Shown: positions 1 to 64,000 of the stretch, in pieces
Layout: each line of letters begins with the position of its first letter
Numbering within the stretch: the stretch's first letter is position 1
Source of the DNA: Callaeas wilsoni
Taxonomy: Eukaryota > Chordata > Aves > Passeriformes > Callaeidae
Reading direction: 5' to 3'
Assembly (NCBI GenBank): GCA_013398955.1
Contig: VWPU01013447.1
Coordinates: 46,713 to 110,712, forward strand
DNA length: 64,000 nt
Made by a program: the position numbers and the translations under genes
The notes under the pieces: model-generated
Told to the model about the DNA's origin: nothing
What the model saw: the letters and a program-made list of their open reading frames with translations, nothing else
Database searches by the model: none

Positions 1-3000
1 GGAGACACTTTCAGGTTTTACTTACACGGATAATTGCACAAACAAACTAAGGGACGGAGGTAATGCAATAACAGCACTGATACTTCTCACTCAGGGGGAT
101 CATCTGGCTCTTTCAGATTGGGGTTTTTTTATTAAGCCTGACATCCACTCGCAAATAGGAGGGAGCATCCTCCCCTCACGTGTCAGGAGCCAAGGCCTCG
201 TACAGCAACTGCCTCTAAGAGCAGAGACACCATCTAAGAGCATCTGTTTTGTTTTAACCTCTGCCCTTAAAGGAGGACCCAGAAAGGAAAAAAACCCAAA
301 CCCTTTAAGCTGAAGACTGGCTTTGTTGGTGCATATGAGGTTTTCAATCAGAAAAAGCCTCGGGGAGGGCTGCTCACCTCTCGGCTTCTGAATGGCATCA
401 CGGATGTTGTGTTTCAAGCTGCAACCCTGAAGACAGACCCCAATTTTGACCAGGCTTTGAGATTTAGCTTGAAGGCATGCATGCTCCCTACACAAAAAAA
501 TGAGGTCAAAGAAGCTTCTTTTGAAAAAATAAATAGAGCAATAAAGCATTCTTTCAGATTGGCTTCACAGGGGATAAATCACTGAACAAATACAGCCATC
601 TTATCTCGTTGGCAAATGGCACATTACAGCATCCAGCTTCACGGGAAATGCGCTGCTTGGTTGGAGAGCAAACTGATTTCTCATTGTCTAGGAAAATGCT
701 GCTCTTTACTTTTTACAAGACTTGTTTGTTTTTTAAAAAAACGCATGATCTCTAAGCAGTGCCAAGCCTGCTTTGCCTCCTGCCTCTTCATGCTTTCCTG
801 GATGCCTCAGGACTTCCTAGCAACCTCACAGCAGAAACACGATCCATCTCCTCTGACCAGGAGGACAACTTGTTTAAAATGGTATCCCAACAATATCCTG
901 GCTGCCCTTCTGACATTCCCCACGTGGATGGGATGCAGCAACCACGGGATCCCAAGAACAACGGAGCGAAGGAGGTGAGGCAGGCAGGGCTCTCGCAGCA
1001 TGTGGAGGTAAAGCTTTCCCCAAACCTTCCATTTTTAGCCTCTTTGTCCCTTCTAAAATCAAACACAGACACTAAGGACACCCAGCAAGGAACAAGAGCT
1101 CATGGGTGGCTACAGAACCGTCGCTGGCTATGGCATCCAGGGGCAGCGATGCCTGTTCAGCATTTTGGCACTGATTTATGACAAGTGTACTTGCGTTTCC
1201 ATTAGCCACAGCTCTCTCAGTTGACCCTTGGGCTCAGAGAGGCAGCCTCAACATTAAACTCCCATCAGCTTTCAGTCCCGCTGACCTCATCCCCAAAACT
1301 CGCTGCCATGTTTTACATCAGCCGGGGCCGACGCATTCCATTAATGCTCCCCTGGCTCGGGGAAACATCTGCTCTGTTTACACTGGTAGCAGCACAGAGA
1401 CCACTTAAAGCATCACCTTTGCTCCCCCAGCCCACAGCGGGAGGACGGGGCGGGCCCTGGACCTCCCGACCCCCGGCACTCCGACCTGGCCATTAGTTAT
1501 TCAACAGGGCAGAGGTCAATTACACCATCAAGGCACAGGAGAAGTGTTGGGTAGCTGCAAAGAAGGTGGATTCCTCCAGGCCAGAAGTGCAAGTTTGAGA
1601 GGGGAATCTGTGCTGACCCTAGCTGAAGATGACCAGGCTGACTGGAAATAAGGGTGGATGAAACAATGCCAGGAAATTACTAAATTTTTTTAATCCCAAT
1701 GGTTTTACAGACTGAGGCAGAGATTCAATGGATATATGGATGGTTGATGGTCCATCTCAACCAAAAGTGCTCCAGGGTGCTGCTGGGTGCCAAAGCCACC
1801 CTTGCATCCCTCCAGCTCCACGACCAGGGCAGGGGTCCCTGCAGGGTGGTTTGTCCCACAGCAACAGGGAGGGACAGGATACCTTCCTGAAAGCAAAGCA
1901 CAGTTCATCCAAAACAATCCCCCCAAAAGCACTGCAGGAACCACCATACCACCAGAGCTTAGCAGCAGCCACCTGGGGAAGCCCGACAGCTCTGAAATAC
2001 CTGTTTAGGCAGGGGATGCTTATCTATCAGTACTATGTGCTGGAGGCTTAGGGCAAGTCTCCACCAGATCAAGGGGATGTTACTACAAATTTTCCCAAGG
2101 ATTTCTGACAGCTAAGACCTCCAAAAGGCAAACCCCAAACACTTATTGCTGCTGTTGTTCCAGTGTTAGGTGTGCATTAAATTAACCCCCGATGTCTTCT
2201 GCTGCTGCTGGAAGCTTCCTTTACTGTTAACCACCCAGTCAAGGCTACAGCTGCTAACAAGCCCATTAGGACACAAAAATGTACAGCAGCCCCGGAATAT
2301 CCAACAGCAACTGCCATAATAGAGGCACAGCACACCACATATAGGGCATTCAGCAAGGGCCATCAGCTTTTGTTACAGTGAGGTCAGGAACAGGTTTTTC
2401 CCATCACTGATCATCTCACCAGTCCATGAATTTGCTGCATTTTCGATTTTTGCCTTGCCCGTTGACAGAGCTTGGACTATGAACTCACACAAAAAGACCC
2501 TGACACTCACAGAGGGCTTAGACCACTATTCCAACACCCCTACAAACAAGCAACAAACCCCCAAACCACCCTTTTAAAATTTTTTAATTTTGAAACTGCA
2601 CACTAATGAAGCCTGGTTTGATTGCGGCTGTGCCATGCAATTCTGTTGACTTAACCCCACCAATCCTGAATGCGATGATAGGTATTGGGGAGGGAAAAGA
2701 ATAAAAACTGTACTTGCTCGTGATCTTCTGCAATACATTAGGGAAGAGTAACACAATCTGCACAAACACTCCCCATCTTTCAGCTCATTCCCAGTGTCCA
2801 AAGTACCAGCAGGTCACAGCTTTGCCAATTCTACCACAAAGCTGAAACGCTGACTTAAGAAAGGATTTTTATCTAGTCCCCTTTCAATCAAAGAGATGAA
2901 AATTCAGTCAAAGGGGAAGAAGCTGGCACTGAATGAGACAAATCGAATTGTCCCTTTCTGGTTCCTTAATTCACATGTTAGGGGACAACCACAGCTGGGA

Positions 3001-5856
3001 ATTTCAATCTCTGGAGCAATTAAAGAAAATTAAATTCAGAGAATGAGGCCTTATGCACTCAAAGCTTCATTAACCCTCTTGCCTTTTAATTAAATATGTG
3101 AACATGAAATTTTGGACAGAGTACTTGCCTTACTGGCAACGCTCAGTTTTAGTGGCAAATCAGTACTTGCCTCTTTTTTTCAAAAAAGTACACTGGGATT
3201 GTAAATTCTAGACCTCTCCAGCTTCACAATGGCTTTATTAAATACAGTAGAAATTACTGCCTATCACCAGCTCCCACCTCATGGGAACGTCTGCTCTCCC
3301 TCAAATGCACCAGCAAAGCTCTGCTTTGGGCTCGCTTCAAGATAACAGGCAGCCCCACCAACACCAGGGATAAAACATGAGCCAGGATTTAAGAGCCCTA
3401 CACTTATTATGATCAGTAAGAGAAATAAAGTTGGTGAGCTACAGCAGGATAGGTTTTACAGCCCACGGAGAAGAGATTAGAGCAGCCGGCCTCTCTTCTA
3501 AATACTGCTCATCCTTACAAAAGGCTCAGGCAGGCGCCAAAGGCGGTGTGTGACTAGGACAGTTTAATGGATAATCTTTGAAAGGGGATATTGTCAAGTC
3601 TGCCCAGCCTAAATATCGAGCTGGCTTCGTGTGAGTTACCATCTGACTTGTGAGGGAGTCACGCTGCTCCCGCGCTGGCCTCCCGCCTTCCCGGGAACGT
3701 CAATGAAGCAGCTTCGGGCTCATGGGGATGCGCGACCGCCTGGCAGGGACCGAGCTCTGACTGCTTTGATGCTTCCCCGTATCCACCCAGAACAGGGGCT
3801 CCCAGCTGGTGCACGGGCAGGCAGTCACACACACTGGGACCAGCAGCACGGAGAGGGAACACACACACATGGTCCCTTCGTTGTCTCCTAGAGACTTCTT
3901 GGGAATCTGCACCTCGAGCCAAACGTTTCACCCAGAGATGTGCTCTCATCACTAGCAACTGAAGGGAGGGATCAGCCTTCAGTTTGTCCGTTTTCTTCAT
4001 AAGCGTGTTTTTGGGAGAGAGACTTGTCTTTTGCCAGCACACACTGATCAGTTCTGGGTTGGTATTTTACTGCTGACCTGTGCATTTCAGCTGTTTTGAC
4101 CATGCAAAGACCACAGTGTGTGTTTAGAGATGACCTTCGCTGACTGTCACTTACCATAAGAGCCGATACATTTTACAGTCAATGACACTCCCATTTTCAC
4201 ACATGTCCCCCTCTCAAGGGGAAAGCTAACACAACAGACAACTGTTCACACAAGACCTCCAAGGGATGCCAGATTCCCAAGTGGATGCTTTGCCCAATTG
4301 AGTGAAGAGGCACAGCTCCATTAACCAGAAGCAGGCAATTCCTCATGCCCAATATTCACAGGTTAATTGCTGCATCCCTAAAATAATGTTCTGGTTTCAC
4401 AGCAGCCGTACTCTCTCACATGGAGCAGAGTGAGCTGTTTGCTGCTGCAGGATGCCCTTGGTGCTACCAAGGACAATCTGAACGCACCGAGCGTGACAGG
4501 CTCTCGCTGAATGCAAAAATAAACGCAGCCACTTTGCTTCCTCAGCCTTTGACACCAACAGGGGAAGGGGCTTCCTGCTACAGCAACGAGGAGCACGTGA
4601 ATTTTGTGATGCTTGAAGTGCTGCCAGGCAGAACACAACCCATCACTCCACTTCTCTGCTGCTGGAAATTACAGGTCCATTAACCCTTCTCTGTGTGTGA
4701 GATGCTTTTCCCATCTGCACGCAGCAAACAAGCAAAGAGGATGCGCACGGTGAGCACACACAGGTGTGCTCCAGGGTGAAGGAGGCATTTCCAATGCAAA
4801 CCTGCCCATACAAACAGTTCTGCTCTCCAGTTCCGATGCTATCATTTTAGGATGGCAACATTTCCCGACCCAGTTTTTATCTTGCTCCCCATTCCTCTGC
4901 TACAAGTAGTAATTAGTAATGTCAGTGTTCTGGCTGAATTGCTACAGTCCATTAATAATGCAAGAGTAGTAACAGAGAGAGAGCAGAATAAAAGAGGCTT
5001 GAAGGTTAAAAGCAATAAGAGAATGCATTTTGGGGGACATTGGAAGGGGAGAGGAGAAGAGGAGAATTGCTGGCCTACTGAGATTATAAACCATACACTT
5101 CAAAACATATCATTCCTTTCAGGTGGAAGTGGTGGGTGAGTCAGTCATGGCTAATTAGAGGATAATATGCAAATAGGAATGACACACAGAGGTGATTTTT
5201 ACTAAATTAGAAGTAAATGTGTGTTTCACCTTCCCCTTGCCCCTCTAAACTTGCTGCCTCACCACTCGATGTTCCCATTTCTCCGTTACTCATGTTTCAG
5301 AGGTCAGTGGTAACCCGGCATCTCACAAGGACACACACTGAAGTTTCTTCAGAGAATTTCTGCTGAGACCAGCCCATACCTGCCCATCTACAACCAAACC
5401 TTTAATGCCACTAATCCATCTGCTCCGGGCACACCTTAACCCCAGGCTCTGTTGAAGCTGTTTATGACATGTACTATGAACCTAAAATAGAGCTGGGTTT
5501 GAATAGGTAACCCAGCATTTCCCTGGGCTTCCAAGGCCTGGGAATCTTCAACTGACAGCAGGCTCCTCAACAGCAAGAGCTTCACCTCCACCTAAGGCAC
5601 ACAATCCTTCCAATGACACTGAATAAAGCTGCTGCAACTGCATCCTCAACTGCATCACCTGGGGACTTGTTTTTTTCCTTTTATTTTCTCCTTTTCCCGC
5701 TAAGCCCAGCACAGAACCGAAAGCAATAAAGGAGCCTATAGGTTTGGTGATGATTCCTTGGCTGTTCCTATTGCTAAATGAAAACTCACATGAAGAGTGG
5801 AAGGGCTGAAGTGTCTCTGCATGCCAGGAAGGCAGCTGGTTTGGGGCTGACTCTGG

Positions 5857-5940
5857 TCCAACACTGAAAAGCAGGGATCTTCTACAGGAAGTTTTGTATC
5901 CAACACTGAAAAGCAGGGATCTTCTAAAGGAAGTTTTGTA
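5857..5940. repeat. Two-copy 42-bp tandem duplication
   Basis: The segment 5857-5898 is repeated directly at 5899-5940 with a single base difference near the 3' part (c versus a before the agg). It is intronic in RNF216. The unit length is a multiple of three, so it leaves open frames undisturbed, but nothing suggests that it is coding. Confidence 0.9.
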
Positions 5941-8489
5941 AGACAATTGAACTCACTCCGAAAGGCCTTCTCTCCTGGTTTTTGGCATTTACAGCCTCCT
6001 ACATGGTACCAGGCCTCTTGTGAGTGATGATGTACAAACCAACACACCTGCTCTTTCCGTGACCTGAACTCTCACAGGTCACTCCCTCTTGAAATATATA
6101 TTTCAGTAAGTCAAGTTTATCAACGTTACAATTTAACTGTAGGACAGCTCACTCTGACACTTCAGAGAACTACTCCAAAGTCCTCCAGCACAAAGGGCTC
6201 AGACAGCATAAAAAGCCAGTTCATCATTGAGATGAACTCAAAGAAGAATGGAAAAGGAAGGGGAAAAAAAAAAAAAAAAATGGAAAGATCAGCTTCAGAA
6301 CTGCATGGTGTTTTAGGCCTTTCAAGTATCACTTCCTCTGTGGGGAGGAAGTGAGAGGAGCTGGAGGTTCTCAGATACAAACAGCTTCCCCTCCAGGACA
6401 ATGAGAGAAAAGTATGGGTGTTTTTAAAAGAAAAAAAAGGGGAAAAAAAAAGAAAAAAGGAAAGCAGGCCAGCCCTGAACACACTGTGACCAAATTAGGA
6501 AACAAACTCCACTGACAGCCTCCAGAATGGCCATCGTCTGCAGCAGCCTTGTGTTAGCTCAGGAAGTCTGATGACTGTGTCATCTGCTGAAATCTGTTTA
6601 TGTGCAAACAGAAAGGAGAAGCAAAACACCTCCCCACACTCCCTGCAGCAGGTTAGGCCATCTCGGGCTCTGGCCCGGAGGAGACATCAGTGCCCTGACA
6701 CAGTGCTATTCCAAACCTCTGCTGCTGAATCACGCCCCTCCAAAGATAACTCTGCCCTGGAAGCACTAAGGCACAGCAAAATGAGGTGTATGGGGTTTTT
6801 TAAATGCATTTTTTAAGTGGTTAGCTGTGGCAGATGAAGCTGAGGTTAGAGATCAGTGATTACTACGACAGGAATGTGAGGGGGAGGAAAGAGAAGGAAG
6901 ATACAGCTTCTTGAGTAAGGTCAGAACAATGTTTTTAATTTGGCTTGGGAACAGCCTTTTTCCATCCCCTCCAACGTCCATTTCCACTGCAGCAGCAAAA
7001 TGATAATGCTGCTCCAACACTCTGCAAATACACTAGGCAGGGTTTTAACCTTAAACTGCTGTGGAAAGGACCTGTACCTGAGCTCACAGCAGCCCCAGGA
7101 ATGCTCAGTGGCACTGCTACCTGTTATGGGGACAGACAAGTGACTGAGCAAAGTTGCTTCACTCTTTAAAAATCAAACAAATGAAGGAATCTGAGCACTC
7201 TGGTCCATACAGAGATTTAGGGTTTCTCCCTGGTGTTAGGGTGACTGTGGTACATTATTCCCACTCTTGTCTGCATGAGTGGGAAGAGAACTTCTTGTCC
7301 CTTTTCTTTTCAAAGGGATTGAGGAGGAAAAGGCAAAGCTGACAGCTCATCTCAGCCTGCAGCAGGTCTCAACCTCAGCACAACTACAGCTTTCAGGGTC
7401 CTTCCAGCCCCAGGAGTTTGGCTACGAGGCCACTCCACCAATTTTCCACCTTCAAGGCAGCCAAGGGTCTTTCACAACCCACCCAGGGTGCTGTTATCCA
7501 ATTCCTGGTGGAATCCATCACTTATCTCCAAAGACAGTCATCATAAACCAGAACTGACCACCACAGGTGTGCTGCTGCTCTTGGTGTTCCCTTTGCCCAA
7601 ACAGTTGTAGGCTCCCTGTGCCCAGGGACAAAAGGCTAAACAAGATGGTGAAGCTTAAATTTCCATCTCCACATGAAGTTATTACTTCTGAACCTTTCCC
7701 CTGCAAAGGACAAAGCTATGAATGGAAGGTAGCACTGCTACCTCGTATGGATCTGACACAGAGGCACTCACTGGTCAGTGAACAGCCTTTTCAATTGGCT
7801 TTTCACTGACTGGATATTGCTGTACAAGGCAGAAAGCAAGCACAGGAGTCAGCTTTGTTGCTTGAAATTGCACTGACTTAACACAGTCCATTTTTAAAGG
7901 AACTAGTCTGAGTTCCTGCTTTCAGCAGCTTATTTTTTTTCCCCCTGCAAGAGACAGATACCCCATTTAATCTGACCTCTTTCCTCAGGTCCATTTCCAG
8001 GCTGGGCCTCACCCTCTCCTCCTCTGTCAGACTCATTTATCAAGCGAAGCATTTCCACATACCACTGCATAAATAGACTTGACCTTGTTAAAGCAGCAGC
8101 AGCACCTGAGCTCCAGCTGATGGAGTCTCTCCACCCTATCACAGCAATTAACCCAGCCCACTCCTACTCTCTTTCCAGGTGGGGTATTCTCAGAGCTTCT
8201 ACAGCCCTCTCCTATGCGTCTCAAAGGGTGACAAGTTGGCAAGCAGTGATTTGGGGCTGATTATTATGCCTCCTTCTCTGGAAAGGGGCGTTTAGGAGCA
8301 ACATACAGCTGGCACCGCTCAATTCTTGTAACTGCTCCTGCCCAGTCCAAGCACACAGCAAAAATCAAGGTGTAAGACAGTACCCCCAGCACGTGGCTTT
8401 CCCTTGTTCCCCTTGCAGTTTCTTCGCAGGATAAGGAGCTTGCCCAGCATAAACCTGGGGCTGAGAAGATCTCCCAACTCTCAGCACTC

Positions 8490-9010
8490 CCCAAACAACT
8501 CTGACCCTCCCCGCCTCGATGGGACGGCCCACACGGTTCAGCGCACGTGCCCGTCCTCCACGGGACTGTACTTTTAAGGTCTGCTCTACTACGAGCTCTC
8601 TCCTGTTATCTATCTCCCTTTAGAACCCGCCAATAAAACCTCCTGGGGTGTTATCTGCTGCCTACAATCACCTCAACCCCACCTTCGACCTTGGTCCCTC
8701 CCTCCGGCCCATCCCTTCGCGGAGATAGAGAATGAGCCGTGCTCCGATAGCATCGCGCTCGCCCTGCCTGCGGCTCGGCACCGGCACCGCTGCTGCAGCC
8801 GAGCTTCAATGTCCTTTTATGGAAGAAAAATGAAAATCTCCTGCCCAGCCGTGGAGAGCCTGAGCCGGGCTGAGCCGAGCTGACAGACGGAAACTCGCCA
8901 TTTGTTGTGGTTTTGGCACCGAGAGCGCCCAGCGAGTTCCCATGCGCGCCGCAAGTTTAAAAAGGGCGCAGCCGAGAGCTCCGGAGCAGGAGGTGTCGGG
9001 GATGCAGTGC
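8490..9010. promoter_or_regulatory. Intronic CpG-rich block with several GATA-type motifs
   Basis: CpG dinucleotides are much denser here than in the AT-rich flanks. TTATCT occurs at 8606 and 8651, AGATAG at 8723 and CGATAG at 8745, which makes a small cluster of GATA-factor-like sites. There is a CCAAT-like motif near 8631 and a TTTAAAAAG box near 8955. No exon is recognisable next to it. It could be an intragenic CpG island, an alternative promoter or an enhancer. The function is inferred from composition only. Confidence 0.35.
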
Positions 9011-9114
9011 TCAGGGGGAAGATGGCAGAGCCATGAAAACATGGCTTAGGGCATTCTGCTGGCATGGGCACGTGGGAGATAGGTCTCCAGATCAAAGTGG
9101 ACACAGGCACGAGT

Positions 9115-9274
9115 GCTCCATTCCCAAGCCCTGTCCCTGGAAGTGTTCAAGGCCAGGCTGGATTGAGCCCTAAGCAACCTGGTCTAGTGGAAGGTGTCCC
9201 TGCCCATGGTGGGGAGTGAAAACGAATGGTCTTTAAGGGTCCTTTCAACTCAAACCATTCTGTAATTCTATGAA
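9115..9274 (+). mobile_element. CR1 LINE 3'-end fragment
   Basis: The sequence has the typical avian CR1 tail: a conserved stretch around 'aacctggtctagtggaagg' (about 9177), then 'aaccattctgtaattctat' close to its end. The short terminal direct repeat resembles the ATTCTATGA unit of CR1. It is 5' truncated, as most copies are, and lies antisense to RNF216 in an intron. Confidence 0.85.
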
Positions 9275-12200
9275 GACCTGTAGCAAGGTCGTCCACACCA
9301 CATTTCCTTCTCTTCCTCGTCCCAACAAATTTTCTTAAGAGACACAGGAGGGTGGGAATTTAAACACAGGAGTTGGGACTTTGAGGTCATTGCCACCAAG
9401 AAGAAGTTAGCAAGGGGTCTGCCACAGCAAATGCCACCTTCAGCTCTGCTCTGCACTAAAGCTGTGGGGCTAAGCTCCAAGTAACAATCAAATCCAAATA
9501 AACAGGCTCAAGGAAAAACATACGGATAACAGCAATAAGAATGTCTGAACAGAGAATGAGATGGGGCCACGGGACTTTCAAAATGTTTGCGCTGCTGTCA
9601 AGAAGCTGAATGAGACAGCAGACTCCAACAGCTGGGAAAACATGTTGCAAAACAAGGAGAATTAAGTAATTCTCCATATGTATATCCTACTCTGAGGCAT
9701 TCTGGACAAGCTCAGTTTCTCCAACCAGGACAATCTTTTTTTCCATGTTGCACATGCACCCTGCCAGCGACAAATCCCGATACAGTTTAAGCCTAAACCC
9801 ACAGCACATCTGGAGTCGGGCAGGGCAGCTCTGGGCAGCATGGCCCAGCCTTTAGCACAGAAGTAATGGGCCCTGTGGTATGTGTTGGATGACATCCTTG
9901 GACAGCTATGTCATCCTGAACACATCCCCTGCTGCTGGGTGCTGGATTACACAAACACTTCCCCCTGCACTCTATAAAACACTCCTAACCAGATCATCCC
10001 TGCGGCCGCCTTGTTGCCCACCTCCGAACCACAAGCAGCTGCGGGTGCCTTGCTGCACCAGGTACAGAGATCACGGGTGCCACAGTATCCCCCTCACCTC
10101 CTTCTGCAACTTCAGGTCTCGTTGATCAAGCAATAACTTATTTCAGCGAGACCATTCCCGTCAGAGGCGTGCAAACCGCACAGTGGGACTCGCGCTCGTT
10201 ACCAGTGGTGCCGGTGCCCTGCTAAGAGCGGCCGTGTTCAGGCACAGCTCGGTGCAAGTTTAAACCTGTCTCACTTCCAGCAGAAAATGAAGGCTAAAAG
10301 CAGCTGGGTGCATCTGTTCCTAGCCAGCACCTCCAAATCAATCCCGAGGCACAGAGCAGCTTAAAAAGGCGTGCCCTAAAACACCAAGTCTCAGTGCTGC
10401 TAATTAAAACACGTGAGGATTGCTGGTGGCCAGAGAGCCTAAGCTGAAGATGAAAGGCAAAAGAGCAGACATTTCAGCCATCTGAGATAGGCACACAAAT
10501 GTTCAAGGCAGTCCCCAAACCCACTGTGATGTACTGGAATGGCAGCTGCCCAGGCCAAGAGCAATGCCATCCCATGCCATGCAGCCACGTGCCATCACCT
10601 CTTACACCCAGCCAGCACTGACCCAGACAACTGGGTACCATAAAGCAATAAAATTCCATGCTATGGAAAGGAGTTTTAAGGAAATGCAAGTCCCTGCAAT
10701 GTGGCCTGGCTATGAAATGAGTGCTGGGGGTTTCAAGCTCTCCGCTACTCTGTGCATGCATTATTTCCATGGCAACAGCAGCTTTCAGCTCCCCATCTCT
10801 TGCTGGCTGAAAGCCCTGCAGTGCTTTGTGCTGAGACTGCAAAGAAGGGAAACCATCTCCCTCTCCCACAACACGGCGCCAGGGACGGCAGCAGCAGCTG
10901 GGAACAAAAGCCTTGTCTTCAACATTGTGGGGTCCTGGGAGGAGGGAGGCTGAGCAGAGAGGATGGACTTCCTTTTCTGGTGGAAAACAGCACTTCCCCC
11001 ACCATGCAGAAGTGCACACTCACCTCCCAGTACTGCACAACTCAACCAGCAACATGTGCCTTTCCTTGTTTTACCACAGTTGCCAGCTTTGGGCTGCTCT
11101 GTAGCGCTGGGAGGAGAACTGTGCATCCTTAGAGATGAGAAGTTTGAGCGCTGCTTCCATGCAGGGATCCCTCCAAGATGGAGGCCGAAAAAGCAGGCTG
11201 GAAAACCCTCCTGTCACCAGGAAGCCTGGCTCCATGTGCAGTCAGCATCTTATTACAGAGCAAAACCTCAATACTCAGCCAAATCTGAGTGAAAGCTGCC
11301 TTTGCCCCAGCACCAGCTCAGACTGCACACACACACACAGAACACATTCGTAAGGTGGCTCAGACAATATTTTTCCTTGGCTAACTAAGCTTTTCCTCTA
11401 CCCTGCTATTTGTCATATTAAGATTCAAGTCCTGGCCACCTAACCACACAGGAGCCAAACTTGATGCCACACAGCTGGAGCCACAGCGGCCCTGGCAGAT
11501 GGTGCCAGCTCATCTGCATGCTCCCCGTGCAGCCGGGCACTCACAGGAGGCAGAGCAGCTCTGCCCGTTGCTCAAGTTACAATTAGCCACATTTTGGTCC
11601 CTGCAAGGTGCAAATGACTGGAACTGCAGGTGAGATGCACAAGCAGTGACCTGGGTATGTGCAGAGCTCTTACTGTTGAGGCCAGCATACAGACACACAG
11701 CTGAAGTGAAGGCTTCCAGCTGGTTCGCATCGCTTGCTTCACAACGTATCCATAGCTGGCCCAAATATGAATGAACCTCCCTGCAAGATTTAATGGAGAG
11801 CCTGAGGATATCAACACAAACTCCCAAAGCCAGACAAAGGATCCAGGTGATGGAGCACTGGGATACAGCAGGTCCACCATCTGGTCCTCCTCTCCCCAGC
11901 CTCAAAGAGCTGTGAGATTTTGGGAGAGATACATTTTGACCTTCCCCTTTCCACACTTCCCCTTGCTTTTAGGTTCAGCTGTGTGAGTGCAGTCCTTCCA
12001 AAGGGAGAGGGACTCCTTCCAGGATCAGTCATCACCACCACCGAGTCTGCCAGAGGCAATGCTAGCAAAGCCAATGCATCCTCTCCAACCTCTGTGGAGT
12101 TCCCTAGATTAGCCCTTTCCTCCCTTAGGGCAACCATTTCCTGCAAGCAAGAGCATTAACTGAAATTCTTCACTCTGGAGAGAGAGGAGATAGCAGGAAT

Positions 12201-13750
12201 ATGAAGAACCACTGCAGCTGATGTTGCGAGACACCACATCCTGCTATCCAAATTCCTCACCCTCGACTTCAAATCCTAAAGTCGTTAAAGACTTCTAAGA
12301 AGAGCACAGATCTACTCAGCAGATTTTCAGCTAATGAATCAACACAAGCTGTCCAGGAAACCAGAAATCCAGCCCACTGGAATGCTGTAACCCCAGGGAG
12401 GGGGGGAACAGGCAGTACACTAGGAAGGAAATGGAACAGCAGAGCAGTAGGAAAGGAACATTTCAGCACTGATCCCTCTTACCACGGTTACTCTGCTGCA
12501 TTACACATTTTAGGGAAAAAGCGACTTCAATTCATTTCAAGGGTTCATGTTTTTCAAGCCCGAATTCTGTTCTGTAGTGCTGACATATGTACATTTTGAA
12601 AACAACTCGGCTTTTGCAGAAACAGTTAGAAAAAATTGAGATTTAAGCGCGAATCAACATTGCCACCTAGTGCCTAGCACACCTCCTTGCTCCAACACAG
12701 GGACAATCCATCGGCACTACAATGGAGATCAGGATCTAAAATGGAATTGTGCATATTTCCAAAGCAGCTTTCTCCCCCCAAGTAAGTTCAATTTTCACAC
12801 CAGACTGCAGAGTTCAGTGCTGGCAACTTCGATTTCTCCAGACAAGAGTATTTAACCTTCTATTAACTTCTCAACCCAGGCAAAAGGTGATACCACATCA
12901 ATGAAAGAACCCAAAGCTCTGGCACCTACAAGTGCAAGGTTAATGTCCTCAGGAGGAATTTCAGTGATTAGCAGCAATCTCAGAACTCATGAGAATTCAC
13001 TGTTGTGGCTACAGTGATGCAAGAGGCCTTGTAGCTCCATGCCAAGCACTGATCCTGCCCTGCCTTGCTGGCACCAGATGTAAGCAGGATCCTGCATCTG
13101 TTCATGAGACCAGGAAACATTTCTGTGCTTCTGTTTTTTCCCAGAACTGATGGTGAGGAAGCAGCAAGTTTTCCCCATTCCACCCCCTCCTCGGCCTGAT
13201 GATTCTCCTGCTATGGCCATTAAAAACTGGAGAGAGCACAAAGATCTGCCCTTTGAATGGCTGACATTTCAGCCAGCTCTCCCAGCAAGGTTTTTTGTCA
13301 CTTCCAACTGAATCTGTATTCATGCTAGCCCATGAAAGAAAAATGCAGATACCAATTCTCTCAAATATAGCATGTAAGGTTGTTCCAGCTCATTCTCCAG
13401 AAGTTTCATTAGATACAAGATTAGAATTTGGTTTTGACTTACAAACATCCAGTTCCATGCTCAACCAGAACATTTCTGTATATGCAAGACAGCAACCTCT
13501 GGCACCCTTAGGCTTTTTCAGCCAATATCTTCCAAGAAAAGACAGGACTCCTGCTCTCTTATCAACAGTGCCCTGAAACTCACCTGCCCAGGAATCCAAT
13601 TTTACAGAAGACCAGTAGCATCCAGCAAACACTTTGACTGCTGCCCCATGCAGTCACATGAGATACTGCTGCTAGGAAGGGTGAGCTCTCCTCCCAGCTC
13701 TCCTGCCCAACACTCCAGAAGAGACCAAATGTGAAGCATCCCCCAATTAC

Positions 13751-13829
13751 CTTTCTGCAGCGGGGATTGGGGCAGCTGAACCGCTTCACATCGCTGTCCA
13801 GTAGAGCTGGGAAGTTACAGAAGGGACAC
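13751..13829 (-). CDS. RNF216: RNF216 coding exon, start of the IBR domain
   Basis: The exon encodes [18 protein letters not shown] and continues to CPNPRCRK, with paired CxxC-type zinc ligands at the end of the RING1-IBR linker and the first IBR cysteines. The acceptor is at 13830/13831 and the donor reads AAAG|gtaatt. Length is 79 nt, and it completes the AG|G arginine codon left by the preceding exon. It is the lowest RNF216 exon I can find; the next intron runs off the window. Confidence 0.93.
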
Positions 13830-14274
13830 CTGTAGCCCAAAACGAGATGCCATTAATGCAGAGTGCCAAACATAGCTTTGCTGAAAGCTGATTTAGTTAA
13901 ATAGCTGCATGGAAGTTGCTAAGGCTGCCAACCCAATGCCTGTTGCCAGGATGTGCTGACTATTGCCTTTTTGCTCATATTTCTTCGATCACTTCCCTGT
14001 TTGCAATCAAAATATTATATGCTCAGCACTGCTTTTGACCATGTAATTTAGCGGATCAGCACAGAGCTGGCAAGCAAGTCTTGGGGGAGACAAGTCTATT
14101 GAATTTTAATCTGCTCCTAGTCAAAGGCAGAATAAAAACAGACCTGGGAAGGCAGAAGTCTGAATTTATAATCCAGCTCTTTAAAAGCTACCTATCTCAG
14201 AGTCAGCACAAACGCAGGGTTTCAGGGAACAATTTTCTACAGCAGGAAGTGCAGCATTCTCTGTGGGACACTCA

Positions 14275-14460
<186 letters not shown>

Positions 14461-14576
14461 TTAGCAAAAAGCAGCTCAGGATCCAGAACATTTCCAAGCA
14501 AATCAGTGCAGAGCCTTGCTCAGAGTAAGAGCTTAGGTCAGCAGATCTCAGAATGACTTGAGCTTTGGGACTTTAA

Positions 14577-14757
14577 AAATCATCCAGTTCTAAAACCCCT
14601 GTCATGGGCAGGGACACCTTCCACTAGCCCAGCTTGCTCCAAGCCCTGTCCAACTTAGCCTTGAACACTTCCAGGGATGGGGCATCCACAATGGGTAACC
14701 TGTGCCAGTGCCTCATAACAAAAAGTTTTTTCCCAATATCTCATCTAAATCTACTTA
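14577..14757 (-). mobile_element. CR1 LINE fragment
   Basis: On the minus strand the block reads as a 5'-truncated CR1 tail. The plus strand shows the diagnostic reverse-complement strings 'cccctgtcatgggcaggga' and 'ccttgaacacttccaggga', followed by 'aaaaagttttttccc'. It lies in the RNF216 intron between the RING1 exons and is in the same orientation as the gene. Confidence 0.85.
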
Positions 14758-15566
14758 AGGTGACTGACAGAGAATGGGTTTGCTGTGGGAAGAACAAGCC
14801 TAATTAAACAAATCAGGCCTCAAACACTGGGCAGAAGATGCTGTTGCCAGCTGGGATCACAATTCACTTTAAGTCCACTGTGACCACGTATCAGCCTGTT
14901 ATTATTGTACAGTCTCTGCTGAGAACCAGCACTCATGGTGCATTCTTTTCAATAAAGCCATATAAAATACAGCAGCCAGTTTATACATCTACATGAAATG
15001 GATCCCAGAGCACAACACCATCCCACAGTTTAAGAATCCTGAGGCAGAGGAGCACACACACTTCAGAGCAAGTTAATGACTTTTTTATAGCTCAGCTAAG
15101 TACTGGATAATTGCTAGCTAAATCAGAGACTAAGGAGGTGAGCAGTACCATAGAGGAACCAACCCCCAAATTAAGTTGGGATCACAGTGATATCATGAAG
15201 GACAAACACTCTTAGGTAGAAGGATACTGGCCAAGTCAGAGAAGTGTTCCCTGTGCAGATACCACTGGTTTATTAAGTACCACACAAGTGATTGCTGTTT
15301 CTATGAAAGCTGTAGGAATTGTTAAGCATAGAGCAAAAAAACCCCTGGATGTTAGTAACCCTGAAATCCTGTGTAAAGATCACATTGTGAAGTTGTTGGC
15401 TTCACTTGGTGGTGAGACTGACTGGGATTTCAGGACACCATTCCATTCAAATATTTCCTGGGAAGTGCAGTTACATCTGTTTTAAGCAACAACACTACAC
15501 AAACAGCAATGTCATCTCCCAACAGCTATTATCCATTTCCCCCTCGTCCAGCTGTGAAATCCTTAC

Positions 15567-15704
15567 CTTCCCAGAGCCAAAAACTGCCTCCTGAGCATAT
15601 TTAATTAGGCACTCCTTGCAGAACAAGTGACCATCTGCACACTGAGTCAACTCTTCGAAGGCAAACTCCCCGTAGCAGCAGCGGCACTCGATCATCTGCC
15701 CGTC
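15567..15704 (-). CDS. RNF216: RNF216 coding exon, RING1 zinc finger
   Basis: Encodes [20 protein letters not shown] and then [26 protein letters not shown]. The Cys/His spacing (CxCC, then CxDxHxFCxxC) is the RING1 of RNF216, which binds the ubiquitin-loaded E2. The acceptor is ctgcag|GAC and the donor GGGAAG|gtaagg. Length is 138 nt, phase 0 on both sides. A (CA)n microsatellite lies just upstream in the adjoining intron at 15,751-15,774. Confidence 0.95.
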
Positions 15705-15750
15705 CTGCAGCCACCAGAGGAATCAGCATCAAAACATCAACAGCTACAGC

Positions 15751-15774
15751 AACACACACACACACACACACACA
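15751..15774. repeat. (CA)n microsatellite
   Basis: An uninterrupted run of ca dinucleotides lies in the intron about 50 bases 5' (gene sense) of the RING1 exon acceptor. Length polymorphism is likely. Confidence 0.9.
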
Positions 15775-16666
15775 ACTGCAAGCCAGGAAAAATTAACAGC
15801 ATTAATCCTAAAAAACAGCTACAGATATACACCATTCCATTAGATATCCTATTTGGTGGTCCAAATCCCCCAAGTGCAACCTAAGTCACTTCATATCTAC
15901 GTGTCCTGCTTGAAAGGTTCCAAAAAGCTACAGAATGTGCAGTGATTAACAATTCTTAGCTCACAGGCAGAGAAGCATCTTGGGTTTGGGAAGCTAGAGT
16001 CACAGCGAAGCATCCTGAGTGTACACACCAATCTCATGGGGAAAACCAAGATTCAGATCTGTTATCCTCTAAAGGAACATTTACCATCTGCCTGGACAGA
16101 CCCTGTCTTGGCCTCTTCACTGTGGAGGTGGAGAAGTTTGCCACTGCTAAAAAGGAAGCATAGCCCACTTTTCCAAAGTTTGAAGAGAAAATGAGCATTG
16201 AAGACTAAAATGTAATGCACAGGTGCTGTTCTCTACATTTTCTCTGAAGTGAAAGAGCTGATTTTCAGGTTTTTAAAGAATCCTTTCTGCAAACAAGGAA
16301 GGCCTTCTCGCTGGCCAAGCTGCAACAACAGTGGATCTGTTTTAAACAGCCATAACGGCAGGAATGAGAGCAAACCTGATGCTATTCTATTGCAATGTTT
16401 GTTCTGAGCAGTGAAGATACAAGCTGAATTACTACAGATCATTACATGCATCAATACTGTCTTGCTGGCCTCAGCTCCTGCCTACCTTTCCTAAAAGCCA
16501 GCCAACACACATTACACCAGGTTTTGCCAGCTCAGCAAAAGCAGCACAGTTGAAATGCAGCTTCAGAAAAGCTCCATTCCAGAGCTAAAAGAATCTGTGA
16601 AGTAGGAAGTGCAAAACAGTGTCTGTGCATAAGCTGAATTCAACTTATAACATTATAGATACTGAC

Positions 16667-16717
16667 CTTCTGATACTGCTCCTCATTCATCTGCAGAGCC
16701 AGGAGGAAGTCTGCATG
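16667..16717 (-). CDS. RNF216: RNF216 micro-exon (17 codons)
   Basis: A 51-nt exon encoding HADFLLALQMNEEQYQK, phase 0 on both sides. It has a strong acceptor (cttgcag) and donor (CAGAAG|gtcagt). It joins the helical linker to RING1. Being an exact multiple of three, it could be skipped without a frameshift, though nothing here shows that it is. Confidence 0.93.
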
Positions 16718-17650
16718 CTGCAAGAGAGACATGTGCATCTGTATTTACAGAATAGATAAAGCAATTTTCCAAACTCTCCACTCATTTACATTATCTCAGG
16801 ACTCACAAACCACCATAAAAGGCTTGCTGTCTGCTTGTAACATCACTCAGCCCATCCCTCCAATCCATTAAGCCATTTATGATTCAGCTAAAACAGATGG
16901 GAGAAGCAAAGGCAGCAAGAACAAAGAACCAAATTCTATCTTGTGGAGGGCTGCTGGCTCAGGTTTCCATGGGCAGAGATGATCTCACCCAAAGGGCCCT
17001 CCAGAGAACATGAGCTCTGTGTTTCAAAGGAGACCTTCTCCATCTGCCTAGGAGACAAGGATCTTTACGGAGCTCCTTTGGAAAGGACTGTGGGTGCAGA
17101 GCTGTGAGTTCAGTCTTTCCTCAGCCTCGGAGAGGAAGACAACACAGCAGTGGGTGCTGCAGGCTCTGCTTCAAAACACCCAGTTCTCAGCACAGGACAG
17201 ACTGTTCTGGAGCCACAGGCCTGCCAGCCTGGGGAGGGCAGAGTGAGTGGACACACTGCCTTGGGCCTGGCCATTACTCACCACCAGCACTGAGCAGCAA
17301 TTACAAGCCCTAAAGCAGCAGAGAAGCCTGCTAACAATTAGAGGAAAGAGTTAATTAGTAGAGTTTTCACCACTTCATAGCAAAAAAAAACCCCTCCAGA
17401 ATGGTGTTTGCACAAGCAGCAGCTGCGTATTTAAGTAAATATGAAATTCTGTGCTTGGCTTCTTTCCTTTAAAATTGAGTTACTTGGGAAGAGACATATG
17501 TGTTAACAGGTAGGGAAGGGGAAAACATAGTTATTCAATATTTGGTTCAGTGTTTGAATTTCTGTAAGAGACAGATTTTTCATGTTTGGGGCCAAAACTT
17601 TGACAGTTGTTGAGGATTTGCACATGATCAAAGCAGCTCCTATCACTCAC

Positions 17651-17790
17651 CTCTGCCATCTCTTTCACTTTCTGCTCATAGAATTCCTGCTCCAGCAGCA
17701 CCGGAGGGAGAAGGGAGAGCTTGTCGTAGGACCTCCAGTGCCGTCTCTTGTTCTCCAGGAAGAACATGCGCTTCTCAATTTTCACATCCC
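17651..17790 (-). CDS. RNF216: RNF216 coding exon, pre-RING1 helical linker
   Basis: Encodes [20 protein letters not shown] and [27 protein letters not shown], the charged helical segment before RING1 that is well conserved in RNF216. The acceptor is ttcag|GGGATG and the donor GCAGAG|gtgagt. Length is 140 nt. The first two bases complete the glycine codon begun by the upstream exon. Confidence 0.95.
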
Positions 17791-18027
17791 CTGAAGCAGA
17801 GTTAAAGGCTCAATAAAAAGGGTTGGAGCAGCCAGAACAAAGCTTAAATCCCTCTTCCTCCATACACCACCCGATGCAGACTCTCAGCAGCTCACACAGC
17901 ACTTTACCAAGCAGAGGCACTAATGAACAGCATCTCCAAAACAGATACCAGTGACAGAAACTCAGCTCTTTTGGGACCACATTCCTTTTAAGAGGATTTG
18001 CTTTCTGCTTCAAGCCAGTTCTGTTTA

Positions 18028-18186
<159 letters not shown>

Positions 18187-19179
18187 CTAGGAAACAACAT
18201 GCAGGCTTATTAAATCCTGTGCCTGGAGGAAAGCAGGAGCACCTAATTCAAGCTGAAGCACAGTACAAACATGGGCATAGGACTGACCCAAAACTGGAAA
18301 GCCAAGCATTCCAAATAGAGGCAAATATACATCCTTCCTTTGCTCAGCTTGTTCCTTCATGTACTCAGAGTAACTATTCCATAAACGCAAAGTAGGTGAA
18401 TGATACTTCATAACAGCTCAGCTGCTAATATCAGAGTGGGCACCACCTGTATTAAACAGACCTGGTTTGGCTTCTTTTTGTGTTGCTGGGTTTGGCTTTT
18501 TGTTTAAAAAAGTGAACTTCAAATACTCGGTGCTCAATCAATCAAGTGAAGAGACAAGAAGATTTATTTTAGTTAAGTCCTGGAGTAGTAGAGAAAGAAC
18601 CTCAAGCAAGGGCGTATCAGAGGAGCAGATCTAAGTCAAAAACTTAAAGCCACACTGACATTCAGTTTGCTGATACTTCAAACAAGTGTCTTTGCATCTC
18701 CATGACAGCGGAAGTCTTTTATAAGGAATACAGGACTCATGCCACAAGTCATACTAAGAAGAAACAGGACAGTGAGACTCAGGCTGCTCTCCAATTCCAT
18801 GCAGCCAGTTAACCAGCAGCAGCAGTTAAATGTTTCAAGATTTAGCTAAATGTCTAGGTTTTATTGACAATTATACTGCACTTCAGTGGCGACGTACAGG
18901 AACACTTCCCACTTTAATGCATCCCCCACCATCAGCCAGCTCGTGTTTCCCCTGCTCTTCTATTAGGGAAAGTAAAAACTTCCTGCAGCATTCTGTCTGG
19001 CCAATAAATTTTGAAAATTTCTGCTAAATGGATTAAAACTTCTTAAAAGGAAAGGAAGATTATTATAAAACCCATAACCACGCAGCAGCAGATGGCACAG
19101 AAAGGCCAAAGCCATCACAGTGCTCTCTGCAGACACGGGAGATAAGCCCAGGAAAGAAAACAGACTTGAAATGGAGCAC

Positions 19180-19344
19180 CTTTCGTGTGATTGCATAGTG
19201 TCCCTTGAGCTCGTGCAGTGCCCACTTGATGTCCTGGCTGCTCAGCATTTTGAAGTCTGCCATGAGGAGATCAGCTGCCTGAATAAAGCACCGCTGGTCA
19301 AGGGGGGCGAGTTTGGAAAAGTCAAAGTAGTCCACTTTAGGCAC
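19180..19344 (-). CDS. RNF216: RNF216 coding exon, conserved central domain
   Basis: Encodes [40 protein letters not shown] and [15 protein letters not shown], among the best conserved non-RING parts of RNF216. The acceptor is ccttag|GTG and the donor CGAAAG|gtgctc. Length is 165 nt, phase 0 on both sides. The upstream intron has a GC donor. Confidence 0.95.
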
Positions 19345-20201
19345 CTAAGGAGAAAATGAAAAAAATTAAAAGGCTGCTATAGATACACACAGGAACACCA
19401 CAAATGGTGCTCTCAGTGATCAGGACATTCTGCAAGACCACCCAAAATTCAGGGTATGTGGCACCCAGCTCTGAGCACCTCAGTACAGTGTCGGTGCAAA
19501 GCCTACTGGCCCAGGCACTGCTGCAGGTGACCTGCACACAGTAAAATGTAATTTAAAACCACGGTGTGTGGCTGCCTGAGACAGCAAGGAGAGGAAATAC
19601 TTATGTTACTATGAAGAGTGAACAACTTTATTAGCTCGAGGTAGAGAGATACTTCCAAGAGTAGGAAGAGGTATTCAACATCTCTCTCAGGCTACAAAGA
19701 GCTATTTCAACACCCTCAAAGCAGCTCAGAGAAAATTTTTTGTTAAATGGATGTTTTAAAACACAAATAAAATCAAGCAGCTGTAGGGAGATTTGCAGTT
19801 AGGAGGCTGCAGGGCAATGCTTAAAGGCCTCACAAGAGAGACCCAAGGGCCAAGGCTACTTCATGTGACAGAGTGATTGTGGAATTCTTGTCTCAGTTAT
19901 CAAAATGAACACTTGAGATGGGGCAGTGACAGGCAGGCAGGGCAGAGGGGCTCGCTGGAGGCAAAGGAGCAGACGCTGTGCAGCTCTGGCACAGCCAAAC
20001 AGGAAAGGCTTGGAAGTCATCTTGCAAGCAACTAATTATTGCTATTTAACGCCGCCTTACACATACCCAGAGGCCTCCTGTGAAAGCAAGGCTCACTCAA
20101 GCACTCTGCAATCACACACTAATCAAAGCAGACATCCCAAGGTCCACTCAGGCTGAACGGACTGCCCAGAGGCAGCAGGAGATGTGGATACTCTCACTTG
20201 C

Positions 20202-20304
20202 CTTTGTCTCATCTTGGCTGGCAAGCAGGCTGCTGCTGGGGTTTAAAACCACTCTGCCTTCCTTCTTTGGGTAATCTGGATTTTCCAGAAGAAAGTTACA
20301 AAGT
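20202..20304 (-). CDS. RNF216: RNF216 coding exon followed by a GC-AG intron
   Basis: Encodes (V)[19 protein letters not shown] and [15 protein letters not shown]. The acceptor is ttttcag|A. The 3' boundary reads ACAAAG|gcaagtga, a GC rather than GT donor in an otherwise near-perfect consensus. No GT donor nearby preserves the frame with the next exon. Length is 103 nt and completes the valine codon split with the preceding exon. Confidence 0.93.
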
Positions 20305-20684
20305 CTGAAAAGATAAACATAGTTACATCAGGGTTGGGGAGCTCAGGTTCATTTCTCAGTTGTCCAGTTTTTAGTACTGTATAATTATGAGGTCACAGTC
20401 AAAGCCTGCGTCCTGGACTAGAGCAAACTGCAAGTAAATGACTGAGAATTAAGTAAAAAACAAGCAGCTGTGTGGCTGCAGAAGGAAAAGCAAATAGGTT
20501 TGTCTTTCAACAATTAAATTTACACACATGAAGCTTGTATGGATGAGCTACTAATCATCTATGGAAAAAAACCCATAAAAATCCCTACCAAACCCATGAA
20601 AGGCTCATGTCTTCCTCAACAAACTATTACAGATGCAAATATGAATCAAAGCCTCCATTCTCAGTCTACCTTCACATTAAAGCA

Positions 20685-20795
20685 GCTGGAGCAACCTGGT
20701 TTAGTGGAAGGTGTCCCTGATCATGGCAGAGGGGCTGGAACTAGGTGACCTTTAATGGCCTTTCCAATCCAAACTGTTCTGTGATTCCATGATTA
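20685..20795 (+). mobile_element. CR1 LINE 3'-end fragment
   Basis: A short CR1 tail containing 'gcaacctggtttagtggaag' and ending 'gttctgtgattccatgatt', the usual avian CR1 3' motif. It is antisense to RNF216 and intronic. Confidence 0.85.
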
Positions 20796-23790
20796 AAGCA
20801 GAGACAAAGGCATGTTTAAGATGTGTGTACATGGAATACAAACTCTGAATACAGGTTTGATCGTAACAAAGCTTGCAATCACACCAGCATTACCCAAATT
20901 CCACTAGAAACTGGTCTGGTGAGAACAGCACTTGGAAAATAATCACTAAAATTGCTGAAAAATTGCTTAATAGCCTGTAAATGCAGCATACCTGAGGTTC
21001 TACCACAAACAGTCATAACTGTCAGGTAACTGCAGTTTAACTGAGTATTTTAGCTTAGAAAAGACTCAGCGAGGGGTTTTCAAATGCCCCATTGCTGGAG
21101 AGCCACAAACACTCCAGAAATCCTTCTGAAAGGGCAGCCTGAATCAGGCTCCCACAGCTTTTTCTCAGCCCTCACCAAGCAGCTGTGCTGGCTGGGGCAA
21201 GGAACACAAGCTGTTCCTCAGTTTCCCCAGCTGCAGAATAAGGTCCTTCTGAAAAGAGCCAGGACAAGCAATTAACATTTGTAAAACTATTGGAATGAGA
21301 AGGTGCTAGGCTGCAGCAAAGGCATAATTGCAGCTAATTTACATTCCTGATGTCAGAAATCAGTCCCTAATTAAGAAATCTGAACTGGCTTGAAGCATTA
21401 ACCCACTATCAAGGCACGATTACTTTAGCCCTGCTTTCGCATTCAAAGCAGAGGCATTTCTTTTTGTTTAATCAGGTATTGACATATTGAGCCAGAAGCT
21501 TTTGACTGAGTGTGAATGCTCCTGCACACAAAAGCTGAATAGATGATACCCTGCTAAGAGGGGCTCCCACATCTTATCTTTCACATCAGTTGAAAGTTTT
21601 AAGAAGATCATTTCGGGGGAAAACAACAAATATCTTGGCACTGAGCATTTAATAGCTTCCAGCTTCCACCACCCGCCATCCCTTTGGTAAAAGATAACTG
21701 TTTTAATCCAACAAAACAGAAACTTCAAGGAGCTCAGATCGTGGCTCTAACGAAAAGGTTTCAGCTGGGGCACGGCCAGGGTACATTTGAACTATCCTGC
21801 ATGTTGCCATTTCAACGCTGAGGATTTTGGGGGATGCTGACCTTCGGTGTGTGACAATTAGTTAAGTGGGTCCCGGCGCACAGCACACCCACACTCACGG
21901 CACTGTTCATTAATATCTGCACCACAGGACACAGAGCTGGTTAAAAGCCTCATCCCTGCCCAAAACCAGCCACCCTTAGTTATTATATTTCAAGCCTGAT
22001 TCAGCTTGACACACCATGGAGATCAAAGAGACCCTGCCAGCGAGGCTGACCAGTGCTTTGACCCATTTGTTCTCACACAAAAGCTGCAGTGACAACTCAA
22101 AAGATAGTTTGGTTAAAGGAATAAAAATATGGAGAAGAAATCTTTATCATCCAGTAAGTGGGTAACGCACCACTGAGCAGACACTGTAGCTGGCCTACAG
22201 GGAAGCCTGGAAGCACCTTTTCATCTCACTGGGTCTGTGGCACACAATGGGAGAGAAGAGATTTCAGGAGCAAAAAAGGGAAGGAACACATTAAGACCGA
22301 CAGAAGCCAATAGTGGGATTTAATTCCATCAGGCTTCGCTAAATCCCCGCAGGACACAAACCCGAGTTTTTTCACACAATCTGGGAGGGTCCTGCAGCCA
22401 GATGCCAACTTCAACAGCCCAACAGCCCCAAGGAATGGCTCTGCTTGTCTTCTACACCTCCACCACAACCATCCACCCTGAGGTGCACCCAGTCCGTGGT
22501 GTGGGCACCCCAAAGCTGCTCCACCACTGCAGGGAAAGCACTTTTGAAAGACCACAAAGAAGGTCTGGTCTGTTGACTTTCTAATCAAGAAGCCCTGCTT
22601 TGGAGACACGACTTCACAGCACAGGTAAAGCAGCAGAATAGGAAATCTATGCCCAATGGACGGGATCATCCTTAGTTCCTCACCAGTTAACTTATTTATG
22701 GCCCAATGACTAATTCTAAGCCTCACGCACTTAAATACTTCTTAATTAGTGCCCTAGTTAGCTGAAAAGGGCATTGGATTTATACAAGTGAATATTCTGG
22801 CAACCAACACCTATTCCTCATTCTTGTGTCACACAGTAACCAGTCTGGACATGCTGGAGATAACAGTGACAGTTGCAGAGAGAGAAAGGGAGGCCACCAA
22901 GCATCAGACACCAGTCACAAGTGATTTACTTCAAACCATCTCCCCTCGGTGCTGCTGGTGCCAGCACACGCAATCCTTCGCTCCCCAGCTCTGCCCAGAA
23001 GGGCACAGAGATGATGCAACTCAGCAATAAGGTTAATCACTTTTTTAAAAAAACTTTTGACTCTAACATGACATCCAGAAATCTCCAGTATGATGAACAT
23101 TAAGGTATTCCTGAGCTGTTAATGCAATTTGGAAAGCATGGCCTCACATTAATTTTCCACTCCTTTTATTTCATTTCCTTGCTCATGTTTCTGCTGAGTT
23201 TGACCAAAATCAGTCCCTCAACAGATCTCTAGAACCAATCCTACCAGCCCTTAATTGTGTTTGCTCTATTCTATCCCCAAAAAGTGGTGTGAGAGAATTC
23301 AAACAGTGCCAACGCTACTTGAGCAAGTAAAGGGGATAAAAGCCAACATCATGACCATAAATTATGGACACCAAGCCAGTGTCAGCTTTACCTGGGAAGG
23401 TCCAAAAACCAGTGAAATGAAGGAGGGAATGATTTCCTCCAACTCACCAACCCATCTCCATACTGTGTTTTATAGAAGTCATCTTAACACCTTAATCCTG
23501 ACACTTGCTCTTTTTAAGAGCCCTGGCAATAAATAAGACAAAATTATATGTAATATCTTTGAATAAGTAATTTATCTTAAAAGCAGAGAAGCTACAGCAC
23601 AACAGAATTAGAAGGGACTTAAGAACAGCTCTATTAGAAGTACAAAAAAAAGAATCTCTGCTCTTTGGTATTATCAAGGCAGTGCTGAGCCCCAGGCTGG
23701 ATGTGCTCTAGAGCAGCATCCCTGGCAGGTGGGGACATGGGAAAGTGCTGCAGTTGTATGACACACTGTGGTTCTTGGCTCTGTACTCAC

Positions 23791-23867
23791 ACATTTAAGT
23801 CATAGCAGTTCTTGATGATGATTAATTCTTCAATATATTCCTTCTTCACATCTGGGAATCTTGCTTC
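23791..23867 (-). CDS. RNF216: RNF216 coding exon
   Basis: Encodes EARFPDVKKEYIEELIIIKN and CYDLN, the segment linking the acidic N-terminal exon to the central domain. The acceptor is ctgtag|GAA and the donor AATGT|gtgagt. Length is 77 nt; the two trailing bases start a valine codon completed by the next exon. Short exons this far apart are supported by frame continuity and family order. Confidence 0.92.
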
Positions 23868-25383
23868 CTACAGCAGGAAAAGCTAAAGGTTATGTAGGTA
23901 TTAGAGGAGCTGTGTAACAGATATAGCACCCAGGACAGGGATTTACAGGTAATTAACCAACAGGGGCAAAATGGTCAAGAGATCATTTATAGCCATCCAG
24001 CCTTGCTCCACAGGATGACTGCTAACAGCTCTTTCTCAAAGGAACAGTGAGGGTAGTGATGTGGCACGTGGCCTAAGGAGAGATTCAGGCTCTGTAGGAA
24101 TGAACTACAACACAAGGAAAGTGAATATTTTACCTTCAGCACGACCATCAAGGCGTTGCAGTTATGTGCTGAAATACAACACCCCAAAGCAAAAGGAAAA
24201 AGCTCAGCAACATGTACACCCACCCAATGAACCCAGACACATCAGCAATGAGACCAGAACAGACAACAAACCTTTGGTGGCATTTACTGTGAAGGCTCTC
24301 CCTGTGTTTGCTGCTCTCTCTGGGGTTTCTGTATAGGTATTGCAACCATGTGGTATTTTGCTTTGCAAGACTGGACTGGTCAGGGTTGTCAAGCAACCCT
24401 GACAATGCAAGAATAGCCTCTTATCCATCTCAAAGGGACTGATAAAAGAGGTCTTACTCAGAAAGAACTGAATTTTGTTGGACTGCTACTTAAATATTTT
24501 CCTTAACCCCAGTTTTCCCAAGTAGAATTAGATATGGGATGTGAAGGCAAGGCTTGAAGGGGATGGGGTGGTGGTGGAAGACACAGACGCATAAGAATAT
24601 GCATGCTTGCAAGAAAAAAATATTCAGTAAGACATCAAGAGAGAGCCTTCCTCCCTGGCAATCAAGGGGAGGGCTGTGCAACCAGTAGACACATGAATCA
24701 CCACATTTTTATTTAGCTTTGTTTATCATATATACACCGTGTTGCCCAAGCTGCTGAATATACCAAAGGATCAGGAGTGTCCTTCCTGGTGGCTCTTGTC
24801 ATAGCCAGTGTCCCTCGTGCTAAGCTTCACACATGGGGCATGTGGAGTTTTCATACACAAGTCCTCATGGTGCTTATCCAGTTATTCCTCAGCACTGCTC
24901 CTTGGAAATCCACACTGCAAGGGCAACTATTACCCCAGCCACCGTGGTGGCCTTACCATGGGCATGGACCAAACTCCTGTAGGAGAGGCAGCTGAAAGCA
25001 GCCCTGGCTCTCAGTGATGTGTCTCAAACTTCTCTACTGCACCCTGTATCCTTCTGCCACTGTTTAGGGTCCCAGGTTTTCTCATTTAGCTTTATATCCA
25101 ATCCTAAACCAGCTCTACAGTGTTGGGTTAGGAATCAACCAGTCAAAACCAGACTAGCAGATCCAAGAGGGCCTTTCAGGGAACAGACACAGATTATTTC
25201 ACGTTAAATGAAGGTTTTCCAAGACAGTTCATCACACCCTCCTCACCTGTGCACGGCTGAGTCTCAGCCAAAGCAAAGAGGATTTGCAGCTGTGTGTTCT
25301 GAGCATGCGAGACTACACACCTTGAAAAACCTGCCTGAAAACCTCATGCACACAGGAGGCAGAGGAGCCCTGGGAATACTTAC

Positions 25384-26244
25384 TGTCTCTCTGATGAGCA
25401 GCGCAGTGAGGTCCTGCTCCTGCCCAGCAGCTCCCTGTTCTGGCACATCCCCCGAGCCCAGCTCGCGGGAGCCCTGTGCGGGGAAGGCGGGCCCCGGCTG
25501 CTCGTTGTCGCTCCCTGCCTGCTGGCCCGACTCCTCGGGGGGATGCGCCGGCTGCGGGGAGGCAGGGCCTGGAATCCCGTCCTGCTGCGGCTCCGGCCGG
25601 GGGAAGGCTGGCCCGGGAGCCTTCTCTCCATACGCCCTCAAAGATCCCGGGTCTGCCTCTGGCTGCCCTTGCTGAGGAGCACAACCATTTGCTACAGCCC
25701 GTGGCTCATCTTCCAGCGGTGGGAAGTGCCGGGGTTCCAGCTGGCTGTTCTCCTGGATCTCCTCCTGCTCCATGGCAGTTTTAGCAGCTGTTTCTTCAAG
25801 TTTCTGCTCTGGCTCCAAGTTCTCTCCTTGCTGTTCCCGAGCTTCCATCCTTTCCTCATGCTGAGGTGGAAGGTCTGCATTCCCAAGACTAATGGTTTCT
25901 GTGTTATCAGCAGGCTGTGGACTCATCTTTACCGGTGACAGCAAACTTGGGCCAGGCTCCTGGTTACCTGTAAGTTCAAAGCTGGAGCCATTCAGCTCAG
26001 ATGGTCCAGGCTGCTGCAGGGCAATGTCCACACTCTTATCCCTGCTTGGTCCAGCATTGCTCTCCACCATGAGGTTATTCCCATCTCCCTCACAGGGCAG
26101 AGCTGAATCCTGCTCAGCCTGCAGGTCTGTGCTCAAAGGCTCCACAGCACTTTTAGATCCTCCTTCTCCCACAGTGTTTGCACCCTGCCATGGAGCAGCA
26201 GGTCTGATGACATTGGGACGCAGAGGCTGCTGCTGCTTTGGGGC
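25384..26244 (-). CDS. RNF216: RNF216 large acidic/proline-rich exon
   Basis: An 861-nt open exon (287 codons, phase 0 both ends). It begins APKQQQPLRPNVIRPAAP and ends ALLIRET. It is rich in E, Q, P and S and largely disordered in composition. The block GPAFPRPEPQQDGIPGPASP followed by QPAHP is the recognisable RNF216 signature, and a second GPAFP copy follows 30 residues later. Other stretches differ from the mammalian proteins I know, as expected for a fast-evolving linker. Local GC is high near 25.4-25.7 kb. The acceptor is tttcag|GCC and the donor ACA|gtaagt. Confidence 0.94.
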
Positions 26245-27218
26245 CTGAAAAGGACACAGACAAGAGAAAGTAGGAATTCTTGTCTGCATGTCAGAATCCT
26301 TGCTCCAGATACTTTTGCATCTAAGAAAACTTCTGAGGAGAAACTGATAAACAGTCTGTCCAGCAAGATGCTTAATAAAGCACAGAACTGCAACCCACGT
26401 ATCTCTGTTTTACCAGCCTGTCCCCAGGTGCTACAAGAACCTTTGGGGATCCACAGGACTTTCAAAATGGAATCATTTTGAAATAAGCTCATCAGAGTAC
26501 CCACTTCCCTTCCAGTAAAATAATCTGGGAAGGAAGAACTAACTGATGACATATTTGTATTCTCACCAATTTATTTAAACAGGCAGGAACCAAAGCTCAA
26601 AACATTAATCTCTGGCCTTGTTCTTGCCTCTGGCAGACAGACTGCTGTATGCCAACAGACCCTGAGTGTTCTCTGCTGCTGTTTTCAACTAAGAAGCAGA
26701 AAGGTCAGCTTTGCAACCCATTTTCTCAGTGCTTCTGGTTAATTTAACAGAAAAGTGGAATAAATTCTTAATATAAGATAGATGTGAAATGCTGCAAAAA
26801 CGTAAGTGCCTGCAACAGCCCAACATGAATGCAAATAGCATAGAGGAATATAAAGCATATAAAGTACATATGTAAATCAAACAAGGCATGGTTTGAAAAC
26901 AGCTTCAATGGAAGATCAAGTCCTCTTGCAAAGCACTCCACCTTGCTGGATTCAGACAGACAACTTCATGGGAGCTACAACCTTCGTCAAGCAGAACTTA
27001 AACTACACAATGAAGTTCCACAGTCTAATTCTCTCCTCCTGTGCCCGAAATATGACCAAATTACACCAGCAAAATGCCATCACTTTGCCGTTATTTCAGA
27101 CATCCTAAGTAGATTGCTGTAACCAGGCAGGACTCAGAGGAATGCATCAGGTACCTGCAGAAGACTTGGCTATACAGGCCATGAATAAAGCACAGCAGCT
27201 ACAAGAATGAAAAACTAC

Positions 27219-27355
27219 CTCTGCTAAGATGACTACATCATCATCATCATCTTCCTCAGTCTGCTGCCTTTCTGGCATTTCCAGCAACAAAGGCAATTCT
27301 TCATCCGAGGAATCCGATATCATGATAAGACTTTCATCTCTGTGGTTTATCCAGT
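27219..27355 (-). CDS. RNF216: RNF216 coding exon with SUMO-interaction-like motif
   Basis: Encodes WINHRDESLIMISDSSDEEL, a short hydrophobic patch, and an acidic run ending DDDDDVVILAE. The hydrophobic-then-acidic ISDSSDEE string is a typical SUMO-interaction-type motif, conserved in the RNF216 N-terminus. The tandem cat/atc run at 27,236-27,252 encodes the aspartates. The acceptor is ctgcag|AC and the donor GCAGAG|gtagtt. Length is 137 nt. Confidence 0.93.
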
Positions 27356-28467
27356 CTGCAGAACAGTAAGTAAAGTTAAGTTAGCTGCTGGCTCCAGGTA
27401 AATAACTGGAATTACAGGGCACATGTAGCACTGAAACATCTAAGAAGGCAATTTTCCCATCTGCACTGCAGGAAGAAGCATTCAGAGGTCACCAATTCCT
27501 CTGCTAGGCATTGTTACAGCCACTCCTGCATCCCTCAGCCTCCAGCAAAACACCTGCAGAGCTTCAGCTCATCACAACAGCACTGACACTCACACACAGT
27601 CTTCTACCCCAAACTCCTAAGTCAAGCTGCTGCAAAAGTTATTACAAACAAGGCATGTAGGGAATACTTCTGCAGAGAAATCCTGAACTTTGAGTATCTC
27701 AGGGACGTTACATTTTCATTGTTGAAGTGCACTGCATTCCAGCAGAGAGATAAGGGTCTCTGTGCAATTCAGCCTCTTCTGAAAGAGTAGGACTTTGCAG
27801 GAGTACCTTCTGCAGGGTCGAGATAAGGCCTGTGGCTGTGGGTGCAGAAGATATCCTGCTATTAAGATGACAACCTTGTGCCTCAAGGTTTGCCAGGAAT
27901 GGAATATAGATGCTATTCAATACAGCTGCTGGAACACAGGAGAGATATTCAAGGCCAAAACAGAGGGTTTCTGTACTGCACAGAGAACATACAACTATGC
28001 TTTCCCCTAAAATTTTACATGTTTTGGCTTTTTTTTTTAGCATAAGTGTTCATTTATCACCTTTCAGGCATACAAAGAAAGCCTCATTTTGAATTCCACT
28101 CTTGTGGGAATGGGTGCCCATGCACACAGCCCTATGAGGGCACAAATTTAGGGTCAGCTCCTCTCCTATGGGGTCCTCAGAAGGATGGATCCTCCTTGGA
28201 TCTGCTGAAATACCTCTACACAGTGTTCTCAAGAAGTCAATAATCTCCCTTGAGGCAGTACAACACGAGAAAGACAAGAGCCAAATATTTTGCATGCCTG
28301 CATAACATGAAAGAGTTTCTGTAGGTGGCTAAGTCAGTGTAACAGCAGTGTGTGACATGACAGAACAGACCTCCAGCAGCTCCCTGGAAGTTCAGTGTCT
28401 GTGAATCCTTCTGCTCAGGAGGAGTTTCTCAAGAGTGTTTTGGAAACAGGCACAAATCAGTACTCAC

Positions 28468-28596
28468 CTTTCCCTCTGTGATTGCTGAAGCTGTTCAGGT
28501 TAATCACTTCTTCATTCCCACCTCTCTCTGCCATTTTAAACAGCTGCACCCCAGAGTGTCAATGCCCCAGCATGGCAGTCAGGCTCACATGAGGAA
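28468..28596 (-). CDS. RNF216: RNF216 exon 2: 5' UTR and translation start
   Basis: The start codon is at 28534-28532 in a good context (aaaATGG). It opens MAERGGNEEVINLNSFSNHR, and the exon closes at AAAG|gtgagt. The coding part is 67 nt (28468-28534). The acceptor for the 5' UTR part is ttccag at 28598/28597, preceded by a pyrimidine tract. The roughly 60-nt leader in this exon holds two tiny upstream open frames: ATGTGA (28590-28585) and a four-codon frame (28573-28559). Confidence 0.9.
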
Positions 28597-28879
28597 CTGG
28601 AAGATAAAATAAAACCACGAAGGAGTCAGGCAAACTCAGATTCACCCTAAGGGAGTTTTCCCAAGACTTAGCTGCTAGGGGTTCTCCTGGCTCTCCCAGC
28701 AGTCTCTCCACATGAGTAATTTTCAGTACCCCCTCTCAGTACCTGAAAGGAGATGTGTTTGTTATCTTGTGTTCCAACAGTTAAGACAGTTGACTGAAGA
28801 GTGCAATCAGGCCTGAGAAGTCTCTCTGGAGGAGACATAAGGATTCTTACAGCTATGCAATCACAGAAAAGGAGGAGAG

Positions 28880-28965
28880 ATGCAATTCTATCCAAGCAGG
28901 ACTCGAACCCTCTCAATATGCGGATCTTCTCTTGTTTCCAACCAAAATCTAATGCACCAACCCAC
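28880..28965 (-). repeat. Degenerate tRNA-like sequence, possible tRNA-derived SINE head
   Basis: On the minus strand a perfect RNA polymerase III B box, GGTTCGAGTCC, lies at 28909-28899. An A-box-like TTGGTGCATTAGA lies about 40 bases 5' of it. The T-stem does not pair properly and no acceptor stem is evident, so this is not a working tRNA. It may be an old MIR/AmnSINE-type fragment or a tRNA pseudogene. It lies in RNF216 intron 1. Confidence 0.3.
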
Positions 28966-31950
28966 ACAGTTGTGTTTCTGCCACCATTAACTGGTGAGAG
29001 GGGCAAAATCCCCTCACCTGAGCTGTCCCAGGGCATCCTCACATCCACCTGCATCTCATCCCCCTCAGATGATGTCACTACAACCATCCCTGTCACACTT
29101 ACTGCCAGGGAAGTCAGGCACAGCCCTGAGGAACAGCCCACAGGGATACCACCATCCCAGGCTGAATTCCCCGAGTGCTGCCAAGCTGAGGCACAGCTTC
29201 AGAGCCACCAGAGATGCTCCACGCTCACTTGCACAACCCCCATGTTACTGGGGTGTCAGAAGGAAGCTGCACCCCGGGCAGGGCAGTGTCAGTGTGTGGT
29301 TTGTGCCTGCACTGTGAACCAGCACAGCAACGAGTCACGTTCCAGAGAACACTTTCTTACCACCATCTGCTATTTTAAAGAAGAGATTTCCCTGATTTAC
29401 AGCAAGGGTTTGCTACAAATTCCAGGAAACACCATCTGCTCTCACACCAAGAGGAGAGCATGACACGAATCGGGTTCCTTCACAGGACTGGGCTTTTTGG
29501 AACTAAACTTTGCTACCCCACCTGTTCTCAGAGAGGCACAATGGATTGGCCAAGAGGCTCCCAAACTCAATTAGGGGGCCAGAGGAATCACTGCAAGCTA
29601 AACAGGAGGTTTCCATTTTATCCTGTCAGCTTGTAGCTCTCAATTCCCACTATTACAGAGAGGCTGAACACATACAGGAACTCCAAGCAGACTTTGATCA
29701 CTGGAAGTTTGAGAAAGGTGGTGGTTTTTTTACTGGAAAGTATTAATCTTCTTATTGCAGCACAGAGGAATCTGTACTATTAAATATTTACTGATGCATA
29801 AGCTGGAAGAAAATGGTGAGTCTGCTATAAAATCCTGTTTGCTTGTACACAAGAACAGTATAAATTCCCCCTCAGTAATTCTACTTAACTTCCTCTGCAG
29901 GGAACAGGATTTGCAGCTAGGACAGTAAAATGAAGAAATCAGTTCAGATGCACAAGATACAACAATAAAAATTAAAATGTATAATTTAGCATTTTAAAAA
30001 GCCCAGCAGCATGGGCTCAGTGCCTGAAAGAACCTTCTTCAGAGGGAACCTCCAGCATAAAGATTTCAAGACTTGGCTACAGACAGCCACATTCACCTGG
30101 TCCCTGCACTGTTGACGGTCCAAATTCGAGTGGGAAATTGGGTGAGGGAACAGCAAGAGGCCTCTTCTAACCAGCATCACCACAAATATGCAACTACCCC
30201 TGTATTTGAGCCCTGATACCTCAGCAGCACATCCTATTTCCAGTAAGCAGCTCCAAGATTATCATGGGCAGACTGGTGCTTTGAAAATACCTGAAAAGCA
30301 AGATTTTGAGGGTGTTTCCACTAGGTTCTTCATCTTCTGCCTTATAAGGAGAAATAAATCTTTATTTGCCAGAATGGCATGAAAGTGCTGTTCCACCACC
30401 ACAGGCAGGTGCTGGAGCTGCAGCTCAGGAGCTGGGTCACTGTAAGTGCAAACTCTGGCCTTTCTAAAAGGTCACATCCACATTATTACAGTTGTATTTT
30501 CCCTGGTACTCGTGAATGGCAATCACCCAGTCCTTTTCCATCCTCAGCTGTCTGACTCCTCTAGCAAACAAAATCAATCCACTTCTTGCCATTTAAAAGG
30601 TGGAGAAAGGGAAGCAGGGAGAGGCCCAGCGTGGCCAAGGTCGCCAAGCAAACACAGCAAAGGATGGCTGAGACTGGCTGGGGAGGAACAAGGACATTTG
30701 TGAAAGCCACAAATCAGCCCTTGCAGCATCGAGTGGTGCAGACAGGGGCTGGACAGGTGTCTGCTCAGATCTGCTCCAAGCAAAGCTGAGTGGATGGATA
30801 TTTCTCCCCTCCAGGGACTCATGGTGTGTTAGCAGGGCTGACTACGTGAGGGTGGGGTGATACTGCAAATGCTCAGCACAGCCACCAAAAAAAAACCCCA
30901 CCAAAAACAAACCAAAAAACTTCTCCCAAATAGCTCAAATGGTGCTCTGTCCAATGCTGGCTAAACCCCAGCTGTTCACATCCAAGAATGATGGATAAGC
31001 CACAAAACTAAGGTCATATTTTCTACGGGCCTCTCTGATTCCTTTAGAGAGGAACTTGCACACTTCAACCTTCAGCAGCGAGAAAGAGGTACAGGGAATA
31101 ATCTGAAATTAAATTTGGGATAAAAAACTGTCTGCGCATACAAAAAAGTGTGTCCACATCACCAAAAGACTCAGTGGTTTAAAAGCAGGAATATAATAAA
31201 TAGCATTAACTGTAATACACAGTCAAGGCAACAACAAAAAAAGCCAAGCCTGGAAAGAACTGGCAATTCTTCCTACTTCAAAACAGACTGAATAAAAACG
31301 CAAGCAGCTTAATAAAGCCCTGCTTTGAGGGTAAAAGCCAAGCTTCCACCAAGAGCTAGCAATTCATTTTGTCAATACTCAATACAGAGCTGAAGTTTAA
31401 ACAAATATCCATAAGCACGGGCCAGTTCCATCTAGTGGCATGAATAAGCAGTTTATTCATGTTTATAGCACCAAGCCACCAAGAATGTGAAATAACAAGA
31501 TCAAAGCCACCCTGGGGTCTTGCCCTACATAAACAATAATAAAAAAGCAAGGAAGACAGATGGAAAGAAGCTATTCCACACTACCTCAGTGATTTCAGTG
31601 CCTATTTATAGGCAAAGAATAAGGCTACCTAAAAGCAAGCTCTAACATGCTCAGCAGCTTTTCTGCAATACAGTCAAGGACAGGAAACTAGAGCTGTTTT
31701 AATAGCAAAGCAGTCAGATAAACACTTTACAAGCTTTTTAGTTTTTCTTCTTTTCTTAAAAGGCTCCCACCTGCACTGCAGCACATCAAGCTGGATTTGG
31801 GATTTGAATCCCTATACCAGTATCCAGGTGACACAAAATTCTCATCATGACTTCTAAGACACCGACTGGCTGTGCAGTGAGGACCCACCACATGAAGATG
31901 TGGTCCCACCCATTTTCCCCTCTGTATTACTCCATGTACTCATAACTCAG

Positions 31951-32140
31951 TCACAGAATATCCTGAGTCGGAAGGGACCCAAAAGGATCAGAGTCCAACT
32001 CCTGGCCCTGCACAGGACACCCAACAACCCCACCCTGTGCCCGAGAGCGTTGTCCAAACGCTCCTGGAGCTCTGGCAGCTTTGGGGCTGTGCCCATTTCC
32101 TGGGGAGCCTGTTCAGTGCCCAGCCACCCTCTGACACAGC
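31951..32140 (-). mobile_element. CR1 LINE fragment
   Basis: The plus strand reads 'cacagaatatcctgagtcgg' then 'aagggacccaaaaggatcag', the reverse complement of the 3' end of a common avian CR1 subfamily. It continues with 'ccgagagcgttgtccaaacg'. It is 5' truncated and intronic in RNF216. Confidence 0.85.
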
Positions 32141-33579
32141 ACACCCAAGCTGTTCCACTGTGCAGACAATAAAACCCTCCCCATTATGGTTTTTCCTACA
32201 GCGAATTGAGAGGAGAAGAACCCATTAACAGAACAGCTACCAGGAAAACCAGAGCCCACCAGGGACTTGGGTTTAACAGTTCTCTGAACTGACGAGACCT
32301 CAGACTGACAGCTGAGGTCACAGGGACTTCCCGGACAAGCTCTTCAAACATGCAAAAATATCATCCACGAAACCACTGCTCCCAACCCACTACTATGAGG
32401 TAAGGGATCAGCTGCTACGAGGTGAAGCAGGTCTCAGGAACACACAGAATGCTTACACAAGGATTTCCAAAACCCATTCAAAATCCTTTCAAACACCACA
32501 CGACATATTTTTAGCCTAACCCAAAAATAGCCACCACCAGTGCTGTGCATATATTGAATCTCCTGATATATGGAGGCGTTTCTGGACTGCAGTAACTGGA
32601 GCAGAACTCAAGTCTGCTCCCTCCACCCCACATTTGTGCTGTGATGAGCATCTTCAGATGGTGCTGGAATTTAAACTGACAGTCAAGGGGAGACTCCCCC
32701 CTCTAACCCCCCTTCTCAACACAGTGTAATGTATTTTTTCCCCCCATTTACAGCATTTGAAATCTTGAACTCCCACATACCCAAGATGGAACTAGACTCA
32801 AAGTGCTCTTGTCTGGCTCCAGCTCAAGGCAACAGGACTAGACAGAAAGCAGGGGAGGTAGGAACTGAGATCCCAAACGAACAGGGGAGAGGGGGGGAAA
32901 AAAAAAAAGAGCAACTTGAAAGAGATGTCAGCAACATCAAATCACTCTGTTTTAGCCTCTCCCCCACACAGAACACCACTGTTGCTCACCTACAGTGACA
33001 GAAGAGCATCAACTCCTACTTTGTGCCTACGGGCAGCAAACGTGTCTGCTGGTAGCCTGCGAGCAAGGTGAATTTCTGGCTCATTTCAAGCTGCTAAAAC
33101 AAGCTACTTAAATAATGCAGGGCTTGTGACAACCACCAAAATGAAAAGCTAAAAATTCAGTCCTTTAAAAAAAAAAAATAAAAAAAGCACAACAGAAGGG
33201 AAATAAACCAGCCTGACTTACTGTCAAGCATTTCACCGAAACATTTCAAAGGGTTCACGATTTGCTGGGGGCTGTTCCTTGTAACAGGCACTGAGCAAAA
33301 GCAGGGAGAGTTTAACAGTGGTTGATCGTGTTAAGCAGCATCATCTCAACTGAAAATTAGAAATCCCCTGATCATAAGCCCAACGAGAACTGCTGGGCAC
33401 AAACGAATCCTATTTGCTATGCACAAGGCAGCTACTGCCACTGCATCACACCCTGCAAAGGGACAGAGCCAGAGGGCAACACGTGGGGCTGCAGCAGGGC
33501 TCTAGCCAGCAGGTTTGCTCAGTTCCAAGCCTGGGAAAAGTGGAAAAAGCATTGATTTCAGCCCAAAAGCCTTACCCTG

Positions 33580-34181
33580 TGTCCTGGGTTGCAGTGTATT
33601 CTATTACCATCTTCAGGAGCTGCTAAAACCAGGTGGGGCTGTGTCCCCTGCCTCCTCTCTCTGGACTATCTTCTGTTAATAGGCCAGCTGTCGGCACCGG
33701 GTCGGGCAGGGTTCCTTATCTCTCCCATGACCCATCCTCCCTCTGGGGGATATCTCCCAGTAATGGGCCATCCAGTCTCACCACATGGCTGATAAAATTA
33801 CAGCCTCCCATTGTGAGATGCTCTGCCCAGAGGGAGGAACCAAGCATCCCATCCTGGATATAAGCTAAGATTTCGAACACCAGAGCCAGCCCTTACCTAC
33901 TGGATTCCCAGAGGACAAGAGCTACCACTGGACCTTCAGGTGAAGACCAGATCTTTTCTACAGGATCACTGCTTCAACAGGACCATCTTCAGCAGAACTC
34001 TGGAGGAGTGCAGCCACTATTTTATTGGACTGCTACCAACACCCTGACTGACAGGGTGTCAGGTTGTATCCTGACTCTGTCAGTGGTTTCTTTTTGTACT
34101 ATTGCATTTATTTTAGTTTTTCCTATGAAATTGTACTTCTGACTTGGAGTTTCTCACTGGTTTTGCTTTCAAATCAGCACA
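33580..34181 (+). mobile_element. Solo LTR of an ERVL-like family
   Basis: A 602-bp LTR starting TGTCCTGGG and ending GCACA, flanked by a perfect 5-bp target-site duplication, ccctg (33575-33579 and 34182-34186). A TATA box (TATAAG, 33859) follows a GC-rich promoter part. The downstream leader ('cagaggacaagagctac' onwards) is clearly related to the LTRs at 47.6 and 50.2 kb, while the 3' part after 'ctgactctgtcagt' diverges strongly. No internal viral sequence remains, which fits LTR-LTR recombination. It lies antisense in RNF216 intron 1. Confidence 0.9.
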
Positions 34182-37100
34182 CCCTGGCCTCTGAAGGCAG
34201 GAGTGTGTGGGCAGTGGCTCACAGGAAAGACCACCTGGGTTCCAGCAGCACAACCTGCTACAGGTACTGGCCGAAAGCTCCTCTCAGGAGCACAGACAAG
34301 GTAGACTTAAGAGCATCCACACAGCTCTCTCACCAATTTTTGGACTCACAGCATGTGCTGAAGAGAAACAACAAACCCAAAGATCATTTAATAACAGAAC
34401 TGGCTGGTGAGCTATAAAGTATTCCCAAAGTGTTTCCCATGTTGGCAGCTGGCTTGGTTTACCAGATGATTTTAAACACATACACTCTTTGAGAAGGGGA
34501 AGACAGGATTCCTGAGATCTGAGAAAAATCAAGGAACAGAAGCTGAAGTGAGCAATAAAAAGAGCCAGGTAACATTTCTAGGGCAGAAAGCCACAGAACT
34601 GGTTTCACCACACCAAAACATAATATAATACAAGAAGTGTTTTGTGGCAAGTAAATCCAACCTGAATGTTCACCTCCCCTGACAGACAAGACACCCAACG
34701 CACACAGCACAGAAAGTATCCCAGCAGAGCAGCCACTATTTACAAAGCCACACCAGCCTACAACTGGCTCCAGCAGCTCCAGGGCAGGACACGAATGAAG
34801 ATGGAAAAGAGGAATGAATCTGGCAGCAATCACAGCTTCCGGTTACCTCCCAAAAGTTCCTTGTTCCTCATCCTCTCTAACCCAAGGAGAAAAGCACTGA
34901 AAGGAGTGATGCCCTTTCCTCCCAGGCTCACCGCTGGTAACTGCAGAGTCAGGAGTGTGACCAAGAGCACATCAGGAGATGCTCCAAAAAGGCTACAGAT
35001 TAACACAGGACAGGCTACATCTCTGTGTCACTGCTCCAGGCTAATGAAAATTGCTTACTCAGGAGCAATCAAGAGAGCAGATATTTAGGGATTACTTGGC
35101 TTGAAATCCCCAACTAGATTTTTTCCCCATTTTCTAAGTCCACTCAGGACTTACAGGAAACATCTTGGCTGTCTGTACATCACAAGATTATTAACCTTAC
35201 TTGCAGTGCCTTTCATCAAGGTCACAGTATCATAATTATTAATCATAATTGTTTGAAGTACCCAATCACCATTTTTATCTGAAACAGGAAGTACAAGAGG
35301 AAAGAAATGTGCCCAGTTTTACCTAATTCACCTAACAGAGCCAGCCACATACACTGGCAGCTTTCCTTCCAAAACCTGCAAAATATTTGCATTTCCCTAG
35401 CAAAATATCTGCTCTGTAAGCTAGTCACTAAAATGTACAACTGTTTTGGAACAGCTGCATTCATTTTCCAAAACTGAGCAACTCAAATGAAAGTTTCCCA
35501 TTCCTCTGAGCTATTCCCTGGTGATTGGCATCAAGGTCAACTGCTGGACACTTCAGTGCCTTCCCACGACCCCCATCAGTCCCTCTGCCAAATAACAGGG
35601 CTCCATATCACCACCTCTACCTGACCAGCACCAGACTCCTCATGTTGATGCAGGCAAAAAACCACTCTCTGCACAAGAGGTGGAAACCTTTGGATCTGTC
35701 ATTCCCCCTCCCCCCATCCAACTGAGTCCTGCAAAAAAAGTTAAATCTACAAATTCTAGTTGGAAAGGAGAGTTAATGCCATTACCTCGAGCAGCTCATT
35801 TTAAGAGTGAAGTGAAAATTCAAGGCTTTGAGGGAGGAAGAGGCATCCCTGGAGTTAGTTCCTGTAAAGGGCAGTACTCTGCCTGCCTCAGACTTCTGGC
35901 ATGTGCAAGATCATCCAGTGTAATCCCCTAAATCCGAAACCTCCCTCCCACATCACAAACACAGGTGCCAGCTTGGCATTTCATGTTGATGCAACAATTC
36001 AGACACCAGCAGCTCAGCACTTGGCTACAGACCTACACACAAACCCAGCCTTGCTCTGCTCACAGCCTATCTCCCAAACCATCATTTAAAAGAACTGATT
36101 TGTTCTGATTTTGTGGGGATGAATGGAAGAGCATGCGAAATCACCTGATCTGCAGCTCTGTTGCTCCAGAGCAAGTTTTACTTCCAGTTTCCTTTCCCTG
36201 AGCTCACGTGTCCCTTCCCTTCCAGGGAAAGGCCAGGGGCTGCTTTGATCAGCACCAAGATTCAGACACCAGTGGGTTTAAAGAGCTGGACTCCACAAAC
36301 CCCCAGGTGCTGCACATACCTGCCACAGCTCCACACAGCATTAATTGCAGCTGCTTTCTCTTCTCCATACACCCAGCAGCCACACGGAAAAGAGCAGGAG
36401 AAATGCCCTGTGAGCCCCAGGATATACAGCAGAGTGCTGCTCTGTTACTTGTACTTCATAGAACTCTCCAGGAGAAAGGATAGAGCACTTCCTCTCCAAA
36501 TCCTCAGCAGTTTTCCTACCTTTTCTCTTTTCTAAGGGATCCTGAATGCCACTTTAAAGAGCTTAACAGAACAAAGAAATCCAAGTGCAACCTTTTAAGC
36601 AGTTATTTAACAAGTTGGATGAACGTCTTCAGGAGCATTCAGGTTCCCACCTCAGCACTGTTTTCACTGGAGAGGAAACAGAAATAAGGGATTTAGGATT
36701 GCTGGGACAGGCTGTGGCACTGACATTCACACTGATGAGCAACCAGCAGCCTGCTCAGCTCACAGCCCTGTTTGCAGGGGCACTGAGAGCAGGTAGAACC
36801 AGGCTGCACACAACCAGCAAACTGCTGTGAAAAGCAGCAGTGAGGGATAGCTAGACCAAAACCAAGCGGGCTGGAAAGCACAGAGTCAGGTTTAGTTCCA
36901 GTGGCAGCCAGAGGACTTGAAAATCACAAGGAACGGATAGGCTCTGATGGCATCCTGGATGTTGAGCAGCTGCCCATCAGACCAACTCTGGAAACCACCT
37001 AAGCTGCACTTGGGAAGCTGTGTTCCAGAAAAAAATACAAGCATAATGCACCACCAGGAAAAAATGTAGAAGGAAAAATGGGTATTTTTGTATTTTATTT

Positions 37101-40100
37101 TAAATGTGACCTGAACACATCACAAAAAACTTTACTGTCAAGCACAGCACACCTCACCTCGTTCACAAAGCTGCTGATAACACAAAAGCTGAGACTTGAC
37201 CTTGAGGTGGCACACAGGGAAAAAACCTGACTTACTGCAGCAGCCCACCTTGGCAAAAACAAAGTCTCTGTCAATCTGCACAGCACTTTCAGAACTATTG
37301 ACTTAAAAGCCTGCCACCAACCCTTCCAGGTGTCAAACATCCCAGAGTGAGGGACTTCCAAAAAGAATGACTTCACAGGTCACATATTCTGGTTACAACA
37401 GCCATGTCCTTTTTTAGGGCCACATTAAGCATCTGCACTTGCCACAATTCCAAAGGTCAGTGGCCAGAAGCTGTGGCTTCACGTTCAGAAGGGTTTCACT
37501 TCAATGCCTGTTAAGGAAAGTCATGTTCCCATACCACAGCTTGTTTCCTCCTCTCACACTGAGCTCCTCCAGCATTCCTTACAGCTTTGAAAGGAAATGC
37601 CCTGGAAAACGTTTTTGTAGGATTCAGATCAGATATCCTCCACATATCCAGCATGGTGGAATTGGGAGAATAGAATTAAGGTGCTAAAATAAACTGCAAG
37701 AAGGGGGAAGATCTTAAACTGCAGCCTAAGCTGACACTATATAGCCACAGCCTATCCCTAACACTCAAACTACACGTGCTCCTACCCCAAGGTCAGGCAC
37801 TTTGAAAGATGCTTTTACACAATCAATTAAAGGTTTAAATATATACAAGAGCCAGTTTAGAGCCAGACTGGGCCAACAGGCCAAGTGATAATTCTTAAAT
37901 GGCCTTACCTACTGAGAGTAAAATACTGACAGAAACCTTTTAAGACAGGTGCCAACACCTGAGCAACAAATCCATGCTCTGCACCAATTTCTGCTGGAAA
38001 GAGTAAAAAATAAGCTACCTCTGACACTCAGCAACTGTTGCAGAAGAAGCACTGTCACGGAAGAACTGCAACTACATCCTTACTGCTCCGGCACCGCAGA
38101 TGACCAGTTGTCAAAAAATTTTCCAGCCAGCAGCAGCCGCTGTAAAACTGGGTTTAGTTTTGTTTACAGCCACGTGTAGCTTTGTGGCCAATTCCAGCCC
38201 AGCAAACCCTCAGCAGTGAAAACCCAGGGCAGCCTTCCAGGCTCATGACAGTTGTCCAGCCTGACTTCATCCATTTCACGTGGCAGCGGCAACTGTGGAG
38301 TTTGAGTATGCTAAAATAGCAGAAAAGCAAAGAGGCTGCATTTGAGGTAAGTACCACTATATCAGAACAGAAAACTGTGAAATTAGATGGTGGCTGGATT
38401 TAGAGATGCCCCACATCCAGCACGAATCCCTTCTGAGACTACTAAAGTTCATGAATGAATGAATGATGAGCTAAAAAGTGAGGAAGGAAGAGCTGCACGT
38501 TAATTCTCCAGGTCCATAGTCCTGCAGATTAACGAGACTGTACGGTACCCACTAATCTCACCCCAAGGCAAACAAACCTCTCAGACACAGGACTACAAAA
38601 ACCACCACAGGCCACAGCCAGGAGCTTACACAGGCTGCACTCAGAGCAGTTGCTAAGGACAGACTGTTTCAGGCAGTGAATCCAGTGCCCACCCTTGGTC
38701 AACACACTCGTGTCCAACAGTGGGTGAGTCCTCACAGAGGAACAGAAATTCTCTTCCTGGGTGTTGCAATATCAGACAGATTATTTAACCACCTGGGCTG
38801 GAGGGTCAGTAAAAACAGCCACAAACTAATAAATAAACACTAACACATTGAGCTGAGGAGCACTGCCCAGACACGGCGTCCAAGACAGAGGTGCATTCCA
38901 GCTGTCACGAGCTGGTCTGTGCTAGTCCTGGCAGATCCAAGGGCACCTCCCAGTTGATACACAATGAAGCCTGCTCCACTACAAAAGGATTGTGCTTTAA
39001 CAATCTACAGAGAGGGCATGAACTATTTACATTAGCCAAGTGACTGCTCCCAGGTCCTGCTCATCCGTAGCTGGAAACCCCAGCAGCATGGGAGGTATGA
39101 AATGCCCTACTCCGCTGGCTTTCTGAAAGGAAAAAAAGAGCTGCTTTTCCTGCTTCCCCATTATGCTGCTGCTGTCATCTCTCTCAAATTGCATTTCAGC
39201 ACACGACAGCAGAGCAGGGAGAGGAGGAAAGTCCTCAGCAGTATTGTGGCTGTGCTGCAGGCAGCTGTCAGCACTGCTGTCCCTTCCCTCCGCCAATCCC
39301 CTGAAATGCATTTGCCCAACAGAGCTCGTACTTGCCAGGGGTACATGGGCCAGTGCTCCTTCCAAGACTCGTCTTCGAGCAAAAATGATCTGCATCCTGT
39401 CTTTGGGATGGGATTTGGAAGTAGAAGTGTAAATCTGTTCCTCACTCCGGTTTTGCAAGGGCTGCAGAAAGCCAACCCCTGCCTGCTTTCCTCCAAGGAG
39501 CAGCAGGAGCAGCGCCCACAGCTTCGTAAGAGCATGTCAGTCTGGATAACGCTACAGGAGCCTTGTGCAAGGAGTGCTTTGGACAAAACACATTACTCGA
39601 GGCCATTTTTCATCCTTATATTCCCCCAAAAAGAGATTCCAGCTAGCGCAGATCCCGACCACCTTGTACTGCAGAGCAGTATCACGTGATGCCTCTACAG
39701 ATCCCATCCAAATGTTACTCTGAATAATGCAAACGGGAGCTTGGCCTCCTTGCAGGGGAGAGCAAGCTGAGGGTGAGCAACACCACGCCTGGCCTCCGAG
39801 GCCAACTGAAAACATTTCAGGTCACCCTGAGACCCACACACACTCCCAGTTTTATTTCAGCTCATCAACTTTGCTTCTCATTACGAGGGGCAACCACAGC
39901 CTCCAAAGCTCACCCTGGGAGCAGCCGGCCACCACCAGCACCAGCACAGGAGTGGGGCTCCCTAAAACCAGTGAGGAAGCCACACATTTAATTTAAATTC
40001 CCGCCGACCTGGGTCAGGAACACTGCGAGGTGACATCGTGGCTCGGGGTAGCAGCTGCCCCACGTTGAAACCTTTCCCTAAAGCCCAATGCTTCTTCCAC

Positions 40101-43100
40101 TTAATCAGGCACTGACAGTTCCCCTCATGAACGCAGGGAGGGAACCACAGCGGGGTTGGTAATTAGGAGAGAGGTGTCATTCAGAAGGAATATCATTTCC
40201 CATCCTTAGGAATTAAGCTTTCTCAAGGATGGTTATGAATTTAAAACCACTGCAAGCCCTTAAGCACTGACCCAGAGGAAAAACATCACTCCCGAGACAG
40301 TCCAAAATAAACCTGAAATTCTATAAAAGTGACAGGAAGGCTGCTGAGAACGAAATTATCCCAGCTCAGTGAGACATTCCTTATTATCTCTCATCTAGTG
40401 CTTTGGCAAGAATAACTTATTTGAGCCACCAGGACGCTGCTAAGTGGCTTTTTTCCCCTTCTTTTTCCTGTTTTCTCTGCCTACCCCTCCCAGATTTCCC
40501 ACTTCCAGTAACCTGCTTAAAAACAAAACTACTCCATACTAATGACAAGCAGTCCATTATTCAGTTCCATTTCAAACACAGAAACTCCCAGTCTGTACAC
40601 AAACAACCTTATCTCCTGGGCTGCTACTGGGAGACAGCTGCTGTCCCCAGGCAGCTGTGTGTTTCACACCTTCTGCTGTATTTAAAAAAGGCACCTATCC
40701 CACTGGAATAGATCCTACTGAGAGTAATCCCAGTTACACGAAGCAGCTTGAAACCCCACCATCACTTCAGCGCACACACAGGCTTTGGAGACTATTAATG
40801 CCTCGTCTTTAAGTAGTTACAACGATGCCCAAATTCAGTCATTTAAAGGGAGGCTTAAAATATCTCCAGATCAAATCCATCTGCAAAAAAACAAAAAAAC
40901 AACCCCAAACTTCCAATGAGAAGAATTAGTGGTGCAGTTCTGACTGTCCCAGAAAGAATGCAGCCAGTGGCAAGCCCCAACACCCAGCACCGCCGGCGCT
41001 CAGACACAGTAAACCACTCACAATGGCTTTAGAAAGATATAAATAAAAATAAGACACCCATTCCAAATTAATGAATGGGAGCTTCTTCCAGCAGGCACTA
41101 AACAACACCCAAAGGGCTCCACGTCTCTTGCACTTGGGTTTGTGCTACTCCAGGTTGCTAACCAGCTCCTGGCCCCTGGGATATGCTTCCTGTCTCTCTC
41201 CAGCTGCACCAGAGCCGCCGGAATTGTGTGTTTGCCCCACCTATTTTTGCCACAGGACTTTTTAGTGATTTGTGTCCAATTTCAAAGCACATGTCTGCCG
41301 GCGGCAGGAACGCCCACTGCATTCTCAGGCAGACAAAGCACTGGTCTATCCCGGAATCTGGACTTCCGAGGCAGCTCCCGAAACTCCAGGAACAGGCGGC
41401 CAGCACCCTGCCGGAATCCAGACTGTACCTTATCAGCACGAACACCTGCCCCAAGTGTTCTTCTAGGAACTGCTGCTCCTGCCCTGACTGCCTGCAGCCA
41501 GGCCAACCAGAAGGAAAACATCCCAGGAAGCAAGAAAAAGAGATGGAAGAAAGCCTGTTACCACAGTGCAGCACCTCCAAGCAGGCTGAATGTCTACAGA
41601 TCTTCAGGAAATCTGTCTGAGTCCCTTCCCAAGTCTTGGTGTTCCAGGCACAAACTCCTGTCAAGATGATTGTTTATTAACATCCAGTCACACCAGGAAG
41701 ACACCCAGCACATGAAATCTATTAACGTGTTTACAATTGCAGAAGGCCTGATGTAAGGCAGTGGAATTTCTGCACAGCATTCATCCCAGAAATTAAAAGC
41801 ACATATTAAAGCTGTAAATCCCACAGTTCTGGAATTAAAAGCTGTCCCTGCAATCTGGTTCTACCACATGGTTTGAGCTGCACATTCCTACGGCCCTGTA
41901 CCTGTTCAGGGATGTACCAGAACCTGCTCAAGATTTGAGTCTGCAGAGTGATGGGTCTCAGATTTCCTGCCTTGCCTTCCAAACACGCTAAATGAGAAAA
42001 GCCCTCATGCCATCCTCTCTGAAAGCAGGAGAGGCCACTTTAGCTGAGCATGCAAAGGCCAGTCTAAATGCCTGAGGGGGACATCTGTCTTTCCCTCCGC
42101 TGCTACCACTGGAAACCTGCAACAGCTCCAAAGTGCATCAGGTGGGAGAGCAGAAATTGTTAAGAAAGAGGAACCAACTTCCACAGAGACAGAACAGAGA
42201 AATAGAGGTCTGCCCATAGGTCTTAGAACCAGCACTGGCTGTGCCTCTCAGCCACCATGGCACTGAGAGGCACTGCCTCTAGAACTGCTGCCTGAAGCAA
42301 AGCAAGAGCCTGCTGTTCCACTGGGCAGGCAGGGAGCTGGGAAAGAAACACAAGCAGGAATGCTCTGAAAAGCACATGGACATCAAGCTTTAGTCCCTCA
42401 GCATCACGCCTGGATTATGGAAATAAAAGTGCACAGCAGCATCAGCTTTTCTCTTTCAAAGCATCAGAGGTCTCAGGACAGTGACCAAACCATCGGAAAC
42501 TGAAAACCACTGTTCTAAGCATCTGTCAAGTAAGACTCTAAGGTAAGGCATTGGAGAACACTCAAAGGCAACACTCCGGGTCATAAAGCACAGGTGAGAT
42601 GAAAGGAAAATCCCTCCCAGGCTGGACTTGCAGGTGCAAGTTGCCATTATCCACTCAGGGTTCCAGCCAGCACAGCTGCAGAGCCAGCAGATCCATAGGA
42701 TGATGGCAAATCTTTAAGCCAATCTACATTTTGCCCACCCCACAGCACAGCCTCGGGCAAGCTCACGCTCCGCTCTTCACACACACGCTGGTGTTCCCCA
42801 CAGCTCTTCAGCCTCAGAAGACTTCGGTGGGATCTCAACCTGCCTCCAGCCATCTGGGGGAACAATGTCAGCTCCAGGGGCAATAAAACCCATTACATAA
42901 ACCCAGTGTACATTAACACTTCCAGGCTGTGCTCTGTCTACCGCGCCGAGCCGGCACAGGGATCAACAGAGAAGGGAAAGAGGAGGAGGAAGAGGAGTAT
43001 CTCTTACACTGATCCCTCAGCTCCGAGGACAGCTGTGTTTGGGGTTTCTTTCCTGCAGCGGCTCCCACAGCAGATGCCTGAAATGTCGAGATGTCCCAAC

Positions 43101-43319
43101 GGCACCGAGTGCTCCCACACTGAACAGGGGTCAGAAGAGAACAATCTTTTACCTTCCTCTCCCCACCAGCTCCGGCGCCGGGTTATCCCCGACTACAAAC
43201 ACCCGGCCCGGGGTAGCCGGGAGAGCCGTAAGGAGCCCCCGGAGAGCAGAGCCCGTCCCCGGGTGTCCCTGGCCGCTGCCGGGGCACACAGCAGTGGGGC
43301 AGGAGGCGAAGGGACCCCT

Positions 43320-44300
43320 TGACCCCGGGAAGGGGGAGAAGAGACCGGTCCTGAGGGGATGGAGGGCGGGGGGAAAGGACCCAGTCCTGAGGGGAGCTGG
43401 AGGGGGAGGGGGTATCCCCGATCCTGAGGGAAAGCGAAGAAGGACTCGGCCCTAAATGCAAGTGGAGGGGTACGGGAGGACGGACATGGGGACGACGACG
43501 CGGGGGACCCGTCCCTGAAGGGAAGAGCTGGGAGGAACGACCCGTCCCTGACGGGAACGACCCGTCCGTCACGGGAAGAGAGCGGAAGGACCGGGCCTGA
43601 CGGGACGCGGGGGGAGAGGAACGGACGGAACGGACATCGGGCCCTGAGGGGACGCGGGGGGGAAGGAGGGGGAGGAACGACCCGTCCCTGAGGACAGGCC
43701 CCAGCTGAGAGCAGTACCCGACCCCGCAGCGAGGGGTCCGGCGAGGCCCAGGGACGCCCCCTCTGTCCGTCGGGCGGCGGGGCCGTCCCGGCACTCACCG
43801 GCTCCGCGGGACAGAGGGGTCGTCCCGGCACTCACCGGCCCCGCCACCCCTCCGGCCCCGCTTCATTTAACCGCCGCTCCCGCCGCTTCCGCCCGGCCCG
43901 CGCCACGTGACCGCGCCGCCCCGCACCATAGAGAGACAGCGAGGGAGAGACAGAGCGGCGCGGGGGGACGAGCGGCGCGGGCGGGCCCGGCCCGGTGAAC
44001 CTACCATAGAGAGAGGGGGCGGTCGGCCTGCGCCGCGCCACGCCCCCTGCCGGGCGGGCGGTGTTGCCGTGGGGAGGGGGCGTGGCCCGAGGGGGCGTGG
44101 CCAGGGCTGCACGTGCGTGCTGGGCGGGGCCGGGGGGCAGAACTTTTTGGGGTGCTCAGCAATGGGGGGGTCCGGGACCCCTGCGCGGGACCTCCCCCCT
44201 GTCCCCCACAGCTCTGGGTGGTCAAGCGAGTGACAGGGAGCCCCCCCGGACACCGCGTTTCCCTCCCGGAGGCAGCCGGGGACGTCAAGCAGGAAGAGTA
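43320..44300. promoter_or_regulatory. CpG island, RNF216 promoter
   Basis: A very GC- and CpG-rich kilobase spans the 5' end of RNF216. A CACGTG E-box is at 43904 and several GC boxes lie near 43,870-44,100. No TATA box is evident, as is usual for a housekeeping promoter. The lower half (43,330-43,700) is a purine-biased G-run region with imperfect repeats of 'gacccgtccctga' type. The motif 'accatagagagag' or a close relative occurs twice (near 43,925 and 44,003). Confidence 0.85.
43799..43880 (-). other. RNF216: RNF216 non-coding exon 1 (putative, two donor sites)
   Basis: On the minus strand the CpG island contains two strong donors: GGGGCCG|gtgagt (exon end 43836) and GGAGCCG|gtgagt (exon end 43799). 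Both sit in a near-identical 'cccggcactcaccgg' string repeated 37 bases apart. Either would splice to the exon at 28,596. The transcription start is not determined; the upper limit here is a guess from the E-box and GC boxes upstream. Confidence 0.55.
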
Positions 44301-45216
44301 GAAAATGGAATTTGAGGGATTTAAGCGACTTGCCAAGCTGCCAGGAAAGGAGACAGCCTGTTCGCTGAGCTCCGCAAGATTTCCTAAGAGAAATGGGAAA
44401 ATTTTAATTGTGTTTGCAAGAGGTTCATGTCGGAGAGAAGTCCTGGAGCAGCCCCTCTACAGCACACCCCACCCACCGGAGCAGGCTACAGGGATCTCCT
44501 CTCTCTTAGCACCAAAGGGAAAGCAGAAATCAGGAAAACTTCACAAAAAGTAGTTATTAAAAAAACCAGCAGTGCCACTGTTTGACAGAGCACTGAAGGA
44601 CTGACATGATTTCCTGCTCCAAGTAATAAAATTGTTCAGTCTCTGCTGCTGGCTGACACGAGGGGTGGGTGACAGGAGCTCCCTGGTCATTTGTTCATAT
44701 TGTGAAACTACTCAAAGAATAAAAAGCATTTTATTTGTGCTCCCTCCTTTATTATTTTTTTTTAACCTAATTATGGCCAGAAGAAACCCAGCTTTCAGCA
44801 TCAGGAAGGGAAAGCACTGCTGCAGCACACACCAACACCGAGCACCATCCTCGGACTTGCTCCCGTCCTTCTCCACTTGCAAAACAGCAGTAATTAGGAA
44901 AAAAAACAATCAGGAAAGCAAGGATGCATCAACATTAGTGAATCTTTCTCCAGCTTTCATTAAGGAGGAGATTATAATTTATTTCTGCAAATTGAGGGCT
45001 TGGAAAAGTATCAGGACAAATAACAATGTAAGAAGGGAAAAAGATCACGGTCAATAATCAACTGATGAAATGAATGAAACAAAGTGTTCTCGCTGCAGAG
45101 GAGGACTCTCATCTGGGCAGTCCATATAGATCTGTTAAAACAACTGCATTTTGATACCTTGTCCACTCTTTTCCTCTAATTCCCATAAATATTTTAACAA
45201 ACAAAACAGTGGCTAC
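44301..45216. other. Intergenic gap between RNF216 promoter and SMURF1 3' end
   Basis: A roughly 0.9 kb AT-rich stretch between the CpG island and the putative SMURF1 polyadenylation site. It contains a short T run near 44,755. An 82-codon plus-strand open frame begins at 44,305 right beside the island but has no recognisable content. I see no other feature. Confidence 0.5.
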
Positions 45217-45236
45217 CAAGAGTTTAAAGTTGTGAG

Positions 45237-45242
45237 TTTATT
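45237..45242 (-). promoter_or_regulatory. Poly(A) signal AATAAA, probable SMURF1 distal end
   Basis: The minus strand reads gcAATAAActcacaac. A GT-rich stretch (tgttttgtttgtt, about 45,195-45,207) lies 30-40 bases downstream, which is the usual arrangement of hexamer and downstream element. Confidence 0.55.
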
Positions 45243-46835
45243 GCATATGTAACAAAAATGAACATGACCTCCTGGGTCCAGCCTACTATACAATCACTGT
45301 TTATTCCAGCTGGTTCCATAACCACATTAAATAGAACTAGTATTTCTTTAAATACTTTGATTTAGACATAAAATGAAACATTAGTGTACAACTTTCACAA
45401 AATAAATCTGCAATAAAAACAGTGGGAAGAATAACAAGGATAGCAGCAATACTTAAACATGACATTACAAAATAATAAATTAAAAAAATACATTATAAAG
45501 TGGTTGAGGAACAACAACAAAAAAGAATTAACAGATTAAAACCAGATCCATACTGTGTTTCTGGGAATTTGCTGTGCCACACGGCCCCAAACCTGGGCAC
45601 TGGCTCCAGAGGGCCCGGTGGCTGGATCAGTAATTTACAAAATCTGTTGGATTTTACAACCACCTCGACTTGAACTGAGGACAAACTGCTGAGCGAGCGC
45701 CGATCGCACCGTCTGGAGCTTCGAGCAGCCTTTTTTGGAGCAGGGTCTTGTCTAACATAATGCCCAAGTGAACACTCACACCCATCCAACAGTCTCGTTT
45801 CTTCGCGGTGGAAAAACACGAGCAGAGTGGTGGTTTCCTACATCCCTGAGCGTAGAGTATAGGCTGAGGAGCAGTATCAGGGCACCGCAGCGCTGTGCCG
45901 ATGGACCAGCCGCGGGGCTGGCCGTTGGACAGGGACAACAGACGCGCTGTACCTTGTATTTCCTTCGGGTCAGATCCAAGAGTATCCGCGCGCAAGGTGG
46001 AACGTGGAATGACAAAATGGACACGGGACTCGATGGTATTCTTTGGGCAAGTTTGAGAAGTAACAACCAAGTTCAAGTGCTGGCAAGACCGAGTGGGAAT
46101 GGACGCACAAATTCAGACAGCTGAGGTTATCCCAGACCTCTGAGAGCCACTGGCTCAAGCCACGCAAACTCCTGTTGGCATTTTGTCCTTCCCTGGCCTT
46201 GGAACCGGGCACAGGAAGAGCAGGCCATGGTTCCAAAGCCATTCTGCCTCGCTTCTTGCTGTTCCTCCCTCCACTCAACCAGCTTTAAGGCCTGCCTCAA
46301 ATGCACGTACAGAACAAGACAAAAAATGTCTTCGTCGTCACTGAAGTGGCACAAAATTGCAAAGACAACACGACGGGAGAGGTGGTGAAGCTGTAGAAAA
46401 GAGAACTGAAATAATTTAAAAGACAGTGCCCTATTCTCGTTACTGTCAGCACGGAGGAGGTACCTTGACAAGGGCTTTTAAATACAGCAAAAAACAGACG
46501 GACTTTTCGAAACAACAATCCTTGCCTATTCTTATTTTGTGCATTCAATAAAACACTGACCTAGCAAAGACATTAGGAACTATCTTATGTCAACTGGGTC
46601 GCTGACATAAAGCTACTTGACCTATAGATCTCCAAATCAGGGGCCTTTCCCTTCACCTCACTTGGTTTGTACTGAGCCAGTTGTGCTGCAGGTGTGACAG
46701 GATTTATATTAGGGGTGGGCTTTAGTATCGGGGTTTGGAGTTTGGTTTTTGTTACACTTTAGTGAAAAATCCACATGAGACTGCATGCAAAGCTTTTGGA
46801 CAATAATCCATTTTGCATTTTTCCTATCTGACTGG

Positions 46836-46841
46836 TTTATT
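46836..46841 (-). promoter_or_regulatory. Poly(A) signal AATAAA, possible proximal SMURF1 site
   Basis: The minus strand reads gcAATAAAccagtc. The downstream GT-rich element is weaker than at 45,237. It would give a 3' UTR ending about 0.7 kb beyond the inserted element. Confidence 0.35.
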
Positions 46842-47572
46842 GCACATTCAAACGTACTGAAAGGATTAAATACACTCTATGAACAGGTTTGACTTCAAAG
46901 CCATTTGAAAAATCCAGGGTTGTGGGGACTCTGCCACTCAGCCTGGGACCGTAGGGATGCTGTCTGCCAACCGTTGCACATCCCAACAACCAGAACTGCA
47001 GAAACTGGTCTCCAAGTGCCAAAAGATCCCTACAGAACATGGGGCTGAACATGCCTCTCCTGTACAGTCCTGCAGGATGAGCATTTTTAGCCACCCGGTG
47101 CAAATCTCACAATATGGTACAATTTTACACCTCCGATGCGACTCCCAACAACAAATCACAAGAATTATGGTCAATGGCAAAAAGAAAACCACAAACAAAC
47201 AAAACAGAGAAAGATGCCAGGGTTTTGACAAGTGTCTACTTTCTGTCCTATCACAGTTTAAAGCTATTATCAAATTCAATTTAAAAAAAAAAAAAAGACA
47301 AAATGTAAGTATTCCAGTAGACATCTCCTAAGGACAGTCTCTTACCCACAGCTGAATTTCAATGCACTATTCCATAAATGTAACATCTGTTAAGTGTTTC
47401 AGTCATGAATCTCTCTAAAAATCAGGCTTGCCAAAAAAAAAAAATCCTATACAAGCAAGCCTGCTTAAGTTTAGACATGTTTGATAGATAACTGGGTCTC
47501 TCTGAAGCCGTGTTATTTGTTAAAATACTGTCTTGTCTTGGTGTGCAAACTGGAAAAATGTTAGTGATTCAG

Positions 47573-48029
47573 TGTCTTAGGTTACAATGTAAGATGTAAC
47601 CAAAAGTATGTGTTCTATCACCATCTGTTAAAACCGGGTGGGGCAGTGTTCTTTATCTCTTCCAGGACACATCCCTGATAACTCCCTCTGGAGGGCTATC
47701 TCCTGTTAATGGCCCATCTAGCCTCACTGCACGACTCATAAAATTACACCATCCCATTGTGAGATGCTCCGCCCAGGGGGAGGAACCGAGCATTCCTACC
47801 TGGATATAATCTGAGGTTTGGAACACCAAAGTCAGCCCTTACCTCCTGGATTCCCAGAGGACAAGAGCTACATAACCACACTGGACCTACAGAGGAAGAC
47901 CAGACCCTTCTACAGGATCACTGCTTCAACAGAACCACATCTGTCACTTCAAGAGGACTGCAGCCACCATTTAATCGGACTGCTACCACCACCCTGACCC
48001 ACAGGGTGTCAGGTCATCTCCTGACTCTG
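47573..48029 (+). repeat. Left LTR, 3' part missing
   Basis: It starts TGTCTTAGG immediately after the target-site copy and matches the right LTR for 457 bases without a gap, differing only at 47,732 (c versus t at 50,402, a CpG-type change). A GC box (near 47,768) and a TATA box (TATAAT, 47,815) predict transcription start near 47,845. It breaks off after 'cctgactctg', where the right LTR continues for another 198 bases, and runs directly into the ZMAT2 leader. Confidence 0.95.
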
Positions 48030-48042
48030 CCCTCAGGTCACC

Positions 48043-48642
48043 ATGGCGTCGGGCAGTGGCACCAAGAACCTGGACTTCCGCCGGAAGTGGGACAAGGATG
48101 AATATGAGAAACTCGCAGAGAAGCGGCTCACAGAGGAGAGAGAAAAGAGAGATGGCAAACCAGCTCAGCCTGTCAAAAGGGAACTGCTGCGGCACCGAGA
48201 CTACAAAGTGGACCTGGAATCCAAACTGGGGAAAACCACTGTCATCACCAAAACTACCCCTCAGTCAGAGATGGGAGGGTATTACTGTAACGTATGTGAC
48301 TGTGTGCTGAAAGATTCCATTAACTTCTTGGATCACATCAATGGCAAAAAACACCAGAGGAATCTGGGCATGTCCATGCGGGTGGAGCGCTCCACGCTGG
48401 ACCAGGTGAAGAAACGCTTTGAGGTGAACAAGAAGAAGATGGAGGAGAAGCAGAAGGACTATGACTTTGAGGAGAGGATGAAGGGACTCCGTGAGGAGGA
48501 GGAGAAGGCCAAAGCCTACAAGAAGGAGAAGCAGAGACAGAAGAAGAGACGAATGGAGGAAGATTTGACCTTTGCAGTAGATGAGGAAATGGCAGCTGTG
48601 ATGGGTTTCTCTGGTTTTGGCTCAACCAAAAAGAACCACTGA
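48043..48642 (+). CDS. ZMAT2: ZMAT2 retrocopy, intact 199-codon frame inside an ERV
   Basis: Encodes the full-length zinc finger matrin-type protein 2, the vertebrate Snu23 homologue of the U4/U6.U5 tri-snRNP and pre-B spliceosome. It has no introns. Residues 1-60 are the charged N-terminus. A matrin-type C2H2 finger uses C82, C85, H98 and H104. Residues about 115-172 form a highly charged predicted coiled coil, and the C-terminus is [14 protein letters not shown]. Length equals the usual 199 residues, with no stop or frameshift. The ATG context is strong (caccATGG). A few residues near the C-terminus (for example around 164-180) differ from the conserved protein as I know it. The parental gene normally has introns and lies elsewhere. 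Expression is not shown. Confidence 0.95.
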
Positions 48643-49300
48643 AGAGCTCCACTCTTCTTTCTCTTAACAGCTTGTTTTTATCCAGGGAACTCCAAATAAC
48701 TCTTAAAAGACTTGATTGAGAACTTGTATGTAAATCTCACAGTTGAAGTTGGCTGGAAGAGTTGAAAACCGATTCCATGCTCTACCTGTGCTGCAGATCA
48801 AGCTCTGCCTCTCATTAGCTTCCTTTCTCCTTCTGTGTCCTAGATCTGGCTGCTCAGCTGCTCTGTGGCTGTGTGCTCTGTAGGGTACATTTTTTTGTCA
48901 ATAAAGTGTAGCTATTCTGCATAGGTGGCCTGGCTAAGGATTAATCTAATTGTCAACCAGGCCCTACTTGTCACCCAGGCTGTGTTTGAGATGCAGGGAG
49001 GGATTCAGTTGCTTTTTAGGCTCATAATGGAAGGAAATGTGCTGCAGCAAGCAGTGTGAGAGATGCATCTTTATGGCTTGTGCTGAGCAGAGCTGGTGGC
49101 TGCATGGAGTCTAGGTTGCTGAAACTTTCCTTTTTGTTTTATCTGCAAGGGAGACTTCCTTCCTTTTCTTTGTGTTTTATCCTGTAATTTCAGTATCTTT
49201 AAGGTAGGGGAGAAATTTTTCCTCATGACTGGTCTAGGATAGAGCCAATGAAAGAAAGATGTGTATAATTTGCCTAAATAAATAAACAAAATGTTTTATT
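48643..49300 (+). other. Captured ZMAT2 3' UTR and downstream sequence
   Basis: After the stop codon there are about 650 bases of non-viral sequence. AATAAA at 48,900 followed by a GT/TG-rich stretch looks like the parental polyadenylation signal. Sequence continues some 400 bases past it to overlapping AATAAA signals at 49,277-49,286, then joins the integrase region near 49,300. No poly(A) tract separates the two. Assigning everything up to 49,300 to the ZMAT2 locus is inference. Confidence 0.6.
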
Positions 49301-49302
49301 GG

Positions 49303-50154
49303 GCCCATGATGCCTCTGGTCATCAGGGACGAGATGCAACGTACCGATGGGCTCGTGACTGAGGGGTGGACCTGACCATGGACAGCATCTCACAGGTCAT
49401 CCACAGCTGCGAGACCTGTGCTGCGATCAAGCAGACCAAGCAGGTGAAGCCTCTATGGTATGGTGAATGATGGTCAAAGTACAGGTATGGAGAAGTCTGG
49501 CAAATTGACTACATCACCCTTCCCCAAACCTGCCAAGGCAAGGCTTATGTGCTGACCATGGTGGAAGCCACCACTGGATGGTTGGAGACCTACGCTGTGC
49601 CTCATGCTACTGCCCGGAACACCACCTTGTGCCTGGAAAAGCAAGTCCTGTGGAGACATGGCACCCCTGAGAGAATCGAGTCAGACCAGGGGACTCATTT
49701 CAAGAATAACCTTATCAACACTTGGGCCAGAGAACACGGTATCAAATGGACATATCATATCCCCTATCGTGCACCAGCTGCTGGGAAAGTCGAATGGTGC
49801 AATGGACTACTTAAGACCACCCTGAAGGCACTTGGCAGGGGGACCTTCAAAAACTGGAAAGTAAATTTAGCAAAGGCCACCTGGATGGTCAATATCAGAA
49901 AGTCCATCAATTGAGCTGATCCTGCCCAGTTTGAACCCTTGCACACAGTGGACAGAGATGAAGTCCTTGTGGTACACATGAAAGGTATTTTAGGAACGAC
50001 TGTTTGGATTAGTACCACCTCAGGCAAAGGCAAAGCCTTCCCTGGGATTGTTTTTGCTCAAGGACCTGGTTACACTTGGTGGGTAATGCAGAAAGATGGG
50101 GAAACCTGTTGTGCACCACAAGGAGACCTAACCACAAGTGAGAACTGTGTGTAA
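49303..50154 (+). pseudogene. ERVL-like integrase remnant with three in-frame stops
   Basis: One continuous reading frame runs from the zinc-binding region (H codons 49306 and 49321, CxxC codons 49408 and 49417) through the catalytic core (D 49507, D 49684, E 49792; the last pair has the D-X35-E spacing) to a C-terminal part ending in TAA at 50152. It is broken by TGA codons at 49360, 49468 and 49912, with no frameshift. The rest of pol is missing upstream. It cannot make an integrase as it stands and is described only as a relic. Confidence 0.9.
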
Positions 50155-50242
50155 GGTTTCATTATCTATATATAAAGGTAGAGTTTAAAGAGGGTATTGA
50201 TTTGGGTATGAGGCAGATGGTATTAGAATAAGGGGTGGATAA
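50155..50242 (+). other. Spacer with purine-rich tract before the right LTR
   Basis: An 88-bp segment between the integrase stop and the right LTR. The last 20 bases before TGTCTTAGG are purine-rich (attagaataaggggtggata then a), the expected polypurine tract for plus-strand priming. No envelope gene lies here, as is usual for ERVL-type elements. Confidence 0.7.
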
Positions 50243-50897
50243 TGTCTTAGGTTACAATGTAAGATGTAACCAAAAGTATGTGTTCTATCACCATCTGTTA
50301 AAACCGGGTGGGGCAGTGTTCTTTATCTCTTCCAGGACACATCCCTGATAACTCCCTCTGGAGGGCTATCTCCTGTTAATGGCCCATCTAGCCTCACTGC
50401 ATGACTCATAAAATTACACCATCCCATTGTGAGATGCTCCGCCCAGGGGGAGGAACCGAGCATTCCTACCTGGATATAATCTGAGGTTTGGAACACCAAA
50501 GTCAGCCCTTACCTCCTGGATTCCCAGAGGACAAGAGCTACATAACCACACTGGACCTACAGAGGAAGACCAGACCCTTCTACAGGATCACTGCTTCAAC
50601 AGAACCACATCTGTCACTTCAAGAGGACTGCAGCCACCATTTAATCGGACTGCTACCACCACCCTGACCCACAGGGTGTCAGGTCATCTCCTGACTCTGT
50701 CAGTTTAAGCCAGTGTTTCTGTATTATTGCCTTGTTATATATCCTAGTAATGAACTGTTATTCCTATTTCTCATATCTTTGCCTGAAAGCCCCTTAATTT
50801 CAAAATTATAATAATTCGGAGGGAAGGGGGTCACATTTTCCGGTCCAAGGGAGGCTCCTGTCTTCCTTAGCAGATACCTGTCTTTCAAACCAAGACA
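50243..50897 (+). repeat. Right LTR, complete
   Basis: A 655-bp LTR from TGTCTTAGG to CCAAGACA, followed directly by the target-site copy ttcag. The first 457 bases equal the left LTR except one base. Its TATAAT box is at 50,485. The last 198 bases (from tcagtttaag on) are absent from the left copy. A possible splice donor, ct|gtcagt, sits exactly at the point where the left copy breaks off. Confidence 0.95.
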
Positions 50898-50902
50898 TTC
50901 AG

Positions 50903-52081
50903 GTATTGGATTTGCTTTTGTTTCCCCTGTGTTACAGAACAAACCTTTTAGTATTAGTTTCAGATATTGGAAAAAAAAGCCTTATATGGCTCTCTGGAGA
51001 AATTTTCATCCCTACAGAACTGAAGTCATAAATTCTTTCAATAGTTTTCTGTAACATTTAGAATGTATTCACTATATAGTTCCCCTTTTACCTCAATCTC
51101 CAAATAAACCTTTCCCAAGGCCAAAAAATCTGAAGCAGGAGTTTGCTCTGTTAACTCGACTTTTAGTGATTTCCATGTCAGTCTTAGAATTTAAAGTCAC
51201 ACAAACACATCTTGGGTAAAACAGTGGCACAGAAATCACAGCTTTGGGATTGAATGGATTTTTATCCTCTGTCTCCTCCTCACAAGGCTTCTCTGCAAGG
51301 TACTTACATCTGAACAAACTATGGAAAGTAATTCTGCAGGAGGAAAGAATTGTTTTCACGTGCAAAACAATTAGATTTCAGCCAGGACAACCAAAAAGAA
51401 ACCATACAATACCGTTTAAGCTGTCCCAGATTCCTTCACTTTTCTCAAGGTGAGCCACAGCTTCCACTGGGAGCTTCCTGCTAAGGCAGAACTTGGATTT
51501 CTTTACCTTTCAGTTAAGTGTTCATATGGAGGTATTTTCTGCTAGAAGTTTACTTTTTAAACAGATGTTTAAAATGTGCAATGCAAATTCTGGTGCCAGT
51601 CAGACACTCTGCACCTGCTGGACTCTACAAAGGCTCAAGTTTGATTTAAGACAGACTAACCAGGTGCACCTGCCAGTTGCAAGTCCTCAGCAAATTAAAC
51701 TCATTCTCAAATACACTTTGATTCTCCTATTAAAAAAGCCCCACAGGTCGCTGACCCTATCACAATATGTGTTACAAATCTAGCAGAATATCCTGTGTAA
51801 CTGAAGCCAAATGCTGAACTTGGCTGCATTTCATTTCAGGGGGGATGGAAGAAGAGGGAAGGGGTTATTGTAACAAAGGGGAGAAAATAGAGTTGGGAAC
51901 CACCAAGAAAAGCCCCGACCCTCCCCCCCTCATCCACCAGTGGCAGAAGGGAAACAGCCCCATCTCTAAGTTGTCAGAGTTCGGATGTTTCAGACAGCTT
52001 AGCAGGAAGTTCACAGCAAGCTTCTTCTAGCTTTTGATTTGGTGGTCCATGAGCTAGCATCTGTTTCCTTTGGTTGCTTTT
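50903..52081 (-). other. SMURF1: Proximal part of putative SMURF1 3' UTR
   Basis: Sequence between the inserted element and the SMURF1 stop codon. No coding frame, repeat or RNA gene is recognised. It is read as the start of the 3' UTR because it directly follows the stop codon of the last HECT exon. Confidence 0.6.
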
Positions 52082-52213
<132 letters not shown>

Positions 52214-52849
52214 TCAAGTGCTTATTGGGGGAAAAATGTAAAGAAGCCACATAGAGATAGAAATTGTAAAAACTCTCAGCTGCCTCAGTGGCCAAACATG
52301 ACAAGATGAAAAACAACTATTTATACAGCAGGAATGCACAGCTTAATAGGGCAGTGTTTGGGATGAGGAGGAGGAAGAGGCAGATGCAGGAGACTGGCAA
52401 ATAAAAAGCCACACAAGGCAGGCCCACTCCCTGCCCTGCCTGCAGACAGTCTGTGCTGCTGCTGACACCATTTCCTGCCTCTGATGGAGTGAGATTTCCG
52501 TGCAGGGGCTCAGGCTGTGCCTATACTGCACCAACAGCACCAGCTTCCAACATTCAACATCTGACAATGCTTCTTTGTAATAAAGAAATAAAGAAATAAA
52601 CTTACAAACATCTCACTACCCAGAATAATCACCTCTGGAATAAATGAAAACCACAGATAGTATAGAAAACAAATCAAGCTTTAAGAAAAGTAAATACTTT
52701 TGCTGGCTGCAGAGTACAGATATATCCAAGCTAATAGCACACTTGGAGTCATCCATGTTTATCACATGCCTAATCCCTGCCCAGGACAAACAGAAATGAC
52801 TCCTTTAAATCAAGACAAAGGGAGAGGAAGCAGAGTGTTTCCATCTTAC

Positions 52850-52934
52850 CAAGTGTGGGCTTTTGGAAGGTTGTCTGTGTTTGCATCTATTAAATGGATG
52901 GTAAACAGTCTGGGTCCTGCAGCGCCTGTAGAAC
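52850..52934 (-). CDS. SMURF1: SMURF1 coding exon, HECT C-lobe with tandem acceptors
   Basis: Encodes GSTGAAGPRLFTIHLIDANT and DNLPKAHTC up to the split catalytic cysteine codon. The acceptor giving the family sequence is tctaag|GT at 52936/52935. A second acceptor, ttctacag, lies 9 bases further in and would remove Ser-Thr-Gly in frame. The donor is CACTTG|gtaaga. Length is 85 nt. Confidence 0.94.
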
Positions 52935-53749
52935 CTTAGACAGACATTCTAGTTAATGCACTTCAACAAAGCATCATTCACACACACGCATTTTGCTGCT
53001 TATAAAAAGGCAAGAGAGGAAATTACAGTTCCAGCTGCAAGCCTAAGTATGTCCTAGGCTAAATCTGTAGAGATATTTGCAGCTGATGAAGGGATGGCAG
53101 AAGAGATAGGGCTGTTTGTGACAATCATTTTACAGCCTGGTATTTTGGAAAGCTGCTAAATTTGATATTAATGAAGCTGCACCATCAAAAATGAAAATAT
53201 TTAAGTGCAAGAAGGTTTTCTTTGTAAAACAGAACTAGTATTTTAATTTTGAACATCAATTTACTGTCAGCCAACAAATGGAATGTGATGAGGAGATCAC
53301 GACAGCCAAGGACACTGCCACCTTTTTGATAAAAACTTGCAATTTTCAAAAACTTGCTTTAAAGCCTAATGGTTTGGTGCCAAACACTGACGGGAATACA
53401 ATTCTCACACGAAAAAGTTCTTTAGTCAGCCATATATCCCTGTGCACGTTTGCATGGAATGATGTGAACATCAGAGCACAGAGCTGTAGGAGACTGACAA
53501 GCCAAAACTGACAGCAGTCAAAGCAGTGCACAGTAACAGATTTACCAGCTTCCATCACTATCAGCAACAGCCAAAGTGCTCAGCAGCAGCTGAGCTGCTG
53601 ACAAATGTAAAACCGCTCGCAGGCTCTGAAGTTCGCAAGTGCTTGGCTTATCCAGTAATATGCTGATATTTTACAAGGGGCCTGTAAATACCGCACCACT
53701 TTTATCTCTTTTTCCAACCACAGATCAACTCGGCCTCCACATCAGTCAC

Positions 53750-53951
53750 CTTGTAAAGCCTTGAAACCTTGAAGTGGGACACGCGTCGAGCCCGTCACGA
53801 ACTGCAGCAGCCTTGCCCTTCTTTCTTCATCAAACGTTTCCACTGCCTGCCAGAACCACTTGACGATGTTGCTGTCAGCCATGCAGTGCTTTAGGCGGGT
53901 GTTGGACTTCCAGTCATTCAGGTCTATCTTATCCAGGCCTCCTATGATCAG
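53750..53951 (-). CDS. SMURF1: SMURF1 coding exon, HECT domain
   Basis: Encodes LIIGGLDKIDLNDWKSNTRL, KHCMADSNIVKWFWQAVETF and DEERRARLLQFVTGSTRVPL to QGFKALQ. This is the N-lobe to C-lobe region of the HECT domain. The acceptor is ttaacag|CTG and the donor ACAAG|gtgact. Length is 202 nt, leaving phase 1. Confidence 0.96.
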
Positions 53952-55407
53952 CTGTTAAAAGATTAGGAAGTGCTTTAAAGCCCAGAGTCATTTCAGGTTT
54001 GCAGTTATAAAAACACATCCAACCACGTCATGAAGACTGGCATTGTTTAGGTGCTTCACCCATCTTTTTGGTGCAAGGTAACGTTCCAAACCAGTACAGA
54101 ACTGGCAGGAAATCTCTCCAGTTTGACTGCAGTGAAACTGACCCCTCGCAGTAGAACTTTCACAAGCAACTAAGAGTCAGAAGCCCATGCAAGACGTGTT
54201 TCCTCAAATCTGTGCTCCCTGGAAGGTACAGCCTGTCTTTATGAGGGTACAGCACTGATTTGGAATAAGGCTGTGGCTCAGCATCATTATCCTGCTGCAG
54301 GATTGTCCTAGAGGTGCCAATACCAGCTACAATGGAATCCTGCCCGGCTTATGGGAACATCTGAGTTGCTTTGTTGTTCCACAACAAACTACAGAAACTT
54401 TTCCTCTGTTTTTTGACCCCATTTGTGAGAGGCTCTGACATAACACTTCAATCTCTCTTCCAGATGACACCAGGTTGCAAAATACTGGAAAAAGGAAGTT
54501 GCTGCTGGCCATGCATTTAACCACCTCCCCTGGCAACAACAAATAAAGAGCACAGAGCAAACTTCACCCCTCAAAACAAAACGTGTGTCATATTCTAAAA
54601 TTCCCATAATATTCCACAGTAAGGATCCAATTGCTGGGAGCTGCCCTTTAGCAGCTGCCTTGTTGTACCACCAAGACAGCACCCACTTACACCTGCTCAC
54701 ATCATTAGAGGAGTTGTGACTGTTCTGACATGGACAGTATTGAAATATTTAATGGATTTTCAATTTGCCTTTTTAAGCAAATAGAATGCAAGAACTTTGT
54801 GGGATTAATCAAAATGCATGGCTGACTAGCACAAAGCTAGTGCTTCCAATACCACAAATGCTGAATATTCCACAGGCTGCCTTATCTTTTCTAGGAAGCA
54901 AAACCAGAGGAAAAATTGCTGTAACTGGAATTATTTTAAGAGATAGCTTTCTGCACCTCAGGATTTAATAAGAAGACAAATTAATTTCTTTTCTATATGC
55001 TCAACTCTCATCTTTCTGTAAACCAATCCCTGTGTGCAAACAGAAAGAGTCATGCATGAAACGTTGCTGGACAAAACAGGTTCTGGGGTAAATAACCTGT
55101 CTGGTCTTGCCAGCAATTCCTCAAACTTGCAGTGTTTCCTCCTTCTCAGACCACCTGCCTTGAGCATTAGTTCTTGGATAGACACCATGGTGTATTTGTC
55201 TTTCCCTGTTTAAGTAGCCCTCTCAATAATATCAACCCAAAGAATGTCTAAAATAAACCTAAAAGGGTTTAGTTAAACAAATATTCAGCTTTCTGGTATG
55301 TAGAATGGAATAAGTTTTGTGTTTTGTTCTTTGTTTGTTTTTTAAATCAGTGTTTGACTGTGGATTCAACAAATTACAAAACAATACTCCATGTGGATAA
55401 AACATAC

Positions 55408-55528
55408 CTCAAGTTCCTTCTGGTCAAAAGGCTTAAGGAGATGTTGAGGAATAAGTTCATTAAAACCTTTCTGCAGAGCCAGGAACTGTGCCTCTATTCC
55501 TCTCATGAACCGCCAGTTCACATACAAC
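55408..55528 (-). CDS. SMURF1: SMURF1 coding exon, HECT domain
   Basis: Encodes (R)LYVNWRFMRGIEAQFLALQ and KGFNELIPQHLLKPFDQKEL ending at E. The YVNWR..RGIEAQF..L..GF.E string is the canonical HECT N-lobe signature. The acceptor is cccacag|G and the donor GAG|gtatgt. Length is 121 nt. Confidence 0.96.
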
Positions 55529-55884
55529 CTGTGGGAGAAGAAGGAAAAAGTCAGGGGTGATGAGCTGGACATCACTGGGATTTTTCTAGCAGACTTGGAA
55601 AATGCTCGTTTTACAGAGGATCTTGTTTTAATACACACATTTTGTATTATGAAACAAGTGCTTATCCATTCCTTTTTCCATCAATAATTAATTACACCAT
55701 CAACAGAAAAACCGAAGTACCATTCAAAACTTCATCTTCCCAGGTCCAGTGAAAATATTCATGTCATTTATGACTCAGGCATTTCCTCCCAAAATATTTA
55801 CTTCATTAGTTTCACTATATACAAAAATTCTGTTTACTACCCTCTTCCCACTACATTTGCAGGACGTATTTCTGTTTGCAATAC

Positions 55885-56022
55885 CTGACATATTCCTTCT
55901 TGTTCTCTTCTGTCACTGGAATATTCCTGCCATTTGGTTTGAGTTCATGCTGTAAAATCCTCCCAAAAGCATTGTGTTCCACACAGAACGTATGGTCCAG
56001 GACTGGTGTGATATCGTTCTCT
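55885..56022 (-). CDS. SMURF1: SMURF1 coding exon, HECT domain
   Basis: Encodes ENDITPVLDHTFCVEHNAFG, RILQHELKPNGRNIPVTEEN and KKEYV. The acceptor is ttggcag|A and the donor GTCAG|gtattg. Length is 138 nt; phases join with both neighbours. Confidence 0.96.
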
Positions 56023-56282
56023 CTGCCAATGGACAGAGGGTAAACTCAGTATTTTTGGTAGTTTGGTAACTCTCAGTGAGGATGCTGACAGTTATCTGAA
56101 CACCCAGGTAGTCTTCAGGCTAAACTTTAGTTACCACCTGCATTTCACACACTAGAGGAATACTGCCACCATCACCAATTTCTGTGTGGTTTGGCGCATG
56201 TTCAAGAGCCTGATTAGAAATGGGATATTCATCTAATTCTAGTAGAACTCAGGATACTGGATAAAACCCTAGATACAGAAAT

Positions 56283-56345
56283 ACACACACACATAACATA
56301 TATATATATATATATTTATAGATATTTATATTTATATATACACCC
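56283..56345. repeat. AT-rich simple repeat, (TA)n-like
   Basis: An imperfect run of ta/tata units with interspersed ttt in a SMURF1 intron, preceded by a short ca run. It is likely length-polymorphic. Confidence 0.85.
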
Positions 56346-56881
56346 AGCAAGAATCTGATCTGCTGTCACATATCTGTAAAGCACAGAAAAGACCATGCGT
56401 AGAGAACTTCATCATCGCTAACTTTAAATATAAATTCAAAACAGCATTTAGGAAAAGAAGTTGAGATAATGAAAAGCAGTTCCAAAGAGTCCCAAAACTA
56501 CACTGAACGCTGGGTTTTGTGCTGTAAGCATACACAAGCCCAAATTACTTCCATTTATTTTCATTTCAATCAGAATTGGCTTTCTTTTGAAGAAGGCTGT
56601 ACTTCCCCTCAGAGCTCTGTCCTGAGTTTGAGTTTTGATACTGTGATATTCTATCATACCCATGCAACCTCTAATGGTTTAGTACCTGCTTTACTGCAAG
56701 GAGAGTTTCAATGAGAACTTTTCCTCAAGTACCTCTGATATATTAAGAACAGTTTAATAACTTTGCACAGACTTGCACCATAAAAAGTTTTTTGCAAACT
56801 CTTTCTCTAAACATCTCACTTTGCCAACAAACTCTACTCCATCTTCTCTACAGCGAGACAATTGCTAAATTCAGTACTTAC

Positions 56882-57060
56882 AAGATCCAGACTAAACTTT
56901 TGTGTAATTCTGGGTCAACAGATTCCAGATCGGAGAGCTGGATGGGCTTCCCCAGCAGCTGTTTGTAAAAGGGAACTGTGAACCCCCCGTTGATATAGTG
57001 TCCATGGAACACAGCCAAACCCATTATCCGACCAACAAAATGGAAATAAGACAAATGGTC
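56882..57060 (-). CDS. SMURF1: SMURF1 coding exon, HECT N-lobe
   Basis: Encodes [40 protein letters not shown] and [20 protein letters not shown]. The [15 protein letters not shown] string is the conserved HECT N-lobe core near the E2-binding region. The acceptor is ctgcag|GAC and the donor ATCTT|gtaagt. Length is 179 nt. Confidence 0.96.
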
Positions 57061-57988
57061 CTGCAGGGAGAGAGGAGAATCAGGCTTGGGAAGACACTGA
57101 CATCTTGTGGCACCCTCGGTGGCTCATTCAGTGTGAGTTACCTGCAGTCCTCTGGGTGAGAGCAGCCACCACTTTTCCTTACAACATAACCAAAACCAAA
57201 CCATCTAATGATTAAAAACCTCAAACAAGTCTCTGAGCACTACCTGATTAATAAATTGGATTCAAGTCCTCTAGACCTCTCAAAGGGCAAAACTTGGAAA
57301 AAGAATTTCCCTATGAAACCTCCAGAATCCAAGAAAATGAGGATTCCAAACAAATTAGTTTGTACTTTGTTTAACCATCCAAATGTATCTGCTCTTGAGG
57401 AAGCAGTGTGCTTGCTTCCTTCATTTCTTTCATGCTCCTTTTAAATTAACTTTTGAAAACTGAGGTGTAAGTCCTGTGGTTGACATTCTTCCGATCCATC
57501 TCCCTCATCTTCCAGTGCAAATGTCAGGAAATGTCATGACAGGAAGAATTCCCTCTACTAATACAGAACTGCCTCCCCTTTTAGGGTCTGCATCAATACA
57601 AATCCTCCAGTAAGGGAAAAAGCAAGCACAGGAGCACAGTGAGAAAGGGCAAGCAAGGGATACATCCCTAAAAGTCATGGGGTGGCACTGCTGGGAATGT
57701 AATGCTGTGTGCACAACCACCTGTGCTCACACTGAAGATGAAATTCATCTGTCTTGTCTTCTCAGAATCACTGTGCAAACCAATCAGTACCGAGGAGTCT
57801 CAAAGAAATCAGATTTTTATCAAAGGATATTATGCTTTTAATTTCGGAACAAAACCCCTCTGCTTCTTACTATATCAGTATAAGACATTAACACCTTATT
57901 CTGATTTACCCTGCAGTTAGGCTCTTCTTGTGGAAGAATAGCTGTAAGAAACTGCAGAGGACATCTGTTAATGTAGGAATACTGCTCA

Positions 57989-58168
<180 letters not shown>

Positions 58169-59575
58169 TTAGACAACACAATTATTGTGATTGATCAGTT
58201 ATGAAATGCTTATTTCAAAATCAGATCATCTTGTGCTGCCCTCCATTTGTAGACCAAAAAGGTGTGATTAAAACCCCACAGTGTCCTACTCCACTCAGGG
58301 CAGACTCGGTTTAGTTTAGAAGCGCTGAAGGGATTAACATCAATTAGAGAAGCTACAGGAAGCTGTTAGACAATGCCATCAACTAATTGAGTCTGAACAA
58401 GCCCCGCTTCCAAAAAAATCCTGCCTTTGTACAGAGTTCAGCTATTTGGAGCCTACAAAATCTGCTCGTCTGCAACCTGTACAGTATGAGGAAATATTTT
58501 AAAAACCCTGTTGATCAGAATCAGCTCAGTCACTGAGGATCTTTAGTAAAGCTGTTTTTCTGCCAGCTTGGTGACTGCTTTCAGCAGAGGCCAGAAGGAA
58601 CAGAGACCAAGTGCACGAAAAGGAGGGGTTGGGTAAATTCTCTCACCTCGGTAACACCCAAGGACAGGAGCAGAACTAAAGCTATTTCTGACCTCCCAAG
58701 TCACCATGACAAATACCCCTTTGTTGTTAAATTTGGACACCCTTCCCAGGTCCTAAATATTCCGAGAGAACTATCAATTGTAATGCTTGGAAGTGGAGCT
58801 GTACCGATCTGAAAGAGCCAGTTGCAACTAATGGGCAATTATGAAAGGCATCGGGGCAACAGGCTGTCAACAGTGGAGACACACAAGGTTGCCTCGGGTA
58901 AGGCAGCTTAGAATGTTCCAGCTTTTTTCCTGTGTGCAGGGATTGATCACTGAAAGACACCTAAGTGGGCAGCTTTTGTGGATTTGAGAAATTTCTCCGT
59001 GAATTTACACAACTCTGAGCCACCACAAAGGTGAGGGTTTTTTCAGTGATGCTACAGTCAGCTCCTGAATTTCAGATCTGGTGCAACCCACAGGGAATTA
59101 TTGTCATTTTTAACAGGGAGGCGAGTCCTCACTAAAATTTTAGCCTTTGTTTAGGATTAGTACATCTCCACTCCTGCTCCAACAGATCAGAGAACTCTCC
59201 TGAATGCGGCTGAGACGTAACAAAAAGGAACCCCTACTCTCCTGCAATCCATTTGTGGGAAATCAGAGAGGTGTGTTTAACAAAACCGTTCCTGTGATCT
59301 GGATCTGACTTCAGGGTCTATGTGCTCCCTGAGAGACCTCACAATTTGAGCTGATCACACTCTCATAACTTGCAGTGGTACAACTGTTACATCACAGGCT
59401 TCCACTTTCCAACCTACCATGGAAAGAGTGAAGCTACAGCCACTGCCTATGAACTAGACCATAAATAATTAACATATATCATTAACAGATAACTTGAAAG
59501 GGAGTGGTATCAACCATGGGGCACTTAAAGGGCAACTTTACAGTTAAGAGGTGTTAGAAAACCCCCAAAATCTCA

Positions 59576-59746
<171 letters not shown>

Positions 59747-59848
59747 CTAATGCTGTAAGATTTTTGCATTTCTGTAACACAAAGACTAATCAGTTTTACT
59801 TTTCAGTGACAAAAACTGCTGTAAGTAGTAAAAAAATCAAACCAATAC

Positions 59849-60053
59849 CTCAAATATTTCCTCTCTGGATACTTCAATGCGACAGTGACCAGCCTGAGGC
59901 TGCTGGAGAGAGAGCTCATGTCTAAGAACTTTCAACTTTTGTACCAAGTCTCTTTCATATCTCTGTGCAGGCAACTCCTCACCCTCTTCCAGTGATCCCT
60001 CATTTGGAGCTGGCAGAGGCTGCTGGCTGGGCTCTTTTAGCTGGCATTGATGG
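59849..60053 (-). CDS. SMURF1: SMURF1 coding exon, WW-HECT linker
   Basis: Encodes HQCQLKEPSQQPLPAPNEGS, LEEGEELPAQRYERDLVQKL, KVLRHELSLQQPQAGHCRIE and VSREEIFE. The HQCQLKEPSQ start distinguishes SMURF1 from SMURF2. The helical RYERDLVQKLKVLRHEL segment leads into the HECT domain. The acceptor is tccaag|C and the donor GAG|gtattg. Length is 205 nt. Confidence 0.96.
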
Positions 60054-61256
60054 CTTGGAGAAAAAAAAGGACAATATTTATTCTGGACACATAACAATAA
60101 GGAATATGTAAAACAATGATGGAAGAAATGATTAAGCTTCTCTAAGAGAAACACGGAGTGAAATGTGTATTCATCTGGGTACTTCTGTACCATCATCACA
60201 CTAAATTCAGAGATGCAAGGAACACAGATGTTTAAAGAGTTCCAGCATTTTTGAACTGTTTTCATAAGGTAAAGCACTGTGGAAGGCTCTGGAGCACGAT
60301 CACTGATTGCTAAGTGAGCAGTAATTAAAGTTTGTGTGGTATTCTCCCACATGGAGACAACTTTCAAGAGTGCAACACGAAAAGAGATCTCTAATGGAAC
60401 AAACAACTGCTTTATAAAGGGAACTGTCCAACAACTGCAACTGATTTTATTGCAGCTCCATGCAAAACAAAGCTGGGGATTCCTGACACAGTAAAAACAC
60501 TGCATCTATGGTTGTTAAGAGAGAAAGATATGCTTGTCCCAAATAATTGCAGCTTCATACACTCAACTATCCTTATCCATTAGTGCTTTGTTTGGGTTGT
60601 GGAGCAATTATTTCTTAGATACAGAGATTCCCCAGCTGGCTTCAAGCACAAGAAAAACTCTGGTCTTGGGCACAAGCAGCACTGCCAGGCTGCTTCCAGG
60701 GTCAGTTCCACAACAGTTCAGCTGCCTTTGCATGATGCAGAGCTTGAGCTTGCTAAATCCTGCTAAACCCAAACTGGCTGTGCACAGCACCCGTTGACCA
60801 GACTCCAGCTGCCTTTATATTCCCATTGTCTGGAGCTCAAGGGAGCATGAAGTTAGTCCAGATCCAGAACTGCCAGCACAGAGCTAGAGCTGCTCATCCA
60901 GACAGACAAGAGCTGACTGCTGGGGAACCCCTGGCAGGGCCTCTACCCCATACCTCAACAATTCCAGAACTGTGTAATTTGCCCCAGCACAGCTTGGGGC
61001 AATTTTGTCAATCCATCTTAAAGGGATTAGTGTTGTGCTGAAATAAGAAGCCCTCCCTTAAACCCGAGGACTGCAGAGCAGAGTAAAAACCCTTCTGAAG
61101 AGTCTAGCAAAAAACTTAGATAAAACCAGCACTGGGAACCAATGCTTGGACCTTGATTACAGCACTGGCTGCATCTGTTCCCCAGGATCATTCAGGGTTT
61201 CAACCCCTCATGACTCCCAGACCTGACAGGAATTATTTATGAGGCAAAGCTCTTAC

Positions 61257-61403
61257 TTCATGATGTGATGTAGTCGTGGATCTGTGAATTGTGTGGTTCT
61301 GTTGTTATGATCTACAAAATATATTCTTCCTGAAACTGTACTTCTGACTTCCCAGCCTGGAGGCAAAGGTCCCAGTTCATCACAATTCACACTGTTAAGG
61401 TCT
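61257..61403 (-). CDS. SMURF1: SMURF1 coding exon, second WW domain
   Basis: Encodes [20 protein letters not shown] and [20 protein letters not shown], then DPRLHHIM. This is the WW domain that binds PY motifs in SMAD proteins and SMAD7. As in the family, the second signature tryptophan is replaced by Phe (TTQFTDP). The acceptor is cttttag-type tttag|A and the donor ATGAA|gtaaga. Length is 147 nt. Confidence 0.97.
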
Positions 61404-61737
61404 CTAAAGTGAAAAAGAAACAAGCTGTTAATGCACATCTGAAGTTAAGCAGCCAAATACTAAGGTCACCAAAAGAATTAAAATCACCTCTTTAACTAGG
61501 TTAAGGTTAGAATCCTGACTATTTGACTGAAAAACCACTGGGAGTAAGGCTTTAGCAACACATTCACTCATCCCTTTCATCCTGCATAAATTTCAGGTAT
61601 CACTCTAAGTGCTGCTAAAGGCAGTCACTAACTTCCAGGCAGTGTTTGAATTCAATACAAAGAATGTATTTACACCTAAAAAGATTGAAAATACCTAAGG
61701 CTCCAGCCACCAGGAAAAGACTAAGAGTGGCAAGAAA

Positions 61738-61757
61738 AGGAAGGAAGGAAGGAAACC
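61738..61757. repeat. (GGAA)n short tandem repeat
   Basis: About four tandem aagg/ggaa units in the intron between the two WW exons. Minor simple repeat. Confidence 0.8.
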
Positions 61758-63226
61758 TGAAAATTATTTCTAGGCAGAAAACCTATTGTTAATTAAAGCA
61801 TTCTTTAGACAGCTGGCGTGGATTCAGAGTTGAAGGCACCACTCTATGCAATTCCTCACCTAAGTCTAAGCATGCAACACTTGTACAAATGAGTTAACTG
61901 AGAGGCTTCAGAAAGGTAGAAATGCTTTGTACACCCAAGGTGCCTTAGTGTCACAGTGAGTACAAGCCAAGGGGACACACAGGCAGACAGACAAGCCCTT
62001 GTTAGGCTCCTTAAAGGAGATTATGGTTGGGACCATTTGCTGTGATCAGCTGTGCATCTGAAAGTCCTGCAGAGATCTGATTACAGCAAGTTCTAACCCA
62101 CATCTTTGCCTCCTGCCAAGGTTAGGTTTTTGCACCACAAGCTGGTAGCACAAAAGTCACCTTTAACTAAAATAGGTGAGACCTGTGACTCACAAGACAC
62201 TGCTGTGTCCACTCCTGAAACCCTGGCTCAAAGATCTGGGGAGAGAAGCAGCAGCACCTTTCATTAGGGTGACCAGCATCACTTCAAGAAGACACAAGGT
62301 TTTGGGCACACAAGCCTGACATGACTGACACAAATGAACAATCACTGTCATTTCTTCTTCCGACAATACCAGCTAATCTAACATCAGCTATTTTCTCTCT
62401 CAGCTTTATTTTTCATTTCCTTCCATACACTGAGCTTTTATCACCACTTTTGGCTGCACTACTTTATATCATTTTTCTAATATCCTGTATCACATTCCTC
62501 TATTATCCAGGCAGTGCAGCAGCTGAGAGTTACAAACTTCACTCTTGAATCTGGTGTGCAGGTGGCCCGTGAAACAGCCCAGACTCAGAGCTACTCAGGA
62601 AGAGCACCAGACCTTACAAAGACCCGGATTAACTGCAGGTTAAGGTTTAAAGAGGCTTTACTAAATTAATCATGTGAAGGATTCAAATTTTCTCGCTGCA
62701 AATCACTGGCCTAAAGCATAAAAAACCTCAAACCATTTCAAGTTTAAAGATAAGTAATGTTTCCTCCAGTTATACATAAGTGAGCACTAAATAAACAAAA
62801 GTTACAAGTTGAATACTCAAGAAACAATTATTTTAATAAAGCAGTTTTTTCTTCAATTTGCAGTCCAAACTGTTTTCATACAAAAAAAAAAAAAGTAGGT
62901 AAGATTCAGAAATTTGTAGCTTCACCAAAAACAAAGTCACATCAACATTTTAGGAAGAACTTGTCAAACAAGAATTCCTGAAGGGATACATATTTTTTTG
63001 CTTTTTGTTTTACATGATTCACAAGTAAGTAAGTCTTTCTTTCAAAAAGAGTAATGATTAATGTTCGGTGAAAAGGTAACTAGAAACATCCCAAACTATT
63101 CCTCTGCTGAGAGCTCTCCCTTTAAATTCAGACAGTCCATTTCATAGATTTTTGCTCTTATAAATCCAGCATCCTGCCACACAAATACACACCAAACCCC
63201 CCTGACTTTTAACTATAAACGCATAC

Positions 63227-63311
63227 CTTGGTATCCTTGGGTCGTGCCACGTGCTCACTCCAGTCTGTGTGTGCAAAAAATAAACCTGTCCCTGTACCGT
63301 TGTTCTTTGCT
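63227..63311 (-). CDS. SMURF1: SMURF1 coding exon, first WW domain (C-terminal part)
   Basis: Encodes (E)QRTTVQGQVYFLHTQTGVS and TWHDPRIP plus two bases of arginine, the second and third strands of the first WW domain including its second tryptophan. The acceptor is ttatag|AG and the donor CCAAG|gtatgc. Joined to the next exon it reads [15 protein letters not shown], the short-isoform arrangement. Confidence 0.96.
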
Positions 63312-64000
63312 CTATAAAAAAGGAAGGAAGATTATTCTAAATTACAAATCTTTAAAAAAATTCCAGATAAACAGTTTAAAGACATTAGAATATTTTCCTC
63401 CTAGGAGAAAGTCCTGAAGCCATCACACTGATCTCTTGCAGCATGGACAAATTTACTCTGACTACACATTTCAATATTCTTTCGAAACTCACAGATCTAT
63501 GCACCAGCATGTTTTAGTCTTTATTTTTATTGTTAGATTTTGAGATAATCCAACTCCCCAAACTAGATTTCTTTACTCCTAGATTTGGTGTGCTCTTTTC
63601 TGAGATTTAAATTCTCCTTAATCTCATCCTCCCTAATCTTCTATACTATTGGTTTCTTTGTTGCTTTTATATATTTTCCCGATCTTTTCTCAAATGTGGG
63701 CTCAAACCTACACAACATGCCAAGGGGGAAGGAAAAAATAGCATTAGTGCTCTAGTTTAAAGAGCTCTTTACATTCGTTCTCCCTAGATACACAGCCAAG
63801 ATTAGCAGTGAATTTTCTGTAACGGCATCATACCACAACTTCATGTTTAATTTACCATCAACCCCTCAGTGTATCCTGGCGTAGCCAACTGCTAATTAGC
63901 CAATCTCAAACTCCCATCTGCACTTAGTTCCTTTTCCAAAATGCAGACTGAGATGCACGTGGACGCCGCCTGTTCCAACACGCAAAAACACCTCGATGTA

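Follow-up and report, generated by a model that had tools for sequence, protein, structure and literature searches.

Acute transforming retroviruses carry the cDNA of a cellular oncogene in place of viral genes between their LTRs, need a helper and leave several copies. In a 64,000-nt stretch of Callaeas wilsoni DNA (the window) we analysed an endogenous retrovirus (ERV) that holds a ZMAT2 cDNA. As in the transforming viruses, host cDNA stands in place of viral genes between LTRs and a helper is required; unlike them, the element carries no oncogene and has a foamy-like ERVL integrase, and the assembly yielded no second ZMAT2 chimera.

LTR-mediated retrocopies of animals (Tan and coworkers, reviewed in PMC5408686) have also been reported in chicken. 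They share with the present locus a spliced host mRNA within an LTR element, switching at short similarities and an LTR-supplied promoter. The 3′ junction microhomology is likewise short, 7 nt in the ZMAT2 element and 7 nt in a second element carrying SLU7, the ZMAT2 5′ junction being a reconstruction. Unlike the copies described there, the ZMAT2 element has a left side without U5 and primer-binding site and a right LTR drawn from two families, and one ERVL family took two splicing-factor mRNAs. Crocodilian ERVs with captured KIT-ligand (KITLG) and nectin3 mRNAs (Chong et al. 2014, PMC4299795) are, as here, endogenous archosaur elements with an intact captured frame, and purifying selection is reported for them. 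They form multi-copy lineages with cytokine or adhesion protein cargo, in contrast to the single copy found of each element here, the nuclear splicing factors carried and the replacement of most of pol. A preceding sequence-only reading had not known ERV capture of ZMAT2 to be described. From what these two sources cover (PMC5408686, PMC4299795), the kind of event is already known, but the ZMAT2 case itself was not found in the literature searched, nor was a description of SLU7 capture by an ERV.

Architecture of the ZMAT2 element

A single LTR element occupies window positions 47573–50897, flanked by a perfect ttcag duplication. Its features are as follows.

47568–47572, unstranded: left target-site duplication, ttcag
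47573–48029, + strand: left LTR, shortened, family A; U3 and probably part of R
48025–48029, + strand: CTCTG, possible 5-nt microhomology between LTR and ZMAT2 5′UTR, judged from the 5′UTR frame of another passerine
48030–48042, + strand: remainder of captured ZMAT2 5′UTR
48043–48642, + strand: ZMAT2 coding sequence without introns, 199 open codons, zinc finger present
48643–49306, + strand: captured ZMAT2 3′UTR, AATAAA at 48900 and 49277; native match ends at GGGCCC
49300–49306, + strand: TGGGCCC, 7-nt microhomology between native ZMAT2 3′UTR and parent integrase
49302–50242, + strand: integrase remnant and purine-rich tract, ERVL-type (foamy-like) pol
50243–50733, + strand: right LTR, family A portion
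50727–50733, + strand: TTGCCTT, present in both LTR family A and family B where they meet
50734–50897, + strand: right LTR, terminal part from a second family (B), ending in CA
50898–50902, unstranded: right target-site duplication, ttcag

Both copies of the duplication claimed by the sequence-only reading were read (47568–47572 and 50898–50902), and their 5-bp length agrees with that of ERVL elements. LTR termini and this one short duplication enclose ERV and cDNA together, which indicates an integrase-type insertion. The proposed ERV-type chimera with a captured, spliced ZMAT2 mRNA agrees with both the native gene and parent ERV copies in the same genome. We are highly confident that this is a defective, ERVL-type element in which a 7-base microhomology links a spliced ZMAT2 cDNA to integrase. 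Capture in the proposed 'transduction' stands, and 'LTR-mediated retrocopy' is a better term for the element than 'transducing retrovirus'. One copy was found in the assembly, and it has no primer-binding site.

The LTRs are direct repeats with one mismatch in 457 nt. The left LTR had been recognized correctly but is shortened: it stops at 457 nt (48029), where LTR position 457 joins the ZMAT2 5′UTR directly, leaving neither U5 nor a primer-binding site. This absence would be the product of a final template switch or of a later deletion, and because of it we keep an origin as an LTR-mediated retrocopy apart from a full match to that type. The right LTR was likewise only partly as first read, since family A accounts for 50243–50733 and the final 164 nt (50734–50897) come from a different family, the change falling across the seven shared bases TTGCCTT. 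An established hybrid subfamily was rejected: of 40 places scored among 1545 candidates, none but the window gave a match over all 161 bases. C6373, an ordinary family A LTR, matches bases 5–124 of the hybrid end, and the match to C2823 stops 7 bases beyond the family border.

The integrase remnant noted earlier contains the integrase core domain (PF00665, 49549–49911) in a frame interrupted by stops at 49360, 49468 and 49912; the purine-rich tract was also borne out, lying directly 5′ of the right LTR and resembling that of several ERV relatives. Of the six best PDB matches to the integrase piece, four carry the name PFV (foamy virus) integrase (E 6.3e-8 to 3e-7). The best, 3dlr (2.4e-8), is named only Integrase, and lentiviral integrases rank below the foamy virus entries at 1.8e-5 or weaker. 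ERVL (class III) elements are not known to carry env and generally use a tRNA-Leu primer. Assignment to the ERVL-type lineage holds against parent ERV copies in the same genome and with the foamy-like integrase.

The border between ZMAT2 and integrase, earlier set around 49,300, was placed at 49300–49306. Here native ZMAT2 reads AATGGGCCC, then TTTGG; the corresponding sequence in parent ERVs, L033 and L034 among them, is TTGGGCCCAT. An exact 7-nt overlap has a chance of ∼0.0003, and this TGGGCCC microhomology is a mark of reverse-transcriptase template switching.

The ZMAT2 cDNA and its relation to the native gene

The intronless 199-codon frame at 48043–48642 proved open as claimed, matched human ZMAT2 with E=1.5e-119 and contained the zf-met domain. 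Exons 2–6 of native ZMAT2 lie on a separate contig (C11678:18827–24392), and its GT-AG introns of 470, 1051, 1983 and 1480 nt are precisely missing from the copy in all four testable cases. This count leaves out intron 1, exon 1 not being found in the assembly; the 5′ junction is therefore read against the predicted protein of one other bird, Pyrgilauda, in which LCPQLA-M corresponds to the LCPQVT-M translated from the last LTR bases and 5′UTR of the copy. The left LTR has a TATA-like GATATAA at 47803. A transcript predicted to start near 47830 would yield a ZMAT2-like protein with eight substitutions: no ATG occurs in 47830–48042, and the first is that of ZMAT2 (ACCATGG).

Could the cDNA be a LINE-type retrocopy inserted into a pre-existing ERV, or the whole structure an assembly chimera? 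The genome is assembled in 12,470 contigs and the structure is known from this assembly, yet the evidence makes either very improbable. The sequence-only reading had named duplications and a poly(A) tail of the ZMAT2 block's own as grounds for rejecting its view. The longest A run at the end of the cDNA has 4 bases, and flush with the borders there is no repeat of 4 bases or more; a LINE retrocopy inside the ERV was rejected on these grounds. The longest repeat pair within 8 bases of the borders, CTCTG (48025–48029 and 49314–49318), is near chance expectation for the 289 border pairs tried. The two junctions meet remote ERV parts, R of the LTR and mid-integrase, so that plain cDNA insertion into a provirus fails as an explanation. 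Microhomology at the junction recurs in two elements, and the LTR ends with ttcag enclose the entire structure.

Several other origins were considered and rejected. Readthrough from an LTR promoter of native ZMAT2 found no support, as no family A LTR occurs on the native contig pieces, which lack exon 1 and upstream sequence. A donor from a distant bird is disfavoured, though not decisively, by Thr66, common to copy and native gene; of 12 other aligned sequences nine have Ile and two Thr, and one is not alignable there. APOBEC-like hypermutation was rejected on the counts of C>T and G>A changes (23 vs 20, coding sequence plus 3′UTR). No relative of the ZMAT2 frame was confirmed in viral contigs, and none was found in phages. 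Songbird 'ZMAT2-like' proteins (Corvus P0021, Oenanthe P0027, Sylvia P0047, Zosterops P0052, Turdus P0057 and Lamprotornis P0064), known here from proteins alone, are like the copy extra, diverged ZMAT2-type proteins of passerines. They share one of its eight substitutions (L89, in Lamprotornis); orthology was rejected, and the two look independent. In the genome itself RAG2 indicated a passerine; cytochrome b gave a single short match, interrupted by 2 stops and probably nuclear.

A second capture and the proposed mechanism

An element of the same family on contig C2215 carries a SLU7 cDNA of 392 open codons, about two thirds of the gene. It comprises two LTRs, a leader at the expected place of the primer site, SLU7 5′UTR and codons, integrase and purine tract, with a 7-nt overlap (TGTGGAG) at the junction. 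A second capture within the family, again with a 7-nt microhomology, indicates that this ERVL lineage has taken up host cDNA repeatedly. We surveyed 19 integrase relatives with flanks (from 40 scored of 173 candidates): 15, L033 included, have the upstream sequence of L033, taken as pol; one has SLU7; and three gave no upstream match. One of these three (L045) resembles pol near the border in 28 of the last 60 bases, compared with 48 and 44 in two pol-bearing relatives and 11–15 in others. Nothing was identified at two further places examined for captures.

Both cDNAs were probably acquired from mRNA during reverse transcription. For the window element the likely origin is switching of the reverse transcriptase in an ERVL particle between co-packaged ERV RNA and ZMAT2 mRNA. 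Minus-strand DNA would begin on family B LTR RNA, transfer to family A RNA in R (TTGCCTT) and copy U3, purine tract and integrase. It may then have jumped at TGGGCCC to ZMAT2 mRNA, about 20 nt beyond its AATAAA, copied this as far as the 5′UTR and jumped back through CTCTG into an ERV RNA, landing in its R region 5′ of the primer-binding site. A second strand transfer via R would complete the product, which integrase from an intact helper could have inserted. Without a primer-binding site the last steps are not canonical, and a later deletion would also account for its absence.

The chimera might instead have replicated for long as a helper-ERV passenger before the present insertion, as in acute transforming retroviruses. 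The cDNA divergence far exceeds that of the LTRs, and a stem of 0.044 separates the LTR pair from its relatives, as such a history would predict. However, neither the coding sequence nor the 3′UTR found a second ZMAT2 chimera in the assembly, the primer-binding site is absent and, among the 40 places scored, the hybrid LTR end is fully matched by the window alone, making this history improbable.

Age of the captures and their source

A single recent capture from native ZMAT2 is at odds with the LTR pair (1/457) set against the 3′UTR (55/659 differences from native). The disparity could reflect an old capture whose LTRs were homogenised, selection on the copy, or a functional donor gene that had diverged; assembly might also have made the LTRs nearly identical.

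We entertain, tentatively, an old capture whose LTRs became alike through gene conversion or assembly and whose ZMAT2 frame would be an LTR-driven retrogene under purifying selection. Copy and native differ by ∼0.1 dS with dN/dS of 0.21, below the 0.5 that a conserved parent and its neutral copy should show, and neutral simulation with half of the divergence on the copy gave P=0.0034 for eight or fewer amino-acid changes. Indels number none in the coding sequence and five in the 3′UTR; CpGs were lost from 6/7 sites in the 3′UTR but 4/17 in the coding sequence, all ten on the copy side, and CpG decay used 3/7 synonymous routes vs 1/27 others (P=0.02). Against this, placing 30% of the divergence on the copy gave P=0.19, and a simple binomial test of ZMAT2 alone P=0.058. 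The shortened SLU7 copy is equally low (dN/dS 0.24, ∼0.1 dS) and stop-free over 392 codons, even though a truncated protein makes an unlikely target of selection. C>T and G>A changes are also less numerous in the ZMAT2-element LTRs than in 18 relatives (means 8.9 vs 16).

An unlikely alternative to old capture is recent insertion of both elements, with functional ZMAT2 and SLU7 donor genes that had by then diverged from the assembled natives, for example an unassembled paralogue on the germline-restricted chromosome (GRC). The GRC is probably present in all songbirds and consists largely of A-chromosome paralogues, according to PMC10172847 and PMC10387091. Two cDNAs with similar divergence and low dN/dS fit such donors, and a neutral copy with equal branches was rejected jointly (P=0.0024). 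Per-branch LTR divergence is 0.0011 for the ZMAT2 element and 0.0072 for the SLU7 element (7/489 differences), and SLU7 CpG changes are symmetric (6:6). On the other hand, CpGs of ZMAT2 were lost on one side only (10:0), the copy branches have 0.019 and 0.024 when judged by non-synonymous changes, exceeding the LTR values, and no donor paralogue of either gene was found in the assembly. Neither gene appears in the main text of PMC10172847 and PMC10387091. It would be a bold and highly improbable extension that, in a songbird germ line, mRNAs from divergent GRC copies of spliceosome genes are converted time and again by ERVL particles into LTR-driven genes on ordinary chromosomes; if true, ERVs would be a return route out of the eliminated chromosome.

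Because the ages of LTRs and cDNAs conflict, the source of the captured mRNAs becomes a testable question. If expressed, the ZMAT2 copy would amount to a variant core spliceosome protein under LTR control. Chicken has few retrocopies, attributed to CR1 LINEs in PMC3136929. Two captures by one ERVL family, with junctions readable to the base, represent a LINE-free route in which a promoter is supplied at once, and a possible way for birds, thought rarely to copy genes, to acquire new gene copies.

Structure of the ZMAT2 element

The sequence-only reading had placed a retrovirus-like element within a single ttcag target-site duplication, and both copies of this repeat were seen flanking the following interval.

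47573-50897, + strand: whole ZMAT2 element, with ttcag directly outside both ends

The two LTRs that it described were recovered, the left one measuring 457 nt with one mismatch to the right, as was the open 199-codon ZMAT2 frame (48043-48642), which matched the human protein at E=1.5e-119 and contains the zinc finger. The proposed integrase remnant was confirmed by an integrase core domain within 49549-49911. Four of the six best rows of a PDB search with this piece were named PFV (foamy virus) integrase, and it thus fits the ERVL class. In-frame integrase stops are found at 49360, 49468 and 49912; the first is also present in 7 of 19 integrase relatives of the same genome and the last in 2, so that some of these lesions may predate the capture. 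A further piece of LTR family A, which supplies the left LTR and most of the right, lies at 33696-34084 (81% identical). The minus strand at 25264-26289 holds a 341-codon open frame rich in proline and glutamate.

The native gene was sought in the 1.0-Gb assembly (12,470 contigs), in which contig C11678 carries exons 2-6. All four introns that separate these exons are GT-AG and are absent from the copy to the base, in agreement with its description as intronless. Exon 1 was not found in the examined part of C11678, where the contig end is GC-rich, and a 21-base exon 1 pattern (≤2 mismatches) returned the copy and one unrelated place but no native exon 1. Searching the assembly with the coding sequence gave seven matches (the copy, the five exons of the native gene and a weak stretch at 71%) and with the 3′UTR two (copy and native); by these searches there is one ZMAT2 chimera and no second. 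RAG2 from this assembly has 94% identity to a cluster named after Melospiza, 92% to that of Pipra and 89% to that of Numenius, which ranks next among named clusters. Melospiza and Pipra both belong to the Passeriformes, and we take the host to be a passerine and likely a songbird.

At the 3′ border native ZMAT2 reads AATGGGCCC followed by TTTGG, and the corresponding sequence in ERV relatives such as L033, our pol reference, is TTGGGCCCATG. In the window, ZMAT2 sequence runs through TTGGGCCC into ATGATGCC, and seven bases, TGGGCCC, are common to native ZMAT2 and the ERV relatives at this point. At the 5′ border the frame ahead of the ATG encodes LCPQVT, and a Pyrgilauda ZMAT2 prediction has LCPQLA before the same methionine, a likeness which argues that the copy begins within the 5′UTR. 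CTCTG may be common to the LTR and the ZMAT2 5′UTR here. Alignments of family A copies to the right LTR stop at positions between 442 and 521, most often at 476 or 491, and the LTR end from TTGCCTT onward (50727-50897) matches another family, B, at 88-92% (40 scored of 815 candidates in the genome). No full match to this hybrid LTR occurred outside the window among 40 scored of 1545 candidates, with the family A LTR on contig C6373 checked.

The left LTR retains a TATA-like GATATAA at 47803, ATG is absent from 47830-48042, the start context ACCATGG is retained and the captured 3′UTR carries two AATAAA motifs; from these features an LTR-driven ZMAT2-like mRNA is predicted. SMURF1 peptides have matches on the minus strand at 52085-61372. 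The element lies ∼1.2 kb past the last of them on the opposite strand (antisense), perhaps within the SMURF1 3′UTR.

A second capture, of SLU7

Nineteen integrase relatives with flanks were tested for a match to the L033 sequence upstream of integrase. This sequence, which we take to be pol, is common to 15 of them (L033 counted), and the other 4 had no match to it. One of these four (L080, on contig C2215) proved to hold a different host gene.

C2215:44500-51500: SLU7 element, comprising LTR, leader, SLU7 5′UTR plus 392 codons, part of integrase, and LTR

Its long open frame matched human SLU7 at E=5.6e-230 and the Pfam Slu7 domain. The leader stands at the expected place of the primer site, and the 392 open codons, reaching residue 397 of the 586 in human SLU7, are followed by integrase from position 348, with TGTGGAG common to both at the border. 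Aligned over 489 columns, the two LTRs show 7 mismatches and a single gap, and the flanks, AGGGC and AGGCC, are alike at four of five bases. Native SLU7 is found on contig C9615 in 11 matching pieces, and its exon 2 acceptor, located by eye, indicates that the captured mRNA was spliced in the 5′UTR as well. Because the integrase parts of the ZMAT2 and SLU7 elements are 86% identical, we take the two captures to be independent.

Upstream of integrase the remaining three, L037, L042 (also L081) and L045 (also L082), likewise failed to match the pol reference. L045 is still partly pol-like near the border. L042/L081 carries AATAAAATAAAA shortly upstream of its border, which makes a captured 3′UTR possible.

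Divergence of the captured cDNAs and of the LTRs

The ZMAT2 copy differs from the native gene at 19 of 582 coding sites without indels and at 55 of 659 3′UTR sites with 5 indels (dS 0.094, dN/dS 0.21). For SLU7 the values are dS 0.102 and dN/dS 0.24, with 45 changes and one 6-base in-frame gap; the first 133 codons alone give a dN/dS of 0.11. Set against this, LTR-pair divergence per branch is 0.0011 in the ZMAT2 element and 0.0072 in the SLU7 element. Two further proviruses of the family have LTR pairs with 6/439 and 16/480 mismatches, indicating that it includes rather young insertions.

Neutral evolution of the copy from the native gene, with branches of equal length, was rejected for both genes jointly (P=0.0024) and for SLU7 (P=0.014), and only marginally for ZMAT2 (P=0.058). 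Simulation of ZMAT2 with 3′UTR rates gave P=0.0034 at an equal split and P=0.19 with 30% on the copy. CpG loss in ZMAT2 is one-sided (10 in the copy, 0 in the native gene), as are non-CpG transitions in its 3′UTR (25 against 7, P=0.002); SLU7 CpG changes divide equally (6:6). For ZMAT2 the bias in CpG loss favours an old copy held under selection, with LTRs that would have been homogenised. The truncation of the SLU7 copy points instead to a divergent functional donor gene, and we prefer neither explanation over the other.

Known captures and ZMAT2-like proteins of songbirds

A review (PMC5408686) describes template switching of LTR elements with mRNAs, credits Tan and coworkers and includes chicken among the species. 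Three further sources report KIT-ligand and nectin3 mRNAs in crocodilian ERVs (PMC4299795), chicken as poor in retrocopies with 78 in that survey (PMC3136929) and, in a vertebrate-wide preprint, bird species-specific retrocopies clustering at dN/dS <0.5 (PMC13320880). Titles and abstract openings of open-licence papers contained no retroviral capture of ZMAT2, and no open-licence paper linked ZMAT2 with a retrogene or with the germline-restricted chromosome. Searched with retrocopy, ERV or germline-restricted chromosome, SLU7 appeared among the matches listed only in one review, on SLU7 itself. Since only open-licence papers were covered, this is weak evidence for the novelty of both captures.

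Diverged ZMAT2-like proteins are present in six songbirds: Corvus (P0021), Oenanthe (P0027), Sylvia (P0047), Zosterops (P0052), Turdus (P0057) and Lamprotornis (P0064). Outside Corvus, I84 occurs in all five and N180 in four of the five, and this sharing suggests that passerines acquired extra ZMAT2 copies on more than one occasion.
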